In this document: positions 1 through 64,000 of the stretch, in pieces
How positions within the stretch are numbered: the stretch's first letter is position 1
Layout of the letters: each line of letters opens with the position of its first letter
DNA from: Cryobacterium sp. Y82
GTDB taxonomy: Bacteria > Actinomycetota > Actinomycetes > Actinomycetales > Microbacteriaceae
Assembly (NCBI RefSeq): GCF_002929495.1
Contig: NZ_PJJJ01000032.1
Span: 28,033 to 92,032 of the forward strand
Reading direction: 5' to 3'
Length of the DNA: 64,000 nt
Notes under the pieces: generated by a model
Database searches by the model: none
The model's input: the letters and a program-made list of their open reading frames with translations, nothing else
Told to the model about the DNA's origin: nothing
Program-made: the position numbers and the translations under genes

Positions 1-72
1 TGTTGATACGGATGACCAACGCACCGAAGCACGATCGCCGCCCCTCAACCCGGGCCGGCAGAATTGAGCGAC

Positions 73-1329
73 ATGACTGACCCGGCCCTGACCTCCTCCC
101 CGCTGCTCGGCCTACCCGGCGCGGTTCAGGCCGAAGGAATCGATGCCGGCGTCGCCGCGCACTACGGCAACCCCATGATCGAGCAGCGCACCCTCGCTGC
201 CGGTGGCGCCATCGTCGACCTCTCCCACCGCGGCGTGCTCTCCGTCTCCGGCCCCGACCGACTCACCTGGCTCAATTCCATCGCCAGCCAGGAATTGAAA
301 AGCATGAAGCCGGGCGAATCCACCGAAATGCTGCTGCTCGACCCCACCGGACGTCTCGAGTACGCCATCCGCGTGCTCGACGATGGCGTCGAGACCTGGC
401 TTTTGATCGAGGCGGCCGAGCTGCCCGGCCTGCAGAAGTTTCTCGACCGCATGAAGTTCATGCTGCGCGTGCAGGTCGTCGACCATACTCTGGCCTACGC
501 CACGATCGGCGCCATGACGGATGCTCCCGCCACCGTCGGCCTCTTCCCCGCCGCCCCGAACGACGTGCCCCTGACCTGGCGCGACCCGTGGGCCGAAGTT
601 GCCCGCGGCGGCTACCAGTATGCCGAAACTCCCGAGCACCCCGGAACCCACTGGACTTACACGGAAACCCTCGTGCCCCGGGCCAGTCTCCCGGCCCTCC
701 GCGATGCCCTCGCCGCCGGAACCGTGACCGTCACGCCCGCGCTTGCTGAAACCGCCGCAGCACCCGGAGCCGCGCCCGCCGATGCCCTCGCCGCCGCATC
801 CGCTTCGCCAGTGAAACCCGCAGGTCTCCTCGCCCTCGAAGCGCTGCGCATCGCGGCCTGGCGGCCGCGCCGGGCGCGCGAGGTCGATGAGAAGACCATC
901 CCGCACGAGCTGGACTGGCTGCGCACCGCCGTGCACCTGAGCAAGGGCTGCTACCGCGGACAGGAAACTGTCGCGAAGGTGCACAATCTCGGCCACCCGC
1001 CGCGCCGGCTGGTCATGCTTCACCTCGACGGATCCGAGGGCGTACTGCCCGCCCCCGGCGACTCGGTGCAGGCCGACCGTGTCAGGCCAGAGCAAGAAGC
1101 CGAGCGGGTTACCGTTGGCGTCATCACCTCGAGCGGAATCCACTACGAGCTCGGGCCGATCGCGCTCGCGGTGATCAAGCGCACCATCCCGGCTGCGTCG
1201 ACGCTCTACGTCGAGTCCGAGGGCATCGTCATCTCGGCCAGCCAGGAGATCATCGTGCCGCAGTCGGCCGGGTCCGTCGCCGACATCCCCCGCCTGCCCC
1301 GCCTCGGCATTCGCACGCCCGGTCACTGA
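73..1329 (+). CDS. ygfZ: YgfZ/GcvT-type folate-binding protein
   Basis: A 418-residue protein of the YgfZ branch of the GcvT-like aminomethyltransferase fold. In the family it binds folate and supports repair or maturation of iron-sulfur enzymes in the cytoplasm. The diagnostic motif KGCYRGQE is present at residues 291-298, with the conserved Cys at 293. A TTG three codons upstream (64) would also be in frame; I prefer the ATG because no good ribosome site favours the TTG. Between roughly residues 215 and 255 there is an Ala/Pro-rich stretch that interrupts the fold and looks like a disordered insertion. The next gene, gpmA, follows after 30 bases but has its own promoter-like hexamer. Family assignment is firm; the exact substrate is inferred from the family. 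Confidence 0.93.
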   Translation: MTDPALTSSPLLGLPGAVQAEGIDAGVAAHYGNPMIEQRTLAAGGAIVDLSHRGVLSVSGPDRLTWLNSIASQELKSMKPGESTEMLLLDPTGRLEYAIRVLDDGVETWLLIEAAELPGLQKFLDRMKFMLRVQVVDHTLAYATIGAMTDAPATVGLFPAAPNDVPLTWRDPWAEVARGGYQYAETPEHPGTHWTYTETLVPRASLPALRDALAAGTVTVTPALAETAAAPGAAPADALAAASASPVKPAGLLALEALRIAAWRPRRAREVDEKTIPHELDWLRTAVHLSKGCYRGQETVAKVHNLGHPPRRLVMLHLDGSEGVLPAPGDSVQADRVRPEQEAERVTVGVITSSGIHYELGPIALAVIKRTIPAASTLYVESEGIVISASQEIIVPQSAGSVADIPRLPRLGIRTPGH

Positions 1330-1347
1330 GTCCGCCCCGGCGCTCGA

Positions 1348-1353
1348 TAGAGT
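1348..1353 (+). promoter_or_regulatory. -10 element of a leaderless promoter for gpmA
   Basis: TAGAGT is followed by exactly six bases and then the gpmA ATG at 1360. This puts the expected transcription start on the A of the start codon. No Shine-Dalgarno sequence lies in front of the ATG. Confidence 0.6.
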
Positions 1354-1359
1354 GGGCAC

Positions 1360-2112
1360 ATGCCTGCCCCCTACACACTCGTCCTTCTCCGCCACGGCCA
1401 AAGCACCTGGAACCAGCAGAACCTGTTCACCGGCTGGGTGGACGTTCCCCTCAGCGAACAGGGCGCCAGCGAAGCCGCGCGCGCTGGCGTGCTGCTGAAG
1501 GATGCCGGCCTGCTGCCGGACGTATTGCACACCAGCCTGCTCTCCCGCGCTATCCAGACCGCGAACCTGGCGCTCGAAGAAGCTGACCGCTCGTGGATCC
1601 CGGTGAAGCGCTCGTGGCGTCTCAATGAACGCCACTACGGCGGGCTGCAGGGCCTTGACAAGGCCGCGACCCAGGCCAAATTCGGCCAGGAACAGTTCAT
1701 GCTCTGGCGCCGCTCCTACGACACCCCGCCGCCCGTGCTCGACGACTCGAGCGAGTTCTCGCAGGCGCACGACGCCCGCTACGCCGACCTCGGCCCCGAC
1801 CTGCCCCGCACCGAGTGCCTCAAAGACGTCGTCGAGCGGATGCTGCCCTACTGGCAGTCCGACATCGCGCCCGACCTGCGCGCGGGTAAAACCGTACTGG
1901 TCACGGCGCACGGCAACTCCCTGCGTGCCCTGGTCAAGCACCTCGACGGAATCAGCGATGCCGATATCGCCGAGCTGAACATTCCCACCGGAATTCCGCT
2001 CGTCTACCAGCTCGGCGAAGACCTTATGCCGCTGGGCCCCGGGCAGTACCTCGACCCCGAAGCCGCTGCGGCCGGTGCGGCCGCCGTCGCCGCCCAGGGC
2101 AACAAGAAGTAG
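1360..2112 (+). CDS. gpmA: 2,3-bisphosphoglycerate-dependent phosphoglycerate mutase
   Basis: A 250-residue histidine-phosphatase-superfamily enzyme that interconverts 3- and 2-phosphoglycerate in cytosolic glycolysis and gluconeogenesis. The phosphohistidine motif is [10 protein letters not shown], with R11 and H12. A second catalytic His sits in TAHGNS (H184), and the substrate loop [11 protein letters not shown] is intact. Length matches bacterial dPGM. The C-terminal 15 or so residues are an Ala/Gly tail. The ATG at 1360 is chosen because a TAGAGT hexamer stands six bases before it and the protein aligns from its first residues. Identification is essentially certain. Confidence 0.97.
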
Positions 2113-2153
2113 TTTCGCTGGCTAAATCGGCCACCCGGCGCACTTCTTTAGGC

Positions 2154-2245
2154 GCATAACTCGTGCAAATTGTCGGACGCCGGCACAAGTACCGTGTAAT
2201 CCTGCGGTCGAAAATTCGTCGGGGCGCACATTGCAGGAGTTATGC
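2154..2245. repeat. imperfect inverted repeat, 16-17 base arms
   Basis: The left arm GCATAACTCGTGCAAAT (2154-2170) matches the reverse complement of the right arm (2230-2245, read on the minus strand as GCATAACTCCTGCAAT) with one mismatch and one extra base. About 59 bases lie between the arms. It sits between convergent genes, so it may be a terminator-like structure or the ends of a small decayed element. Confidence 0.6.
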
Positions 2246-2387
2246 GAGTGGCGCCTCGGTGAACTAGCGGAAACGGACCCGGAGTGCCGGCTTCGGGGCT
2301 GGTGACAGGATTTCGATGCCTGCGGCACCCCACGCCTCGTGGCCGCGCCTCATTTCGGTGGGCGCTGCGCCGGTTACTGTAGCGACT

Positions 2388-2478
2388 ACCGAAACCGGGC
2401 GCGCGCATCTCGTGTGGTCACCCAACCGGATCCCCGCACCGCAAACGGACACCCGCACCGAAACCGGGCGCGCGCATC
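2388..2478 (+). repeat. 22-base direct repeat, two copies
   Basis: The string beginning ACCGAAACCGGGCGCGCGCA occurs at 2388-2409 and again at 2457-2478, identical over 22 bases, with a period of 69. The second copy ends 18 bases from the phoU stop codon. Function is unknown. Confidence 0.75.
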
Positions 2479-2496
2479 CGAGTCGTTACCAGATGA

Positions 2497-3153
2497 TCAG
2501 GCGTGGTCGTCCTGGTGCCAGGCGCCCGTACCGAGGTACTGCACCTTCTTCGCGATGGAGACTGCGTGGTCAGCGAAACGTTCGTGGTACCGGCTGGCCA
2601 GGGTCGCGTCGACGGTGTCGGCGGCCAGTCCCTTCCAGGTTTCGCCGAGCACGGCGTCGAACACGCTCAGGTGCAGGGCGTCGACCTTGTCGTCTTCGTT
2701 GCGAATCTTTTCGGCGAGCTGCATGTCCTGGTTGGTGAGCAACTGGGTGAGCATGTTTGCGATGACTACGTCGAGGGCGCCCATCTCGGCGAAGGTGCTG
2801 CGCAGCCCCTTGGGGATGACCTTGTCGGGAAATCGGTAGCGGGCCAGCTGGGCGATGTGGGTGGCGAGGTCGCCCATCCGCTCGAGGGAGGCGCTGATGC
2901 GCAAGGCACTGACCACGATGCGCAGGTCGCGGGCGACCGGCTGCTGGCGCGCGAGAATGGTGATGGCGAGTTCATCGAGCTCAACGGTGAGTTCGTCGAT
3001 CTTCTCGTCTTCGGTGATGGCCTCTTCGGCGAGGCTCACGTCGCTCTCGTTGAAGGCGCGTGTTGCTTTGTCCATAGAAATCGCGACGAGCCGGGCGATG
3101 TCGACGAGTCGCTGTTGAACTTCGGCGAGTTCTTGTTGGAATACATCGCGCAT
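2497..3153 (-). CDS. phoU: phosphate signalling regulator PhoU
   Basis: A 218-residue all-helical cytoplasmic protein of the PhoU family. It links the phosphate importer to the SenX3-type sensor kinase and dampens the phosphate-starvation response. The two PhoU repeats, each a three-helix unit with E/DxxxD metal-binding signatures, span residues about 10-100 and 110-205. The frame extends 11 codons further upstream, but the ATG at 3153 has the ribosome site AAGGACC just in front and gives the normal family N-terminus MRDVFQQEL. It is divergent from senX3 across a 180-base gap, the standard actinobacterial arrangement. No pst genes are visible nearby. Confidence 0.95.
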   Translation of the reverse strand: MRDVFQQELAEVQQRLVDIARLVAISMDKATRAFNESDVSLAEEAITEDEKIDELTVELDELAITILARQQPVARDLRIVVSALRISASLERMGDLATHIAQLARYRFPDKVIPKGLRSTFAEMGALDVVIANMLTQLLTNQDMQLAEKIRNEDDKVDALHLSVFDAVLGETWKGLAADTVDATLASRYHERFADHAVSIAKKVQYLGTGAWHQDDHA

Positions 3154-3193
3154 AGGGGTGGTCCTTCCGGCCGCGCGAACACGCACGATCTAT

Positions 3194-3211
3194 GTGACCA
3201 GCTTTGGTCAC
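3194..3211. promoter_or_regulatory. palindrome in the phoU-senX3 divergent promoter region
   Basis: GTGACCAGCTTTGGTCAC contains perfect 7-base arms (GTGACCA/TGGTCAC) around a 4-base spacer, between the two divergent phosphate genes. It is a plausible operator. RegX3/PhoP boxes are direct repeats related to GTTCACC, so this inverted form is not a clean match and the regulator is unknown. Confidence 0.4.
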
Positions 3212-3333
3212 CGGTTTATGATGTCGAATTTAGGTTAACGGCAGGTGCCGCCCACTTGAACACTTACTAAAGTACAGGGCCAGGCGTAGGTGCGTTGCGA
3301 ACGACGGGCAGATACTGTCAGTAATCTGTAGAG

Positions 3334-4524
3334 ATGGAATCGACGTGGCTGGTGTTGCTGTCGCTGGCACTCGGGCTCGGTGTTGGCGCCGGCTTCGTGT
3401 CGCTCGTGCACGTCGCCGAGCGTCACGGTCGCCGCGCTGCGGATGTCGTCAACCCCGCTGTGCCCGACGGTATCGATCAGGTGCTCGACGCCCTCGAGAC
3501 AGCTGGCGTTGTGCTCGACCCGTCGAACAACGTCATCAAGACCAGCCCGGGCGCCCTCACTCTGGGCCTGGTCTGGAACCAGCAGCTCGTGCACCCCGAA
3601 CTGCTTGAACTCGCCCGTCGGGTACGGCAGACCGGCGACCCGATCTCCGAAGACCTGGTGCTCTCCCGCGGTCCGTTCGGCGACGCGAGTATGCGATTTC
3701 GGGTGCGCCTGGCCCGGCTCGGCACCCGTTACGTGCTGCTGCTGGCCGAAGACCGCACCGAAGCCTTTCGCCTCGACGAGGTGCGCCGCGACTTCGTGGC
3801 CAATATCAGCCACGAACTGAAAACTCCCATCGCCTCCGTCGGTCTGCTCGCCGAGGCTCTCAACCAGGCAGCGGATGAACCGGAGCAGGTTCGCCGCTTT
3901 GCCAACCGGTTAACGACAGAGTCGGCCAGGCTCGGCCGCCTCACCCAGGAGATTATCGAACTGTCCCGGTTGCAAGCGCAGGACGCCCTCGCCGAACCGG
4001 AGATTCTCAGCGTGGACGACATCGTCGCCGCAGCGGTCGATCAAAGTCGGGTCGTCGCCGAGGCCGAGCGCATCACGATCGTCATCGGCAAGAAGTCTGG
4101 GGCCCGGGTTTTCGGTGACGAAGCCCTACTCATCGTCGCCGTTCACAATCTCGTCGCAAACGCGGTGAACTATTCCCTCGAGGGGTCGCGAGTCGGCGTC
4201 GGCGTGCGCCTGCAGAAGGGCATCGTCGAGATCACCGTTACCGACCAGGGAGTCGGCATCGCCGAGAGCGACCTCGACCGGGTGTTCGAACGCTTCTTCC
4301 GCGTCGACCAGGCTCGCTCGCGGCACACCGGCGGTACCGGCCTCGGCTTGTCCATTGTCAAGCACGTCGTGCAGAACCACGGCGGCGACATTCGCGTCTG
4401 GTCACAGCCGGGCAGCGGATCTACCTTCACCATCCGCCTTCCGGAGGCGGCTGTACCGATCATCGAACCACGCCCGAACAAACCGCGACCGGTCGCCCGT
4501 GCGGCCGCAGGAGACACACTATGA
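3334..4524 (+). CDS. senX3: phosphate-responsive sensor histidine kinase SenX3
   Basis: A 396-residue membrane sensor kinase. One N-terminal membrane segment (residues about 3-23) is followed by a short PAS-like region, a HisKA domain with the phosphoacceptor H160 in ISHELKTP, and an HATPase domain. The HATPase domain has an N-box (NLVANAVNYS), a G1 box (DQGVGIA) and a G2 box (GGTGLGLSIVKH). All catalytic boxes are intact. It should phosphorylate RegX3 when phosphate is low, with PhoU as negative partner. It shares a 4-base ATGA overlap with regX3, so the pair is translationally coupled. The extra residues beyond the kinase core form a short basic tail. Confidence 0.95.
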   Translation: MESTWLVLLSLALGLGVGAGFVSLVHVAERHGRRAADVVNPAVPDGIDQVLDALETAGVVLDPSNNVIKTSPGALTLGLVWNQQLVHPELLELARRVRQTGDPISEDLVLSRGPFGDASMRFRVRLARLGTRYVLLLAEDRTEAFRLDEVRRDFVANISHELKTPIASVGLLAEALNQAADEPEQVRRFANRLTTESARLGRLTQEIIELSRLQAQDALAEPEILSVDDIVAAAVDQSRVVAEAERITIVIGKKSGARVFGDEALLIVAVHNLVANAVNYSLEGSRVGVGVRLQKGIVEITVTDQGVGIAESDLDRVFERFFRVDQARSRHTGGTGLGLSIVKHVVQNHGGDIRVWSQPGSGSTFTIRLPEAAVPIIEPRPNKPRPVARAAAGDTL

Positions 4525-5204
4525 CACGCATCCTCTTAGTTGAAGACGAGAGCGCACTGAGCGAGCCGCTCAGCTTCCTGCTCGAACGTGAGGGCTATGA
4601 GGTCGTCGTTGCCGAAGACGGCCCGAGCGCGATCAGCGAGTTCGACCAGAACGGCACCGACCTTATTCTGCTCGACCTGATGCTGCCCGGCATTCCGGGC
4701 ACCGAGGTGTGCCGGGATATACGCACCCGCTCGACCGTGCCGATTATCATGCTCACGGCAAAGGATTCCGAGATCGATATCGTCGTCGGGCTCGAACTGG
4801 GCGCCGACGATTATGTCACCAAGCCCTATTCCACTCGTGAACTGGTTGCCCGCATTCGCGCGGTGCTGCGGCGGCACGAAGACCAGAGCGCAACCGACGT
4901 GGACACCATGCTCACGGCAGGCACGGTGCGCATGGACGTGGAGCGGCACGCCGTGACCGTCTCCGGTGAGCTCGTCAATATGCCGTTAAAAGAATTCGAA
5001 CTCCTCGAATTTTTGTTACGGAACGCCGGGCGTGTGCTCACCCGCGGTCAGCTCATCGACCGGGTCTGGGGCACCGACTATTTCGGCGATACCAAAACGC
5101 TCGACGTGCATATCAAACGCATCCGCTCGCGAATCGAGGCTGCACCCTCCGAACCGGTCATGCTCGTCACTGTGCGCGGGCTCGGCTACCGATTCGAAGC
5201 GTAG
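4521..5204 (+). CDS. regX3: OmpR/PhoB-family response regulator RegX3
   Basis: A 227-residue regulator. Receiver domain residues 1-120 contain the phosphoacceptor D52 in LLDLMLPG and the conserved Lys in VTKPYS. A winged-helix DNA-binding domain (about 130-225) ends in RGLGYRFE. It is the partner of SenX3 and the expected activator of phosphate-starvation genes. The start overlaps the senX3 stop (ATGA). A perfect 11-base hairpin follows, separating it from the convergent lipoprotein gene. Confidence 0.95.
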   Translation: MTRILLVEDESALSEPLSFLLEREGYEVVVAEDGPSAISEFDQNGTDLILLDLMLPGIPGTEVCRDIRTRSTVPIIMLTAKDSEIDIVVGLELGADDYVTKPYSTRELVARIRAVLRRHEDQSATDVDTMLTAGTVRMDVERHAVTVSGELVNMPLKEFELLEFLLRNAGRVLTRGQLIDRVWGTDYFGDTKTLDVHIKRIRSRIEAAPSEPVMLVTVRGLGYRFEA

Positions 5205-5216
5205 CCCGAATACACT

Positions 5217-5250
5217 TCAGGCCGCCGACCCATAAGGGACGGCGGCCTGA
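5217..5250. terminator. bidirectional terminator between regX3 and the lipoprotein gene
   Basis: A perfect 11-base stem, TCAGGCCGCCG (5217-5227) with CGGCGGCCTGA (5240-5250), and a 12-base loop lie between two convergent genes. There is no strong T-tract, so termination strength is uncertain. Confidence 0.7.
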
Positions 5251-5266
5251 GTGAGACGTCGTGAGG

Positions 5267-5782
5267 TTACGCGGCGGGCGTGGCCGACGGTGTTGGAGTC
5301 TCGGTCGGTGCGATCGTCGGCAGTAATCCGTCGTATTCTTCCTGAAAACCGGTCAGTACGGGCAGCAGTAGCTCGATGCCGGTCTCTTCGCCGTACTGAA
5401 AGAACACCGGAAACAGCGAGCCGGGCTGGCTGTCCATGTTCTCCAGAACCACCGAGGCCGCGCCGTCAGTGCCGAAGGTCACGGTCGTATTGGGCTCGAC
5501 CGGAACGTTCTGCGAGACCTTTCCGGTGCTCGACTCGTACTGCACGAGCAGGCTCTGCACGGAGTCCGTCGGGTTCACCACGGAGACGACCAGGTTGGCC
5601 AGCTCGCCATCGGTGGAGAACAACATGGCGTTGCGAATGTGAATCTCGCCCACCTCGCCGCTAACGCCGTCGCTGGCGTTGTAGGCGATCGAGGTGGCCG
5701 GCGCTGCGAAGAACCCGCACGCGCTCGTGCCCAATAGAATGCCAGCCGCCAAGACGACGGATGCAGCGATGCGCGCTCTCAC
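5267..5782 (-). CDS. uncharacterised lipoprotein
   Basis: A 171-residue predicted lipoprotein. A basic N-terminus and hydrophobic segment end in the lipobox LGTSAC, with the lipidated Cys at 22. The mature part is largely beta-type, resembling small bacterial DUF-type lipoproteins with an Ig-like fold, and ends in a Thr/Pro-rich tail. The frame is open 16 codons further upstream, but GTG at 5782 has the strong site GGAGG (5787-5791) in front and makes the lipobox fall at the right distance. It sits between regX3 and carD, a position common in actinobacteria. I do not recognise a function. Confidence 0.85.
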   Translation of the reverse strand: MRARIAASVVLAAGILLGTSACGFFAAPATSIAYNASDGVSGEVGEIHIRNAMLFSTDGELANLVVSVVNPTDSVQSLLVQYESSTGKVSQNVPVEPNTTVTFGTDGAASVVLENMDSQPGSLFPVFFQYGEETGIELLLPVLTGFQEEYDGLLPTIAPTETPTPSATPAA

Positions 5783-5928
5783 AAGACCTCCACTTACTGA
5801 AGCAGCGGTCGGCAAGGGCCGGCGCTGCAAAATTCACTTTGTCACTAGCTTAGCGGCGCGGGTAGGTGCGCAATTGTCGCCGACGTGCCTCGCGGGGGCG
5901 CGCGTACTGTAGCACCTCTTAGCTGTGG

Positions 5929-5934
5929 TAAACT
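5929..5934 (+). promoter_or_regulatory. candidate -10 element for carD
   Basis: TAAACT lies 25 bases before the carD ATG and in front of the ribosome site GAAGGG. No clear -35 is visible. Confidence 0.4.
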
Positions 5935-5959
5935 CGGGGTCGCTGAAGGGATCACATCC

Positions 5960-6442
5960 ATGCTGTTTGAGGTTGGCGAAACTGTCGTATATCCCCACCA
6001 CGGCGCGGCGATGATCACCGAGGTGAAGACCCGCATCATCAAGGGTGAAGAGAAGCTGTACCTCAAGTTGAATGTCACCCAGGGTGATTTGACTATCGAG
6101 GTTCCCGCCGAAAATGTCGATCTTGTCGGCGTTCGCGATGTCATTGGCCAAGACGGCCTCGACAAGGTCTTCGAAGTGCTGCGGGCTCCGTTCACCGAAG
6201 AGCCCACGAACTGGTCCCGCCGGTACAAGGCCAATCTCGAAAAGCTGGCCAGCGGCGATGTAATCAAGGTGTCAGAGGTGGTGCGCGACCTGTGGCGCCG
6301 CGACCAGGACCGTGGCCTGTCCGCCGGTGAAAAGCGGATGCTGGCCAAGGCTCGGCAGATTCTGATCAGCGAGCTGGCCCTGGCTGAAAAGACTGACGAA
6401 GAGAAGGCGTCTACCGTACTCGACGAGGTTCTGGCTTCGTGA
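5960..6442 (+). CDS. carD: CarD-family transcription regulator
   Basis: A 160-residue RNA-polymerase-binding regulator that stabilises open complexes, notably at ribosomal RNA promoters. The N-terminal RNAP-interaction domain (about 1-60) begins [15 protein letters not shown]. The C-terminal helical DNA-interaction domain spans about 65-155 and includes the conserved Trp region [12 protein letters not shown]. The frame is open 25 codons upstream, but the ATG at 5960 gives the family N-terminus and has GAAGGG in front. A rho-independent terminator follows, so carD is probably monocistronic. Confidence 0.96.
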
Positions 6443-6481
6443 ACTTCCGAACTATCTAGCTCGACCAATGTGCTTCGTGAG

Positions 6482-6508
6482 AGGCGGCGCCGACAGGCGT
6501 CGCCTTTT
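6482..6508 (+). terminator. rho-independent terminator of carD
   Basis: The stem AGGCGGCGCC (6482-6491) pairs with GGCGTCGCCT (6496-6505) with one G-U pair and a GACA loop. It runs straight into TTTT. Confidence 0.88.
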
Positions 6509-6553
6509 GCATGCTTGTCCCGACCATACTTTCCAGCCTGATGCTCAGATAGA

Positions 6554-6559
6554 TACCCT
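6554..6559 (+). promoter_or_regulatory. -10 element of a leaderless promoter for ispDF
   Basis: TACCCT, then six bases, then the ATG at 6566. No ribosome site is seen. Confidence 0.5.
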
Positions 6560-6565
6560 CCAGAT

Positions 6566-7927
6566 ATGACTGATTCACCAGCACTATCGGCTGCGCCCTC
6601 GGTTGCCGTCATCGTCGTGGCCGCCGGCAGTGGTTCGCGCCTCGGTCACGCCGAGCCTAAAGCATTCGTTCCGCTACAAATGCGCCCCCTCCTGGAGCGT
6701 GCCTTGGATTCGATTTTTAGAATGCGTGAGGCCGTGCAGATCATCGTGGTTGCTCCCAGTGACCGGCTGACGTATGCCCGAGGCATTGCCGCTCAGGTCG
6801 CTGCACGTCACGAGGCGCCCGTTTCCACCAACCGGCCGGCGTCCGGCCCCGCCGCGTCTCCTTCGCGCACGGTCACCATCGTCGGCGGCGGGCGCACTCG
6901 CCAGGACTCGGTCGATCGCGGCATGAGTGCACTGATACCGAGCATCGACATCGTGCTCGTGCACGACGCCGCGCGCGCACTCACCCCGGCCGCCCTCTGC
7001 GACGAGGTCGTCGCTGCGGTGCGCTCCACTGGACACGGCATTATTCCGGGGTTGCCCCTGGTCGACACCATTAAGCGCATCGCCAATTCCGGCGCCATCC
7101 TCGGAACCGTCGATCGTTCTGAGCTCTCCGCGGTGCAGACCCCGCAAGGCTTTCCGCGCTCAATGCTCGCGGAGGCCCACACCTGGGCCGCGCAGAACGG
7201 CCGGTTCGAAGCCCTCACCGACGATGCGGCGCTCGTCGCGGACGCCGGGCTCCCGGTAAGCGTTATCCCCGGCCACCAGCTCGCCTTCAAGATCACGACC
7301 CCCGAAGATCTCGCACGTGCCGAGCTGATTTTGCAAGCTGCGCTGGGCGAACCACAGCCTCAGATCCTTCCGCGCATCGGCACCGGCCTCGACGTGCACG
7401 CCTTCGCGGCCGACGACACGACCGAACTCTGGTTGGCCGGCCTCCACTGGCCGGGGGAGCGCGGGCTCAGCGGCCACAGTGACGGCGATGTCGCCTGCCA
7501 CGCCATCTGTGATGCCCTGCTCGGCGCCGCCGGACTCGGCGATATCGGCAGCGTTTTCGGCACGGCCGACCCCCGGTTCACCGGTGCGCACGGCGAGACT
7601 TTCCTCACCGAAACCGTGCGCCTGGTCGCCGCAGCCGGCTATCTCATTGGCAATGTTTCGGTGCAGATTATCGGCAATCGTCCTAAATTTTCACCGCGTC
7701 GAGGCGAAGCCGAAACGCGACTCGCCGGCATTCTCTCTGCACCGGTCAATATTGGCGCGACGACGACCGACACGCTCGGCTTCACCGGCCGCTCTGAAGG
7801 CGTGGCGGCGACGGCGACCGCATTGGTTTACCCCGCACCCCGTGCAGGGCGATTTGCCGGGCAGGTGGCCGCGCCCGCCCCCCTGCCCGAGCCGGGTCAG
7901 ACCCCTGACCTAAACTGGGAGGCGTGA
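6566..7927 (+). CDS. ispDF: bifunctional IspD/IspF isoprenoid enzyme
   Basis: A 453-residue fusion of two enzymes of the non-mevalonate isoprenoid pathway. The N-terminal IspD (about 10-255) attaches CTP to methylerythritol phosphate; its nucleotide loop is [11 protein letters not shown]. The C-terminal IspF (about 270-430) forms the cyclic diphosphate; its metal-binding D276-V-H278 starts GTGLDVHAF, and [14 protein letters not shown] is present. IspE, the middle step, is absent, as is usual for such fusions. A basic patch (about 88-105) is an insertion in IspD. The last bases overlap or abut cysS. The last 25 residues are a Pro/Ala-rich tail. Confidence 0.95.
7911..7916 (+). promoter_or_regulatory. 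possible internal -10 element before cysS
   Basis: TAAACT lies seven bases before a GTG at 7924, which could be a leaderless start. A Shine-Dalgarno GGGAGG at 7917-7922 instead fits the ATG at 7930. The two signals overlap. Confidence 0.4.
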
Positions 7928-7929
7928 CC

Positions 7930-9339
7930 ATGCAACTGTACGATTCGAAGGCGCAGGCCCTGCGCGACTTTGTCCCCCTCGAAGCGGGGCAGGTCTCGAT
8001 GTACGTGTGTGGACCCACCGTGCAGTCCAGCCCGCACATCGGTCACCTGCGCAGCGCCCTGGTCTACGACCAGCTTCGTCGCTGGCTCAGCTACCGCGGA
8101 CTGAACGTCACCTTTGTACGCAATGTCACAGACATTGACGACAAGATTCTGATCAACGCGACCGGGTCCAGCGAGCAGTGGTGGGCCCTCGCCTACCGTT
8201 TCGAGCTCGAGTTCACCGCCGGCTACCAGCGTCTTGGCATTCTTGCGCCCACCTATGAGCCGCGCGCGACGGCGAGCATCACCGAGATGCAGACCATCAT
8301 CGCAACCCTGATCGACCGCGGCCACGCTTATGCGGCCCCCGACGAATCCGGCGATGTTTACTTCGACAGTGCCAGCTGGGCGGCTTACGGTGCCCTCACC
8401 CACCAGTCGCCGGGCAATATGGAAGCGGCAACAGACGCCTCACCCCGGGCCAAACGCGACCCGCGCGATTTTGCCCTGTGGAAGGGGGCCAAGGTCGGCG
8501 AGCCCGCCTCAGCCGCGTGGGCCTCGCCATGGGGCCAGGGCCGCCCGGGCTGGCACATCGAGTGCTCCGCCATGGCCGCCCGCTACCTCGGCGACCACTT
8601 CGACATTCACGGCGGCGGCCTCGACCTGCGGTTTCCGCACCACGAGAATGAGCTGGCACAGTCGACAGCGGCCGGCAGCGACTTCGCGAACTACTGGGTG
8701 CACAACGGCCTGGTCAACGTGAACGGGCAGAAGATGTCCAAGTCGCTCGGCAACTCGGTGTTCGCGGCCGAACTGCTCGACCAGGCCCGCGCCATCGTCG
8801 TGCGCTACTTTCTCGGCGCTGCCCATTACCGCTCCACCATCGACTACAACGATGGATCCCTCGCCGAGGCCGAAGCAGCCCTTGAGCGCGTCGAAAGCTT
8901 TCTCGACCGGGCCGATCGCCGGCTGGCCGGCACCCGGTTCGCCGGGAGCGGCGTCGAGGTCGTGCCCGAGGATTTCGCCACTGCCATGGACGACGACCTC
9001 GCCGTTCCACAGGCGCTCGGCGTGCTCCACGACACCGTGCGCGCCGGCAACGCCGCGCTCGATGCCGAAGACCTGCACGCTGCGGCATCCGCTCGCAGTG
9101 AAGTACTCGCGATGAGCGAAGTGCTTGGAATCAACCCTTTGTCGCCCGGCTGGGCCGTGGCAACAGACGAACCGGCCATGGTGGCCCTGAGTGCGTTGGT
9201 CGAGCGACTGCTCGGCGACCGCAACCTTGCCAGGGAAAACCGCGACTATGCGGCCGCAGACCGAATCCGGGACGAACTCGTCGCCGCCGGAATCACCATC
9301 GAAGACACCCCGTCGGGTGCCCATTGGAGTTTTGACTGA
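7930..9339 (+). CDS. cysS: cysteinyl-tRNA synthetase
   Basis: A 469-residue class I aminoacyl-tRNA synthetase that charges tRNA-Cys. The HIGH motif is HIGH-like HIGHLRS (H36-I-G-H39) and the KMSKS loop is K268-M-S-K-S272. The zinc-site context WHIECSAMA and LRFPHHENE is intact. The C-terminal helical anticodon-binding DALR-like region ends with GAHWSFD. ATG 7930 is chosen because GGGAGG stands seven bases before it. GTG 7924, overlapping the ispDF stop as GTGA, is the alternative and would add two residues. The stop overlaps the rlmB start by one base (TGATG). Confidence 0.96.
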   Translation: MQLYDSKAQALRDFVPLEAGQVSMYVCGPTVQSSPHIGHLRSALVYDQLRRWLSYRGLNVTFVRNVTDIDDKILINATGSSEQWWALAYRFELEFTAGYQRLGILAPTYEPRATASITEMQTIIATLIDRGHAYAAPDESGDVYFDSASWAAYGALTHQSPGNMEAATDASPRAKRDPRDFALWKGAKVGEPASAAWASPWGQGRPGWHIECSAMAARYLGDHFDIHGGGLDLRFPHHENELAQSTAAGSDFANYWVHNGLVNVNGQKMSKSLGNSVFAAELLDQARAIVVRYFLGAAHYRSTIDYNDGSLAEAEAALERVESFLDRADRRLAGTRFAGSGVEVVPEDFATAMDDDLAVPQALGVLHDTVRAGNAALDAEDLHAAASARSEVLAMSEVLGINPLSPGWAVATDEPAMVALSALVERLLGDRNLARENRDYAAADRIRDELVAAGITIEDTPSGAHWSFD

Positions 9340-10490
9340 TGAAGAACTTAGACCGCAAATCGCGTACCGGAGCGGTGCGCAAGGGCAGCCGTGGAGCCCA
9401 GGTCGGCTCCGGCGGCCAGGGCCGTCAGGCGCTCGAGGGTAAAAAGCCCACCCCCAAGGCCGAAGACCGTCCGTACCACCCCGCTGGCAAGCGCAAGGCG
9501 GCTGCCGAACGGTTCACCGCGGCCGGCGGCTTCAACTCGCGGCCCGCAGCGGATGCTTCCGCCAACCGGGGCGGCGCCCGCGGCGGTACCCCGGCGCGTG
9601 GCGGGGCTCCTCGTGGCGGCGCCCGCGGCGCCTCGCAGGGTGCACCCCAGCGCGGCACCGGTAACAGCGGCGGCGGCGGATCCTCGACGCGTCGGGCGCA
9701 GCAGATTGACGAGCACGAGATTGTCACCGGCCGCAACTCGGTGCTCGAGGCGCTGCGGGCGAAGATCCCCGCGCTGACCCTCTATATTGCCGCGCGCATC
9801 GAGATGGATGAGCGGGTAAAAGAGGTGCTGCTCATGGCGACGAGCCGCAACATTCCCATTCTCGAGGTCATGCGCCCCGAACTCGACCGTCTCGCCGGTC
9901 GCGACGCCGTGCACCAGGGCCTCGCGCTCAAGGTTCCCGCTTACGAGTACGCGCACCCGATGGAACTGCTCGAACTCACCATCAGCCGCGGCCACAAGCC
10001 GTTGTTCGTGGCCCTCGACGGCATCACCGACCCGCGTAACCTGGGCGCGATCATCCGCTCGACCGCTGCGTTCGGTGGCCACGGAATCATCGTGCCGCAG
10101 CGCCGCTCGGTCGGTGTGACCGCCTCAGCCTGGAAGACCAGCGCCGGCGCGGCCGCTCGCACGCCCGTCGCGATGGCGAGCAACCTCACCCAGACGCTCA
10201 AGGCGCTCAAGGCGCAGGGAGTGTTCGTGCTCGGACTCGACGGCGACGGCGACGTGTCACTGCCCGACCTTGGTACCGGCTTCGCCGAGCGCCCGATCGT
10301 GATCGTCGTAGGCAGCGAGGGCAAGGGCCTGTCCCGCCTCGTCACCGAGACCTGCGACGCGATCGTCTCGATTCCCATCAGCGCGGCGACCGAGTCGCTC
10401 AACGCCGGAATCGCTGTCGGCGTCACCCTGTATGAGGTGGCCCGTCTCCGTGCCCAGATCAAGCAGGCAAAGGCCGCAGCAAAGCTCTAG
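9339..10490 (+). CDS. rlmB: 23S rRNA 2'-O-methyltransferase (RlmB/TrmH family)
   Basis: A 383-residue SPOUT methyltransferase that methylates a ribose in 23S rRNA. Residues about 1-125 form a basic, Gly/Arg/Ala-rich low-complexity tail with RGG-type repeats. A SpoU substrate-binding domain (about 127-205) begins TGRNSVLEAL, and a SPOUT catalytic domain spans about 215-375. Motifs DPRNLGAIIRS, VVGSEGKGLSRL and IPISAATESLN form the knot and SAM site. It is translationally coupled to cysS by a one-base overlap, a common actinobacterial arrangement. The tail may add non-specific RNA binding; that is inference. A palindromic repeat follows the stop and probably terminates transcription. Confidence 0.95.
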   Translation: MKNLDRKSRTGAVRKGSRGAQVGSGGQGRQALEGKKPTPKAEDRPYHPAGKRKAAAERFTAAGGFNSRPAADASANRGGARGGTPARGGAPRGGARGASQGAPQRGTGNSGGGGSSTRRAQQIDEHEIVTGRNSVLEALRAKIPALTLYIAARIEMDERVKEVLLMATSRNIPILEVMRPELDRLAGRDAVHQGLALKVPAYEYAHPMELLELTISRGHKPLFVALDGITDPRNLGAIIRSTAAFGGHGIIVPQRRSVGVTASAWKTSAGAAARTPVAMASNLTQTLKALKAQGVFVLGLDGDGDVSLPDLGTGFAERPIVIVVGSEGKGLSRLVTETCDAIVSIPISAATESLNAGIAVGVTLYEVARLRAQIKQAKAAAKL

Positions 10491-10509
10491 CCCCTTTCTC
10501 CCCTTTTTT

Positions 10510-10577
10510 GGACCGGGCCCGGGCCCGGAAACCGGGCCCATGATAGATCGTGGGCCCGGTTCCATAAGGTGGGCCCG
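10510..10577 (+). repeat. GGGCCC-rich palindromic intergenic repeat, copy 1
   Basis: Layout: GGACCGGGCCCGGGCCCGG, then a stem ACCGGGCCCA (10531-10540)/TGGGCCCGGT (10551-10560), then AAGGTGGGCCC. A run of six T lies just before it, 20 bases after the rlmB stop. The same layout recurs at 11750, 17320 and 28876. It is probably a terminator-type repeat. Confidence 0.85.
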
Positions 10578-10715
10578 GCGGGCGCCGCGGGGCGGGGCGT
10601 GCCACGCCCGCGCGCCACGCCCGCGGCTCGTCCTCCCCGGCGGATGCCGCCGCCGATATTCCACAGATTCGCCGACTGCTCGACGCTCGAGACCCGTGCC
10701 CGGTCAGAATCAACC

Positions 10716-11702
10716 ATGCTTGACAGCCTGGATCTACTAAATGCCCGCAACGAGGGCCTCATTCATGCCGCATCCCTGCGCGCGTCGGGACTCACCACCC
10801 ATGCAGTGCGCGCACTCCTCGCGAGTGGCGAGCTGGTGCGCATCCGTCGTGGAATCTATATCTTGGGCGCTGCTTGGCGCGGAGGTCACAGCGCGGACCG
10901 GTATCGACTCTTCGTACGCGCCACGGTTCTCGCAGCCGAGCAGCCGTTGGTGCTTTCGCATCATTCGGCGGCGGTGCTGCACGACCTGCCCATCATTGGC
11001 CCATGGCCGCAGGTCGTGCACGCGATAAACAATGACACCGCCGGCGGGAGCAGCGCCCGATTCACCACGAGTCATAGGAGCGTAGCCGAGCCCGAAACCG
11101 TCATGGTGAACGGATGCGCAGTCACCAGCCTTCCCCGCACCCTCATCGACGTGGCCGCCAGCTCGATTTTCCTCGTCGGCGTCACGATGATGGACCACGC
11201 ACTACGAGTGGACCAGGAGCGCGTTCAGGTGGAACGCCGCCGGGGCACCCTTGGTACCCCGGCACTGACCAAAGACGCGTTATATGCCGAACTCGCGAGT
11301 GTCAATCCGCGCAGCGGAGGCGCCCAGGTTCGCCGCGTCATTGAATTCGCGAATCCCCTCTCGGCCAACCCGGGCGAGTCGCTCAGTCGTGTTCGCCTGC
11401 ATGAACTGGGCTTCGAGATTCCCGAACTCCAGGTGAGCTTCGTGGTGAAGGGCCACGAGTATTGGGTCGACTTCTTCTGGCGCGGTGTGCGCAAGATCGG
11501 GGAGTTCGACGGCAAAATCAAGTACACCCGGGGCGCGATATTGGGCGACCGGCACCCGGGTGATGTGGTCGTTGTCGAGAAGAATCGCGAGAATCTGCTG
11601 AGACCGTTTGCCAAGAGCTTCGATCGGTGGGACTGGGATACGGCCTACTCGCCGCGCCGATTCTATGATTTTCTGGCCGAGCACGACGTCCCTCGCGCCT
11701 GA
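10716..11702 (+). CDS. AbiEi-type winged-helix protein with DUF559/PD-(D/E)xK-like C-terminus
   Basis: A 328-residue protein. The N-terminus (about 1-60) looks like the winged-helix domain of AbiEi type IV antitoxins (LTTHAVRALLASGELVRIRRGIY). The C-terminus (about 220-325) has a Vsr/DUF559-like nuclease pattern: an early Glu in ESLSRVRLHELG, then VDFFW and EFDGK. The frame is open 49 codons further upstream, but that part overlaps the palindromic repeat and has no start signals, so ATG 10716 is preferred. No AbiEii-type nucleotidyltransferase toxin is next to it. It lies between two inverted copies of the GGGCCC repeat. A distant relative is encoded at 46665. Function is unproven. Confidence 0.75.
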   Translation: MLDSLDLLNARNEGLIHAASLRASGLTTHAVRALLASGELVRIRRGIYILGAAWRGGHSADRYRLFVRATVLAAEQPLVLSHHSAAVLHDLPIIGPWPQVVHAINNDTAGGSSARFTTSHRSVAEPETVMVNGCAVTSLPRTLIDVAASSIFLVGVTMMDHALRVDQERVQVERRRGTLGTPALTKDALYAELASVNPRSGGAQVRRVIEFANPLSANPGESLSRVRLHELGFEIPELQVSFVVKGHEYWVDFFWRGVRKIGEFDGKIKYTRGAILGDRHPGDVVVVEKNRENLLRPFAKSFDRWDWDTAYSPRRFYDFLAEHDVPRA

Positions 11703-11749
11703 TCCGGTAGCGGATGCCCGCTGCCTCACGATCCGACCGTGGTGCGTCT

Positions 11750-11814
11750 GGGCCCACCTTACGGAACGGGGCCCATGATCTATCATGGGCCCCGTTTCCG
11801 GGCCCGGGCCCGGT
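11750..11814 (-). repeat. GGGCCC-rich palindromic intergenic repeat, copy 2 (inverted)
   Basis: The same element as copy 1 in reverse: GGGCCCACCTT, then a long stem ACGGGGCCCATGAT (11766-11779)/ATCATGGGCCCCGT (11782-11795), then GGGCCCGGGCCCGGTC. It lies between the convergent ends of the AbiEi-like gene and the DUF4032 gene, nine bases from the DUF4032 stop. Confidence 0.85.
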
Positions 11815-11823
11815 CGAAGGCGG

Positions 11824-13134
11824 CTAGACCTTGAGCATCCAGTCGTCGGCATCGTCGGGGTCAGCAGACGCGTCGTCACCGAGCTGCGTGCGAATCGGCA
11901 GGGTGATGGCCCCGGTGAGCGGGTCGATCACGGTCGCCTCGTCGCGACGGTGTCGCAGTACGTCCTGCACGTACGAAGTGACGGCCTCGGCGAGCGGAAT
12001 ATCCCGCGACTGGTTTTGCGCCATGTACCAGCGGTGATCGAGCAACTGATGAAACACCTGCGCCCGCTCGAGCTTGCCTCGCAGCTCCTCCGGAATAGCT
12101 CGCACTACCGGTTCGAACACCCGCACCAGCCACTCGTGCGCGACCATCTCTTCGTCAACTCGGGGGTCACCGTAGGCAGCCCGATAAGAGTCGAGGTCGT
12201 TCAGCAGGCGGCGGGCCTGATTTTCTTCTGCGTCGAGGCCGGTCAAGCGCAGTAGCCGGCGCTGATGGTGGCCAGCGTCGACGACTTTCGGCTGGATGCG
12301 CACGCTTGAACCCGTGCTGTCGGTCTTGATGGCGAGTTCTTCGATGTCAAAGCCGAGATCGTTAAGGCGTTCCACCCGCTGCGCAATTCGCCAGCGTTCG
12401 GAGTTGGAAAAGGACTCGGAGCCAGTAAGTTCCTGCCAGAGCAGCCGGTACGCTGCGACGATGCCGTTGCTGACGCGCACCGGGTCGAGCTCGTCGGCGA
12501 CGCGACCGCCAGCTTCCAGATCCATCAGCTCGCCAGCGATGTTCACTCTGGCGATCTCGAGGTCGTTTTCGCGTTGACCATTCGACAGACCGCCCGAGTA
12601 CAGCTGTCCGGTTTCAGCATCGACGAGGTAAGCGGCGAAAGCGCCGGCGTCGCGGCGAAACAGGGTATTCGACAGCGAGACGTCTCCCCAGAAAAAACCG
12701 ATCATGTGCAGGCGCACCAGCAGCACCGCGAGGGCGTCGACCAGCCGGGTGGCGGTATCCGGTCGCAGCTCGTGCGAGTACAGCGCTCGGTACGGGAGTG
12801 AGAACTTGAGGTGACGGGTGACCAGAACCGAATTGAGCGGATCGAGCGCAGCATCTGTTCTGTTGGTAATGACCGCGACCGGCTCAACGCAGGGAATCTC
12901 CAGGTTGGCCAGGGTGCGCAGCATGTCGTATTCGCGCTTAGCCATCTCGCTCGTGGTCTCTTTGATGGCGACCACCCGCCCGCTCAGGTGGGCGAACCGC
13001 ACAAGGTGGCGCGAGATGCCCTTGGGCAGCGAGGCGATGCTCTCATTTGGCCAGGCATCGAGGGGCAGTTGCCACGGCAGGTCGAGCAGGGCAGGATCGA
13101 CTGTGGCCGACGTGATATTGAGTGAACCGCTCAT
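11824..13134 (-). CDS. DUF4032 protein with lipopolysaccharide-kinase-like fold
   Basis: A 436-residue protein of the actinobacterial DUF4032 family. The N-terminal 230 residues have a protein-kinase-like layout: a Lys in VVAIKETT, a catalytic-loop equivalent GDVSLSNTLF, and a metal-binding equivalent VDAETGQLY. These resemble the WaaP/Kdo-kinase group. The C-terminal DUF4032 part (about 240-430) is helical. The substrate is unknown; no lipopolysaccharide exists in this phylum, so the kinase reading is by fold only. ATG 13134 has a TAGGGT hexamer six bases upstream and no ribosome site, suggesting a leaderless message. Confidence 0.85.
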   Translation of the reverse strand: MSGSLNITSATVDPALLDLPWQLPLDAWPNESIASLPKGISRHLVRFAHLSGRVVAIKETTSEMAKREYDMLRTLANLEIPCVEPVAVITNRTDAALDPLNSVLVTRHLKFSLPYRALYSHELRPDTATRLVDALAVLLVRLHMIGFFWGDVSLSNTLFRRDAGAFAAYLVDAETGQLYSGGLSNGQRENDLEIARVNIAGELMDLEAGGRVADELDPVRVSNGIVAAYRLLWQELTGSESFSNSERWRIAQRVERLNDLGFDIEELAIKTDSTGSSVRIQPKVVDAGHHQRRLLRLTGLDAEENQARRLLNDLDSYRAAYGDPRVDEEMVAHEWLVRVFEPVVRAIPEELRGKLERAQVFHQLLDHRWYMAQNQSRDIPLAEAVTSYVQDVLRHRRDEATVIDPLTGAITLPIRTQLGDDASADPDDADDWMLKV

Positions 13135-13140
13135 TATTTG

Positions 13141-13146
13141 ACCCTA
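13141..13146 (-). promoter_or_regulatory. -10 element of a leaderless promoter for the DUF4032 gene
   Basis: On the minus strand TAGGGT is followed by six bases and the ATG at 13134. Confidence 0.55.
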
Positions 13147-13156
13147 ACAAACAACA

Positions 13157-13190
13157 AACGGCTGGAGGGAGCGAACCCCCTCCAGCCGTT
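13157..13190 (-). terminator. rho-independent terminator of the ugpC-like gene
   Basis: A perfect 13-base stem, AACGGCTGGAGGG (13157-13169) with CCCTCCAGCCGTT (13178-13190), and an 8-base loop. On the minus strand it is followed by a T-rich tract. Confidence 0.9.
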
Positions 13191-13202
13191 GTACGTTACT
13201 GA

Positions 13203-14300
13203 CTAGTCGGTGACGGCGCCGCCGAGGCGCAGGCCGCTTTCGGCGTCGAACACGTGTAGGTGGTTCGGCGTGGCTGTGAGGTACACCGTCTCGCCGGCGT
13301 TCGGGTGCGACCGTCCGTCAACGCGCGCGACGATGTCGGTGCGCTTGCCCTCGATCGTGGAGTGACCGTAGAGGTAGCCGTCAGCGCCGAGTTCCTCGAC
13401 CAGGTCGACCTCGATCTGCAGGCCGTCGCCGGCGGCGGACGACATCTGGATGTCCTCCGGGCGAATGCCAACGGTGACCTTCTTGCCGGTCGAGCTGGCG
13501 AGTGTCTCGCGCTGCACGGGAACGGTCGCCGTGCCGAACTTGATGCCGCCATCGACGGTGTCCGCCAGGAACAGGTTCATCGCGGGGCTGCCGATAAAGC
13601 CGGCCACAAACACGTTCTGCGGCTTCGCGTACAGGTCGCGGGGCGAACCGACCTGCTGCAGGACGCCGTCCTTCAGAACCGCAATCCGGTCGCCCATGGT
13701 GAGGGCCTCGGTCTGGTCGTGGGTTACATAGACGGTGGTGACGCCGAGGCGGCGCTGCAGCGACGCGATCTGGGTGCGCGTCTGCACGCGCAGCTTGGCG
13801 TCGAGGTTGGAGAGCGGCTCATCCATCAAAAACACCTGCGGCTGACGCACGATTGCGCGGCCCATGGCAACGCGCTGACGCTGGCCGCCGGAGAGGGCCT
13901 TGGGCTTGCGGCTGAGGTAGGGCTCCAGGTCGAGCAGTTTGGCCGCTTCAAGCACGCGGGCGGCGCGCTCGTCTTTGTTGATGCCAGCGATCTTGAGCGC
14001 GAAACCCATATTCTCGGCGACGGTCATGTGCGGGTAGAGCGCGTAGTTCTGAAAGACCATGGCGATGTCACGGTCTTTCGGCGGAACATCCGTCACGTTG
14101 CGCTCGCCGATGAAAATATTGCCGTCATTGACCTCTTCGAGGCCGGCGAGCATACGCAGTGAGGTGGACTTGCCACAGCCGGACGGGCCGACTAAAACCA
14201 GGAATTCGCCATCGGCGACCTGCAGGTCGAGCTGGTCAACAGCCGGCCTGGTAGAACCAGGGTAAAGCCGCGTTGCCTTGTCAAAGGTCACTGAAGCCAT
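13203..14300 (-). CDS. ugpC: sugar ABC transporter ATPase (UgpC/MsmK type)
   Basis: A 365-residue ABC ATPase of the MalK/UgpC/MsmK group, which powers binding-protein-dependent sugar importers at the membrane. Walker A is GPSGCGKST, the signature is LSGGQRQRVAMGR and Walker B is VFLMDEPLSNLD, with a following switch His in THDQTEAL. The C-terminal OB/TOBE domains (about 235-360) are the regulatory part. No permease or binding-protein genes are beside it, so it is probably a shared ATPase serving several importers, as known for MsiK/MsmK. ATG 14300 has GGAG ten bases upstream. A strong terminator follows. Confidence 0.93.
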   Translation of the reverse strand: MASVTFDKATRLYPGSTRPAVDQLDLQVADGEFLVLVGPSGCGKSTSLRMLAGLEEVNDGNIFIGERNVTDVPPKDRDIAMVFQNYALYPHMTVAENMGFALKIAGINKDERAARVLEAAKLLDLEPYLSRKPKALSGGQRQRVAMGRAIVRQPQVFLMDEPLSNLDAKLRVQTRTQIASLQRRLGVTTVYVTHDQTEALTMGDRIAVLKDGVLQQVGSPRDLYAKPQNVFVAGFIGSPAMNLFLADTVDGGIKFGTATVPVQRETLASSTGKKVTVGIRPEDIQMSSAAGDGLQIEVDLVEELGADGYLYGHSTIEGKRTDIVARVDGRSHPNAGETVYLTATPNHLHVFDAESGLRLGGAVTD

Positions 14301-14510
14301 GATTATTACTCCTTCACCGGCAGGAACGTGCCGGACGATCCGTTGTGAATAGGATTTTTGCGTCGCAGGCCAAAGCGCACGATCGTTCCAGTATTACACG
14401 ACGGATGCCCCGGCGCGGGTTCGCGCCCCGTTTGGCCGTTTCCCAGTCAGGGGACCTACTATTTCAGTGGTGCCTTCACGTGCGCCCCCACTTCTCGAAA
14501 GCGATCTTTT

Positions 14511-15419
14511 ATGACTATTGGCGGATCAGGCGACGGTAGTCCCTCAAAAAACCGGCGGCGTGACGCTGCCAGAGTGAAAGCCAAGCAGCTTCGAGTCAGT
14601 CAAAAGAAAAAGGACCGCCGCAACAAGGTATTTTTGCAAGGCGGCATCGCCCTCGCAGCCATCGCGATCGTCGTTTTGGTTTCCGTGATCATCGTGAATT
14701 CAATCAAACCGGCTGGTCCGGGCCCTAAAAACATGGCCAGTGACGGCGCGCTCATCGGCGAGGGCATGGTCACCGCTCTGACGCCCGCATTGCAGCCCAA
14801 CGCGAACCCGAGGCCGTCCGAGCCGGATACCACCGGCGCCGTCGCCAACATTCGCGTCTACGTCGACTACCTCTGCCCACTTTGCGGCGACTTCGAAGAC
14901 GCTAACAATGATCAGATCGCTCAATGGGTCGAGTCCGGCGCTGCAACAGTCGAAATTCACCCGGTAGCCATTCTCACGAGCAAATCCGCCGGCACCAAGT
15001 ACTCCCTGCGCGCGGCGAACGCGGCAGCGTGCGTTGCCAATTATTCGCCGGATGATTTCTTCGCCTTCAGTTCCGCCCTGTTCGTCGACCAGCCCAAAGA
15101 GACATCGCCCGGCCGCAGCAACGACGAGATCAAGGCTGTCGTCCGGGAATCCGGTGTGAGCACGGCCCTCGCCAATATCAATTCATGTATTGAGGACGGC
15201 ACCTACGAGTCCTGGGTGACGGCGGCAACCAACCGTGCGCTTGACGGTCCTATCCCCAATTCCTCGATGGAGTCCATCATCGGAACGCCGACCATCCTGG
15301 TCAATGGCAAGCCATATACCGGGTCACTCGAAGACCCGAAGGAGTTTGCGTCCTTCGTGCAGGTCGCCCTCGGTGAGACGTACTCCACGTCGACGCCAAC
15401 GCCGACCCCCGGCGGGTAA
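14511..15419 (+). CDS. membrane-anchored DsbA/thioredoxin-like protein
   Basis: A 302-residue extracytoplasmic thiol oxidoreductase candidate. A Lys/Arg-rich cytoplasmic stretch (about 15-40) precedes one membrane segment (about 43-65). A DsbA-type thioredoxin fold (about 95-290) carries the active-site pair C122-P-L-C125 and a cis-Pro region GTPTILVNG. A Thr/Pro tail ends the protein. The frame extends 51 codons upstream, but only the ATG at 14511 gives the usual basic-then-membrane N-terminus. A role in disulfide formation in secreted proteins is inferred from the family. A hairpin and tRNA-Thr follow. Confidence 0.9.
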   Translation: MTIGGSGDGSPSKNRRRDAARVKAKQLRVSQKKKDRRNKVFLQGGIALAAIAIVVLVSVIIVNSIKPAGPGPKNMASDGALIGEGMVTALTPALQPNANPRPSEPDTTGAVANIRVYVDYLCPLCGDFEDANNDQIAQWVESGAATVEIHPVAILTSKSAGTKYSLRAANAAACVANYSPDDFFAFSSALFVDQPKETSPGRSNDEIKAVVRESGVSTALANINSCIEDGTYESWVTAATNRALDGPIPNSSMESIIGTPTILVNGKPYTGSLEDPKEFASFVQVALGETYSTSTPTPTPGG

Positions 15420-15433
15420 TGTGCCACTTCGCA

Positions 15434-15470
15434 AAGCGGATGCGCCACCTCGCTCCACGCGCATCCGCTT
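15434..15470 (+). terminator. hairpin after the DsbA-like gene
   Basis: A perfect 12-base stem AAGCGGATGCGC (15434-15445)/GCGCATCCGCTT (15459-15470) with a 13-base loop. No strong T-run follows. It may terminate the upstream message. Confidence 0.6.
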
Positions 15471-15532
15471 GGGTGTTGCCCGTGCCAGCGCTGAAATGAT
15501 TTAGGATGGTGGACTGAGGCCTTACGCCTCAT

Positions 15533-15608
15533 GCCGGCCTGGCGCAATTGGTAGCGCACCACTCTTGTAAAGTGGGGGTTACGGGTTCAAGTCCCGTGGC
15601 CGGCCCCA
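15533..15608 (+). tRNA. tRNA-Thr (anticodon TGT)
   Basis: All arms pair: acceptor GCCGGCC/GGCCGGC, D stem GCGC/GCGC, anticodon stem CCACT/AGTGG around loop CTTGTAA, and T stem ACGGG/CCCGT. The anticodon TGT reads ACA (Thr). CCA is encoded at 15606-15608. Confidence 0.97.
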
Positions 15609-15708
15609 TTCTTCCTGCTCCGCTCCGAACCGTGAGTGAGTCTTCGACCTCCCGGGCGCTCGCCCCGACGCCGAAGCGGATGTCCGCGCGCCCTGAGAGG
15701 AAACACGC

Positions 15709-17304
15709 ATGAGCCTGATCCGGCTGAACGATGTCAGCATCCGCTTTGAGAACACCCAGATTTTGCGCGAAGCGTTCTTTCGCCTCGAACCTCGTGACCG
15801 GGTCGGCCTGATCGGCAAGAATGGCTCCGGCAAATCCACCATTCTCAAGCTCATCCTCGACCAGGTCTCGCCCGACACCGGCGAGGTCACGCTTGAGGAC
15901 GACATCCGGGTCGGCTACTTCTCCCAGTTCTCCGAACTCAACGGCGCCCAGACCATCACCGAAGTGCTCGACGCGCTGTTCGTGGACGTGAAAGCGGTTG
16001 AGGCCGAGCTCGCGGCGATCGACGCGGCAATTGCCCTCGATTCTTCGGCCAGCTCTGAACTCGACCAGCTGATCTCCCGGCAGGGCGAACTGTTCGAGGA
16101 GATGGACCGGCTCGACGGCTGGGAGTACAAACGCCACATCGACACCGCCCTGACCACCCTCGGCTTTAACGAGGCACACCGCGTCTGCGCCATCGACGAG
16201 CTCTCCGGCGGTTGGCGCAACCGTGCAGCCCTGGCGAAAATCGTGCTCCAAGCCCCCGACGTGCTGCTGCTTGACGAGCCCACCAACTTTCTTGACGTGG
16301 CCGGCGTTGAGTGGCTCGAGGCCTGGTTCAAGAGCTTTAAAGGCGCCGCCATCGTGGTCTCACACGACCGCAAGTTTCTGGACGCTGTCGTCACTCGCAT
16401 CATCGAGGTGGAGAACTTTCACCTGCACGAGTATCCCGGCAACTTCGGCGAGTACATCGTGCAGAAGCAGTTTCGGCTCAAGACGCTCGAGGCCCAGTTC
16501 GTGCATGAATCCGAGCTGCTCGCTTTCGAAGCGGAGGGCATCGCCGACCGCCGTGAAGCAGCCAAGGCCGAGAGCCGCCAGCTCGGCAACCAACTGGCCC
16601 ACATCAAGAAGTCGCGCACACCGCGCCCAGTCGACCAGATCATCACGGAGATCTACGGCAACCTGCACGTCAAGGACGTCCTGTGTCGGGTCGACGGCCT
16701 CGCCAAGAGCTACGGCGACAAACTCTTGTTCGAAAACCTCAGTTTTGAGGTGCGCCGCGGCAACCGAATCGTGGTGCTCGGCAGCAACGGCAGCGGCAAA
16801 ACTACCCTGCTGCGCGTGCTCACCGGCGAAGAGACGGCGGAGCACGGCTCGGTTGCCTGGGCCAGCGGGGCCGGCGTCGTCTCGTACAACCAGATTCTGG
16901 CTGAACTTGATGCGAGCGACACCGTCAGTCACGCCGTCAACGCCATGCCCGGCAGCCTTGCACTCACCGCGACGAAAAAGTCGGTCAACCGATTTCTGAC
17001 CATGTTCCAGTTCAGCGAGGCCGATCTCAAGCAGAAGATCGGTGCTCTTTCGGGTGGTCAGCGCGCCCGCGTGGCCATGGCCCAGTGTTTGCTTTCCGGC
17101 GCCTCGGTGCTGTTGCTCGACGAACCGACCAACCACCTGGATATGTCGAGCACCCAGGTGATGGAACGCGCCCTCGTGCACTTTCCCGGCGCCGTCGTTG
17201 TGGTCAGCCACGACCGCTTCTTCACCGACAAGATCGCCAACCGCCGCTTGGTTTTCGGCAGTGAGGGAGCCGCCCCCGGCCAGATAGAGATGCGCGCCGC
17301 CTGA
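15709..17304 (+). CDS. ABC-F family ATP-binding protein
   Basis: A 531-residue soluble protein with two ABC domains and no membrane segment, the ABC-F layout. Domain 1 has Walker A GKNGSGKST and signature LSGGWRNRAALAK. Domain 2 has GSNGSGKTT, LSGGQRARVAMAQ and LLLDEPTNHLDM. The linker (about 250-310) is helical and charged, as in ABC-F proteins that work at the ribosomal E site. It may resolve stalled ribosomes or protect against ribosome-targeting drugs; the subgroup cannot be fixed by eye. ATG 15709 has GAGAGGAAA in front. It lies 100 bases after tRNA-Thr and is followed by palindromic repeat copy 3. Confidence 0.93.
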   Translation: MSLIRLNDVSIRFENTQILREAFFRLEPRDRVGLIGKNGSGKSTILKLILDQVSPDTGEVTLEDDIRVGYFSQFSELNGAQTITEVLDALFVDVKAVEAELAAIDAAIALDSSASSELDQLISRQGELFEEMDRLDGWEYKRHIDTALTTLGFNEAHRVCAIDELSGGWRNRAALAKIVLQAPDVLLLDEPTNFLDVAGVEWLEAWFKSFKGAAIVVSHDRKFLDAVVTRIIEVENFHLHEYPGNFGEYIVQKQFRLKTLEAQFVHESELLAFEAEGIADRREAAKAESRQLGNQLAHIKKSRTPRPVDQIITEIYGNLHVKDVLCRVDGLAKSYGDKLLFENLSFEVRRGNRIVVLGSNGSGKTTLLRVLTGEETAEHGSVAWASGAGVVSYNQILAELDASDTVSHAVNAMPGSLALTATKKSVNRFLTMFQFSEADLKQKIGALSGGQRARVAMAQCLLSGASVLLLDEPTNHLDMSSTQVMERALVHFPGAVVVVSHDRFFTDKIANRRLVFGSEGAAPGQIEMRAA

Positions 17305-17319
17305 CCCGCCCTCTTCTAG

Positions 17320-17379
17320 GGACCGGGCCCGGGCCCCGGGCCCAGCTTATAAACTGGGCCCGGGGTCACAAGGTGGGCC
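17320..17379 (+). repeat. GGGCCC-rich palindromic intergenic repeat, copy 3
   Basis: GGACCGGGCCCGGGCCCC is followed by the stem CCCCGGGCCCAG (17334-17345)/CTGGGCCCGGGG (17354-17365) around CTTATAAA, then AAGGTGGGCC. It starts 15 bases after the ABC-F stop, in the same orientation as copy 1. The loop sequence is shared with copy 4, not with copies 1 and 2. Confidence 0.85.
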
Positions 17380-17422
17380 GCGCAGCCCAGCAGCCTGGCG
17401 GCGCACAGCGCACCCCATCTCG

Positions 17423-17428
17423 TAGTAT
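17423..17428 (+). promoter_or_regulatory. -10 element of a leaderless promoter
   Basis: TAGTAT, six bases, then the GTG start at 17435. No ribosome site is present. Confidence 0.6.
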
Positions 17429-17434
17429 TACCGG

Positions 17435-18460
17435 GTGACCCAAGCCCGCGCACGAAAACGAACGGAGGCGTCAGCCGCGCTCGCGACATCCGCTGTGCCG
17501 GTCTGGCTGGCCCTCGTCTTCTCGGTGCTGATCGGCGCTTTGTACGCCGTGCAATCACGCGTAAACGGCGAACTCGGGCACCAAATCGGCGACGGATTCA
17601 TCGCCGCCGTCATCTCCTTTGGTTCCGGCCTGATCATTCTGAGCCTCGGAGTCATCGCGTTTCGCCGCGGACGCCGAGGACTCCAACTCGTCGCGCGCGC
17701 TGTATCGGCAAAACATCTGTCCTGGTGGCACCTGTTCGGCGGACTGGCCGGCGCCCTGTTCGTACTGTCGCAGGGTCTCGTCGCCGCGCCGCTCGGCATC
17801 GCGTTGTTCACGGTCGCCGTGGTGGCTGGCCAGACCGTGAGCGGTGTGCTCATGGATCGTTTCGGCATCGGCCCGGGTGGTCGGCGACCGCTGCACGCGT
17901 CCAAAATCGTTGGTGCCGCGCTCGCCCTGATCGCCGTCGCCTTCACGGTGAGCGCCGAAGTGAGCGGCAGCGGTGCGCTCTGGCTGCTCGCGCTGCCGCT
18001 CGTTGCCGGTATCGGCCAGGGCTGGCAGCAGGCCGTCAACGGTCAGGTGCGGGTCACGGCCCAGAGCGCGCTTACGGCGACCTTTCTGAACTTTCTCACC
18101 GGCACCATCGCCCTCGTACTCGCCGCGCTCGTGCACGGCCTGTTGGTGGGTTTCGCGCTCGACTTGCCAGGAAACCCGTGGCTCTACACCGGCGGACTCA
18201 TCGGCTGCGTCTTCATTGCCGGGGCCGCCGTCGTCGTGCGCACCACCGGGGTACTGATGCTTGGCCTGTGCGTCGTGGCCGGCCAGCTGGTCTGCGCCCT
18301 CGCGCTGGACCTGCTGGCGCCAACGGCGGGGCATCCGCTCGGCATGACGACCATCCTTGGAACCGCGCTCGCGCTCGTGGCCGTGGTCATCGCCGCGGTG
18401 CGCTGGCGTCGCCCCGGCCACGTCCAGCGCCGAAATCCCGCGCCGAGGACCGGCGTCTAA
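17435..18460 (+). CDS. DUF606/YdcZ-type membrane transporter
   Basis: A 341-residue integral membrane protein of the DMT-superfamily DUF606 (YdcZ) group, with about ten membrane segments in two homologous halves (about 20-165 and 175-325). A repeated pattern is visible in SRVNGELGHQIGD near the first segment and NGQVRVTAQSALTATF in the second half. The substrate is unknown. The start is GTG at 17435, supported by TAGTAT six bases upstream. It is followed by, and convergent with, a nitroreductase gene. Confidence 0.88.
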   Translation: MTQARARKRTEASAALATSAVPVWLALVFSVLIGALYAVQSRVNGELGHQIGDGFIAAVISFGSGLIILSLGVIAFRRGRRGLQLVARAVSAKHLSWWHLFGGLAGALFVLSQGLVAAPLGIALFTVAVVAGQTVSGVLMDRFGIGPGGRRPLHASKIVGAALALIAVAFTVSAEVSGSGALWLLALPLVAGIGQGWQQAVNGQVRVTAQSALTATFLNFLTGTIALVLAALVHGLLVGFALDLPGNPWLYTGGLIGCVFIAGAAVVVRTTGVLMLGLCVVAGQLVCALALDLLAPTAGHPLGMTTILGTALALVAVVIAAVRWRRPGHVQRRNPAPRTGV

Positions 18461-18486
18461 ATCCCGCGCCGACTACCAGCGTTCGA

Positions 18487-19068
18487 TTACAGAACCTTGA
18501 GAAAATCTGCGGGGTCGATTGACAGCCGCACACCGGGTTTGCAGTCAGCCGGGATGCCGCCGATATACAGCCATCCGAGCAGTTCCTCGTTGTCGGCGAG
18601 GTCGTGCACCGCACGTACCGCTGCCGAGCGCACGAGAGGTCCGGTGCGCCACATCGCACCCCAGCCGGCGTCGTCGAGCAGAAGCGTGAGCAGGTGCGCG
18701 ACGCCCGCCGCCGACGCATCCTGCTCCCAATCAGCCACCTTGTCGTTGGCTCGCCGTACGGCGACCACTGCAATCAGCAGCGGCGCCCGTAGCGGTTTGC
18801 CGGCCAGTTTGATGGCTTCACTGCCCTCGCAAGCGGATGCCAGCACAAATGCCGTTCCCAGCCGCTCCCGTGCGTCGCCGCGTAGTTCGAGTAGACGCCA
18901 CGGCCGAAGCGCACCGTGGTCGGCCACCCGTGCCGCCGCGGCCACCAGGGGCAGCAACTGAGCTCGCGTAGGCGCAAGAGCCGTCACTTTGGAGTAGCTG
19001 CGCCGGCAATTGACGGCCTGAAAGACCGCAGACGTGGCAACATTCGGTGTTGAGGGAGGCAGGCTCAC
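18487..19068 (-). CDS. nitroreductase-family protein
   Basis: A 193-residue FMN-dependent nitroreductase-like protein. The N-terminus VNCRRSYSKVTALAPTR corresponds to the family RRS-type FMN-phosphate-binding segment. HLLTLLLDDAGWGAMWRTG matches the helix and loop before the active site, and LLGWLYIGGIP the C-terminal flavin contact. Substrates cannot be told from sequence. It starts at a GTG four bases after the msrB stop, so the two genes form a short operon, perhaps with a shared redox role (inference). Confidence 0.85.
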   Translation of the reverse strand: MSLPPSTPNVATSAVFQAVNCRRSYSKVTALAPTRAQLLPLVAAAARVADHGALRPWRLLELRGDARERLGTAFVLASACEGSEAIKLAGKPLRAPLLIAVVAVRRANDKVADWEQDASAAGVAHLLTLLLDDAGWGAMWRTGPLVRSAAVRAVHDLADNEELLGWLYIGGIPADCKPGVRLSIDPADFLKVL

Positions 19069-19072
19069 CGCT

Positions 19073-19474
19073 TTACTCGGCGGGCGTGAAGCTGAGCGAA
19101 ATCGAGTTCATGCAATAGCGATCGCCGGTCGGAGTGCCGAATCCGTCGGGAAAAACGTGACCCAGGTGCGAGCCACAGTTTGCACAGCGTACCTCCGTGC
19201 GCACGCTGCCGAGGGAGCGGTCTTCGAGCAGTTCGACCGCTTCGGGCCGCACCGACTCGTAGAAACTCGGCCAGCCGCAGTCGGAATCAAACTTGGTACC
19301 GCTCTTGAATAATTCAGCGTTACAGGCGCCGCAGGTGTACGTGCCGGCCCGGCTCTCGTCGAGCAGCTCGCCGGTGCCGGGACGCTCGGTACCGGCCTCG
19401 CGTAGCACGGCATATTTTTCGTCGCCCAGTTCGGAGCGCCACTCGCTGTTTGACTTCTTGATTGCGTAGTCCAT
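19073..19474 (-). CDS. msrB: peptide methionine-(R)-S-oxide reductase
   Basis: A 133-residue repair enzyme that reduces methionine-R-sulfoxide. Zinc is held by CxxC pairs C48/C51 and C97/C100, and the catalytic Cys is C121 in RYCMNSISL. GWPSFY is the substrate pocket. The frame is open 86 codons upstream but with no family similarity; ATG 19474 gives the usual N-terminus. It is divergent from the DUF3263 gene. Confidence 0.95.
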   Translation of the reverse strand: MDYAIKKSNSEWRSELGDEKYAVLREAGTERPGTGELLDESRAGTYTCGACNAELFKSGTKFDSDCGWPSFYESVRPEAVELLEDRSLGSVRTEVRCANCGSHLGHVFPDGFGTPTGDRYCMNSISLSFTPAE

Positions 19475-19704
19475 GGTGGAGGTCCCTTCGATCCGGCCGC
19501 CCACAAACGGACAACGTCTACTCAGCCTAAACTTGTGTGGCGCTGCCCGCATTCCGGGCCAGGCCGTTTTTGCAGCGTTTGCACGGCGATAGCCCCTGCG
19601 CTTCCGGGCGTTCCGGGCGTGCCGGAGGCAACATCTAGCCACCCACAAATAGGATAAAGCCGTCGGATAACCCGTCGAAACTGCCTTGGGGGAGAGAAAT
19701 ATCA

Positions 19705-20022
19705 ATGAGTGAGAGAACACCGACCCACGCACACCCTCCCGCTTCGGCCTCCGAAAGCGCCCCGGTTGTAACCCAACTCGGCGAACGCGACGCCGCCGTG
19801 CTTTCCTTTGAGCGGCAATGGTGGCGGCATGTTGGCGCCAAAGAGGAAGCTATTCGTGCCACCTTCGGTCTTTCGGCCGCCCGGTATTATCAGATATTGG
19901 CGGCACTGGTCGATTCACCGTTGGCACTGGCCTTCGACCCGATGCTCGTGAACCGACTGCAGCGGATGCGTTCCGCACGTTCCGAGGCGCGCGCCAGTCG
20001 TTCGCTGCCCGCTCACGACTAG
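19705..20022 (+). CDS. DUF3263 protein
   Basis: A 105-residue actinobacterial protein of the DUF3263 family. The conserved core LSFERQWWRHVGAKEEAIR and FGLSAARYYQILAALVD (about 33-72) predicts a helix-turn-helix-like fold, so DNA binding is possible but unproven. The ribosome site GGGGGAGAG precedes ATG 19705. The next gene, a LytR_C protein, begins 57 bases later and is usually its neighbour in actinobacteria. Confidence 0.9.
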   Translation: MSERTPTHAHPPASASESAPVVTQLGERDAAVLSFERQWWRHVGAKEEAIRATFGLSAARYYQILAALVDSPLALAFDPMLVNRLQRMRSARSEARASRSLPAHD

Positions 20023-20078
20023 TACCTGACCGCATGTCGCCGGCATGGAGCGGCCGGCCAATCAAGGATCCAATCACT

Positions 20079-20642
20079 ATGGCGCGAAAATTCGCGAAAG
20101 ACCGTTTCGACACCCACCTGCATGCCCTCGACCGAGTGGGAGCCCACCGTGCCCCTCGTAGAAAGGGCCGCGGGTGGATTGGGTTCTGGTGGGCGCTCGG
20201 CGCCACCGTGCTCTTGATCGCGGTCGGCGTGGTCGGAATTTTCGCGATCAACAACCGCCTCGACTTCTCCAACATCCCGGGCCTGTCGTCGCCTAGCTCG
20301 ACTCCGGTCCCCACCGAAACCGCCATTCCGACCGCCGAAGCGACCGTCGACCCGGCGCTGACCGTGAACGTGCTGAACGGCTCCGCGACGAACGGTGTCG
20401 CAGCATCCGTCAGCGACACGCTTACCGCCGCTGGCTGGGTAGTAACCGCCACCGGCAACGCGAGCACCGACACCGAACCGACCACCGTCATTTACTACGC
20501 CGATGCCAGCCAGGAAGGCGCCGCTCGCGGCATCGCTGCTTCACTGCCCGGATCGAAAATCGTCGTCTCGACCGGCTTCGTCGGCTCGGGAGCGGCCCTC
20601 ACCGTCGTCGTCGGTAACGACTACGTGCTGCCAGCTGGCTGA
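20079..20642 (+). CDS. LytR C-terminal-domain membrane protein
   Basis: A 187-residue protein: a basic cytoplasmic start, one membrane segment (about 38-60), a Ser/Pro/Thr-rich linker and a LytR_C domain (about 95-185; [13 protein letters not shown]...VVVGNDYV). The domain alone, without the LCP catalytic domain, is common in actinobacteria and is thought to act in cell-envelope assembly. The frame is open 87 codons upstream, but AAGGATC just before ATG 20079 and the family N-terminus decide the start. Confidence 0.9.
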   Translation: MARKFAKDRFDTHLHALDRVGAHRAPRRKGRGWIGFWWALGATVLLIAVGVVGIFAINNRLDFSNIPGLSSPSSTPVPTETAIPTAEATVDPALTVNVLNGSATNGVAASVSDTLTAAGWVVTATGNASTDTEPTTVIYYADASQEGAARGIAASLPGSKIVVSTGFVGSGAALTVVVGNDYVLPAG

Positions 20643-20716
20643 CAGGGACTCGAAACTTCGGACCTAGTGGGCATGGCCCGATTCGTCAAGCCCCTTTTCT
20701 TTCGCCGTGGCTTCAG

Positions 20717-20722
20717 TATTAT
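20717..20722 (+). promoter_or_regulatory. candidate -10 element of the cspA promoter
   Basis: TATTAT in front of an approximately 195-base untranslated leader. The -35 region is not clear. Long leaders are typical of cold-shock genes. Confidence 0.35.
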
Positions 20723-20782
20723 CTGGTTTTGGTCACACATTTTGTTCGGGCAATACCCGCCCGGATCAAGAACACTCGCCCA

Positions 20783-20811
20783 AGGTAACTTGCACCAGTA
20801 GGTAACTTGCA
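20783..20811 (+). repeat. 12-base tandem repeat in the cspA leader
   Basis: AGGTAACTTGCA occurs at 20783-20794 and again at 20800-20811. It lies in the presumed untranslated leader of cspA and could be an RNA-level control element or binding site. Confidence 0.6.
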
Positions 20812-20924
20812 ACAGAAGACTTGCTCTCGGGGATTTGCTGCTTGCACAGAATGAACGCAGCTTTTGCGACACGGCCCGGAACAGCCAATGGGCGGTGCCG
20901 TCGAAATTGAGCAAGGAGTAACAC

Positions 20925-21128
20925 ATGGCGAACGGAACCGTAAAATGGTTCAACGCTGAAAAGGGTTTCGGCTTCATCACTGTCGATGGGGGAGGGCAAG
21001 ACGTTTTCGTCCACTACTCCGCCATTGATATGAGCGGATACAAGGTACTCGAAGAAGGCCAGCAGGTCGTCTTTGAGGTCGGTGCCGGAGCGAAAGGCCC
21101 CCAGGCCGAATCGGTTCGACCGGCCTGA
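20925..21128 (+). CDS. cspA: cold-shock protein
   Basis: A 67-residue single-domain CspA-type RNA chaperone. RNP1 is KGFGFI and RNP2 is VFVHYS, and the protein begins [23 protein letters not shown] precedes the ATG at a normal spacing. The long leader with a tandem repeat suggests post-transcriptional control. A terminator hairpin lies directly downstream. Confidence 0.96.
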
Positions 21129-21159
21129 CACAGCCAATAATCGGGGTCTGTCCCCCACC

Positions 21160-21189
21160 TAACGCCGCCCGCTGCAACGGGCGGCGTTA
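21160..21189 (+). terminator. terminator of cspA
   Basis: A perfect 12-base stem TAACGCCGCCCG (21160-21171)/CGGGCGGCGTTA (21178-21189) with a 6-base loop CTGCAA. The right arm runs into the -10 element of the next gene. Confidence 0.85.
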
Positions 21190-21193
21190 GTGT
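21188..21193 (+). promoter_or_regulatory. -10 element of a leaderless promoter, overlapping the cspA terminator
   Basis: TAGTGT, six bases, then the GTG start at 21200. Its first two bases belong to the terminator stem. Confidence 0.55.
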
Positions 21194-21199
21194 TTACCG

Positions 21200-22252
21200 G
21201 TGATCAAGAAAAAGACAGCCCGCACCACACGACCGTTGAAGAGCTCGGTCCTGCTCGCTCTGATCGTGCCGGCACTGCTGCTGAGCGGATGCTCCGGCAG
21301 TAGCGCGACGCCGACCAAGACGCCGGCTCCCGCCTGGGCTTCAGGCTATGTAGCCCCCGCCGCCACGGAGATCGCTCCGCTCACCGGCATTGCTGCGGCA
21401 GTCGGATCGACGGCGCGCCCTTCACTCGCGGCCAAGATCGACAACCACGTGGCCGCCCGGCCGCAGGTCGCGATCGACCGCACCGACGTCGTGTTCGAAG
21501 AACTGGTTGAGGGCGGCATCACCCGGTACGTCGCCGTGTGGCAGTCGAGCATTCCCGACCAGGTCGGGCCGGTACGGTCGATCCGCCCGATGGACCCGGA
21601 CATCATCGCCCCGTTCAGCGGCCTCGTGGCGTTCTCGGGCGGCCAGCAGCGATTCGTCGATGCCATGGCCGCGACCGGTCAGATCAGTGCCATCTTCGAC
21701 TATGACACGACTGGCCTGTTCTCCCGTTCGAACGCTACCGCGGCCCCGCACAACGTCATCCTCGCCGCCTCGGAATTCGTCAACCGCAACGCTACAGTCG
21801 CCCCGCCTGCCCAGCAATACGCTTATGCTGCCACGCTCGCCGGGGCGTCCGCGGTCGTGGACGGGGCCCCAATTTCAGTGATCAATGCCCGGTTCTCAAA
21901 CGCGAGTGCCCGTAGCTGGACCTGGAATGCTGAAGCTACCGCTTACCTGCGTGCGCAGGACGGCGCGCCCGACCTCGCCAGCGACGGCGTGCAGCTCAAG
22001 GCCACCAACGTTGTCGTGCTGCGGGTGGACGTCACCGTCGATCAGAGCATCCCCAAGACCGAGCTCGTCGCCTCGGGTGAAGCGTCGATCTCGACCGGTG
22101 GAAAAACGCTGGCGGCCACCTGGAGCAAGGATTCTCAGACCGCACCGATCCGCCTTGTCGACGCTCATGGCGTGACAATTCGGCTCGCTCCGGGCAATAC
22201 CTGGTTTCAGCTGGTGCCCAATGGCACCGGCTCGACCGATCTTGTTCCCTGA
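21200..22252 (+). CDS. DUF3048 lipoprotein
   Basis: A 350-residue lipoprotein of the YerB/DUF3048 family. The signal ends in LLSGC with the lipidated Cys at 31, followed by a Thr/Pro linker. Core motifs include AAKIDNHVAARPQ, EELVEGGITRYVAVW and GPVRSIRPMDPDI, and a second half (about 200-345) has the DUF3048 C-terminal beta fold. The role is unknown. The GTG start is supported by the TAGTGT hexamer six bases upstream rather than by a ribosome site. Confidence 0.9.
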   Translation: MIKKKTARTTRPLKSSVLLALIVPALLLSGCSGSSATPTKTPAPAWASGYVAPAATEIAPLTGIAAAVGSTARPSLAAKIDNHVAARPQVAIDRTDVVFEELVEGGITRYVAVWQSSIPDQVGPVRSIRPMDPDIIAPFSGLVAFSGGQQRFVDAMAATGQISAIFDYDTTGLFSRSNATAAPHNVILAASEFVNRNATVAPPAQQYAYAATLAGASAVVDGAPISVINARFSNASARSWTWNAEATAYLRAQDGAPDLASDGVQLKATNVVVLRVDVTVDQSIPKTELVASGEASISTGGKTLAATWSKDSQTAPIRLVDAHGVTIRLAPGNTWFQLVPNGTGSTDLVP

Positions 22253-22289
22253 CCGTCGGCAGCTGGTCAGACGTAACCCCGGATGCTCG

Positions 22290-22316
22290 CTTGCACTCTC
22301 GACCCCAGAGTGCCAG
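22290..22316. promoter_or_regulatory. degenerate second CIRCE-like element
   Basis: CTTGCACTC-N9-GAGTGCCAG matches CIRCE at 7 of 9 bases in each arm with the exact 9-base spacer. It lies 34 bases upstream of the perfect copy. Confidence 0.6.
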
Positions 22317-22323
22317 AATCGTT

Positions 22324-24022
<1,699 letters not shown>

Positions 24023-24046
24023 GTCCGAGCCAGCACATTCGAACAC

Positions 24047-24086
24047 CACAAAGTGGGCGTCTCCCTTGGGAGGCGCCCACTTTGTG
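24047..24086 (+). terminator. terminator of groEL
   Basis: A long stem, arms 24047-24065 and 24068-24086 (CACAAAGTGGGCG... with ...CGCCCACTTTGTG), with one G-U pair. Confidence 0.9.
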
Positions 24087-24180
24087 CGTCTCGCTCGGAC
24101 GACTCGTGCGTACGGGGCCACAAGGGGCGCGAAAATCAATTCCCGGGAATGACCGGCGGCCCCACGATTACAGCAGATGC

Positions 24181-24471
24181 CTATCGCACGAACAGACGGG
24201 TGTTGGCCTGCTCGGTCTCGGCGTACTGCTGCCCGGCGACGCTCAAGGCCTGGTTGAGCAGGGTCAAGCTCTCTTCCAGCTGCTGGTGCATGCCACGCCA
24301 CTCGGCGAACGCCCCCTGGAAGGCCGCGGAGGCCTGGCCGGTCCAGAAACCTTCGAGGCTGGTCAGCTGGGCGTTGAGATCGCCGACATCTGCTTGTACG
24401 CGCGCAATGGTGCCACGGGCGGTACTCGCTGTGCTCTGTACCGCATCGCTGTCGACCTGGAAGCTCGTCAT
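24181..24471 (-). CDS. WXG100-family secreted protein
   Basis: A 96-residue small helical-hairpin protein of the EsxA/WXG100 family. The W-x-G turn is FWTGQ, with Trp at 43, between two long helices. It would normally be exported by a type VII system as a dimer. No secretion genes lie nearby, so it is an orphan. The start is ATG 24471. The function of orphan WXG proteins is unclear; the assignment rests on size, turn motif and helix pattern. Confidence 0.85.
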   Translation of the reverse strand: MTSFQVDSDAVQSTASTARGTIARVQADVGDLNAQLTSLEGFWTGQASAAFQGAFAEWRGMHQQLEESLTLLNQALSVAGQQYAETEQANTRLFVR

Positions 24472-24604
24472 GGTGTGCCCTTCTCCTACATAGCAGTGGT
24501 TGGTGACTGCGAGCGTAGAAGGTGGGGGCGCGCCATCCGCTCTCTTAAATTGATCTGTGAGCGGATGCCGTTACCGGCAACCTGTGGAGGATGCGGCGAA
24601 ATCC

Positions 24605-26338
24605 CTACGGAATGACGGGTTGCGCGTGCTGTGGTGCGCTCGGTGTGCCGGCGAGCGGGAGTGATACGCGGAAGGTCGCGCCGCCGCCGGGGGTGTCGAC
24701 GACGTCGACCGTGCCGTTGTGGCTCGCGACGATCGCCGCGACGATAGCCAGTCCGAGACCGCTGCCGCCGGTTTCGCGGGCGCGCGAGGAGTCGGCACGC
24801 CAGAAGCGCTGAAAAATCTTCTCTCGAATCTGCGGCGGAATACCTTCGCCGTGGTCGATCACGGCGATCGATGCCCGCTGGGCGCGCGAATCCACCATGA
24901 TTTCGAGTTCGATCGGGCTGTCAGTAGCGGTGAAGCGCATCGCGTTGCCCATGAGGTTGGTGATGACCTGGCGAATCTTGTTCTCTTCAGCCATGACGAT
25001 CGGCGGTAATTGCGCATCCATCGGCAGCGCGGTCGGGGTGACGTCGGGCAGAACGGGGCCTCCCCGACGGGGCTTGCGAGTGCGCAGACGGGCCAGGGTG
25101 GCGCCGGCAAAGGCGATGGCTCCCGTCGGTGTGCCGGTTCCCGACGACCGGGTGATGGTGCCGGTGGTGGCGCTCTCCGACGAGTCGTTCCCTAATGGAA
25201 GAATTTCTCCGGAGTCCCCGTCAATATTCACGTCGAGGTCGTCGCCCCGCGGCCCGCTCGGCGGCGGGGGAGTGAGTACGGTGATCTGGCGGCCGGGGGA
25301 GCTGGCCATGGTGTCGAGGGCGGCGTCGCGGGCCAGCGGAACGAGATCCACCGGGGTCAGAGCCAGCGGCTTGGTCTCGTCGAGGCGCGCTAGTTCGAGC
25401 AGATCCTCGACCAGGCCGCCCATGCGAATGGCCTCCTTTTCGATGCGTTCCATGGCCTGGGCAACATCTTCGGGCGTTTGCAGCGCACCCATGCGGTACA
25501 GCTCGGCGTAGCCACGAACTGAAACGAGCGGGGTGCGCAATTCGTGGCTCGCATCGCCGACGAAGCGGCGCATCTGGTCGATGGTGCGGGCTCGGTCCTT
25601 GAAAGCACGGTCGATGCGGCTGAGCATGATGTTGAGCGAACGGTTGAGGCGACCGACCTCGGTGTTTGGGGTGGCACCGCCGAGGCGCTGGCTGAAGTCA
25701 CCGTCGGCGATGGCCGCTGCGGTCTGCTCGGCTTCCCGCAGCGGCACGAAGGTGGTCGTGACGAGCACCCGGGTGAGCATGGCCCCGATCAAGACCACGC
25801 CAGCGCCGAAGCCGAGAAAGATCGTGAGGTAGGTGGCCATGGTGTTCTCGGTCGGCCGCAGCGACACCGCCATGACGAGGGTGCCGTAGGTGCCGGTGGG
25901 GCTGATCACCACGGGCACCATGATCGCGTGAAACTCGGTGTCGTGGGCGGCGTCCCACAGAGTCTGGATCTGCCCGTCGAGCTGGGACACCCGTTTCAGA
26001 TCGAGCGGCATGCCCACGACCGGCAGTTCAGCATGGTCGCGTTCCTGCCAGGTTCGAGTGATCAGAGCGCCGTCCTGGTCGTAAAGTGCCACGAAGTAGT
26101 CCGACGCGACGCCTTCGGTGTCTCCCTGCGAGAAGACGCTCGACGAATAGCCGCTGAGCGCGGTTTGTGTGTCGACCTGCAGCTGCGTGTCGACCTGAGT
26201 CACGACATACTGCTTCAGCATTGCCATGGTGCCGATGCCCGAAACGAGCAGGCCTAGCGTGAGCATCAGCACCGTGACGCCGGTGATCTTGGAACGGAGG
26301 GAGATGCTGCTCCACCGTCTCGACAGGGTTTCGTGCAT
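24605..26338 (-). CDS. HAMP-containing sensor histidine kinase
   Basis: A 577-residue sensor kinase. Membrane segments at about 17-40 and 165-190 flank an extracytoplasmic sensor domain. HAMP follows (about 190-245), then HisKA with phosphoacceptor H265 in ASHELRTP, and HATPase with NLMGNAMRFT, DHGEGIPPQ and GGSGLGLAIV. Between HisKA and HATPase (about 357-445) there is an unusual stretch of about 90 residues, Pro/Gly/Ser-rich and acidic, then basic (RLRTRKPRRGG). It is downstream of its response regulator, 46 bases apart. It resembles TrcS/MprB-type kinases; the signal is unknown. Confidence 0.92.
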   Translation of the reverse strand: MHETLSRRWSSISLRSKITGVTVLMLTLGLLVSGIGTMAMLKQYVVTQVDTQLQVDTQTALSGYSSSVFSQGDTEGVASDYFVALYDQDGALITRTWQERDHAELPVVGMPLDLKRVSQLDGQIQTLWDAAHDTEFHAIMVPVVISPTGTYGTLVMAVSLRPTENTMATYLTIFLGFGAGVVLIGAMLTRVLVTTTFVPLREAEQTAAAIADGDFSQRLGGATPNTEVGRLNRSLNIMLSRIDRAFKDRARTIDQMRRFVGDASHELRTPLVSVRGYAELYRMGALQTPEDVAQAMERIEKEAIRMGGLVEDLLELARLDETKPLALTPVDLVPLARDAALDTMASSPGRQITVLTPPPPSGPRGDDLDVNIDGDSGEILPLGNDSSESATTGTITRSSGTGTPTGAIAFAGATLARLRTRKPRRGGPVLPDVTPTALPMDAQLPPIVMAEENKIRQVITNLMGNAMRFTATDSPIELEIMVDSRAQRASIAVIDHGEGIPPQIREKIFQRFWRADSSRARETGGSGLGLAIVAAIVASHNGTVDVVDTPGGGATFRVSLPLAGTPSAPQHAQPVIP

Positions 26339-26384
26339 TTGGATTTAGTCTACGAAAGCTCGCTGTGTATAACGTGCGCCGGGA

Positions 26385-27077
26385 CTACGCCTTGGCAGCC
26401 TTGAGCATGTAACCGAAGCCACGCTTGGTCTGAATGAGAGGTTCGCTCGAGTGCACATCGACCTTGCGGCGCAGGTAGGAGATATAGCTCTCCACAATTC
26501 CGGCGTCACCGTTGAAGTCGTACTCCCAGACGTGGTCCAGAATTTGCGCCTTCGACAGCACCCGGTTGGGGTTGAGCATGAGGTAACGCAGCAGCTTGAA
26601 TTCGGTAGGACTCAGTTCGATGGCTTCCGTGCCTACAAGAACCTCGTGGGTGTCCTGGTCCATGGTGAGCTCGCCGGCGCGGATCACGGCGTCTTCGTCA
26701 GCGTGCATGGTGCGACGCAGGATGGCCTTGATGCGGGCGACGATCTCGTCGAGGCTGAATGGCTTGGTCACGTAGTCGTCACCGCCGACGGTGAGGCCGG
26801 TGATCTTGTCTTCGGTGTCGTCTTTGGCGGTCAGGAATAGGATCGGGGCGGTGTAGCCGGCCGAACGCAGGCGTTTGGTCACCCCGAAGCCGTTCATGTC
26901 GGGCAGCATGACGTCGAGGATGATGAGGTCGGGCTCCTCCTCGAGTACGGCGGAGATAGCCTGCGCGCCATTACCGACGGCGCGCACGGCGAAGCCGGCG
27001 AAGCGGAGGCTGGTGGTGAGGAGATCGCGGATATTGGGTTCGTCATCGACGATAAGGATGCGGGGGCCGTCAGTCAT
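26385..27077 (-). CDS. OmpR-family response regulator
   Basis: A 230-residue two-domain regulator. The receiver has D55 in LIILDVMLPD and Lys in YVTKPFS. The winged-helix domain (about 130-225) ends KRGFGYMLKA. It is the first gene of a two-gene operon with the kinase at 24605. It resembles TrcR/MprA-type regulators. The target genes are unknown. Confidence 0.94.
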   Translation of the reverse strand: MTDGPRILIVDDEPNIRDLLTTSLRFAGFAVRAVGNGAQAISAVLEEEPDLIILDVMLPDMNGFGVTKRLRSAGYTAPILFLTAKDDTEDKITGLTVGGDDYVTKPFSLDEIVARIKAILRRTMHADEDAVIRAGELTMDQDTHEVLVGTEAIELSPTEFKLLRYLMLNPNRVLSKAQILDHVWEYDFNGDAGIVESYISYLRRKVDVHSSEPLIQTKRGFGYMLKAAKA

Positions 27078-27220
27078 GCCCCCAGTATCTGCGCGTTAGC
27101 TGAAGCTTTGCTGATAGTGGACGGTGTGTGCGGGGATCGGTGGCAGATAACTGTCGTGCAACGCGGATTACCGCCATGATGGGAGAGGACGATCGACTCG
27201 TCTCACAGGTGAGGACCGCT

Positions 27221-28129
27221 ATGAACCGCACGAGTACCGGCACAACGTTGACGTTGCCTCAAATGGATGCCCCGCAGCGGCTGATCGGCGGCCGCACCTT
27301 CAACTTCGATCGAGAGGTGGCCGTGATGGCCATCATCAATCGCACGCCGGACTCGTTCTATGACCAGGGCGCAACGTTCGCGCTCGACGCATCCGTTGTG
27401 GCGGCGCATCGGGCGATTGCCGATGGGGCCGACTGGATCGACATCGGCGGGGCTAAATTCGCTCCAGGGCCGGCCGTGCCCATCGAGCAGGAGATCGAGC
27501 GGGTGGTGCCGGTGGTCGAGGCGCTGCGCGGCTCGGGCGTGGTCATTTCGGTTGATACGTTTCACCCTGCGGTGGCCGCCGCGAGCATCGCCGCCGGCGC
27601 GCACGTGATCAACGACACCACCGGAGTGCACGATCCGGCCATGGCCGACATCGTCGCGGACAGTGACGCCACTCTCGTGATAACCCATAGCCTGGCGGCG
27701 CCGCGGAGGCCCTACCCGGCGCCGCACTATGACGATGTCGTTGCCGATGTCAGCGAGTTTCTGCTGGCGCGGGTCGATCGGGCTATGGGGCGAGGCGTTT
27801 TGCGCGAGCGGATCATCATCGACCCGGGCCACGACCTCAACAAGACCACGCGACACTCGCTCGAACTGACCAGGCGGCTCGGCGAGATCACCGCACTGGG
27901 CCTGCCTACCCTGGTCGCCGTCTCCAACAAAGATTTTGTGGGGGAGAGCCTGGACCGGCCACGCGGCGAACGCGTGGAAGGCTCTCTGGCAGCCATGACC
28001 GTGTGCATTCTGCAGGGTGCCCGCATCGTGCGCATGCACAATGTGCGGGCCGCCGTCGACGCCGTGCGCATGACCGAGGCCATCCTCGGGTTTCGTGAAC
28101 CCGCCTACGAGCGTCACAACCTCGCCTGA
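27221..28129 (+). CDS. dihydropteroate-synthase-like protein (FolP paralogue)
   Basis: A 302-residue TIM-barrel pterin-binding protein. NRTPDSFYD, NDTTG and DPGHDLNK match the FolP family. The segment that is normally DIGGESTRPG reads DIGGAKFAPG, so the residues around the sulfonamide/pABA loop are altered. That is the condition of FolP2-type paralogues, which may lack synthase activity. The frame is open 31 codons upstream; GAGGACC before ATG 27221 decides the start. It overlaps the next gene by one base (TGATG). Confidence 0.88.
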   Translation: MNRTSTGTTLTLPQMDAPQRLIGGRTFNFDREVAVMAIINRTPDSFYDQGATFALDASVVAAHRAIADGADWIDIGGAKFAPGPAVPIEQEIERVVPVVEALRGSGVVISVDTFHPAVAAASIAAGAHVINDTTGVHDPAMADIVADSDATLVITHSLAAPRRPYPAPHYDDVVADVSEFLLARVDRAMGRGVLRERIIIDPGHDLNKTTRHSLELTRRLGEITALGLPTLVAVSNKDFVGESLDRPRGERVEGSLAAMTVCILQGARIVRMHNVRAAVDAVRMTEAILGFREPAYERHNLA

Positions 28130-28851
28130 TGCGGGCTGAACTGCCGCCTCGGGCCGAATTGATCGAGGACTACCGCGTGGCCGCCCGATCGGTGCCGCGG
28201 GTGCGCGTCAACTTCATCGCCAGCCTCGATGGTGCCGCAACGCATGAGGGGCTCAGCGGCGGCCTGAACAACGCCGACGACAAGATGGTCTTCGACACTC
28301 TGCGGCTGCTCACCGATGTAATTTTGGTCGGCGCCGGAACGGTGCGCGCCGAGGGCTACGGCGGCATTCTGCTGCCAGCGGATGACGCGGCCTGGCGCGT
28401 GCAGGCGGGCCTGGCCGCCCAGCCCCGGGTCGCAATCGTGTCGGGGCGGCTGGATCTTGACCCTGGGCATCCGGTTTTCACGGATGCGGCGACCCGACCC
28501 ATTGTGCTGACCCATGCAGCAGCGCCGACCGACCAGCGGGTGGCACTCGCCTCGCGCGCCGATGTGGTCGACTGCGGTGAGGACGCGGTCGACCCGCGAC
28601 GCATGGTGGCGGAGCTCGCTCGGCGCGGTTTGCCCCAGATTCTCTGCGAGGGCGGTCCGCACCTCTTCGGCGACCTCGTGGCCGCAGACCGGGTCGACGA
28701 GCTCTGCCTGAGCCTCGCCCCGGTGCTCGAGGGGGGATCCGCCGGGCGCATCGCCGTCGGGGCGACCGCGGCGACCCGCGCCATGGAGTTGGTGCACGTG
28801 CTGCGCGCTGGCGACATGCTGTTCCTGCGGTACGCCCGTCGACAATCCTGA
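28129..28851 (+). CDS. RibD C-terminal-type pyrimidine reductase / DHFR-like protein
   Basis: A 240-residue protein with the RibD_C fold, related to dihydrofolate reductase. The NADPH-binding signature VGAGTVRAEGYG and the C-terminal LCEGGPHLFGDLVAADRVDE are present. The deaminase half of RibD is absent. The mycobacterial homologue Rv2671 has been linked to dihydrofolate reduction. Being translationally coupled to a FolP paralogue, it may serve folate rather than riboflavin synthesis (inference). Palindromic repeat copy 4 follows. Confidence 0.87.
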   Translation: MRAELPPRAELIEDYRVAARSVPRVRVNFIASLDGAATHEGLSGGLNNADDKMVFDTLRLLTDVILVGAGTVRAEGYGGILLPADDAAWRVQAGLAAQPRVAIVSGRLDLDPGHPVFTDAATRPIVLTHAAAPTDQRVALASRADVVDCGEDAVDPRRMVAELARRGLPQILCEGGPHLFGDLVAADRVDELCLSLAPVLEGGSAGRIAVGATAATRAMELVHVLRAGDMLFLRYARRQS

Positions 28852-28875
28852 CGCGGGCGGGCGGGCGGATGCGCT

Positions 28876-28942
28876 GGCCCCACCTTACGTACCTGGGCCC
28901 AGTTTATAAGCTGGGCCGGCGGACTGGGCCCGGGCCCCGTCC
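28876..28942 (-). repeat. GGGCCC-rich palindromic intergenic repeat, copy 4 (inverted)
   Basis: GGCCCCACCTT, then the stem GGCCCAG (28896-28902)/CTGGGCC (28911-28917) around TTTATAAG, then GGGCCCGGGCCCCGTCC. It lies between the convergent ends of the reductase and helicase genes, in the orientation of copy 2. Confidence 0.82.
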
Positions 28943-28954
28943 GCCGGGAGGGGG

Positions 28955-30610
28955 TCAGGCCGCCAGGGTGGGGGCGGTGAGGCTCTGCGCGTCAAGGATC
29001 GTATAGCTGTAACCCTGTTCGGCGAGAAAACGCTGGCGGTTCTGGGCGAAGTCCTGGTCGACGGTGTCGCGGGCGACGAGCGTGTAGAAGTTCGCCGACA
29101 GGCCGGACTCCTTCGGGCGCAGCAGCCGGCCGAGACGCTGGGCCTCTTCCTGGCGTGAGCCGAACGAGCCGGACACCTGGATGGCCACGGTTGCCTCGGG
29201 CAGGTCGACCGAGAAGTTCGCGACCTTCGAGACCACGAGCACCTTCACCTCGCCCACGCGGAACGCCTGGTATAAGCGTTCGCGTTCGTCGATGGGGGTG
29301 GCGCCGGTGAGCTGCGGGGCGTTCAAGACCGCGGCAAGTTCATCGATCTGGTCAAGGTACTGGCCGATCACCAGGATGCGTTCGCCGTCGTGCTTCTTGA
29401 TCAGGGCCTGCACCACGCCGAGCTTGGCCGGTGCGGTCGCGGCCATGCGGTAGCGCTCATCGTCAGCGGCGGCGGCGTAGCTCAGCCGCTCCGACTGCGG
29501 CAGATCGATGCGCACCTCGAAGCAGTTGGCCGGGGAGATGAAGCCCTGGGCCTCGATCTCCTTCCACGGGGCGTCGAACCGCTTCGGGCCGATCAGGCTG
29601 AACACGTCGCCCTCGCGGCCGTCCTCGCGCACCAGGGTGGCGGTGAGGCCGAGACGGCGGCGCGCCTGCAATTCGGCGGTGAGCTTAAACACGGGCGCGG
29701 GCAGCAGGTGCACCTCGTCGTAGATCACCAGGCCCCAGTCCATGGCATCGAGCAGCTCAAGGTGGGCGTACTCGCCCTTGCGCTTCGCCGTAAGAATTTG
29801 GTAGGTCGCGATGGTCACCGGCTTGACCTCTTTCACCTGTCCGGAGTATTCGCCGATCTCGTCCGGCGTTAGCGTCGTGCGCTTGAGCAGCTCGTCGCGC
29901 CACTGGCGGGCCGAGACGGTGTTCGTCACCAGAATGAGCGTGTTGGTCTTCGCGGTGGCCATGGCCCCGGCGCCAACGAGGGTCTTGCCGGCGCCGCACG
30001 GCAACACGACGACGCCGCTGCCGCCGTCAAAGAAGCTCGCAACGGCCTTGTTCTGGTAGTCGCGCAGCGCCCAGCCGTCTTCCTTCAGCGCAATATCGTG
30101 CGGGGTCCCCGGTGTGTAACCGGCAAGATCTTCGGCCGGCCACCCGAGCTTCACCAGTTCCTGCTTGAGCTGCCCGCGAGCCCACGCCCCTACGAGATAC
30201 GTTTCCGGAGAAGGATGCCCGATCAACAGTGGCGCAATGCGCTTCGCCCCTGCTATTTCGGTGAGAACGGCTTGGTCACTGCTATGCAGCACGAGGGCAC
30301 CCTCGGGGTCACGTTCGATGACGAGCCGCCCGTAGCGACCGACCGTCTCAGTGATATCCACGCTAACCGTCTGCGGTATGGCGAACTTGGAATACTTCTC
30401 GAGCGTTGCGAGCATGTCGGACGCATCGTGCCCCGCTGCCCGGGCATTCCACAGGCCCAGCCGCGTGATGCGGTAGGTGTGGATGTGTTCGGGGGCGCGT
30501 TCGAGCTCTGCGAAAACGGCGAGGTCGTGACGAGCATCCTCGGCAAGAGGATGGGCAACTTCGAGCAACACCGTGCGGTCACTTTGCACAATCAGGGGGC
30601 CATCAGACAT
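28955..30610 (-). CDS. XPB-like DNA repair helicase
   Basis: A 551-residue superfamily 2 helicase resembling eukaryotic XPB. Walker A is LPCGAGKT (K209), the DEAD-like box is YDEVHLLPAP, and motif VI is SRQEEAQRLGRLLRPK. An N-terminal damage-recognition-like region precedes the helicase core. Bacterial XPB acts in DNA unwinding and repair. ATG 30610 is preferred to a TTG nine bases upstream; a TAGAGT hexamer lies eight bases before it. The companion helicase-associated protein is the next gene upstream on the same strand. Confidence 0.95.
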   Translation of the reverse strand: MSDGPLIVQSDRTVLLEVAHPLAEDARHDLAVFAELERAPEHIHTYRITRLGLWNARAAGHDASDMLATLEKYSKFAIPQTVSVDITETVGRYGRLVIERDPEGALVLHSSDQAVLTEIAGAKRIAPLLIGHPSPETYLVGAWARGQLKQELVKLGWPAEDLAGYTPGTPHDIALKEDGWALRDYQNKAVASFFDGGSGVVVLPCGAGKTLVGAGAMATAKTNTLILVTNTVSARQWRDELLKRTTLTPDEIGEYSGQVKEVKPVTIATYQILTAKRKGEYAHLELLDAMDWGLVIYDEVHLLPAPVFKLTAELQARRRLGLTATLVREDGREGDVFSLIGPKRFDAPWKEIEAQGFISPANCFEVRIDLPQSERLSYAAAADDERYRMAATAPAKLGVVQALIKKHDGERILVIGQYLDQIDELAAVLNAPQLTGATPIDERERLYQAFRVGEVKVLVVSKVANFSVDLPEATVAIQVSGSFGSRQEEAQRLGRLLRPKESGLSANFYTLVARDTVDQDFAQNRQRFLAEQGYSYTILDAQSLTAPTLAA

Positions 30611-30618
30611 AGCCCCCA

Positions 30619-30624
30619 ACTCTA
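30619..30624 (-). promoter_or_regulatory. candidate -10 element for the XPB-like gene
   Basis: On the minus strand TAGAGT ends eight bases before the ATG at 30610, giving a near-leaderless message. Confidence 0.4.
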
Positions 30625-30720
30625 CGCCCGTCTAGCGGGGTTCCCGGTACGGGGCGGTGGCCGCGCACTCAGTTGGTACGCCCGTCTTGCGGGGTTCCTG
30701 GCACGGGGCGGTGGCCGCGC
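30623..30720 (+). repeat. 44-base tandem repeat upstream of the XPB-like gene
   Basis: Two copies, 30623-30666 and 30677-30720, start TACGCCCGTCT and end GGTGGCCGCGC. They match at 41 of 44 bases with a period of 54. They fill the gap between two co-directional genes, right where the XPB-like promoter should be. Confidence 0.8.
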
Positions 30721-30753
30721 TCCAGGGATCGGTTGGTGTCAGCGCACCAGCGA

Positions 30754-32646
30754 TTAGGGGGCCGGGGTGATGCTGAGGATGCTTTTGAGTGGCAGTGTGC
30801 GCTCGATGTCGGCCCGCCGGTCGCGAGCGCGGAAGCGTCCGTTGCTGACGCTGGCCGGTTCGAGCAGGTAGTCCACAACGGCGCCGCCGGGCATTGCGAT
30901 GCTGACCAGGATGGTCTGCTTGGCCTTGATCGCGGTGTCGAGCTGGCGGGCGAGCCAGGCATCCGCTACTGAAAGGCCACTTTCAGCGCGGAGCCGCAGC
31001 TTCTCGACCAGGTTGCGGGCGGTGTCAACCGTCGGTGTCTGCGTGACGCGGGCGATCTGGTGACGGCGCAAGTGCACGATTTCACCGAGGTCGTCTTCGG
31101 CGGCAACGGGATAACGAGCGTCACTCAGCGCCCAAAAAACGGCGTCACCGGCAAAACGGCTGAGCAGGTGTTCGCTGTCGCCGGCGCGCACGAGTGCGAG
31201 CGGCGCCAGCGTCTGGTCGACGGCGATAGTGCCGAGCAGCGCCGCGTCAGCTGAGCATACGTAGCTGAGAAAAACGGTGCTGTTACCAGCCGGGGCGATC
31301 GGGGCGTTCGGCCCATCGGTGAGACTTCCAACTCGCACCCGACCGTACCGCGAAGCCGATTCGTTGATGAGGTAATCGACCGGCTGCGGAATGCCGGTGA
31401 GTGAGATCGACGCCAGAAAAGCGAGCAGCGAGTCTGCATTCTCTCCCGCGGCCAGGGCGCGATTGACGGATGCCGCGGTGATGCGATAACTCGACGCAAG
31501 CTCTCGACTTTCCACGTCGGCCATCCCCCGCAGCCGCGAGTCTATCGACGGTGCGAGTGGGCCTGGCGCGACGATCGAGAGGTCGTGCTGCAGATACACC
31601 GCGCCGACTTCAGCCGGCAGCGCGGTCGCCATGATGTCGACGGCTACCTCGAGGTCACCGCGCAGCACGCTGGCTCCGGCCGTGCTGGTGGTGTCATGGG
31701 CGGTGATGCCGAGCAACTCAGCGTCGCAGGCGAACTCGGTTAGCTGGGCGAGCATCCACTCGCCGCCGGCCGGATAGAGCCAGGCGATAAACGCACTGAG
31801 TTCGTCACCCCAGTGCAGCCCGGCCTGGCGCGGAAGAATATCGGCCACGATCGGCGGGAGCACCGCCAACCACGCCACGGCCAAGGCCGCCCAGCGGGAG
31901 GTCGTGTGCTCGAGCAACCAGGCCTCTCCGGCCTCGGTTTCCATCCAATATCCGTCGGAGTGGGCGAGCAAGTCGGCCCGGGAAGCCAAGGCCAGGATCG
32001 GGGCAACCAGATCGATGTCGACCGTCATTACGGCGGCGAGGCGCTTGGTGTCGGGCAGGCCGAGCCCACCCCGACTCAGCTGCCGGGCGGGCTCGCGGCA
32101 CAGCTCGTTGACCAGCTCAGCGATCGACGACACCACCCCGAAGGCGCGCTCAGCGGCCAGCTGGTCGACGAACACAATCTCGGTGTCGGGCACGGCGGCG
32201 GGATTGACCGGGGGCAGAGCGACGGCGAGGTCGGCGGTACCCGGCAGGCCCTGGGCTGGCCAGCGCGCTAGATGAGTCGAGACGGCGTCGTAGGGAATGC
32301 AGCATCCCTCGCTGAGCTCGGCCAAGAACAAAGCGTGCAGGGTGTCGACCCGGCGGGCCACTGCGGCGAGCACGACCTCGGTTGAACCCAGTTCAGACAA
32401 CCGGTTCGTCACCGCGCCCAGCGTCGGTACAGAATTGCTGCTGGTGAGTTGAGCGGCTACGGCCAGAACGGCAAGGGTCGGGCGGTCCAGGTGGCTGAGG
32501 GCCGATTGCACATTGCCCGCCTCAAGCAGGGCTTCGGCCAGATCGAAGAAGTCGTGGATGCCGTTCGCAGAAACGCCCCGCACCCCGATAACGTGCCGCA
32601 GCTCGGCATCGGACAGGACCCGAAGTCTCGATGCGAGGCCGAGCAT
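30754..32646 (-). CDS. helicase-associated (XPB N-terminal-like) protein
   Basis: A 630-residue protein of the actinobacterial helicase-C-terminal-like family that accompanies XPB. It is mostly helical and winged-helix-like in the first 350 residues. Residues about 385-500 carry the conserved helicase_C_3-type block (YLINESASRYGRVRVGSL; LALVRAGDSEHLL). It has no Walker motifs, so it is not an ATPase itself. Its place just upstream of the XPB gene suggests a partner role. The ATG overlaps the stop of the small membrane gene upstream by one base. Confidence 0.88.
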   Translation of the reverse strand: MLGLASRLRVLSDAELRHVIGVRGVSANGIHDFFDLAEALLEAGNVQSALSHLDRPTLAVLAVAAQLTSSNSVPTLGAVTNRLSELGSTEVVLAAVARRVDTLHALFLAELSEGCCIPYDAVSTHLARWPAQGLPGTADLAVALPPVNPAAVPDTEIVFVDQLAAERAFGVVSSIAELVNELCREPARQLSRGGLGLPDTKRLAAVMTVDIDLVAPILALASRADLLAHSDGYWMETEAGEAWLLEHTTSRWAALAVAWLAVLPPIVADILPRQAGLHWGDELSAFIAWLYPAGGEWMLAQLTEFACDAELLGITAHDTTSTAGASVLRGDLEVAVDIMATALPAEVGAVYLQHDLSIVAPGPLAPSIDSRLRGMADVESRELASSYRITAASVNRALAAGENADSLLAFLASISLTGIPQPVDYLINESASRYGRVRVGSLTDGPNAPIAPAGNSTVFLSYVCSADAALLGTIAVDQTLAPLALVRAGDSEHLLSRFAGDAVFWALSDARYPVAAEDDLGEIVHLRRHQIARVTQTPTVDTARNLVEKLRLRAESGLSVADAWLARQLDTAIKAKQTILVSIAMPGGAVVDYLLEPASVSNGRFRARDRRADIERTLPLKSILSITPAP

Positions 32647-32921
32647 TACTCGCGGTCTCGTCGAGCGGCGCGACTGCGGCGAACTCCCACAGAGATGATG
32701 AGCACGATAATAAGCACGAAACCGATTGGCAGGCCGTAGAGCGGCAGGATGAAGATTGGCGGCCAGATGCCGCGACTGAACCCGTCATTTTGGCCGACGC
32801 CCATCGCGGTCGCGATGATCACCGCGATAAACGCGAGAATCGACAGCCCCACCACACTCGCCACCATATAAGCGAGCACACGTTCCAGCCGGCTGACGGA
32901 TTGCGGAGTTTGATTGGTCAC
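32646..32921 (-). CDS. small two-helix membrane protein
   Basis: A 91-residue protein with two membrane segments (about 15-42 and 56-80) and a strongly basic C-terminal tail RRSRAARRDRE. I do not recognise a function. It starts at GTG 32921, preceded by TATCCT and six bases, so it may be leaderless. It is coupled by one base to the helicase-associated gene and is the head of that transcription unit. Confidence 0.75.
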   Translation of the reverse strand: MTNQTPQSVSRLERVLAYMVASVVGLSILAFIAVIIATAMGVGQNDGFSRGIWPPIFILPLYGLPIGFVLIIVLIISVGVRRSRAARRDRE

Positions 32922-32927
32922 AGACTA

Positions 32928-32933
32928 AGGATA
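32928..32933 (-). promoter_or_regulatory. -10 element of a leaderless promoter
   Basis: On the minus strand TATCCT, six bases, then the GTG at 32921. Confidence 0.55.
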
Positions 32934-33014
32934 CGGGCACGCGGGTGCCGCAACCGAATATGCTGGGTGCACACCCCGCGCTCTCCTGTGCGCCCAAAAC
33001 TCAGTGAGGTTCAG

Positions 33015-33395
33015 ATGCCTACCGGCAAGGTCAAGTTCTACGACGAGGAGAAAGGCTTTGGCTTCATCACATCCGATGACGGTCAGGAGGTCTTTCTCCA
33101 TGCTTCCGCCCTGCCGTCCGGCGTCACCATCAAGGCCGGCGCGAAGCTCGAATTCGGAATCGCCGACGGAAAACGCGGCGCCCAGGCGCTGTCGGTGCGC
33201 GTGATTGAGGCTCCTGTGAGCCTGTCGAAATTCAACCGCAAGCCGGCCGACGACATGTCGATCATCGTCGAAGACCTGGTGAAGCTGCTCGACGGTATCG
33301 GCACAAATCTCAAGCGTGGCCGCTACCCAGAATCGAGCCACAGCAAGAAGATCGCGGCGATGCTGCGCAAGGTCGCCGAGGAACTGGATGCCTGA
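33015..33395 (+). CDS. cold-shock protein with C-terminal extension
   Basis: A 126-residue protein. Residues 1-66 form a cold-shock domain (MPTGKVKFYDEEKGFGFI; VFLHAS). Residues about 67-126 are an extension, mostly helical and basic (SIIVEDLVKLLDGIGTNLKRGRYPESSHSKKIAAMLRKVAEEL), not found in simple Csps. It overlaps the DUF3027 gene by eight bases, so the two are translationally coupled. GTGAGG precedes the ATG. A nucleic-acid role is likely; the extension may bind a partner. Confidence 0.9.
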   Translation: MPTGKVKFYDEEKGFGFITSDDGQEVFLHASALPSGVTIKAGAKLEFGIADGKRGAQALSVRVIEAPVSLSKFNRKPADDMSIIVEDLVKLLDGIGTNLKRGRYPESSHSKKIAAMLRKVAEELDA

Positions 33396-34029
33396 GGCTA
33401 CCGACGCACAGCCGGCGGACGCACAGCCGGCGGAAACGGCTAGATCGACCGACGCCACCCTGCTCGCGGCCGTTGAGCTGGCGCGCACGGCGCTGCTGGA
33501 GATCACGACCGACGACACTATCGGCGAGGTCCTTGGCCACATCGACGAAGGCGACCTCGTGGTGTCGCTGTTGTTTGACTGCCTGCTGACCGGCTATCCG
33601 GGCTGGCGCTGGACGGTCAGTCTTGCGCGGGTCGACGAGAATTCCGAGCCGAAGGTTCTTGAAACCGAGCTGACTCCCGGTGATGACTCCTTGCTCGCGC
33701 CCGAGTGGGTGCCGTGGTCGGATCGTCTCGTCGACGACGACATGACAGCGGATGATGACGAGTCTGACGAGGACGAGGATGAGGACGAGGACGAGGACTC
33801 CGACGACGCGGACGCAGACAATGCGGAGTCAGACGAAGATACGGACGACGACGCAGACTCGGCCGACGACGACGCGGATGACTCCCTCGATGCTCTGGAC
33901 GGCATCGACTTCGACGAAGCGCTAGCGGCGGCGGAACTGAACCCAGGCGAACCCCACGAGGCCGACGCCGACGCCGGTCACAGTGCACCACAGCCACCAA
34001 CCCGGTCCCGGCGCGCTCGCCGCGCCTGA
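33388..34029 (+). CDS. DUF3027 protein
   Basis: A 213-residue actinobacterial protein. The DUF3027 core (about 30-112) contains VSLLFDCLLTGYPGWRW and PEWVPWSDRL. It is followed by a long Asp/Glu tract (about 118-172), then a basic C-terminus. The function is unknown. It is the second gene of a unit with the cold-shock protein (eight-base overlap). Its last 108 bases are overlapped on the opposite strand by the DUF2530 gene. Confidence 0.9.
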   Translation: MPEATDAQPADAQPAETARSTDATLLAAVELARTALLEITTDDTIGEVLGHIDEGDLVVSLLFDCLLTGYPGWRWTVSLARVDENSEPKVLETELTPGDDSLLAPEWVPWSDRLVDDDMTADDDESDEDEDEDEDEDSDDADADNAESDEDTDDDADSADDDADDSLDALDGIDFDEALAAAELNPGEPHEADADAGHSAPQPPTRSRRARRA

Positions 34030-34182
34030 TTTTGCGGTGCCCGGCGCCGTTACCTCAATGAAGAGGGCGGCGCCGAGAGCTACCAGCCAGAGCAGGGTGC
34101 CGACGAACAGTGCCGTGCGGGCATCCGTTCTAGCAGGCAGCGGATCGGGTCGGCGTTCGCTGTCTTTCAACCAGAGACGCAT
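33922..34182 (-). CDS. DUF2530 small membrane protein
   Basis: An 86-residue protein of the DUF2530 family with two membrane segments (about 22-43 and 60-80). It begins MRLWLKDSERRPDPL, typical of the family. AAAGGATC lies before ATG 34182. The 3' part runs 108 bases into the DUF3027 gene on the other strand. DUF3027 and DUF2530 genes are normal neighbours in actinobacteria. Confidence 0.85.
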   Translation of the reverse strand: MRLWLKDSERRPDPLPARTDARTALFVGTLLWLVALGAALFIEVTAPGTAKSGAASAPGPGWWLWCTVTGVGVGLVGFAWVQFRRR

Positions 34183-34212
34183 CGTGCGATCCTTTCGTTG
34201 TGTTTTGTGCTG

Positions 34213-35343
<1,131 letters not shown>

Positions 35344-35363
35344 GTTGCCCTGCCGCGGGCGGG

Positions 35364-35369
35364 TAGGCT
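35364..35369 (+). promoter_or_regulatory. candidate -10 element for the DtxR-family gene
   Basis: TAGGCT would start a message with a leader of about 90 bases. It is only 21 bases from the divergent serC -10 element. Confidence 0.4.
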
Positions 35370-35464
35370 TGTGACGCTGTGCGGGCCACTACCGAGGCCG
35401 CCAACGGAGCGCCGTTCTATCAGTCGATGAGCGGTGCGCGCACGAGCCGAATGAAGGGCTGCGG

Positions 35465-36184
35465 ATGAGCGATCTGATCGACACGACCGAAATGTATCTC
35501 CGCACCATCCTCGACCTGGAGGAAGAACAGATCGTGCCCCTGCGGGCCCGCATCTCCGAACGACTCGGACACTCCGGTCCGACCGTCTCGCAGACCGTCG
35601 CCCGCATGGAACGTGACGGCCTCGTCATCGTGTCCGGCGATCGGCACCTGGAACTAACCCCAACCGGCCGCAGCAAAGCCGTGCACGTAATGCGCAAGCA
35701 TCGTCTGGCCGAACGCCTACTCAGCGACGTGATCGGTCTCGAATGGGAGTTCGTGCACGATGAAGCCTGCCGCTGGGAACACGTGATGAGCGAGCAGGTC
35801 GAACGTAAAATTTTGGAGATGCTCGGTCACCCGACCGAATCTCCCTACGGCAACCCGATTCCGGGCCTGGACGAACTCGGTGATTCCCCTGCGGTCGCGT
35901 TCATGGCCGGCGTGACCAACGTTCTTTCCGTGGTGGCGAGTTCGACTGCGCCGGTAACGGCGGTCATCCGTCGTCTTGGTGAACCGGTGCAGTTCGACCC
36001 TGAGCTGCTCCTGCAGCTCAAGCAGAGCGGCGTCATGCCCGGCGCGACCGGGGTGTTTTCAGCCGCCGGATCGTACGTTCTAGTTCAGGTCGAAGGTTTC
36101 GGTGCCGGGTTAGAGCTGCCCAATGAGGTCGCCGGGCACATCTTCGTCACCACACCGACCGGCTACAGCCCGGTCGCTCACTGA
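35465..36184 (+). CDS. ideR: DtxR/IdeR-family iron-dependent repressor
   Basis: A 239-residue metal-sensing repressor. It has an N-terminal winged helix (about 1-73; GPTVSQTVARMERDGLV), a dimerisation and metal domain (about 74-140), and a C-terminal SH3-like domain (about 150-230). The primary metal ligands fall exactly on DtxR numbering: C102, E105 and H106 in the string CRWEH. Cys at 102 favours iron over manganese. GAAGGG stands before ATG 35465. It should repress iron-uptake genes when iron is plentiful. Confidence 0.93.
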   Translation: MSDLIDTTEMYLRTILDLEEEQIVPLRARISERLGHSGPTVSQTVARMERDGLVIVSGDRHLELTPTGRSKAVHVMRKHRLAERLLSDVIGLEWEFVHDEACRWEHVMSEQVERKILEMLGHPTESPYGNPIPGLDELGDSPAVAFMAGVTNVLSVVASSTAPVTAVIRRLGEPVQFDPELLLQLKQSGVMPGATGVFSAAGSYVLVQVEGFGAGLELPNEVAGHIFVTTPTGYSPVAH

Positions 36185-36278
36185 CGCTGCGCCGGGTTCT
36201 CAGCGCGTTGAATCGATCCAGTCGTCTCGACCTGCTAACTGGTTCGTTACCAATCCGTTAGAAATGTGCCGTTTCAGG

Positions 36279-36307
36279 GTGACAAATGGGCGTCGCTCTT
36301 GTAGCCT
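36279..36307 (+). promoter_or_regulatory. promoter of the NlpC/P60 gene
   Basis: GTGACA (36279-36284), a 17-base spacer, then TAGCCT (36302-36307). Predicted start near 36314, leaving a leader of about 139 bases. Confidence 0.55.
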
Positions 36308-36313
36308 CGGGAT

Positions 36314-36452
36314 GTCCCACAGACCATGAAAGGTCGAAGGACTCTGATCAAGACGCCTGCTTGCCCCGTCTCTTGATCTACGAACACACCCGCGATTAGC
36401 GAAGTGGACGGGACAACAACCTAGTGTTGTCGAGGCGCCGGAGGTTAAAACT
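36314..36452 (+). promoter_or_regulatory. structured 5' leader of the NlpC/P60 gene
   Basis: A leader of about 139 bases with two visible hairpins: GACC-ATGAAA-GGTC (36322-36335) and GATCAAGA (36346-36353)/TCTTGATC (36371-36378). The ribosome site GGAGG (36440-36444) is at its end. I found no GGGGAACC-type core of the c-di-AMP riboswitch that precedes some actinobacterial wall hydrolases. It may be an unclassified RNA element. Confidence 0.4.
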
Positions 36453-37271
36453 TTGGCTGCATTAGGAACAAGAAGGTCCCGTCGCGGGCTGAACCGCGCA
36501 TCGGATTCTCTGGAAAAAGTGGAATCGTCGGCACACTCTTACCGTGCCGTGCCTCGGGTGGCACCGAAGAAGCGACGTGGCGGTATCGCCAACATCGTCG
36601 TCATGACCCTCGCTACCGGCCTTGTTGCCACAATGGCCCTTCCGGCATACGCCTTTGCTCCCGGCTCGAAAGATGCCTCCTTCAAGGCCACCGAATCCAC
36701 GGAGATGTCCAAGGCGCAAGCGCAGGCCGTTGATGTCGATGCCCAGGCGGCAACCGTGAGCGTTGCCCGAGAGGGTTTCACTGCGACCACGCCCGAAGAG
36801 CTGGCGGCAACCGCCGCTGCCGCCGCGGCGGAAACCCGTCGCGTTGAAGTCGCCGCGCAGATGACCTCCTATGCCGCGAGCTATTCCGGCCCGAGTGTTG
36901 CCGACTTCCTGGCAAACCCGACCTATCCAAATTTCGATCTCGCATCCGTTTTCAATGTGGCCTCGCAGTACCAGGGCACACCGTATGTCTACGGCGGCGC
37001 TACGCCAGCCGGGTTCGACTGCTCAGGCTTCATCATGTACGTCTACGCGCAGTTCGGAATTAGCCTGCCGCACTCCTCTGTTGGCCAGGGAGCGGCCGGA
37101 ACGAAGATCTCGATCGAAGACGCCGTGCCGGGCGATCTCGTGATCATGGACGGTCACGATGGCTTCTACGCCGGCAATGGAAACATCCTGCACGCGCCGT
37201 ACACCGGCCAGTCCGTGCGGATCCAGCCCATCTGGACCAGCGACTACTACATCGTGCGGATCGGCATCTAA
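36453..37271 (+). CDS. secreted NlpC/P60 peptidoglycan hydrolase
   Basis: A 272-residue cell-wall endopeptidase. A basic N-terminus and one membrane/signal segment (about 48-68) precede an Ala-rich helical linker and a C-terminal NlpC/P60 domain (about 160-272). The catalytic residues are C190 (FDCSGF), H235 and H247 (ILHAP). The start is TTG at 36453, fixed by GGAGG eight bases upstream. It should cut stem peptides of peptidoglycan outside the cell. The leader is long and structured, suggesting RNA-level control. Confidence 0.92.
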   Translation: MAALGTRRSRRGLNRASDSLEKVESSAHSYRAVPRVAPKKRRGGIANIVVMTLATGLVATMALPAYAFAPGSKDASFKATESTEMSKAQAQAVDVDAQAATVSVAREGFTATTPEELAATAAAAAAETRRVEVAAQMTSYAASYSGPSVADFLANPTYPNFDLASVFNVASQYQGTPYVYGGATPAGFDCSGFIMYVYAQFGISLPHSSVGQGAAGTKISIEDAVPGDLVIMDGHDGFYAGNGNILHAPYTGQSVRIQPIWTSDYYIVRIGI

Positions 37272-37310
37272 TTCGCCCCTTCCGGTGAACACTGGGTAAC
37301 AGCTCACACG

Positions 37311-37343
37311 AATGGCGCATACAGGTTTACCTGTTGCGCCATT
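37311..37343 (+). terminator. hairpin after the NlpC/P60 gene
   Basis: Left arm AATGGCGCATACAGG (37311-37325) and right arm CCTGTTGCGCCATT (37330-37343) with one bulged T and loop TTTA. Confidence 0.75.
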
Positions 37344-37395
37344 TGTGGGTTAACCTAGTGCCCTGATGTAGTTTGTAGGTCCGAAAGGAGAGCCA

Positions 37396-37509
37396 ATGCA
37401 TAAGCGACGCACTATCCACACCATGGATGTGCGCGGTCGCGAGTGCTTTCGGCATAGTTGTCAGAGCGAGAAGAGCTGTGTGAGCAGCCAGAAGGCGTTG
37501 TCATTGTGA
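37396..37509 (+). CDS. 37-residue Cys-containing small ORF
   Basis: A short reading frame with a strong ribosome site (GAAAGGAGAG) before ATG 37396. The product is basic, with three Cys (positions 17, 22 and 28), and ends SQKALSL. The stop codon lies in the right arm of a strong rho-independent terminator. It could be a leader peptide, a small secreted or metal-binding peptide, or a stand-alone small gene. I know no homologue. Confidence 0.45.
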   Translation: MHKRRTIHTMDVRGRECFRHSCQSEKSCVSSQKALSL

Positions 37510-37523
37510 CGGCGCCTTTTTTT
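37492..37523 (+). terminator. rho-independent terminator overlapping the small ORF
   Basis: AAGGCGTTGTCA (37492-37503) pairs with TGACGGCGCCTT (37507-37518) with two G-U pairs and a 3-base loop, then seven T (37517-37523). Confidence 0.88.
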
Positions 37524-37617
37524 GTACTCTTTTTCGCCCCGTCGCGCTCCAGTTCTTCACGCATCGGATGTAGTTCGAATGGCTGGAAGCCGTCCAGCCT
37601 CCTTCGAAAGGGAGCGC

Positions 37618-38115
37618 ATGCGCACACTGGTACTCAATGCGGGCTATGAGCCCCTCGCCGTCGTCTCGTTCAAACGAGCGCTCATTCTGGTGATGAATCA
37701 GAAAGCCACGATCGTGCAGTCCGATCAGGGCCATCCCGTTTTCGCGGCCTCGGGCTCGTGGGATCGTCCGAGCGTCATTCTGCTCACGCGGTACGTGCGC
37801 ATCCCCATGTCGCGACTGGTTCCGGTCAGTCGCCGCGGAGTCTTGCGCCGTGACGAGCATCGTTGCTGCTACTGCGGCAAGTCGGCGGCCACGATTGACC
37901 ACGTGTTGCCGCGTTCGCGCGGTGGCCGTGATACCTGGGACAACCTCGCCGCGTGCTGTCTAAGGTGCAATAACCTCAAGAGCAACCACACTCCGGCCGA
38001 AATGGGCTGGGAGCTGCGCTTCACTCCGCGGATGCCTCAGGGCACTACCTGGATTGTGCGCGGAGTCGAGCGCCCCGAGCAGGAATGGGACGCCTATCTG
38101 GCCCCGGCCGCCTAG
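37618..38115 (+). CDS. HNH endonuclease-family protein
   Basis: A 165-residue protein with a C-terminal HNH domain: a CYCG and CLRC zinc ribbon around IDHVLPRSRGG and WDNLAACC. It begins MRTLVLNAGYEPL, typical of the actinobacterial HNH family seen next to wall and housekeeping genes. AAAGGGAG precedes ATG 37618. Members are probably nucleases, but the biological role is unknown. No restriction or phage genes flank it on this side. Confidence 0.9.
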   Translation: MRTLVLNAGYEPLAVVSFKRALILVMNQKATIVQSDQGHPVFAASGSWDRPSVILLTRYVRIPMSRLVPVSRRGVLRRDEHRCCYCGKSAATIDHVLPRSRGGRDTWDNLAACCLRCNNLKSNHTPAEMGWELRFTPRMPQGTTWIVRGVERPEQEWDAYLAPAA

Positions 38116-38148
38116 CGCGGCGATTTACCGCCGGGGCAACAGGCGACA

Positions 38149-38166
38149 TTGTGATCATCATCACAA
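38149..38166. promoter_or_regulatory. CRP/GlxR-type palindromic site
   Basis: TTGTGATCATCATCACAA is a perfect palindrome of 7-base arms and includes TGTGA-N6-TCACA, the CRP/GlxR consensus. It lies between the HNH gene stop and tRNA-Arg, about 90 bases from the tRNA. Confidence 0.6.
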
Positions 38167-38252
38167 GCGTGTTGACGGGGCGGTGCGTGCCACGCGACAA
38201 CGCGGGCGGCGCGCTCGACCGAGCGGACTGATCGGCTAAACTTGCCGGACCA

Positions 38253-38327
38253 GCCTCTGTAGCTCAGTGGAAGAGCAATTCCGTCCTAAGGAAATGGCCG
38301 GGGGTTCGAATCCCTCCAGGGGCACCA
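38253..38327 (+). tRNA. tRNA-Arg (anticodon CCT)
   Basis: Acceptor GCCTCTG/CAGGGGC (one G-U), D stem GCTC/GAGC, anticodon loop GTCCTAA and T loop TTCGAAT. CCA is encoded. The first anticodon-stem pair is A-A. It reads AGG. The decayed integrase just downstream makes it a likely integration site. Confidence 0.95.
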
Positions 38328-38336
38328 CGCTTGAAG

Positions 38337-38374
38337 GCCCTACATCCCTTGTAAACAATGGGCTGTAGGGCTTT
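38337..38374 (+). terminator. terminator of tRNA-Arg
   Basis: GCCCTACATCCCTTG (38337-38351) pairs with the arm 38356-38371 around TAAA with small mismatches, followed by TTT. Confidence 0.8.
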
Positions 38375-38395
38375 CGCCATTCTGAGGAATGGCCG

Positions 38396-38416
38396 TTTGC
38401 CCACATTTTGCCCACA
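38396..38416 (+). repeat. tandem TTTGCCCACA repeat
   Basis: Two identical 10-base copies, at 38396-38405 and 38407-38416, lie between tRNA-Arg and the integrase remnant. Position and form suggest integrase arm-type binding sites. Confidence 0.45.
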
Positions 38417-38553
38417 CCTCAAAAAATTTAGGTCTAATCTGACGTTGGTAAAATAGCGTAAAACTGGCATTTGAACGTGCAACGGGGACACCCTGCCAAG
38501 GGTTTTTGAGGCCGCTCCTCAAGATCGAAAACCGGCCCCGACGGCGTGAATCG

Positions 38554-38955
38554 TTACGGCAGCGTGTCCGACCTGGCCTTTGCAATATGCAGCGCGATCG
38601 CCACGGCGTCAAGATCGTCAAACAGGTCGGCATGGGTGTCCAGGGTCCTCGCCGCTGAGGCGTGCCCCGGCATGCGCTGCACCGCCTTCACGTTTGCGCC
38701 GGCCGAGATCGCCAAGGACGCTACGGTATGCCGCAAATCATGCGGCGTCAGCCCAATAGGAATGGACGAATCGGTCAGGCGTGCGCGTTTCCGGGCTCCC
38801 GCGAACCAGCCGTCACCGTGGGTCGGCGTGGCCAAATAGATGTTGCCATCGCAGAACACGAGCTGGTTGCGCTGTTTGCCGGCGATCTGATCTGTCAGCG
38901 GCGCTTCGAGAAAGGCAGGAAAGGGCACGCTGCACATCTCGTAGCCCTTGGAGGA
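38554..38955 (-). pseudogene. tyrosine recombinase (phage integrase) C-terminal remnant
   Basis: Only the C-terminal catalytic part of a phage-type integrase is left (about 130 residues). The box HDLRHT and the His in PGHASAA are present, but the nucleophile in the usual TLDTYADLF segment is His (TLDTHADLF). The N-terminal half is gone; upstream sequence in the same frame shows no integrase similarity. It points toward tRNA-Arg, as for an element inserted at that tRNA. No matching attachment repeat is seen elsewhere in the window. It is inactive by loss of both N-terminus and catalytic Tyr. Confidence 0.85.
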
Positions 38956-39065
38956 ACGACTGCAGATCGCGGCCTTGCACCTGGGTGGTACCGGCGTGCG
39001 GGCGAACACTGCTCTGGTGGGCCGGTCTGCTGCCACGATCAGTGCGGTGTTTCCGGCTAGGCAGG

Positions 39066-39760
39066 AGATGCGGGTCAGTCCGGAAGCCATCTGCCAGACG
39101 CTTTATGGGGGCGGCCGGGGCGGCTTGCGCGGTGATCTGCATCAGCACTTGCGCACCGGCCGCGCCATCCGGCGTCCGAGACGGCCTGCTGCGAAGAACT
39201 CGGGCAAGATCCCGGACATGACCATGATCAGTGAGCGGCCGCCGGAGGTTTCCGGCCGCGCCGTGCCGGGGCATTGGGAAAGGGATCTAATCTTGGGATC
39301 ACACTGCCGGTCGGCGATCGCTCCGTGTGTGGAGCGTCAGACACGGTTCACGATGCTGGTCCACCTCCCCGGTGACCCAGCGCAATCACGGTTCGTGATG
39401 GGCTGTTGGCCGCCATCAAGACCCTCCCCGAGCACTTGGAGAAGACTCTGACGGGGGATCAGGGAACTGAGCTGGCCCAACACCGGCAGATCACAATGGC
39501 CACCACGATGGCTATCTACTTCTGTGATCCACACTCGCCGTGGCAGCGGGGCACCAACGAAAACACCAACGGTCTGCTACGCCACTATTTCCCCACAGGC
39601 ACCGACTCATCCGTCCATTCGCCCGAGCGGCTACTCGAAGTCGCTACCGAACTCAACAATCGACCCCGCAAAACACTCGACGGCAGCACACCCGCTCAAG
39701 CCATGCAACGACTATTATCAGAGCCAGAACAGCCCATCGTTGCGACGACCGGTTGAATCC
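39066..39760 (+). mobile_element. IS30-family transposase remnant, frameshifted
   Basis: The C-terminal DDE part of an IS30-type transposase in two frames. The first frame runs from about 39068 (MRVSPEAICQTLY; VPGHWERDLI, ERQTRFTML). The second runs to 39756 (TGDQGTELAQHRQI; FCDPHSPWQRGTNENTNGLL; LNNRPRKTLDGSTPAQA). The shift is at about 39378-39392. The N-terminal third is missing. Just after the stop, CGACCGGTTGAATCC resembles an IS30-type terminal repeat (right end near 39760). No left end is visible. The copy is dead. Confidence 0.88.
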
Positions 39761-39861
39761 GCCGTTCCCCTTGCGGTTACATGGTTCGCTGAGAGTCGTC
39801 ATACGGCGCCATCCGGGTGCGGGGCACTTTTGTGAATTGGTCGACACGACAGACTTGGGTG

Positions 39862-40278
39862 ATGACCAACATTGATTCGCTTCCCATCGCGGAGGTCGGA
39901 TTCCCCGGGCCGCTCCGCGACAAGCTTGTTTCCGCTATCTGCGATGGACGTAAGACCTCGACGACGTCTTTTGTGGCGGAGTATCAGATTGAAAACGAGC
40001 CTTTGCCTCAGGTTGGTTCACGCCAGGCTGTCGTGGATTCGGAGGGGCGTCGACTCGTAACCATCGAAACAACGGATGTTGAACAGGTTCGGTTATCCGA
40101 TGTGCCGTGGGAGCATGCGCGCGACGAGGGCGAAGGGCATTCGTCGTTATCTGAGTGGCGTATCGCGCACGAGCGATTTTGGGAGGATGATGAACTGCGG
40201 GCCTTTCCGATGGACCCAACTTTTGTTGTGGATGACAACACACTTGTGGTGCTTGAACGGTTTAGAGTCTTGGACTGA
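39862..40278 (+). CDS. ASCH-domain protein
   Basis: A 138-residue protein with an ASCH domain, a PUA-like fold predicted to bind RNA or modified nucleotides. The conserved G-x-K-x-T segment is DGRKTSTTSF. VVDSEGRRLVTIETTDVE and FVVDDNTLVVLERFRV fit the beta barrel. Its base composition is less GC-rich than that of the neighbours. It follows the dead transposase by 100 bases and may have arrived with the island. ATG 39862 is chosen for length; a CAGACT hexamer lies six bases upstream. Confidence 0.85.
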   Translation: MTNIDSLPIAEVGFPGPLRDKLVSAICDGRKTSTTSFVAEYQIENEPLPQVGSRQAVVDSEGRRLVTIETTDVEQVRLSDVPWEHARDEGEGHSSLSEWRIAHERFWEDDELRAFPMDPTFVVDDNTLVVLERFRVLD

Positions 40279-40416
40279 TCCCGCTGAGCGTTTCCGCCAG
40301 GGGTACTTCGGCTGGAGGCTGTAGCGGTGCCGCGCAGCGGCTGCGACGCTGGCAAGATAACGCGTTGTCCCCGCAAGCGTGCCGACAACAAGGGCCTGTC
40401 CCAAATCTACGGCGGG

Positions 40417-40422
40417 CATAAT
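40417..40422 (+). promoter_or_regulatory. -10 element of a leaderless promoter
   Basis: CATAAT, six bases, then the ATG at 40429. Confidence 0.5.
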
Positions 40423-40428
40423 GTCGGC

Positions 40429-40773
40429 ATGACCAAACACTGGACGCCACTCGCTCTCGTCTATCTCGGGCTGGGTCTCGCCGGGCTCGCTGGGACCTGG
40501 ACCTACAACGTTCTCGCGATCGTGCAGATGCGCAACTTCATCGGCGACTGGATGGACAGCGGACCGGCGGTCTCGTCGCTCACCGTTGACTTGCTCATCG
40601 CGGCGGTGGCCGGGAGCATCCTGATCATCGTTGAGGCGCGACGGCTCGGTATGAAGCGAGGCTGGCTTTATGTCGCCCTCTCGGGAGTCACCGCCTTCGC
40701 CTTCACGTTCCCGCTGTTCCTCGCGATGCGCGAGCGCGCTCTGGAAACGGCGCGTGAAAAGGTGCTGGATTAA
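40429..40773 (+). CDS. DUF2834 membrane protein
   Basis: A 114-residue membrane protein with three membrane segments (about 8-28, 45-66 and 77-96). The motif WTYNVLAIVQM and the spacing fit DUF2834. The function is unknown. The frame is open 34 codons upstream, but only the ATG at 40429 has a promoter-like CATAAT at leaderless spacing and begins at the first membrane segment. Confidence 0.8.
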   Translation: MTKHWTPLALVYLGLGLAGLAGTWTYNVLAIVQMRNFIGDWMDSGPAVSSLTVDLLIAAVAGSILIIVEARRLGMKRGWLYVALSGVTAFAFTFPLFLAMRERALETAREKVLD

Positions 40774-41047
40774 ACGGGCTGCAGGATACTCGTTTCGGCT
40801 CGTGATGGTCCTGGTTTTACTCGGCCAGAACCGCCGATCCCAAGGGTCTCAGCGAGGAGAACTCAAATGGGAACCCATACGCTGGCGTCTACTTCTAGAT
40901 GTTCGTGATGAGAGCGACGGCAACGGCGAGCGACGACAAGCCGAAGGCCGCCTCGATCGTGTGCGGCACCCGCACGTTCCGAGAGAGTTCTAGACTGGTA
41001 CTTTCGCGGCGTGCCGTACTACTGCCACGACCTGAACGAGGAGTCGT
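40774..41047. other. non-coding gap before the Pls-like gene
   Basis: A 274-base gap. No complete gene is seen. On the minus strand, 40895-40990 could encode a short membrane-protein tail (VPHTIEAAFGLSSLAVAVAL), perhaps a gene remnant. The ribosome site GAGGAG at 41038-41043 belongs to the next gene. Confidence 0.5.
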
Positions 41048-44000
41048 GTGAGCGAGCACCAGTACAGCCCAGCGGGCGACAGCGGCTACGCCCAGGATGT
41101 GCTCTCAGCGGGTCATCTGGCCATGCCTGCCCGCACCCTCGCCGACGTTTTCGCGTACACCGCAGCGCAGCATCCGGATGCTTTGGCCCTGGAAGACTTG
41201 GCCGGCACGATCAGCTATCGCGGCATGCTGCGGCGGGTGCAAACCCAGGCGAACGCGCTGAGCCTGGCCGGAGTACGCCGCGGGGACACCGTAGGCATTC
41301 GCATTCCCTCTGGAACCCGCGACCTGTATGTCTCGATCTTGGCCACGCTATTCGCCGGCGCAGCCTATGTTCCGGTCGATGCGGACGATCCGGAGGAACG
41401 CGCCCGCCTGGTCTTCGCCGAAGCACACGTGGTCGGCATCATCGGCGAGAACAGTGTGTTCGCGCCGCGCGAGGCCCTGGACCTGCAAGCATTACAGGGG
41501 CGACCCGTGCCGCCACACGACGACCCAGCTTTGGTCTTTCCGAGCGGCAACATTCCGACGCCCGACGACGACGCCTGGGTTATCTTCACCTCCGGCTCAA
41601 CCGGTGTGCCCAAGGGCGTCGCTGTCACGCACCGTTCAGCCGCGGCGTTCGTCGATGCTGAAGCGGAATTATTCCTGCACGACGAGCCGATCGGAACGGG
41701 CGACCGAGTTCTGGCCGGCCTGTCAGTGGCCTTCGACGCGAGCTGCGAAGAGATGTGGCTGGCCTGGCGCAACGGCGCCTGCCTGGTGCCGGCCCCGCGC
41801 TCCCTGGTGCGCAGCGGCGCTGACCTCGGTCCCTGGCTGATCGCCCACGGCATCACCGTCGTCTCGACCGTGCCAACCCTCGCCGCGCTCTGGCCAGAAG
41901 AATCACTCGAGGCAGTGCGGCTGCTGATCTTCGGCGGCGAGGCCTGCCCGCCCGAACTGGTCGCCCGCATCAATGCCCGCGGCCGGGAAGTCTGGAACAC
42001 CTACGGCCCCACCGAAGCGACCGTCGTAGCCTGCGGAGCACTCGTCGACGGTGTCGGCGAGATGCGTATCGGCCTGCCGCTCGACGGCTGGGACCTCGCC
42101 GTCGTCGACGCCCACGGCGACCGGGTCGCGGAAGGAGAGACCGGCGAACTCATTATCGGCGGCGTGGGTCTTGCCCGTTACCTCGACGCCGCCAAGGACG
42201 CCGAGAAGTATGCTCCGCACCCGCAGCTCGGCTGGAGCCGCGCCTACCGCAGCGGCGACCTCGTACGTTTCGACCCACGCGGTCTGGTCTTCGCTGGCCG
42301 TGCTGACGACCAGGTGAAACTCGGCGGGCGCCGCATCGAGCTCGGTGAAGTGGATGCTGCCCTGAGCGCTCTCGACGGAGTGGCCGGCGGTGCCGCTGTG
42401 GTGCAGACCACCCCGGCCGGTAACCACATTCTGGTCGGCTACATCGCTCTGACCACCACCAGCGCGCCGTTCGACCGGCAGGCCGCGATCGTCAGGCTGC
42501 GGGACGAACTGCCGGCCGCGCTCGTGCCGCTGCTCGCCATCGTCGATGCGCTGCCCACCCGCACCTCTGGCAAGGTCGACCGGGCGGCATTGCCGTGGCC
42601 ATTGCCCGCCTCGCAGCCCGGGTTGGACGACGATGCGAAGGCGCTGTCACCGACGGCGGCTTGGCTGGCGGAGGCATGGGCATCCATTTTGGGGGTGCCG
42701 GTGACCGGGCCCGACGACGATTTCTTCGCCCAGGGCGGCGGCTCGCTCTCGGCCGCGCAGTTCGTGTCAGCCGTGCGCGCCCGCCACCCCGAAACCACCG
42801 TCGCCGACCTGTACGATCACCCGCGCATCGGGTCGCTCGCCGAGGAACTCGACGCGCGCACCCCCGTGACGCCGACTGTCGTACGGCAGGTGTTGCCGAC
42901 GCCGGCTCGCAGTCAGTTTGCCCAGACGGTGCTCGGTATTCCGCTGCACGTGCTGAGCGGCGCCCGCTGGCTGGTTTACCTCGCCATCGCCAACAACCTG
43001 CTCAGCCTGGCCGGCGCGACCTTCGCCCCGACCCTGTCGTGGTGGTGGGTAGCGCTTGGGTTTGCACTGTTTGTGACCCCGCCCGGCAAGATGCTCATCG
43101 CCGTGGTGGCGGCCCGACTGTTGCTGCACGACGTGATGCCCGGCAACTATCCGCGGGGCGGCTCCGTGCACCTGCGGCTATGGCTGGCCGAACAGATCGC
43201 GCTGCTCGTCGACGCGGCGAGTCTCGCCGGGGCGCCCTGGATCAGCTACTACGCGCGGGCCCTCGGCGCCGAGATCGGCTCCGAGGTGGACCTGCACTCG
43301 TTGCCGCCGGTTACCGGGCTGCTCACCATCGGTGCTCAGGCCTCGATCGAACCCGAGGTCGACCTGGCCGGGCACTGGGTCGACGGTGACGTGCTCCGCA
43401 TTGGCCATCTGCATGTCGGTGCCGATGCTCGGATCGGCTCCCGCAGCACCCTGCTCGGGGGCGCCCACGTTGGCGACGGCGCCGAGATTGAACCCGGTTC
43501 CGCGGTCTCGTCGCGTGTGCCAGCCGGGGAGCGGTGGGCCGGTTCCCCCGCTCGCCGTGTCGGATCGGGCCGCCGCCCGTGGCCGGCCGAACGTCCGTCG
43601 CGCGCCAGTCGCTGGCTTGGCGCCTTCGCGGCCGGGTCGGTGGCGATGACCGCTATCCCTACGATTGCAATCGTGCTCGGCGTGCTCATCGTCGGCGCCG
43701 CCGTCGGCAACGCCGACAGCCTCGGCGTTGCTGTGCTGCGCGCGGCTCTGATCATGCCGGTCGCCGTCGTTGGCGGCGGCCTCGCCTATGCGCTTCTGGT
43801 GATTGCCTTCGTGCGCGCGCTCGGCGTTGGCCTGCGGGAGGGTTACTATCCCGTGCGCAGCCGTATCGGTTGGCAGGTCTGGATGACCGAACGCACTCTC
43901 GACGGTGCCCGCACGGTGTTGTTTCCGGTCTACGCGAGCCTGCTCACGCCCACCTGGCTGCGACTACTCGGGGCTAAAGTCGGCGCCGATGTCGAGGCGT

Positions 44001-45007
44001 CGACCGTGTTGCTGCTGCCCTCGCTCACGACCATTGCACCTGGCGCGTTTCTCGCCGACGACACCATGGTCGCCTGCTACGAACTTGGCGGCGGCTGGAT
44101 GCATATCGGGCCCGCCAAGGTAGGCCGCCGGGCCTTCCTCGGCAACAGCGGCATGGCCGGCCCCGGCCGCACCGTGCCGCGCAATGGGCTTGTCGCGGTG
44201 CTCTCGTCGACGCCCCGCAAAGCCAAACGCGGCTCGAGCTGGCTCGGCAACCCGCCGGCCCGCCTGCGCCGCAGGCAAACGGATGCCGATGACTCGCGAA
44301 CCTTCCACCCTCCCGTTCGCCTGAAAGTAGCCCGTTCGCTGTGGGAACTGCTGCGCATCGTGGCCAGCTTCACCACCGCCTGGATCGCCCTTCTGGTACT
44401 GGCGTTGCTAGACCTGCTCTGGCTGCAGCTCGGCCTCGGTGCAGCGATCGGCCTCTCGGGGGTAGTCATGCTCACGGCCGGTGCGGTGGCTGCCGGGGTC
44501 ACGACGGTGGTCAAGTGGACGCTGGTCGGGCGCATTGACGCGTCGGAGCATCCGCTCTGGTCATCGTTCATCTGGCGCAACGAGGTGTCGGACAGTTTCG
44601 TCGAGATGGTGGCTCGGCCGTGGTTTGCCGAGAAGGCATCTGGCACGCCGGCGCTCGCCGTGTGGCTGCGCACCCTCGGTGCCACCGTGGGCAAGGGCGT
44701 CTGGTGCGAAACGTACTGGCTGCCGGAAGCCGACCTGGTGCGGCTGGGGGCTGGCAGCACCGTGAACCGCGGCTGCGTCGTGCAAACTCATCTGTTTCAC
44801 GACCGGATCATGCAGCTTGACGTGGTCGTGCTCGCCGAGGGCGCCACGCTCGGGCCTAACGGAGTCATTCTGCCGGCGGCGTCCATCGATGCCGGGGCGA
44901 CCGTCGGGCCCGGCTCGCTCGTGATGCGCGGCGAACGGGTGCCGACCGGTTCGCTCTGGTCTGGCAACCCGATCACGCCGTGGCACCAGCCGCCGTGGGC
45001 TCGTTGA
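41048..45007 (+). CDS. Pls-like single-module NRPS (poly-amino-acid synthetase)
   Basis: A 1319-residue membrane enzyme with the architecture of epsilon-poly-L-lysine synthetase. An adenylation domain (about 25-510) has TSGSTGVPKG, the FDAS core at 229-232, YGPTE at 319-323, YRSGDL and TRTSGK. A carrier domain has the phosphopantetheine Ser at 566 in GGGSL. Three pairs of membrane segments (about 638-690, 856-925 and 1095-1165) alternate with three soluble C-domains rich in left-handed beta-helix hexapeptides. No condensation or thioesterase domain is present. In the family the C-domains join amino acids one by one through side-chain amides. The start is GTG 41048 after GAGGAG. The M1 peptidase follows at once. 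The substrate is not proven; see findings. Confidence 0.93.
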   Translation: MSEHQYSPAGDSGYAQDVLSAGHLAMPARTLADVFAYTAAQHPDALALEDLAGTISYRGMLRRVQTQANALSLAGVRRGDTVGIRIPSGTRDLYVSILATLFAGAAYVPVDADDPEERARLVFAEAHVVGIIGENSVFAPREALDLQALQGRPVPPHDDPALVFPSGNIPTPDDDAWVIFTSGSTGVPKGVAVTHRSAAAFVDAEAELFLHDEPIGTGDRVLAGLSVAFDASCEEMWLAWRNGACLVPAPRSLVRSGADLGPWLIAHGITVVSTVPTLAALWPEESLEAVRLLIFGGEACPPELVARINARGREVWNTYGPTEATVVACGALVDGVGEMRIGLPLDGWDLAVVDAHGDRVAEGETGELIIGGVGLARYLDAAKDAEKYAPHPQLGWSRAYRSGDLVRFDPRGLVFAGRADDQVKLGGRRIELGEVDAALSALDGVAGGAAVVQTTPAGNHILVGYIALTTTSAPFDRQAAIVRLRDELPAALVPLLAIVDALPTRTSGKVDRAALPWPLPASQPGLDDDAKALSPTAAWLAEAWASILGVPVTGPDDDFFAQGGGSLSAAQFVSAVRARHPETTVADLYDHPRIGSLAEELDARTPVTPTVVRQVLPTPARSQFAQTVLGIPLHVLSGARWLVYLAIANNLLSLAGATFAPTLSWWWVALGFALFVTPPGKMLIAVVAARLLLHDVMPGNYPRGGSVHLRLWLAEQIALLVDAASLAGAPWISYYARALGAEIGSEVDLHSLPPVTGLLTIGAQASIEPEVDLAGHWVDGDVLRIGHLHVGADARIGSRSTLLGGAHVGDGAEIEPGSAVSSRVPAGERWAGSPARRVGSGRRPWPAERPSRASRWLGAFAAGSVAMTAIPTIAIVLGVLIVGAAVGNADSLGVAVLRAALIMPVAVVGGGLAYALLVIAFVRALGVGLREGYYPVRSRIGWQVWMTERTLDGARTVLFPVYASLLTPTWLRLLGAKVGADVEASTVLLLPSLTTIAPGAFLADDTMVACYELGGGWMHIGPAKVGRRAFLGNSGMAGPGRTVPRNGLVAVLSSTPRKAKRGSSWLGNPPARLRRRQTDADDSRTFHPPVRLKVARSLWELLRIVASFTTAWIALLVLALLDLLWLQLGLGAAIGLSGVVMLTAGAVAAGVTTVVKWTLVGRIDASEHPLWSSFIWRNEVSDSFVEMVARPWFAEKASGTPALAVWLRTLGATVGKGVWCETYWLPEADLVRLGAGSTVNRGCVVQTHLFHDRIMQLDVVVLAEGATLGPNGVILPAASIDAGATVGPGSLVMRGERVPTGSLWSGNPITPWHQPPWAR

Positions 45008-45012
45008 GCGTG

Positions 45013-45018
45013 GATAGT
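45013..45018 (+). promoter_or_regulatory. possible -10 element before the M1 peptidase gene
   Basis: GATAGT, six bases, then the ATG at 45025. It could give the peptidase a separate leaderless message. Confidence 0.35.
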
Positions 45019-45024
45019 TCAGCG

Positions 45025-46353
45025 ATGGCTCAGACTAAGCAGACGACCTACGGGTCGGCCAGCGCCGGTGACCCCTACCTTCCCACCAGCGGAAATGGTG
45101 GCTATACCGCCGTGCACTACGACGTGACCCTGGACTACCGAGTAGCCACCAACCGGTTGAATGCGACCGCGATCATTACCGCGCGGTCCCTCATGATGCT
45201 CGACCGGTTCAGCCTCGACTTCGCCGGGCTCACTGTGGAGAAAGTCACCGTGAACGGCGCACGGCCGACGAAAGTCACCCACAGCGCTCGTAAGCTGGTG
45301 ATCAGCCTCGCCACGACCATCGACGCCGGGGCCGTATTTGAGGTGGTGGTGCGCTATCGCGGAGCGCCGCATCCGGTGCGCAGCGCCTGGGGCGACGTCG
45401 GCTGGGAAGAACTCGACGACGGCGTGCTCGTCTCCGGGCAGCCGTGCGGGGCCCCTTCCTGGTTTCCATGCAACGACCACCCGAGCGACAAGGCCACCTA
45501 TCGCATCACGATCGCCTGCGAATCCAGCTACACCGTGGTGTCGAACGGGGTGTTGTCGAGCCGGTCGAGCCGTTCCGGCCGCACCACCTGGATCTTCGAC
45601 GTGCGCGAGCCGATGGCGACCTACCTCGCCACGGTGCTGATCGGCCGCTACCGCCGCCTTGACCTGGCCAACACTCCGGTCGCGCACAGCCTGTACTTTC
45701 CCGCCCATCTGGCGACCCGTGTCGGTATCGACTTCGCCCGCCTCACCGAGATGATCGCGTTTTTCGCCGACCGGTTCGGGGCCTATCCGTTCGCGTCCTA
45801 CTCGGTCGTCGTGACCGACGACGAGCTGGAGATTCCACTCGAGGCGCACGGCCTGGCCATATTTGGAAGCAACCACATCGACGGCGAGCACGGCAGCGAC
45901 CGGCTGATCGCCCACGAGCTGGCACACCAGTGGTACGGCAATAGCCTGACCGTGGCCCGCTGGCAGGACATCTGGTTACAGGAGGGCTTCGCGTGCTACG
46001 CAGAATGGCTTTGGGAGGAGCAGCGCGGTGGCCGCACGGCCGACGCCCTCGCCGTGCTGCACCGCGGCCGCGTTGCGGCGCTGCCCCGTGACATTTTCGT
46101 CGGCGGCCCCGGCCCGCACGCCATGTTCGATGACCGTGTCTACAAACGAGGCGCGCTCGCCCTGCACGCCATTCGCAAATCTCTCGGCGACGAGGACTTC
46201 TTCGCGACCCTGCGCGCCTACACGGCGGCCCGGCGATACGGGCAGGTCTCGACCGACGACTTCATAGAATTTTTCTCCGAACACACCGGCAGCCGGGCGA
46301 TCGGCGGGTTCGTGGCCCGCTGGGTGCAGGACAGCGCGCTGCCGAGCCTCTGA
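45025..46353 (+). CDS. M1-family metallopeptidase
   Basis: A 442-residue zinc peptidase of the M1 (aminopeptidase N-like) family. The zinc motif is H297-E-L-A-H301 with the downstream Glu in LQEGFACYAEW. The usual GAMEN substrate motif is replaced by LEAHG, so exopeptidase anchoring may differ. There is no signal peptide. The helical C-terminal domain of full PepN is absent, giving a short form. It lies 17 bases after the Pls-like gene; GTG 45010 is an alternative start, two bases after that stop. In known epsilon-poly-lysine producers an M1 peptidase gene next to pls degrades the polymer; the same role is likely here (inference). Confidence 0.9.
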   Translation: MAQTKQTTYGSASAGDPYLPTSGNGGYTAVHYDVTLDYRVATNRLNATAIITARSLMMLDRFSLDFAGLTVEKVTVNGARPTKVTHSARKLVISLATTIDAGAVFEVVVRYRGAPHPVRSAWGDVGWEELDDGVLVSGQPCGAPSWFPCNDHPSDKATYRITIACESSYTVVSNGVLSSRSSRSGRTTWIFDVREPMATYLATVLIGRYRRLDLANTPVAHSLYFPAHLATRVGIDFARLTEMIAFFADRFGAYPFASYSVVVTDDELEIPLEAHGLAIFGSNHIDGEHGSDRLIAHELAHQWYGNSLTVARWQDIWLQEGFACYAEWLWEEQRGGRTADALAVLHRGRVAALPRDIFVGGPGPHAMFDDRVYKRGALALHAIRKSLGDEDFFATLRAYTAARRYGQVSTDDFIEFFSEHTGSRAIGGFVARWVQDSALPSL

Positions 46354-46664
46354 TTACAGGGCACGAGGCGTGGCCGGGTTCGGGCGTGGGTGTGGTTGCG
46401 CTGCGTGGGAGTTGCGCCTTGGCCAGTACTCCCGCGCATTTCGTAGCGCTGGACCTGCGCCAGTACGCGGTAGTTCCGCCTCCCGCGCAGCGGCTCAACT
46501 CCCGCGTGGCGTGAAACGGATGCTCGCGGTCATCCGTCGCTCAGTGGATGGCACGCCGTGACGAACCGCGTGTTCCTCCTCCACAGGTGGGTGTGGGCCC
46601 TGGGTTCTGCACGGAGGGGGCAAGCCGCCTCCCGCAGCAGGCGCCTTCCGGACACTCTGGTTCT
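46354..46664. other. non-coding gap with dispersed repeat
   Basis: A 311-base gap between the M1 peptidase and the second AbiEi-like gene. It contains one copy of a 76-base repeat (46447-46522) and degenerate fragments of it from about 46396. I see no gene. Confidence 0.65.
46447..46522 (+). repeat. 76-base dispersed repeat, left copy
   Basis: It begins CGCTGGACCTGCGCCAGT and ends CGTGGCGTGAAACGGATG. It matches 47811-47886 closely across its length and contains a hairpin. Confidence 0.8.
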
Positions 46665-47729
46665 ATGTCTCAGCCCGACCCAGAACCCAGCGCCAGCTTC
46701 GACATCGTTCCCCGAGGCGGCGCCGGCCTCATCTCCCAAACGAGCACCGACCCCGATCCTTGCAACGGCCTCATCCTCGCGTCTGATCTGGCAAGCGCCC
46801 TGGGCGTCGATTTTCGCTTGCGACGGGAATCAACACGGGGCCGACTGCAGCGGGTGAGCCGCGGTCTGTACTACCCCAGCGCGCGTTGGAACCAATTGCG
46901 GGAGGACCAGCGCTATCTGATCCGGGTGCGCGGGGCTGCCCTCATCCGGCGCGGTCAGGCGGTGCTCTGCCACCACTCGGCCGCCGTGCTCTGGGGGCTG
47001 CCGATGCTCGTCGGCTGGCCGGGGGAGGTGCATCTGCTCACCGAACGAGCCTCGGGCGGACGATCGGATCCGGGTATTCGCAGGCATGCTCTCGGCATGG
47101 ATTCCCGCGACGTCACGACCATCGACGGACTACTCGTGACGACCGTCGACCGCACCGTGGTCGATTTGGCGGCGACCCTCGATCTGAAATCCGCCGTGGC
47201 AGTGGTCGACCGCGCGCTCTATCAGGACCGGTTTAGACGCACCCTAACCCTGACTACCAAGGTTGCGCTTCTGGCCACGCTTGAGCGGATGCTGCCCTTT
47301 CGCGGTTCCCGCCGCGCCCGCGCGATCATCCAGTTCGGAACGCATCTCTCCGGTTCGCCAGCGGAATCGGCTAGTCGGGTGAACATCGCCCTGAGCGGCT
47401 TTCCCGAACCGGAACTGCAGCATCCGTTCATCATCGATGGCAAGGAGTGCGAGACCGACTTCTACTGGCCCGAGATCGACGGTGTGGGGGAGTGCGACGG
47501 TCGGGACAAGTATTTCAACGCGAAGTATCTGGCCGGTCGCTCTCCCGAGCAGGTACAGTATGACGAGAAGCTGCGCGAGGACGGAATTCGCCGTCAGGTA
47601 CATGGATTCACCCGCTGGCCGGCTTCGGTCGGGATGAGCCAGTACTCCCTGCGGCGGCGGCTCCTGGAGCTCGGACTGCAGCCCGGCCCGCAGCGCGCCC
47701 TGCGCGGCCTGGAACGCCCCCAGCCATAA
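46665..47729 (+). CDS. AbiEi/DUF559-type protein, second paralogue
   Basis: A 354-residue protein with the same layout as the one at 10716: a winged-helix AbiEi-like start (GRLQRVSRGLYYP), the block VLCHHSAAVLWGLP (compare LVLSHHSAAVLHDLP), TVDRTVVDLAA, and a nuclease-like end with ESASRVNIALSGFPEPELQ, ETDFYW and ECDGRDKY. No partner toxin gene is present. The frame is open 39 codons upstream; ATG 46665 is chosen because similarity begins after it and a weak CACTCT lies six bases before it. It is bracketed by direct copies of a dispersed repeat. Confidence 0.75.
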   Translation: MSQPDPEPSASFDIVPRGGAGLISQTSTDPDPCNGLILASDLASALGVDFRLRRESTRGRLQRVSRGLYYPSARWNQLREDQRYLIRVRGAALIRRGQAVLCHHSAAVLWGLPMLVGWPGEVHLLTERASGGRSDPGIRRHALGMDSRDVTTIDGLLVTTVDRTVVDLAATLDLKSAVAVVDRALYQDRFRRTLTLTTKVALLATLERMLPFRGSRRARAIIQFGTHLSGSPAESASRVNIALSGFPEPELQHPFIIDGKECETDFYWPEIDGVGECDGRDKYFNAKYLAGRSPEQVQYDEKLREDGIRRQVHGFTRWPASVGMSQYSLRRRLLELGLQPGPQRALRGLERPQP

Positions 47730-47748
47730 CGGCGGGGTGCACACGTCG

Positions 47749-47886
47749 CGCTGGACTTGCGCCAGTGCGCGGGAGTTCCGGTCTGGGCGGAACTCCAGCA
47801 CCACGCGTCGCGCTGGACTTGCGCCAGTGCGCGGGAGTTGCGCCTCCCGCGCAGCGGCGCAACTCCCGCGTGGCGTGAAACGGATG
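47749..47886 (+). repeat. dispersed repeat, tandem right copies with strong hairpin
   Basis: A 29-base unit starting CGCTGGACTTGCGCCAGT occurs at 47749-47777 and 47811-47839. The second belongs to a full copy (47811-47886). That copy holds a perfect 15-base stem CGCGGGAGTTGCGCC (47830-47844)/GGCGCAACTCCCGCG (47856-47870). It lies between two convergent genes and may act as a terminator. Confidence 0.85.
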
Positions 47887-47906
47887 GCCGCACGCTGGCG
47901 CCGAGC

Positions 47907-48515
47907 CTACGAATCGCGGCGCAGCTCCACCTCGGGGGTCTCCGCACTGAAAACGGCGAGGGTGCCGATCAGTCCGGGGCCTGCGTCGAAGCCCACGACG
48001 TGCACCCGGCTCAGATCGAGGGTGGAAGTCGGCCATCTCCATAAAACGGATGCCCCCGCCCACCCCACAGTCAGCTCTCGCGGGTCCACCGTCAGGCCCT
48101 GGCCCGAGAGCTTGAGCAGAGCTTCCTTCGTGGTCCAGATCCGGGCGCGCGCCCGGTCGCGCTCGCCGATCGGCACAGCGGCCAGCGCTGTGCGCTCGGT
48201 CGCATTGAACGCGACATCATCGAACCCGGCACGGCCGACCGCCGTGACGCTCTCGATGTCGACCCCGATCTGCCCGACCAGGGAGACGGCGACGGCGACG
48301 GTATGGCCGGCTCGACTCAGGCTCACGTGCACCGCGCTTGGCGCCAGGACGCGCGGGCGGCCATGCGCTCCGCCGCAGTGCTCGCAGCGTTGCTCGATGG
48401 TGACCGGGCCCCGCGCCGAGCAGACCAGGGCCACGGCGGCGGTGAGCCGTGCGCGGTCGGTCTGGGGGAGCGTCGCGCGCGGAGCGAGAAAAAGGGAGAC
48501 ATCCGTTTGCGGCAC
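47907..48515 (-). CDS. 4'-phosphopantetheinyl transferase
   Basis: A 202-residue Sfp/Gsp-type transferase that moves the phosphopantetheine arm from CoA to a carrier-protein Ser. The two signature motifs are present: IGVDIESV and IWTTKEALLKLSGQGL. The start is GTG 48515; the minus strand reads TAACGT, six bases, GTG, a leaderless layout, and a TTG two codons upstream is less likely. Lying 2.9 kb from the Pls-like gene, it is the natural activator of that enzyme's carrier domain (S566). Confidence 0.92.
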   Translation of the reverse strand: MPQTDVSLFLAPRATLPQTDRARLTAAVALVCSARGPVTIEQRCEHCGGAHGRPRVLAPSAVHVSLSRAGHTVAVAVSLVGQIGVDIESVTAVGRAGFDDVAFNATERTALAAVPIGERDRARARIWTTKEALLKLSGQGLTVDPRELTVGWAGASVLWRWPTSTLDLSRVHVVGFDAGPGLIGTLAVFSAETPEVELRRDS

Positions 48516-48521
48516 CCTCAA

Positions 48522-48527
48522 ACGTTA
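48522..48527 (-). promoter_or_regulatory. -10 element of a leaderless promoter for the PPTase gene
   Basis: On the minus strand TAACGT, six bases, then the GTG at 48515. Confidence 0.55.
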
Positions 48528-48577
48528 CCGGGCGGTGTAGGCGAATGACACACTTGAAGATCGAACAAGGAGAGCCG

Positions 48578-49594
48578 ATGGCGCTGGTTGATAATGCGGT
48601 TTACGTGGATGGGCACCGGGTCTCCACCCCGCACACGCTCGACGAGACCTTTGAAGTCATGAAACAGAACAAGGGTTTCGCCTGGATCGGCCTGTATCGG
48701 CCGAGCGAGTTGGAGGTGCGGGCCGTCGCCACCGAGTTCAGCCTGCACCATCTAGCCGTGGAGGATGCGCTCGCCGGTCACCAACGGTCGAAGATCGAGC
48801 GGTACGGGGACATCCTGTTCGTGGTGTTGCGCCCGGCACGCTACATGGACGACGAGGAGCGCGTCGAATTTGGCGAGCTGCACGTGTTCGTCGGGCCGGA
48901 TTTCGTCGTCACCATCCGCCACGCTGAATCGCCCAACCTCGCGCAGGTGCGGGAGCGCATGGAGCAGACGCCGCACTTGCTCGCACTCGGTCCGGAAGCC
49001 GTGCTCTACGCCCTTCTTGACCAGGTCGTCGACGAATACGTACCGGTCGTCGCCGGCCTCGAAAACGACATCGACGAGATTGAAGACCAGCTGTTCGACG
49101 GCGACCCGGAGGTCTCCCGGCGCATCTATGCGCTGTCGCGCGAGGTGATCGAGTTTCAGCGGGCAACCCAACCGCTCGTGACCATGTTCGAGTCCATGCA
49201 GCGTGGCTTCGATAAATACAACGTCGATTTGGAACTGCACCGGCACCTGCGTGACGTGCTCGATCACACCCTGCGGGTCGTGGAGCGTGGCGACGCTTTT
49301 CGGCAACTGCTGCAGAACGCGCTCACCGTGCACAGCACCCTGGTCGGCCAGCGCCAGAACGACGAAATGCGCCACCTGTCAGAGACGAGCCTCGCGCAAA
49401 GCGAGGAGGTCAAGAAGATCTCCAGCTGGGCGGCGATCCTGTTCGCACCGACGCTGGTGGGAACTGTTTACGGCATGAACTTCGACCACATGCCCGAGCT
49501 CCATTGGGCCCTGGGCTATCCGTTTGCCCTCAGCCTGATGCTCGCGATGGGTGTCAGCTTGTACGTCGTGTTCAAACGGCGCGACTGGCTGTGA
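48578..49594 (+). CDS. corA: CorA-type magnesium/cobalt transporter
   Basis: A 338-residue divalent-cation channel of the CorA family. A large cytoplasmic domain (1-275) is followed by two C-terminal membrane segments, the first ending in the selectivity motif YGMNF, and a basic end FKRRDWL. It would work as a pentamer in the membrane. ATG 48578 is fixed by AAGGAG (48567-48572) at normal spacing; an ATG at 48545 is in frame but has no ribosome site. Confidence 0.95.
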   Translation: MALVDNAVYVDGHRVSTPHTLDETFEVMKQNKGFAWIGLYRPSELEVRAVATEFSLHHLAVEDALAGHQRSKIERYGDILFVVLRPARYMDDEERVEFGELHVFVGPDFVVTIRHAESPNLAQVRERMEQTPHLLALGPEAVLYALLDQVVDEYVPVVAGLENDIDEIEDQLFDGDPEVSRRIYALSREVIEFQRATQPLVTMFESMQRGFDKYNVDLELHRHLRDVLDHTLRVVERGDAFRQLLQNALTVHSTLVGQRQNDEMRHLSETSLAQSEEVKKISSWAAILFAPTLVGTVYGMNFDHMPELHWALGYPFALSLMLAMGVSLYVVFKRRDWL

Positions 49595-49659
49595 ACGTCA
49601 GTTGGGGTCAAAACCCGCGAAACCCCGGCCGCCTCAGGGCAAACCGGTGATTTGCCAAT

Positions 49660-49665
49660 TAGGGT
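49660..49665 (+). promoter_or_regulatory. -10 element of a leaderless promoter
   Basis: TAGGGT, six bases, then the GTG at 49672. Confidence 0.6.
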
Positions 49666-49671
49666 ATCCCT

Positions 49672-52600
49672 GTGTGGCACCTCGATAAAAAACAAGATGA
49701 CGACGACGTGCTTTCCAAGTACCTGGGCGGCGTCCCTGTCGACCCGCAAAACGTGACCAGTCCACACAACCTCAGTCTGGGCGACCCGGCCTTCACCGCG
49801 GGAAACATCGCCGAACCGGTCTGGCAACGCTGGCGCGACGAACTAGCAGCCCTCGGCGGACGATCGCCCCTGCTGCACTTCACCGACGAAGCCCGCACCC
49901 GCATCGAGCTCAGCGCCACGCACCCCGGCGGTCTGCCGCAGTTCATCATCGGCAAAACGACGCTGCTGTCCAACCTCATTCGCGACGAACTGGCGCTGCG
50001 CAACGCCCGCCTGGCCGCGAACGAGATCACCCAGAAAGGCATCGAACTGCGCTCCATGCGCGGCCTCGAGTCTGTCAACCTCGCCATCGGCCTTGCGGAG
50101 TGGCGCTATCAGGACATTGATTACAGTGCCCCGGTGCTGCTGCGTCCCCTCGCTATTCGTCGGTACGGACGCGACTACGAACTCAAGCTCAAGGGTCAGC
50201 CTTTTCTCAATCCCGAACTCGCCCGTGCCTTGAAAGACCAGTTTCAGATCGTGCTCGACGCCGACGCTTTTGTGGCGCTCGCCGTGACCAATGGCGCGTT
50301 CAAGCCGCAACCTGTCATCGACCGGCTGCGCGGGCTTACCTCGCACCTGCCCTGGTTCAACGTCGTACCCCGCCTCGTCGTCTCCTCATTCGCAGACGTG
50401 GGCCGGGCGCTCGCCGCCGACGCGTCGAACCTCGACCATCCGCTGCTCGACGCCGTTGCCGGCAACATGACCGCTCGGCGCAACATCGAGACCGCCTATA
50501 ACCCGGTCGTACCAATCGGGCAGGACGCCCGCCCGCCCGCCACCGACACGCTGCTCGGTGACGCCGACTCCGAGCAGGAGAACGTTGTCGCGCAGATCGC
50601 AGCCGGCAACTCCCTCGTCGTGAAAACGCTGCCCGGCACCGGTGGCACCCAAACGATCGTCAACGCGATCGGCTCGCTCGTGGCCCAGCACAAACGGGTG
50701 CTCGTGGTGAGCGCCCGCCGCTCCAGCCTCGATGGCATCCACGGCCGCCTCGTGCAGGTGGGCCTGCCCGGCATCGCCGTCACCCCGCGCACCCTGCGCC
50801 GCGACCTGATCCAGTCGATCACCCGAAACGAGAGAGCGGCCCAGCCGCGGGTCGGCGACGTCGATGACGCACTCGTGCGCCTGCGCAAGGTGCTGCTCGA
50901 CTACCGTTCGGCGCTCACTCGTCGCGACTCCGCTCTCGGCGTCTCTGTGCTCGACGCGCTGGGCGAACTCGCCCGGCTCGCTCAGCTGTCTGAGCCGCCG
51001 TCGACCACGGCCCGCCTCGACCGGCACGCCCTCGAACTTCTCGCCCATTCCCGGTCGGCCGCCGCCAACACCCTGATCAAGGCCGCCGTTCTCGGCGAAT
51101 TTCGGTACGGACCCGGCGACTCGCCCTGGTACGGCGCCTCGTTCACCTCCACAGCGGATGCCTCCAACTCGCACCAGCTCGCCAAACGCATCAACCAGAT
51201 CGAACTGCCCCGGCTGCTTGAACGCGCCAACGGCCTGATCGGTCAGACCCGGTTGCGCCCGTTCGAGACGATCAACGAACTCGGGATCTACCTGCGTCTG
51301 CTGCTGGATATTCGCGAAACCCTCGACAAATTTCAGCCCGGCGTCTACGACCGGTCGCTCACCGAGTTGATCGCCGCCACGTCGTCGAGGCGTGAATCGT
51401 CTGAGATGAGTTCGGCCAGTCGGCGCAGGCTGCGAAAGCTCGCCGAGGAATACCAGCGCCCCGGCGTGCGGGTCAACGACATGAACGAGAGCCTGCGGCG
51501 CATCCAGAGCCAGCGAACGCTCTGGCAGCGCTACGCAGCTGCCGGCGTCACTCCGGAGGTGCCGGTCGGCATTAACGACGTGCACGTTGCTTTTCAGCGA
51601 GTCTCGGAAGACCTCGGTCTGCTCGACATTCCGCTCGGCACCAGCGGCACGCCCCGGGCCCTGGCCGGGCGTCAGCTGAATGAGCTGGTAGCGATGATCT
51701 CCGGCCTCGCCGCTGAGAGCGAGGTTCTCGCGAACCTGCACGAGCGCACAGCGCTGCTGGCGACGCTACGCGAACACAACCTTGACCCGCTGATGACCGA
51801 CCTGTCCCAGCGCCACGTGTCGGAAGAGAACGTCGCCGGCGAGCTCGAGCTGGCCTGGTGGCAGTCCGTGCTCGAAATCATGCTCGCGAGCGACCGGGCA
51901 TTGCTGGGTGCCAACACCCAGGTGCTGGACCGCCTCGAGGCTGATTTCAAACTCGTCGACGAAGCCCACGCATCCGCTACCGGCAAGCTGCTGGCCTGGT
52001 TGCTCGCCGAAACCTGGAAGATCGGCGTCGTCGACTTTCCCGAGGAAGCCGACCAGCTGCGCCGTCTGCTGCGCGCCGATCGTGCCACCCCGGCCCGACT
52101 CAATGACGTCGCACCCCACCTCGGTCGAGTGCTCGCCCCGGTCTGGCTGGCCTCGCCCTACGAGATCGCCGGAATCAGCGACCAGATCACCTTCGATACC
52201 GTGTTGCTGGTTGACGCCGGAGCCACGACCCTCGCTGAAAACGTCGGTGCGATTCGCCGCGGCCGACAGATCGTCGCGTTCGGCGATCCGGTCACCCAGA
52301 CGCCGTCAGCATTCGAGACCGGCATCGCCGGTTCGGGGGAGACCGTTGCGCCCGACGCGTCGGTGGACGCCCTGCACGCCGACTCTGCCCTGGCCCGCCT
52401 CGGCGAACTGCTGCCGACCCTCACGCTCACCCGCAGCTATCGGGCTGGCGGGGAGGACCTCGCTGAGCTCGTCAACCATCGCTTCTACGGCGGACGCATC
52501 GATTCCCTGCCCTGGGCCGGAAGTTTTCTCGGCCACGGCAGCCTCACCATCAACTATGTGGCCGGCGGCCGCGGCATGCCCGACGTCGATAGTGGCGCCA

Positions 52601-53454
52601 TCGAGAGCGTCGACGCGGAGGTCGTGAAGGTTGTCGATCTCGTGCTCGACCACGCCTCGAAGCGTCCGCGCGAATCGCTTATGGTGATCACCGCGAGCAC
52701 CCGGCACGCCGTGCGGGTGCAGCAGGCCGTGCTCGCAGCGTTTGCCAAGCGCACCGACCTTTCCGACTTCATTCTCAAAGATCGCAGCGAACCGTTCACC
52801 GTACTCACCCTCGAGCAGGCCGTGGCACAGAGCCGCGACCGGGTCATTTTCTCGATCGGCTACGGCCGCACCCCACACGGTCGTCTGCTCTCGAACTTCG
52901 GTTCACTCGGCGAACCGGGCGGGGAACGCCTGCTTGCGATCGGCATGACCCGTGCACGTCGCGCGCTCGACATCGTCTCCTGCTTTCGCCCCGCCGACAT
53001 CGACGAGGACCGCCAGCGTCACGGTATTCTCGCCCTGTCCCAAGTGCTCAGCGAGACCGAAGCCCGTCGTGACGAGGTGCAGGTTCCCGACGCGAGCGAG
53101 GCCATGCTGGTCGATCTCGGCCACCGCCTCGAGAAGCTCGGCCTCAGTGTGCGCCTCGGCCACCGCGGCAAGCTGGCCCTCGCCGCCTCCTACGGCACCC
53201 GCGCCATCGTGGTCGAGACGGATGCCGTCGTCAATCGTGCGAGCCTGCGCGAGTCGCTTCGGCTGCGCCCCGAAGTGCTGCGCCGACTCGGCTGGCACTA
53301 CCTGCGCGTGCACAGCTTCGAACTGTTCAGCAACCCCGACGCCGTCGCGGCGCGCGTGGCCGCAATCGCCGGTGTTCCGGCGGCGGATGCCGCTCCGCGT
53401 GCCTTTCCAGCCGGCGACGCCCCCACAGTCACCCCGAAACGCCCGGGCGCGTGA
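49672..53454 (+). CDS. degenerate SF1 helicase / nuclease-like fusion protein
   Basis: A 1260-residue protein laid out like UPF1/DNA2-type superfamily 1 helicases with a C-terminal MTES_1575/Vsr-like endonuclease domain. The key residues are changed. The Walker A loop reads LPGTGGT, with Gly at 325 in place of Lys. Walker B reads LLVDAGA, with Ala at 849 in place of Glu. The later motif TLEQAVAQSRDRVIFS and the helicase-like end GGERLLAIGMTRARRALDIV are recognisable. The end (about 1150-1235; IVVETD, LRLRPEVLRRLGW) resembles the nuclease but seems to lack its first Asp. It starts at GTG 49672 after TAGGGT and six bases. It is coupled to the next gene by GTGA. Confidence 0.75.
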   Translation: MWHLDKKQDDDDVLSKYLGGVPVDPQNVTSPHNLSLGDPAFTAGNIAEPVWQRWRDELAALGGRSPLLHFTDEARTRIELSATHPGGLPQFIIGKTTLLSNLIRDELALRNARLAANEITQKGIELRSMRGLESVNLAIGLAEWRYQDIDYSAPVLLRPLAIRRYGRDYELKLKGQPFLNPELARALKDQFQIVLDADAFVALAVTNGAFKPQPVIDRLRGLTSHLPWFNVVPRLVVSSFADVGRALAADASNLDHPLLDAVAGNMTARRNIETAYNPVVPIGQDARPPATDTLLGDADSEQENVVAQIAAGNSLVVKTLPGTGGTQTIVNAIGSLVAQHKRVLVVSARRSSLDGIHGRLVQVGLPGIAVTPRTLRRDLIQSITRNERAAQPRVGDVDDALVRLRKVLLDYRSALTRRDSALGVSVLDALGELARLAQLSEPPSTTARLDRHALELLAHSRSAAANTLIKAAVLGEFRYGPGDSPWYGASFTSTADASNSHQLAKRINQIELPRLLERANGLIGQTRLRPFETINELGIYLRLLLDIRETLDKFQPGVYDRSLTELIAATSSRRESSEMSSASRRRLRKLAEEYQRPGVRVNDMNESLRRIQSQRTLWQRYAAAGVTPEVPVGINDVHVAFQRVSEDLGLLDIPLGTSGTPRALAGRQLNELVAMISGLAAESEVLANLHERTALLATLREHNLDPLMTDLSQRHVSEENVAGELELAWWQSVLEIMLASDRALLGANTQVLDRLEADFKLVDEAHASATGKLLAWLLAETWKIGVVDFPEEADQLRRLLRADRATPARLNDVAPHLGRVLAPVWLASPYEIAGISDQITFDTVLLVDAGATTLAENVGAIRRGRQIVAFGDPVTQTPSAFETGIAGSGETVAPDASVDALHADSALARLGELLPTLTLTRSYRAGGEDLAELVNHRFYGGRIDSLPWAGSFLGHGSLTINYVAGGRGMPDVDSGAIESVDAEVVKVVDLVLDHASKRPRESLMVITASTRHAVRVQQAVLAAFAKRTDLSDFILKDRSEPFTVLTLEQAVAQSRDRVIFSIGYGRTPHGRLLSNFGSLGEPGGERLLAIGMTRARRALDIVSCFRPADIDEDRQRHGILALSQVLSETEARRDEVQVPDASEAMLVDLGHRLEKLGLSVRLGHRGKLALAASYGTRAIVVETDAVVNRASLRESLRLRPEVLRRLGWHYLRVHSFELFSNPDAVAARVAAIAGVPAADAAPRAFPAGDAPTVTPKRPGA

Positions 53455-53669
53455 GCGGCTCGGAGGATGTGCCACCCCTGGGATCGGCGCGCCAGCCGAT
53501 CGTGAAGGCGGCAGGCAAGGCCCGGCGCGCCAGACTTCTGCCCGCGCCGGATACCGACCCCAACCCGCACCCGCCGGTACTGCGGGAAGAGGGCGGCGTC
53601 GCCCACACTGGCAGCGCACCGAGCGCGAACGAGGCACAGTTGCGGCAGGATCGCCCGCCGCACTGGTAG
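53451..53669 (+). CDS. small protein coupled to the helicase-like gene
   Basis: A 72-residue protein, Pro/Arg-rich, with no membrane segment. The C-terminus (EAQLRQDRPPHW) looks like a conserved tail motif. GTG 53451 overlaps the helicase-like stop as GTGA, so its translation depends on that gene. I do not recognise a function; it may be a partner subunit. Confidence 0.6.
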   Translation: MSGSEDVPPLGSARQPIVKAAGKARRARLLPAPDTDPNPHPPVLREEGGVAHTGSAPSANEAQLRQDRPPHW

Positions 53670-53672
53670 CTG

Positions 53673-54101
53673 CTAGTGTTTGGGGCCCTGGTCGGCTGCG
53701 GCGTTCTTGGCCAGCAGATCGCGGATCTCGGTGAGCAGGTCGAGCTCGGTTGTGGGGTCCACGACGACGGCCGCAGGAATGCCCGCGTTGCGACGGCGGT
53801 CCTGCGACTCCTTGAGCTTGTTCAGCGGCAGCACGATCGCAAAGTAGACCACCGCAGCGATCAGCAGGAAGTTGATCAGCGCGCCAATGACGGCACCGAA
53901 CAAAATGCCGTCCCCACCCCGGAGCGGGAGGACGAGCGAGTCTGCCAGGGACTCGGCGCTGAAGATCGACGCGATCAGCGGGTTGAAGATGCTCGTGACG
54001 ATGGCGGTGACGAGCGCGGTGAACGCGGTGCCGATGACGACGGCGACCGCGAGGTCGATGACGTTGCCGCGCATGATGAATTCTTTGAAACCGTTGATCA
54101 C
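53673..54101 (-). CDS. mscL: large-conductance mechanosensitive channel
   Basis: A 142-residue MscL channel that opens under membrane tension to release solutes in osmotic shock. The N-terminal amphipathic helix GFKEFIMRGN, TM1 (VIDLAVAVVIGTAFTALV) and TM2 (FGAVIGALINFLLIAAVVYF) are followed by a charged C-terminal helix bundle. GTG 54101 has GGAG seven bases upstream and gives the family N-terminus; an ATG at 54149 would add 16 residues. Confidence 0.95.
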   Translation of the reverse strand: MINGFKEFIMRGNVIDLAVAVVIGTAFTALVTAIVTSIFNPLIASIFSAESLADSLVLPLRGGDGILFGAVIGALINFLLIAAVVYFAIVLPLNKLKESQDRRRNAGIPAAVVVDPTTELDLLTEIRDLLAKNAAADQGPKH

Positions 54102-54153
54102 GGGGTGCTCCAAACGGATAACTTGGGCGACCGTCTTTGTCAGCGCCATCTGC

Positions 54154-54522
54154 CTAAGACGCCTTCGCGGCCGGAACGGAGGAGGACGAGGAGGAAGAGG
54201 ACGCCGAGCTGTCTTTCTTCGCCGGCGTACTGTCGGACTTCTTCGCGGACTTGGTTTCGGCGGGTTTGCTCGCCGAAGAGTCGGACTTGTCGGCTGATTT
54301 CTCGGTCGGCTTGCGGTCGAGATTCGGGTTGGACCGCTTCGCATCCGCTTTGGAATCGTTGCTGTAGAAACCCGAGCCGCTGAAGGTCACGCCGATCGAG
54401 GAGAACACCTTGCGCAGCTTTCCCTGGCAGGTCGGGCACACCGTGAGCGAGTGGTCGGTGAAGGCCTGCTGGATATCGAAAGCGGTGTCGCACGCGGTGC
54501 AACGGTAAGAGTAGGTAGGCAC
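54154..54522 (-). CDS. FmdB-type zinc-ribbon protein
   Basis: A 122-residue small regulatory-type protein. The zinc ribbon is YRCTACDTAFD...VCPTCQGKLRKVFS (residues about 5-45). It is followed by a low-complexity Ser/Lys/Ala tail. GTG 54522 has GGAG in front. FmdB proteins lie next to mscL and the 5-formyl-THF cyclo-ligase gene in many actinobacteria, as here. The function is unclear. Confidence 0.9.
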   Translation of the reverse strand: MPTYSYRCTACDTAFDIQQAFTDHSLTVCPTCQGKLRKVFSSIGVTFSGSGFYSNDSKADAKRSNPNLDRKPTEKSADKSDSSASKPAETKSAKKSDSTPAKKDSSASSSSSSSSVPAAKAS

Positions 54523-54629
54523 TGCATCTCCAGCTGGTTGAGCCGACAGGCAAACGCCTGCCAAGACTAAGGTTATGCGCGCACAGACCCCCGCAGGTTC
54601 AGAACCGGGGTCCCAGGCGGTGAAAACGG

Positions 54630-55208
54630 TTAGAAAGCGATGATTCGGGTCGGCGTCACGAGGCCGTTGACGGGCTGATCGTGCACTTCGCGGGGAACTT
54701 CATCGAGGTACTCGCTGTCGAAGACGACGGCGTATACCGGCGGGCATTTCTCCATCGAGCCGAGGGTCTTGTCGAAGTAGCCGCGACCCCAGCCCATGCG
54801 CAGTCCCGACTCGTCCACGGCCGCCGCCGGAACAATGATGAGGTCGACGTCATTGATGGCGATTGGCCCGAGCAGGGTTCCCACGGCCTCTGGGACGCCG
54901 GAAATTCCGGTGAATTCCTCGTCACCGTCGCCGACGGTCCAATCGAGCAGGCCGTCTTCGCGCGAAATGGGGAAGAGAACGCGAATGCCTTCTGCCGTAG
55001 CCCAGTTGAGAAAAGGCCGGGTATCAGGTTCGTTGCGGGCTGACAGGTAGCAGGAGATCGACCGCGCTGACAGGTCGAGAACAAGGCTTTGCAGATTTTC
55101 CGTGAAGCCGGCCGTGGCGAAGTCGCGCTCCGAGGACGTCAGGTTCTGACGGCGTTCGCGTAATTCCGCTCGTAGCGCACGCTTTCGATGAGCTATGTCG
55201 GAGTCCAT
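54630..55208 (-). CDS. 5-formyltetrahydrofolate cyclo-ligase
   Basis: A 192-residue ATP-dependent enzyme that recycles 5-formyl-THF to methenyl-THF. The active-site motif GLRMGWGRGYFDKTL and the early basic helix RKRALRAELRERR are as in the family. ATG 55208 is chosen with AGGA upstream; ATG 55217 is an alternative. It is divergent from galU with only 34 bases between the starts, so promoters overlap. Confidence 0.92.
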   Translation of the reverse strand: MDSDIAHRKRALRAELRERRQNLTSSERDFATAGFTENLQSLVLDLSARSISCYLSARNEPDTRPFLNWATAEGIRVLFPISREDGLLDWTVGDGDEEFTGISGVPEAVGTLLGPIAINDVDLIIVPAAAVDESGLRMGWGRGYFDKTLGSMEKCPPVYAVVFDSEYLDEVPREVHDQPVNGLVTPTRIIAF

Positions 55209-55229
55209 ATAAGGCATCCTACTTGCCAC

Positions 55230-55235
55230 TAACCT
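55230..55235 (+). promoter_or_regulatory. -10 element of a leaderless promoter for galU
   Basis: TAACCT, seven bases, then the ATG at 55243. Confidence 0.5.
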
Positions 55236-55242
55236 AGTGCCC

Positions 55243-56136
55243 ATGGGTACCCCGATAACTAAAGCAGTCATTCCCGCAGCTGGACTCGGAACACGCTTCC
55301 TCCCAGCGACCAAGGCCATGCCAAAGGAGATGCTGCCCGTCGTCGACAAGCCGGCTATTCAATACGTCGTCGAAGAAGCGGTCGCGGCCGGGCTCAGCGA
55401 CGTGCTGATGGTTACCGGGCGCAACAAGAACGCCCTGGAGAACCATTTCGATCGCATGACTGAGCTCGAGGCCATGTTGGAACGCAAGGGGGACCAGACC
55501 CGGCTGGCCAAGGTGCGTGAATCCAACGAGCTCGCCGACATCCACTATGTGCGGCAGGGCGACCCGCGCGGACTCGGCCACGCCGTACTGCGGTCGCGGA
55601 TGCACGTGGGAAACGAGCCGTTCGCGGTGCTGCTCGGTGACGACATCATCGACTCGCGCGACCCGCTGCTGACCCGCATGCTCGAAGAGCAGATCAAGCG
55701 TGGCGCCAGCATCGTTGCCCTGCTCGAGGTCGACCCTTCACAGATTCATATGTACGGGGCGGCTGCGGTCGAAGCTACCGATGACCCTGACGTCGTGCGC
55801 ATCACCGGCCTCGTCGAGAAGCCCAGCGCCGAAGATGCCCCTTCCAACCTCGCCATCATCGGCCGGTATGTGTTGCGTCCCGAAATTTTCGATATTCTGG
55901 AACACACGGCGCCCGGCAAGGGCAACGAGATTCAGCTCACCGATGCCCTGCAGGAGATGGCTGTCACCCCGGAGTCCACCGGCGGCGTGTACGGCCTGAT
56001 CTTTCGTGGCCGTCGTTATGACACCGGCGACCGGCTCGATTACATCAAGGCGATCGTGCAGCTCGCCGTCGATCGTGAAGATCTCGGTGCCGACCTCAAG
56101 CCGTGGCTGCGCGAATTCGTCGCCACCCTGCACTAA
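55243..56136 (+). CDS. galU: UTP-glucose-1-phosphate uridylyltransferase
   Basis: A 297-residue nucleotidyltransferase making UDP-glucose for polysaccharide and wall precursors. The nucleotide loop AAGLGTRFLPATKAMPKEM, GDDIID and VEKPSAEDAPSN are the family marks. A GTG two codons earlier (55237) is in frame; ATG 55243 fits both the family N-terminus and the leaderless promoter. A GNAT acetyltransferase follows. Confidence 0.96.
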   Translation: MGTPITKAVIPAAGLGTRFLPATKAMPKEMLPVVDKPAIQYVVEEAVAAGLSDVLMVTGRNKNALENHFDRMTELEAMLERKGDQTRLAKVRESNELADIHYVRQGDPRGLGHAVLRSRMHVGNEPFAVLLGDDIIDSRDPLLTRMLEEQIKRGASIVALLEVDPSQIHMYGAAAVEATDDPDVVRITGLVEKPSAEDAPSNLAIIGRYVLRPEIFDILEHTAPGKGNEIQLTDALQEMAVTPESTGGVYGLIFRGRRYDTGDRLDYIKAIVQLAVDREDLGADLKPWLREFVATLH

Positions 56137-56186
56137 CGATTTTCCCCGCCCAACCCGGCTTCTCACCCACGACAGACAGGCGAACC

Positions 56187-56846
56187 GTGCCGATCGCAAT
56201 TCCGACCCTCCGTGAGGGAGCAGTCACCCTGCGTCCCATCCGATTGCGCGATTCGCGCGCTCTCGAGGGCGAACTGCTGGCGAACCGCTCGTGGTTGCGC
56301 AAGTGGGAGGCGACCAACCCCTACGCCCCAATGTCTTTCGACACGCGCGCGAGCATCCGCAGCCTGTTGACGCATTCGCGGTCGGGCAACGGCTTGCCGT
56401 TCATTGTGGAACACAACGGCGAACTGGCCGGTCAACTAAACGTGTCGTCGATCACCTGGGGATCGCTGTCGTCGGCCACCATCGGATACTGGGTCAGTGA
56501 AAAGTTTGCCGGCCAGTCGGTCACCCCCACGGCTGTCGCGCTCGCGACGGACTACTGCTTCTATCAGCTCGGCCTGCACCGCATGGAGATCTGCATTCGT
56601 CCCGAGAACAAGGCCAGCCTGCGCGTCGTTGAAAAGCTCGGCTTTCGGTATGAGGGCCTGCGCCGACGGTATATCCACATCAACGGCGACTGGCGCGACC
56701 ATTTCTGCTTCGGCCTGGTCGCCGAGGAACTCAGCCAGGGCGTCATGCGCCGCTGGCAAGATGACCTGGTACCAGCGGATGCGGCGAGCGTCACCGCGTC
56801 AGATTTGGAGTCGGCCGCGCACCCGGTGCGTGTCATCACCCGATGA
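56187..56846 (+). CDS. RimJ/RimL-type GNAT acetyltransferase
   Basis: A 219-residue N-acetyltransferase. TLRPIRLRDSRALEGEL starts the fold. IGYWVSEKFAGQSVTPTAVAL is the acetyl-CoA loop region, and NKASLRVVEKLGFRYEGLRRRYIHINGDWRDH is the RimJ-type end. It could acetylate a ribosomal or other protein N-terminus; the substrate is unknown. GTG 56187 is chosen from alignment, the upstream region being galU. Confidence 0.9.
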   Translation: MPIAIPTLREGAVTLRPIRLRDSRALEGELLANRSWLRKWEATNPYAPMSFDTRASIRSLLTHSRSGNGLPFIVEHNGELAGQLNVSSITWGSLSSATIGYWVSEKFAGQSVTPTAVALATDYCFYQLGLHRMEICIRPENKASLRVVEKLGFRYEGLRRRYIHINGDWRDHFCFGLVAEELSQGVMRRWQDDLVPADAASVTASDLESAAHPVRVITR

Positions 56847-56938
56847 CGGTTAAGAATTTCCCTGTTCGGGGGCGGAATCAGTGTATTAACTTGGGTGACA
56901 CACCGGGAGTAATGTTCGGCGGATGTGCCCGCGCCTCT

Positions 56939-56944
56939 TACCGT
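56939..56944 (+). promoter_or_regulatory. possible -10 element, leaderless
   Basis: TACCGT, seven bases, then the ATG at 56952. Confidence 0.4.
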
Positions 56945-56951
56945 TGTCAAC

Positions 56952-57893
56952 ATGAGTAGTGAGGCATTGGGTGGTGGGGTCATGGTGGCGGTGGCTGCTG
57001 TGCTCTGGGTTGCCTACTTGATGCCCACCTGGTCGCGCCGCAAGCAGTTTCAGGCAACCGAACGAAATGCGGTGCGATTGCAACAGACACTGCGTATTCT
57101 GGCTGAAACCGCCGAGGTTCCGCAGCAAGTGCGGCTTGAAGCGAATGCACGCACAGTAGCCGAGCAGCAACGCATTCTGGCCAGGGCCGAGCAATCGGAG
57201 CGGGCTGAAGCGCAGGCGATAGCGGATGCCGCCAGCGACGCTCGCCGCGCGGCCGCCGCTGTGGCCGCCGCGGCCGCGCCGCGCCTGCCGGAGTCTCCGG
57301 TGAAGAAACTTCGGCGTCTTCGGCGCTTTCGCGGCCTGGTGTCGCTGATTCTGCTGACCGGTTTCGTGCTGGCAGTATCGGGGATCTCTGCCGCTCTGAC
57401 CGGTTCGTTCACGGCGCTGGTCGGCGGCGCAGTCATAATGGTCGCCGCGTTTAGCGTTCTCGGAAGACTCGCCACAGTCGCACGCTCGGCGCGCATCGTT
57501 CGCCTGGAAGCCCCCATGGAGCTGCCCGTGCTGATCAGGCAAACCTTCGAACCCGTGCAGCTAGAGCAGACTCCGGTCGCCGCGGCCACCTGGACGCCGC
57601 AACCGGTGCCGCGAGCGCTGCACCTCTCGCGCGGGTCCATCGCGCAGACGGCGATGGCATCCGTTGAAGCGGCCAACCAACTGCGCAGGGCAGCCGCCGA
57701 AGCGGAGGTCGCTCGTCGTGCCGCCGTACTCGCAGAGGAGGCCAACCGAGTGGTCACGCCGATCGCCCGGCCCGTCGTGGCGGCGACCACTGCTGCGGTG
57801 CCCAGCCGCTTCGCGTCGATGGGTATTGTCGGCGAGACAGTCCCGGGCATGACCGACCTCGATGCCGTGCTGCGCCGCCGTCGCGCGGTCTAA
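56952..57893 (+). CDS. uncharacterised membrane protein with coiled coil
   Basis: A 313-residue protein. A membrane segment (about 8-25, GGVMVAVAAVLWVAYLMP) is followed by a long Ala/Gln/Glu/Arg helix (about 30-115, coiled-coil-like), two close membrane segments (about 128-175), and an Ala/Arg-rich cytoplasmic tail. The first segment with its VAYLMPTWSRR motif is common in actinobacterial unknown proteins found after galU and GNAT genes. GTG 56925 is a possible longer start. No function can be assigned. Confidence 0.8.
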   Translation: MSSEALGGGVMVAVAAVLWVAYLMPTWSRRKQFQATERNAVRLQQTLRILAETAEVPQQVRLEANARTVAEQQRILARAEQSERAEAQAIADAASDARRAAAAVAAAAAPRLPESPVKKLRRLRRFRGLVSLILLTGFVLAVSGISAALTGSFTALVGGAVIMVAAFSVLGRLATVARSARIVRLEAPMELPVLIRQTFEPVQLEQTPVAAATWTPQPVPRALHLSRGSIAQTAMASVEAANQLRRAAAEAEVARRAAVLAEEANRVVTPIARPVVAATTAAVPSRFASMGIVGETVPGMTDLDAVLRRRRAV

Positions 57894-57957
57894 TTGACGC
57901 CCCGCGCTAAAGGGGCAAAACTGTCGGCCAGCCCGTGATATTCTTCAAAGGCAGTTT

Positions 57958-58030
57958 GGGGCTATGGCGCAGTTGGTAGCGCGTCTCGTTCGCAATGAGA
58001 AGGTCAGGAGTTCGAATCTCCTTAGCTCCA
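57958..58030 (+). tRNA. tRNA-Ala (anticodon CGC)
   Basis: Acceptor GGGGCTA/TAGCTCC (one G-U), D stem GCGC/GCGC, anticodon stem TCTCG/TGAGA with loop TTCGCAA, and T stem AGGAG/CTCCT. The anticodon CGC reads GCG. CCA is not encoded. Confidence 0.96.
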
Positions 58031-58035
58031 CTGTA

Positions 58036-58069
58036 GAAGGGCCAGTATCCGAAAGGGTGCTGGCCCTTC
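58036..58069 (+). terminator. terminator of tRNA-Ala
   Basis: GAAGGGCCAGTATCC (58036-58050), loop GAAA, and GGGTGCTGGCCCTTC (58055-58069) pair with G-U steps. Confidence 0.85.
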
Positions 58070-58070
58070 T

Positions 58071-58437
58071 TCGTCTCTGGAGCGGCTGCTTTATTCTGTC
58101 CGTGGATGGCGCAGGAGGGTGAGCCGAGCCTGGCCGACAGCAGGGCGTCCTGGCCCTGACTACAAGCGTATAGTTCCCTGTAATTTACGGGAGCTATGGT
58201 GAAAATCCCGCTCCGCGAAAGCGGGGTGGGACGTCTTCTAAGGCCGACGTCTCTACTGTCCGCAACGTACCAGTGAAATTGCATGCGGTAATCTGCGAGC
58301 GTTGCTAAAGCTGACAGAATTAGAGATCACGCCCAACTCTTACGGGATGCCCTGCAACGTCCGAGGCGTCACGTGCGTGTGTGCGCTGCGCATCTTGGGT
58401 GTGACGGAGCATGACCGATACCTCGGCTCGCGGGCCG
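58071..58437. other. non-coding gap downstream of tRNA-Ala
   Basis: A 367-base gap. It holds a TATAGT -10-like hexamer (58169-58174), a possible 26-codon ORF (58196-58276), a hairpin CCCGCT/AGCGGG (58207-58225) and two GACGTC palindromes. Nothing else is recognised. Confidence 0.6.
58196..58276 (+). CDS. possible 25-26 residue small ORF
   Basis: An ATG at 58196, or GTG at 58199 with GGGAG five bases upstream, opens a short basic peptide (begins VKIPLRESGVGRLLRPT). A TATAGT hexamer lies 22 bases upstream. There is no known homologue; it may be chance. Confidence 0.25.
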   Translation: MVKIPLRESGVGRLLRPTSLLSATYQ

Positions 58438-59277
58438 CTAGGTGATCGGCGGGCGCTGCAGGGTCTGGCTGATGCGGCTGGCCTCGTCGAGCAGAAGTTG
58501 ACCGAGGATCCTCTGCCGATCGGGCTTGAACCGCGGCTCGATGCCGGTCAGCGAGAGCGCCCAGCCGGGGCGGCCGCTGCGGTCGAAGATCGCGGCGCCC
58601 ATGCCCCAGCTGCCCTCCAGAATGAGTCCGGGATTCACCGCGTAGCCGGTTTCCCTGGTTCGTTCGAGATTGGCGCGGATGCTGGCGGGTGAGTGCTGCG
58701 CGCCCCAGCGAGCCGAAAACGCGTCGGTGTCGTCGAGGAGGGCATCCACTTCTGCTGTGGGCAGATAGGCCAGAATGGCCAGTCCAGCGGATGCGACGCC
58801 CAACGGAAATCGCACCCCCTCGTGCAGCACGAAGGAGCGGATGGGGAAGCTGCCTTCTTCGCGGAGGAGGCACACGGTTTCACCGCCGCGCCGGATAGAC
58901 AGGAAGGCGCTCTCCCCGGTCTCTTCGGCCAGGCGCACGAGGCTCGGCCGGGCAAGCTCTTCGATCGGGTAGCGGGCGGCGGCGACGGTTCCCATGACGA
59001 AGACCTCGGGGCCGTAGTGCCAGGTATGGCGCACGACATCGTGGTCGAGCAGGCCCTCGGCGGCGAGCGAGGTGAGCAGCCGGTGCACGGTAGGCCGGGT
59101 CAGGCCGGAGTGCTGCACGATCTCGGCCAGGGAAGTGCCTAAAGGATTTTGACCGACGAGACGCAGCAGTAGGGCAACGCGCCCGACAACCTGTGCGCCC
59201 TGCACCGGTTGGGCCAGGCGGGCCAGCTGGCCGCCGCGGGCCTTCAGCGCCGCAGGTGTGGCCGACTGACCGGTCAT
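58438..59277 (-). CDS. IclR-family transcription regulator
   Basis: A 279-residue regulator. The N-terminal winged helix (about 25-90) has SLAEIVQHSGLTRPTVHRLLTSL, and the C-terminal effector domain (about 105-270) has the IclR pattern ending in LSLTGIEPRFKPDR. It should bind a small acid or CoA-thioester-related ligand. ATG 59277 is fixed by AAAGGAG upstream; ATG 59295 is in frame. It is divergent from scoAB and has a matching palindrome on each side of the gap, so it probably controls both itself and scoAB. Confidence 0.93.
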   Translation of the reverse strand: MTGQSATPAALKARGGQLARLAQPVQGAQVVGRVALLLRLVGQNPLGTSLAEIVQHSGLTRPTVHRLLTSLAAEGLLDHDVVRHTWHYGPEVFVMGTVAAARYPIEELARPSLVRLAEETGESAFLSIRRGGETVCLLREEGSFPIRSFVLHEGVRFPLGVASAGLAILAYLPTAEVDALLDDTDAFSARWGAQHSPASIRANLERTRETGYAVNPGLILEGSWGMGAAIFDRSGRPGWALSLTGIEPRFKPDRQRILGQLLLDEASRISQTLQRPPIT

Positions 59278-59289
59278 ATCGACTCCTTT

Positions 59290-59304
59290 GTCCATAAGGT
59301 GGAT
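59290..59304. promoter_or_regulatory. IclR-type operator 1
   Basis: GTCCATAAGGTGGAT matches operator 2 at 13 of 15 bases and lies 13 bases before the IclR start codon. Confidence 0.7.
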
Positions 59305-59351
59305 AATTCGAAGCCTACTGTTCATGACATGGAGTCGCAATGCTATAACGA

Positions 59352-59381
59352 TTGACAGGGCTTGTTGGCGCTGAATACGAT
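59352..59381 (+). promoter_or_regulatory. promoter of scoAB
   Basis: TTGACA (59352-59357), an 18-base spacer, then TACGAT (59376-59381). The predicted start is near 59388. Confidence 0.65.
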
Positions 59382-59397
59382 GGCGTTAGGAAGTAGC

Positions 59398-59412
59398 GTC
59401 CACAAGGTGGAC
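59398..59412. promoter_or_regulatory. IclR-type operator 2
   Basis: GTCCACAAGGTGGAC is a perfect palindrome (6-base arms, 3-base spacer) just downstream of the scoA promoter, where a bound repressor would block transcription. Confidence 0.75.
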
Positions 59413-59448
59413 ACGTTAGCAATGACCATCACTCAATGAGGAGACTGT

Positions 59449-60165
59449 ATGTCCAAGGTTCAGGCCAGCGCGAGTGAGGCGCTGTACGACGTTCTGCGCG
59501 ACGGGATGGTCATCGCGGTCGGCGGATTCGGCCTGAGCGGTATTCCGGCCGACCTCATCGACGCGGTGCGGGCATCCGGGGTGAAAGATCTCACGGTCGT
59601 CTCGAACAATATGGGTGTCGACGGCAAGGGACTGGGCGTATTGCTCGAAGCCGGTCAGGTGCGGAAGGTCATCGCCTCGTATGTGGGTGAGAACAAGCTG
59701 TTCGCCGAGCAGTTTCTGGCCGGCGTGCTCGAGGTTGAATTCAGCCCCCAGGGCACGCTCGCCGAACGGCTGCGGGCCGGGGGCGCTGGCATTCCGGCTT
59801 TCTATACCAAGACCGGCGTCGGCACGCTCATCGCCGAGGGCAAACTGCTCGCCGACTTCGACGGCGAAACCTACCTGCAGGAACGCGGCATCGTCGCCGA
59901 TGTCGCCCTGGTCAAGGCGTGGCGCGCCGACACCCTCGGTAACCTCGAGTACCGGTTCACCGCCCGCAACTTCAACCCGGTCGTGGCAACCGCCGGCCTC
60001 GTGACGATCGCTGAGGCCGAGGTAATCGTTGAGCCCGGCGGCATCGATCCGAACCACGTCATCACCCCGGGCGTCTACGTGCAGCGTTTGATCCAGTCCT
60101 CGGCGCGGGTCAAAGACATCGAACAGCGCACCGTGCGCAGCCGGCCTGTTCTGGCCAGCCTGTAG
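59449..60165 (+). CDS. scoA: 3-oxoacid CoA-transferase subunit A
   Basis: A 238-residue subunit of a succinyl-CoA:3-oxoacid-type CoA-transferase. The Gly-rich segment AVGGFGLSGIPADLID and the family end RNFNPVVATAG...DPNHVITPGVYV are present. GAGGAG lies five bases before ATG 59449. It forms an operon with scoB 15 bases downstream. The pair activates acetoacetate or related 3-oxoacids with CoA. It is under the IclR regulator next door. Confidence 0.94.
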   Translation: MSKVQASASEALYDVLRDGMVIAVGGFGLSGIPADLIDAVRASGVKDLTVVSNNMGVDGKGLGVLLEAGQVRKVIASYVGENKLFAEQFLAGVLEVEFSPQGTLAERLRAGGAGIPAFYTKTGVGTLIAEGKLLADFDGETYLQERGIVADVALVKAWRADTLGNLEYRFTARNFNPVVATAGLVTIAEAEVIVEPGGIDPNHVITPGVYVQRLIQSSARVKDIEQRTVRSRPVLASL

Positions 60166-60180
60166 TGAGGGAGTAGAACC

Positions 60181-60828
60181 ATGGCTTGGACCAGAGATGA
60201 AATGGCCGCGATCGCGGCGCAGGAACTCAACGACGGCGACTACGTGAACCTCGGCATCGGCATCCCGACGCTTGTCGCCAACAATCTGCCTGAGGGCATT
60301 CATGTGACGCTGCAGAGCGAGAACGGGCTGCTGGGCATGGGGCCGTTCCCGTTTGCGGGTGAGGAAGATGCTGACCTCATCAACGCCGGCAAGCAGACCG
60401 TCACGGTGCTGCCGGGGGCGGCGATCTTCGACTCGGCGACCTCCTTCGGCATGATCCGCGGTGGTCATGTGAAGGTTGCCATCCTCGGCGCTATGCAGGT
60501 TTCCGCGCTCGGTGACCTCGCCAACTGGACCATTCCCGGGAAGATGGTCAAGGGCATGGGCGGCGCGATGGACCTCGTAGCCGGCACCCCGCGCGTAGTG
60601 GTGCTCACCGAACACGTCGCGAAAGACGGAACGCCGAAGATCGTCACCGAGTGCACCCTGCCGCTCACCGGCGTGCGGGTCGTCGATCGCATCATCAGCG
60701 ACACGGCCGTCTTCGACGTGACGCCGACCGGCCTCGTGCTCCGCCAGCGGGCCCCCGGCGTGAGCCTGCAAGACATCGAAGACACCACAGAGGCAGCGTT
60801 CACGATCGGGGAAACTGCTCCGGTCTAG
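60181..60828 (+). CDS. scoB: 3-oxoacid CoA-transferase subunit B
   Basis: A 215-residue catalytic subunit. The active-site Glu lies in [11 protein letters not shown], and [12 protein letters not shown] and [14 protein letters not shown] are typical. GGGAG precedes ATG 60181. With ScoA it forms the heteromeric transferase. A strong bidirectional terminator ends the operon. No thiolase or dehydrogenase follows, so the wider pathway is not visible here. Confidence 0.95.
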
Positions 60829-60840
60829 TCATCCGATCAA

Positions 60841-60883
60841 CCAGTGAAAGCCCCGTCCAAGTCTCGGACGGGGTTTTCACTGG
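60841..60883. terminator. bidirectional terminator between scoB and the minus-strand genes
   Basis: An 18-base stem (60841-60858 with 60866-60883), with one G-U pair and loop AAGTCTC. TTTT lies in the right arm. The stop of the small minus gene (60877) lies in the stem. Confidence 0.88.
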
Positions 60884-61083
60884 TTCAGGATTGCGTCGGC
60901 GGCCCGTTTGGCCTCCGGCACGGTCGTGGCGTCGTCGAGCTCGCGTGACCCGTCGGGGTTGAGGCGGATTACGCGCGGCCGGGCCGCGCGCATCCGTTCG
61001 TCAGTCCAGTCCTCGACATCGGAGTCGAGGCGCTGCCGGGCAGCCGGGCGTTTGTCGCTCGGGTCACGCGGATGCGGCGACAT
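60877..61083 (-). CDS. small hypothetical protein
   Basis: A 68-residue soluble protein, rich in Arg, Asp and Pro, with the segment RPRVIRLNPDGSRELDDATTVPEAKRAADAILN. It overlaps the end of the protease gene by 20 bases on the same strand. I do not recognise it. It could be a real small actinobacterial gene, as its 3' end meets a strong terminator. Confidence 0.55.
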   Translation of the reverse strand: MSPHPRDPSDKRPAARQRLDSDVEDWTDERMRAARPRVIRLNPDGSRELDDATTVPEAKRAADAILNQ

Positions 61084-61774
61084 AGGTGTTCTCGATGACA
61101 GACCCCCAGTAGGGTCCGAACATAGTGTTCGCGATGTTGTTGTAGCCGAAACTGTTGACCGAGTTCTGCAGGCCGGTGGAACCGCTGCCGATCATCCACG
61201 GGCCGCCCGACGATCCGCCGGTCATGTCGCAGGGGATGCCCTGCGACTGGGTTTGGCCGTAGGGGTCAGGGGTGGCGGTGCCGTAGCAGGACTGCAGGGT
61301 CTCACCGTTGAACGGTGCGGCTGCCGGATAGCCGTAGGCGGTGTACGTAAGGCCGCGGCTCTGGTTGAAGGTGACGCCCGACGCGCCGACACTGTCGCTC
61401 AGAGACGAGCCGGTGGGTGAGGAAACGATGGCGAAGCCGGTGTCATAGCTGATGTCACCGCTGTTGCTCCACTGGGTGGGAGCGTACAGCTCGGTGGCGT
61501 TCCACTGGCCGAACGGTGCTGAGCCGTTCTCGTAGGCGGGCACGAAGATGAGTCGTGTGGCGAAATTTCCCGGGCCCTCGTTGACGCAGTGTCCTGCGGT
61601 GACGACGGTGTTCTCATTCGCGGCCGAGACCGAGTTGCCGGGACAAACGTGGTCGGCGCCGCCGAGGGTGAAGAAGATTTTGCCGATGTGGGAGACTCCA
61701 GTCATCGATCGCATCCAGCGGACTGTTTTGCCGCGAGTATTCCTACAATATTCGGCAGTGCAGTCGTTGTTCAC
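61064..61774 (-). CDS. trypsin-like serine protease, probably 5'-truncated
   Basis: A 236-residue chymotrypsin-fold protease. The triad is complete: H62 (TAGHCV), D111 (SYDTGFAIV) and S189 (GGSSGGPW). The catalytic domain starts near residue 30. Before it there are only about 29 residues and no signal peptide or propeptide, although secreted relatives have both. The start (GTG 61774) has AAGGAG too close to be a normal ribosome site. The gene probably lost its 5' end; otherwise it is a cytoplasmic form. Confidence 0.75.
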   Translation of the reverse strand: MNNDCTAEYCRNTRGKTVRWMRSMTGVSHIGKIFFTLGGADHVCPGNSVSAANENTVVTAGHCVNEGPGNFATRLIFVPAYENGSAPFGQWNATELYAPTQWSNSGDISYDTGFAIVSSPTGSSLSDSVGASGVTFNQSRGLTYTAYGYPAAAPFNGETLQSCYGTATPDPYGQTQSQGIPCDMTGGSSGGPWMIGSGSTGLQNSVNSFGYNNIANTMFGPYWGSVIENTYVAASA

Positions 61775-61914
61775 TCCTTATGGGCGGCGCCCATTATGGG
61801 GTGCAAACGCGGGTATCTTTGTCGGGATCTGGTCGGAAGAGCACTCGATTTAGGCTCGATTGTTGAACAATAGTTGGAAATACGGCAGTCTAGGGGGAAC
61901 GGAAGACGGGGACC

Positions 61915-62673
61915 ATGCCAACCATCGATCTGAACAGCGACGTCGGGGAGTCCTTCGGCAACTGGACATTCGGCGACGACGCTGCCATCATCGCCTCGGT
62001 CACGAGCGTCAATGTGGCCGGCGGCTTCCACGCCGGTGATCCAACGACAATTCGCGCGACCTGCGCCGCGGCGGCCGCCGCCGGCGTCACGGTGGGCGCA
62101 CACCCCGGGTACCGCGACCTGGCCGGCTTCGGCCGCCGTTTCATCGAGATGGATCCAGCCGAACTCAGCAACGATGTGATCTACCAGATCGGCGCTGTGC
62201 AGGCCCTCGCGCGCGCAGCCGGCACCGCTGTACGTTACGTGAAGCCGCACGGCGCCCTCTACAACACCATCGCCCACCACCCGGTGCAGGCGCAGGCTGT
62301 GGTCGACGCCATAATGGCCGTCGACCCGACCCTGCCGCTGATGGTTCTGCCCAACAGCGACATCGAACGAATCGCCCAGACCGCCGGGCTGCGTACAGTG
62401 GCCGAAGCGTTCGCCGACCGCGCCTACAACCCCGACGGCAGTCTCGTGTCGCGCACGCTGCCCGGAGCCGTGCTGCATTCGGTCGAGGCGGTGACCGCTC
62501 AGGTCGTTCGCCTCGCCCTGGAGGGCACAGTGGTCGCCGTCGACGGCTCGGTCATCGCCATGCCTGCAGCGAGCATCTGCCTGCACGGCGACACCCCCGA
62601 CGCTGTGCACCTCGCCGCAGCGGTGCGTTCCGCGCTGCTGGCTGCCGGCGTCTCCATCACCAGTTTCGTGTAG
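61915..62673 (+). CDS. pxpA: 5-oxoprolinase subunit A (LamB/YcsF family)
   Basis: A 252-residue subunit of the bacterial ATP-dependent 5-oxoprolinase, which opens 5-oxoproline to glutamate. It begins [15 protein letters not shown] and contains [28 protein letters not shown] and KPHGALYN, all family marks. GGGGACC precedes ATG 61915. The fused pxpBC gene follows after three bases, forming the operon. Confidence 0.95.
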
Positions 62674-62676
62674 CGG

Positions 62677-64000
62677 ATGCCGCCCCCCATTCGATCTATC
62701 CGTCCCGTTGGGGACCGGGCCGTACTCGTGCAGCTCGGGGGCCTCAGCGAAGTGCTCGGGCTCTACGAGGCGCTGCGCGAGCATCCGCTGCCTGGACAGG
62801 TGGACCTGGTTGCCGCCGCCGAAACCGTGCTCGTGATGGCCGACACCGCGGCGGCAGCACGCGGGTTCGCCGCCAGGCTGCGCGCGATCGAACCGCGCAC
62901 GGCCGCCGCCGAAAGCGACGAGCTCGTGACCATTGACGTTATCTACGACGGGGATGACCTCGACGAGGTCGGCGAAGTCACCGGCCTCGGCCCAGACGGC
63001 GTGATCGCAGTGCACACCGGGCAGCTGTGGACCGCCGCGTTTGGCGGTTTCGCCCCCGGCTTCGCGTACCTCGTGGGTGACGACCGACTGAGGGTCGCCC
63101 GGCGCAACAGTCCGCGGGCGGCTGTGCCGGCCGGTGCAGTGGCGCTCGCCGACGCCTATTCGGCTGTCTATCCGCGGGTCACTCCCGGTGGCTGGCAGCT
63201 GATCGGTCGCACTGATGCCGCCCTGTGGAGCCTCGACCGCGAGCAGCCGGCGCTTATTCAACCGGGCAATCGGGTTCAGTTCCGCGCTGTGCGCGAGTTC
63301 GTGAGTGCCGCGCCGACGCCCAGCGGGACCGAAGTCCTCGACCTCCCGCCCGACCTCCTCGTCGTACAACCCGGGCCGCAGACCACCGTGCAGGATCTCG
63401 GCCGCCCTGGTCTCGCTCACCTCGGCGTGGCGGGCGCCGGCGCCCTCGACCGCGGAGCCCTGCGCCGCAGCAATCGCCTGGTCGGTAACCCCGCCTCCGC
63501 CGCCGTGCTCGAAAACGCCCTCGGCGGCCTCGTACTCGACGCGCGCACCGAGCAGGTGGTCGCGGTGGCGGGAGCCTCCGTTCTCATCACGATCAGCAAA
63601 ACGGATGCCGACCCCCGCGTCGTGCCCACCGACGCGCCCTTCGCGCTGCACGCCGGCGAACGGTTGACCCTCGACGTCCCCGCGTGGGGCGTGCGCAGCT
63701 ACGTCGCCGTGCGCGGCGGCTTGGACCTGCCGCTCGTGCTCGGTAGCCGCTCGACCGACTCGATGTCGGGCATCGGCCCGGGGCCGCTCGTGGCCGGCAC
63801 CGGATTACGGGTGTTGCCGGCCCCTCCAACGAGCGTGGTCGGTGCTGCTGAACCCGCGGTCGACCCGCCGGACGCGGTGACCGTGCTGCGCTATGTTCTC
63901 GGCCCCCGTGCTGACTGGTTCAGCGCCGACACGCTCGCCGGTTTCGACCGCACCGACTGGGCCGTCACCGCCCAGTCGAACCGCATCGGCCTGCGTCTGG
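62677..64000 (+). CDS. pxpBC: fused 5-oxoprolinase subunits B and C, partial
   Basis: The frame from ATG 62677 is open to the window end (441 codons seen, no stop). Residues about 1-205 are PxpB/KipI-like (LWTAAFGGFAPGFAYLVG, RNSPRAAVPAGAVALAD, GGWQLIGRT). Residues about 230 on are PxpC/KipA-like (VQPGPQTTVQDLGRPGLAHLGV, AVRGGLDLPLVLGSRSTD). Most bacteria have two separate genes; here they are joined. The rest of the C domain lies beyond the window. With PxpA it should form the 5-oxoprolinase complex. Confidence 0.92.
   Translation, partial: MPPPIRSIRPVGDRAVLVQLGGLSEVLGLYEALREHPLPGQVDLVAAAETVLVMADTAAAARGFAARLRAIEPRTAAAESDELVTIDVIYDGDDLDEVGEVTGLGPDGVIAVHTGQLWTAAFGGFAPGFAYLVGDDRLRVARRNSPRAAVPAGAVALADAYSAVYPRVTPGGWQLIGRTDAALWSLDREQPALIQPGNRVQFRAVREFVSAAPTPSGTEVLDLPPDLLVVQPGPQTTVQDLGRPGLAHLGVAGAGALDRGALRRSNRLVGNPASAAVLENALGGLVLDARTEQVVAVAGASVLITISKTDADPRVVPTDAPFALHAGERLTLDVPAWGVRSYVAVRGGLDLPLVLGSRSTDSMSGIGPGPLVAGTGLRVLPAPPTSVVGAAEPAVDPPDAVTVLRYVLGPRADWFSADTLAGFDRTDWAVTAQSNRIGLRL

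Follow-up and report, generated by a model that had tools for sequence, protein, structure and literature searches.

Several proteins join a helicase core to a Vsr-type nuclease, among them ProA (NF058533), Hhe (NF042953) and the MTES_1575-type defence protein. MTES_1575 itself exceeds 2000 residues and contains HEPN and wHTH/DUF3320 parts (PMC3710099). Helicase folds may also outlive their catalysis. RecC and AddB carry a helicase fold without catalysis that serves recognition (PMC4824097), and Deinococcus radiodurans PriA is described as a helicase homologue with a housekeeping role that has no ATPase, yet retains binding to DNA and to a partner (PMC4504706). Next to the Pseudomonas aeruginosa defence hotspot cDHS1, a large DUF4011 gene and a small hypothetical gene adjoin each other in all isolates (PMC10250203).

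Here we describe a gene, HEL, in a window of 64,000 nucleotides from Cryobacterium sp. Y82 (Microbacteriaceae). HEL is retained at a conserved locus across its order under purifying selection, its catalytic residues have been lost, and it is coupled or fused to a small protein ending in PPHW (Table 1). As a separate observation, the high GC content of the window gives rise to many long spurious frames.

Table 1. Features of the HEL locus in window coordinates
Feature	Coordinates	Strand	Basis
HEL, predicted catalytically dead SF1B helicase/Vsr-nuclease-like protein, 1260 codons	49672..53454	+	Open frame, orthologues, fold, omega 0.04
DUF4011-like N-terminal region of HEL, residues 63-184	49858..50223	+	DUF4011 (PF13195), 17.2 bits, below Pfam cut-off 22.2
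Degenerate Walker A of HEL, LPGTGGT, residues 320-326, Gly325 in place of Lys	50629..50649	+	Alignment and window sequence
Degenerate Walker B of HEL, LLVDAGA, residues 845-851, Ala849 in place of Glu	52204..52224	+	Alignment and window sequence
Vsr-type nuclease-like region of HEL, residues 1178-1230, first acid lost	53203..53361	+	Pfam MTES_1575 (PF18741, Vsr-type), 23.9 bits, under cut-off 38.2; alignment
PPHW small protein, 72 aa, GTGA overlap with the TGA stop of HEL	53451..53669	+	Profile and motif conservation, omega 0.06-0.20
Codons of the C-terminal PPHW motif	53655..53666	+	Sequence and motif conservation
Downstream neighbours: MscL (-), FmdB-type zinc ribbon (-), 5-formyltetrahydrofolate cyclo-ligase (FCL) (-), GalU (+), RimJ-type acetyltransferase (+)	53673..56846		Synteny

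Fold and catalytic motifs of HEL

HEL opens with a GTG codon, and its predicted model is an SF1B helicase fold of the Upf1/IGHMBP2-like kind followed by a Vsr-type nuclease-like domain. Foldseek returned 74 PDB matches at E <= 0.001, led by Setx, Aquarius in spliceosomes, Sen1, Upf1, IGHMBP2 and Dna2. Structural alignment of the model gave Z 21.0 for IGHMBP2 (4b3g_B; rmsd 3.9 over 507 aligned residues), 19.6 for Dna2 (5ean_A) and 18.1 for UvrD (2is4_B; 318 residues), and the best PDB match by sequence was again IGHMBP2 (SMUBP-2; E 5.7e-16).

A preliminary description, made from the sequence alone, had reported that Walker A lacks its lysine, that Walker B lacks its glutamate and that the nuclease-like domain keeps VVETD but seemingly not its first acidic residue, and all three observations are borne out. 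Where an active SF1B helicase carries GK[ST] in Walker A and DE in Walker B, the window copy has GGT and DAG, and HEL is thus predicted not to hydrolyse ATP. The same description allowed that an intact Walker A might be found under a different alignment; a scan of the entire window copy found no GxxxxGK[ST], and its sole GK[ST], IIGKTT at 94, has no surrounding P-loop, so that no other part of HEL supplies a Walker A. At the site of the first nuclease acid, alignment places KLALAA in HEL opposite RIDLAV in intact relatives.

Loss of catalytic residues across relatives

Of 178 genomes that could be scored, 172 have lost both the Walker A lysine and the Walker B glutamate and six have both intact, with no mixed case. 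Conservation of Gly325 and Ala849, the check proposed in the preliminary description, thus holds for the loss, although glycine as such is less constant, occupying position 325 in 70 of 92 family rows, with other residues in the rest. Orthologues with normal GK[ST] and DEAS motifs, which had been named as evidence against a conserved pseudoenzyme, do exist, and since none of the six intact genomes belongs to the family of the window, they speak only for lineages outside it. Five of these six orthologues adjoin mscL and fmdB and have PPHW, which indicates that this gene lost its catalysis in the course of its own evolution.

In a tree of 79 rows built with the motif columns removed, a clade of 61 rows (SH-aLRT 99) holds only lost forms. 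The fewest changes required are four when intact defence rows are included and three among HEL rows, so that, judged from these motifs, some three to four lineages have lost the ATPase. The nuclease seems eroded too. Rough regexes find its first acid in 14 of 69 lysine-less rows, with some rows miscalled (the E of L048 and L065 is scored as absent, and the acid of L146, L174 and L214 is scored elsewhere). Against MTES_1575 (cut-off 38.2), four intact relatives score 71-122 bits, and the dead-motor copies L102 and L026 score 44.7 and 32.1. Given the 14 rows and the score of L102, not every copy is clearly nuclease-dead. Linkage between nuclease and motor loss is beyond the reach of significance, because the tree offers only three independent pairs, scored with the same rough regexes. 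For DUF4011, three intact orthologues (L131, L028 and L152) reach 29-48 bits and a fourth (L171) 21.8, the cut-off being 22.2.

Within the family, G322 (92/92) and Q327 (91/92) are more conserved than residue 325, as if the loop were preserved for its shape. Most rows carry GTGxTQT in the loop, and both the loop and the TRAR of motif VI are strongly kept, which would suit a nucleotide sensor, in which HEL binds or slowly hydrolyses ATP through a non-canonical site instead of acting as a pure scaffold. However, other families of the order have lost the whole loop (e.g., SGRNGVSS, PPGSDAVG) while the gene, the locus and often the partner persist, and the Walker B glutamate is gone as well, which leaves such a sensor doubtful. 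In far lineages motif VI is also eroded, and binding through the classical groove may therefore not be general.

Distribution, locus and selection

HEL was found in all 40 relatives examined, in 119 of 120 genomes of the family Microbacteriaceae and in 92 of 99 genomes of the order. Among good genomes of the order (>=90% complete and <=5% contaminated) it was present in 89 of 94, raised to 93 of 94 by profile search, and it is retained in genomes of 0.8-1.5 Mb. It lies mostly at one recurring locus, before mscL/fmdB, with the gene order HEL> MscL< FmdB< FCL< GalU> RimJ> conserved across the order. Synteny was assessed with the window genes as queries, because all-against-all BLAST clustering of the neighbours was blurred by spurious GC-rich frames. 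The MscL and Zn_ribbon_8 neighbours were assigned by Pfam; the remaining names are our presumed assignments, in part from the genes' own sequence and the annotated Actinomyces oris locus. In A. oris the gene order is that of the window, and HEL, there annotated as 'DNA helicase', has the loop PPGSDVA; Actinomyces is placed in the same order as Microbacteriaceae by locus and sequence.

Among the six closest genomes the dN/dS (omega) of HEL is about 0.04. Order-wide retention, the joint loss of the motor residues and this low ratio together identify HEL as an old, selected pseudoenzyme and not a decaying gene, in keeping with what its fully open frame had first suggested. On mobile elements, 29 stretches in viral contigs fit the patterns, none of them a relative, and 44 plasmid records matched, all at <60% identity; among the eight matches listed were one A. 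oris HEL, five DUF3320 proteins and two without annotation.

The same distribution bears on whether HEL serves in anti-phage defence, as a protein related to Hhe or ProA that senses phage nucleic acid and can dispense with its own catalysis. Its top curated matches are indeed the PADLOC candidate PDC-S37 (309 bits), ProA (279.5 bits) and Hhe (130 bits), but the scores for ProA and Hhe fall far under their cut-offs of 1500 and 2000 bits. Furthermore, HEL is near-universal and syntenic instead of patchy in variable loci, it persists in the small genomes, and it has no relative among the viral stretches. Defence-type paralogues with intact motifs occur as separate genes, their open frames running to some 1.7-2.2 thousand codons, in 8 of 25 genomes of the genus. 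A role in defence is thus unlikely.

It is likewise improbable that HEL is a regulatory subunit in the manner of RecC/AddB, one that recognises a recombination signal in DNA on behalf of a helicase-nuclease complex that is itself active. Chi is read by RecC and AddB through SF1 helicase folds that have been inactivated (PMC4824097), and HEL is similarly a dead helicase with a dead nuclease by its motifs; however, the nearest folds of HEL are SF1B, with UvrD aligning as well, whereas the AddB domain is UvrD-like (PMC4824097), and no helicase partner is seen beside HEL in the loci examined.

The PPHW protein and its coupling to HEL

The small protein that begins inside the stop codon of HEL is coding, as judged from an omega of 0.06-0.20 against eight relatives, and its start is conserved (ATG in relative L002). 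Among 179 genomes, 142 have PPHW on a gene of its own directly after HEL and 21 have it fused to HEL, giving a partner in 163 of 179, compared with 1/170 and 0/170 in controls. In 14 of the 179 no PPHW was found by motif within 1.2 kb of HEL, and in one genome (G034) the two genes lie on different contigs. The notion that a decaying remnant is followed here by a chance frame in GC-rich DNA, to which the abundance of long spurious frames lends some colour, is barely credible: the omega values of both genes, the order-wide retention and the PPHW controls rule out a remnant and reject a chance frame.

PPHW proteins also occur in members of the class that have no HEL. Of 11 genomes that carry PPHW and belong to the class but not to the order, when compared with the HEL profile, eight had no match, two had only partial, defence-type matches and one had a full HEL. 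At the 27 class loci outside the order, mscL or fmdB lies within about 1.5 kb of PPHW in 20; 14 of the 27 come from a single family (f38) that often has HEL, and outside it the proportion is 6/13. Pfam searches of ten adjoining frames at four loci (L244, L249, L250 and L253) found no common neighbour, the frames there encoding ABC-2 transporter, STAND NTPase and SAF proteins.

The motif is not a tail common to several proteins per genome. A strict pattern ([DE]xPPHW, at most one further codon, then TAA or TGA), which is blind to TAG stops and so misses the window copy, gave 14 matches in 40 genomes, at most one per genome and all at the PPHW gene already found; the reversed control gave six. 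Docking of the tail on HEL is unsupported in the AF2 model of a natural HEL-PPHW fusion (L091), in which residues 1141-1180 have a pLDDT of 53-59 and, accordingly, no docking is predicted. The matches listed in a literature search for PPHW were all unrelated.

Proposed role

The ancestor of HEL would have resembled ProA and Hhe, with an SF1B helicase and a Vsr nuclease that were still active. Its helicase fold may then have been kept because it binds nucleic acid, or a machine that acts on nucleic acid, although it no longer unwinds it, by analogy with RecC, AddB and D. radiodurans PriA. The PPHW tail, flexible and either fused to HEL or supplied in trans, would take HEL to a third partner, which should also exist in class members without HEL, because PPHW is found there too. 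On this view HEL would serve DNA or RNA metabolism as a housekeeping scaffold or sensor. Speaking against it are the undocked tail of the modelled fusion, the PPHW proteins of genomes without HEL, the HEL genes with no PPHW nearby, the copies that are not clearly nuclease-dead and the eroded motif VI of far lineages. We give about even weight to this reading as a whole, that is, an old selected pseudoenzyme serving as a housekeeping nucleic-acid scaffold with PPHW as its recruitment tail. More tentatively, and at somewhat less than even chance, HEL would make up with PPHW a housekeeping complex not described before, in which the dead helicase-nuclease is the body of the scaffold and was plugged, by operon formation or repeated fusion, into an older class-wide recruitment peptide marking a partner found in many Actinomycetes.

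The preliminary description thus carries over in part: distribution, motif loss and PPHW coupling agree with a conserved pseudoenzyme that has a genuine small partner. The structural part of the role it proposed probably holds, as structure or binding; the defence part is unsupported, HEL being a core, syntenic gene apart from the intact defence-type paralogues.

HEL belongs to the core genes, runs to about 1250 codons and is present even in genomes of 0.8-0.9 Mb; one public record labels it 'DNA helicase', a function that its motifs indicate it cannot perform. It points to a basic order-wide process, and none such was found in the literature around DUF4011, MTES_1575 and pseudohelicases; a Micrococcus luteus study is unrelated to HEL (PMC8467076). 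The order-wide occurrence of HEL with PPHW suggests a widespread binding machine. The locus carries an intact HEL in some genomes and a dead one in others, with the partner split or fused, and so offers natural material for asking why a helicase outlives its motor and what PPHW binds.

Comparison with known systems

IGHMBP2, Upf1, Dna2 and Senataxin, the best fold matches of HEL, are active enzymes and share 13-18% identity with it in their alignment rows. D. radiodurans PriA comes from another phylum and belongs to another helicase superfamily; HEL resembles it as a predicted pseudohelicase. The cDHS1 DUF4011 core gene, compared by description only, is similar in pairing a large gene with a small neighbour and is also from another phylum. 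RecC and AddB share with HEL a helicase fold devoid of catalysis, but they are UvrD-like and act within a known complex, whereas HEL is nearest to SF1B/Upf1-like proteins. The helicase core and Vsr-type nuclease of ProA, Hhe and the MTES_1575-type protein recur in HEL. Three of its intact orthologues reach 772-865 bits with the ProA model and 497-644 with that of Hhe, all under the curated cut-offs. HEL is shorter, however, at about 1250 codons, the ProA and Hhe models having 1903 and 1797 positions, and it differs from them in being syntenic and part of the core genome, in having lost its motor residues in 172 of 178 genomes and in its pairing with PPHW.

Catalytic state and conservation of HEL

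HEL, a 1260-codon protein joining an SF1B helicase fold to a Vsr-type nuclease-like domain, is an order-wide, selected and catalytically dead helicase-nuclease accompanied by a small protein with a C-terminal PPHW motif. The preliminary description had claimed an open large frame with degenerate Walker motifs, and the sequence bears this out: the frame is open throughout, Walker A reads LPGTGGT (residues 320-326) and Walker B LLVDAGA (residues 845-851), and an intact Walker A elsewhere is absent, as the whole frame holds no second P-loop. The C-terminal domain contains the claimed VVETD, and alignment with intact relatives, in which the first nuclease acid lies in RIDLAV or TIDLAV, confirms that HEL lacks this residue. 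The 72-residue neighbour is likewise encoded as described (see table). The window's HEL stays below the Pfam cut-off for each of AAA_11, AAA_12, MTES_1575 and DUF4011. An AF2 model of residues 42-1238 (36 sequences) gave a pLDDT of 88.6 and a pTM of 0.77, with SF1B helicases as its nearest folds (Foldseek, VIA-align).

Features of the window
Feature	Position	Strand	Remarks
Direct copies, two of 126 bp, 83% identical	46402-46527 and 47766-47891		flank the AbiEi-antitoxin-like gene
AbiEi-antitoxin-like frame, 393 codons	46548-47729	+	weak AbiEi_4 match, 19.7 bits against a cut-off of 25
HEL frame	49672-53454	+	open reading frame
PPHW gene, 72 codons	start 53451		start overlaps the HEL stop as GTGA

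A 41-bp unit in three copies also flanks the AbiEi-antitoxin-like gene.

Motifs were scored at 179 HEL loci from 179 genomes, 178 of them scorable. The Walker A lysine and Walker B glutamate are both lost in 172 and both kept in six, with no mixed case. Among the best 80 of 570 HEL matches, a loop regular expression matched 78 loci, all without the lysine, and two escaped it; in far families the Walker A loop itself is gone. Five intact orthologues (L096 and L224 of family f5; L171, L172 and L219 of f18) adjoin mscL and fmdB and have a PPHW protein, encoded on its own except in L219, where it is fused to HEL, and the sixth (L210, f45) has neither these neighbours nor PPHW. Four intact orthologues were tested against Pfam, and all score above the cut-off with AAA_11, AAA_12 and MTES_1575; three of them also do so with DUF4011. 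In a 79-row tree built with the motif columns removed, every member of a 61-row clade (SH-aLRT 99) is dead. The fewest catalytic-state changes are four including intact defence-type paralogues and three among HEL rows, an approximate count because the tree is a quick one with SH-aLRT only, many rows deviate in composition and several forks are open.

For HEL, dN/dS lies at 0.039-0.045 in comparisons with the six closest genomes and at 0.09-0.17 with nine genus genomes further away; that of the 72-aa gene is 0.06-0.20 (eight relatives).

Distribution and genomic context

HEL has the distribution of a core gene. The order is taken here as the GTDB Actinomycetales, with groups handled as codes. 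The best 80 of 570 matches are all Microbacteriaceae or actinobacterial bins, by title or kinship, and those of 96-98% identity are Cryobacterium. HEL is present in 40/40 relatives, comprising 25 genus genomes (one place each, 81-100% identity) and 15/15 from other families of the order. It occurs in 119/120 family genomes, the exception being 82% complete and negative by profile search too, and in 92/99 order genomes at E <= 1e-25. Profile search recovers HEL in four of the seven misses (G160, G176, G191, G232); in G171 it finds a short fragment at the edge of a contig, and in G210 and G196 nothing. With genomes filtered to >= 90% completeness and <= 5% contamination, the count rises from 89/94 to 93/94 after profile search. 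Class genomes outside the order yield matches in 12/110 (E <= 1e-10), nine of full length (seven f38, one f25, one f45). The window genome measures 3.69 Mb, and HEL is kept in genomes of 0.8-1.5 Mb.

In long-flanked loci, HEL is recurrently followed by MscL, FmdB and 5-formyltetrahydrofolate cyclo-ligase (FCL) on the opposite strand, then by GalU and RimJ on its own. Neighbours were counted in 35 family loci (FCL 33, RimJ 32, GalU 25, FmdB 23, MscL 21) and 74 loci of other families (FmdB 50, MscL 42, FCL 32, RimJ 21, GalU 9); flanks are cut in some, and L095, L104, L107 and L210 are among the loci with none of the five. Upstream of HEL, several deep lineages repeatedly have DtxR-type, NlpC/P60, HNH and universal-stress genes. 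The annotated A. oris locus, in a record labelled a 415 kb plasmid, runs metal-dependent regulator, C40 peptidase, universal stress protein, 'DNA helicase' (loop PPGSDVA), hypothetical protein (ending NDARLRRDVPPHWG), mscL, SAF protein, FCL, glp and GNAT.

ProA and Hhe, both anti-phage proteins, are the curated models closest to HEL. However, it scores far below both cut-offs and is distributed as a core gene, so that a defence role is improbable; separate intact paralogues in 8/25 genus genomes also speak against it. These extra HEL-like genes have frames of about 1.7-2.2 thousand codons, and GKS and DEAS motifs are intact in all five of L109, L110, L111, L112 and, from another family, L108. 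The window genome has no additional HEL-like gene at E <= 0.001; another AAA_12 protein lies at G000:C32.

The PPHW partner

An iterated profile from the 72-aa protein found members downstream of HEL in 160/224 loci (E <= 1e-3), duplicates and defence loci included. By motif, defined as a frame that carries PPH[WYFN] no more than nine residues from its end and lies either <= 1.2 kb downstream of HEL or at HEL's own C-terminal end, PPHW occurs in 163/179 genomes (142 separate, 21 fused), with 14 lacking it and two cut by contig ends; controls gave 1/170 on the opposite strand and 0/170 inside HEL. Among the best 80 of 570 HEL matches, 74 loci have PPHW, and five of the six without it end <= 160 bases past the matched part of HEL. 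Fusions in families f1, f6, f10, f14, f16 and f18 argue for a joint function, and the pair can also be unlinked, as in G034 (L104), where HEL lies on contig C171, with 5.6 kb after it free of PPHW, and the PPHW gene on C29. The AF2 model of the natural fusion L091 has a mean pLDDT of 86.8 and falls to 53-59 at residues 1141-1180, which on this model suggests a flexible tether rather than a docked latch.

The PPHW profile (A1) matches 112/197 class genomes (E <= 0.001), and all six matches among 119 phylum genomes fall within the class. Eleven PPHW-positive class genomes from outside the order gave eight without a HEL profile match, two partial defence-type matches and one full HEL. Judged by these profile matches, PPHW extends beyond the genomes in which it accompanies HEL and may predate that association. 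Such proteins are widespread in the class (e.g. L225, L239, L244, L250, L253), with the consensus EVLPDxTxDxxxxGWGD...NDxRLLxERPPHW; their genes often adjoin mscL/fmdB, and elsewhere the neighbours are ABC-2 transporter, STAND NTPase or SAF genes. Drifted peptides in L129/L218, L132 and L133, 160-262 bases downstream, end CPPHWGNNIV, or KPPHW after YYRSQ, and are useful for defining the motif core.

Four members gave nothing over Pfam cut-offs, and two further members and the window's copy had no NCBIfam match. Pseudohelicases are already known as a kind; in the literature searched, no description was found of the HEL family, its order-wide retention or the PPHW partner, which we rate as an undescribed small-protein family attached to HEL.

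Possible function and comparison with known systems

The helicase fold of HEL may have been retained for binding, with the PPHW tail bringing it to a further partner. We favour, at even odds, a role for HEL in nucleic-acid metabolism as scaffold or sensor, brought to its partner by the tail; this reading draws on the layout of the tail and on the precedents of RecC/AddB and PriA. The tail of SSB recruits partners, and PPHW would be like it in layout, disordered with a fixed terminal motif. An inactivated helicase domain is common to HEL and RecC/AddB, where such a domain reads Chi (PMC4824097). The PriA of D. radiodurans is, like HEL as judged from its motifs, a helicase homologue without ATPase, and it keeps DNA and DnaB binding (PMC4504706). 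A likeness of layout, a large gene beside a small one, is also seen in P. aeruginosa, where a DUF4011 gene and an adjoining small gene flank the defence hotspot cDHS1 in every isolate (PMC10250203).
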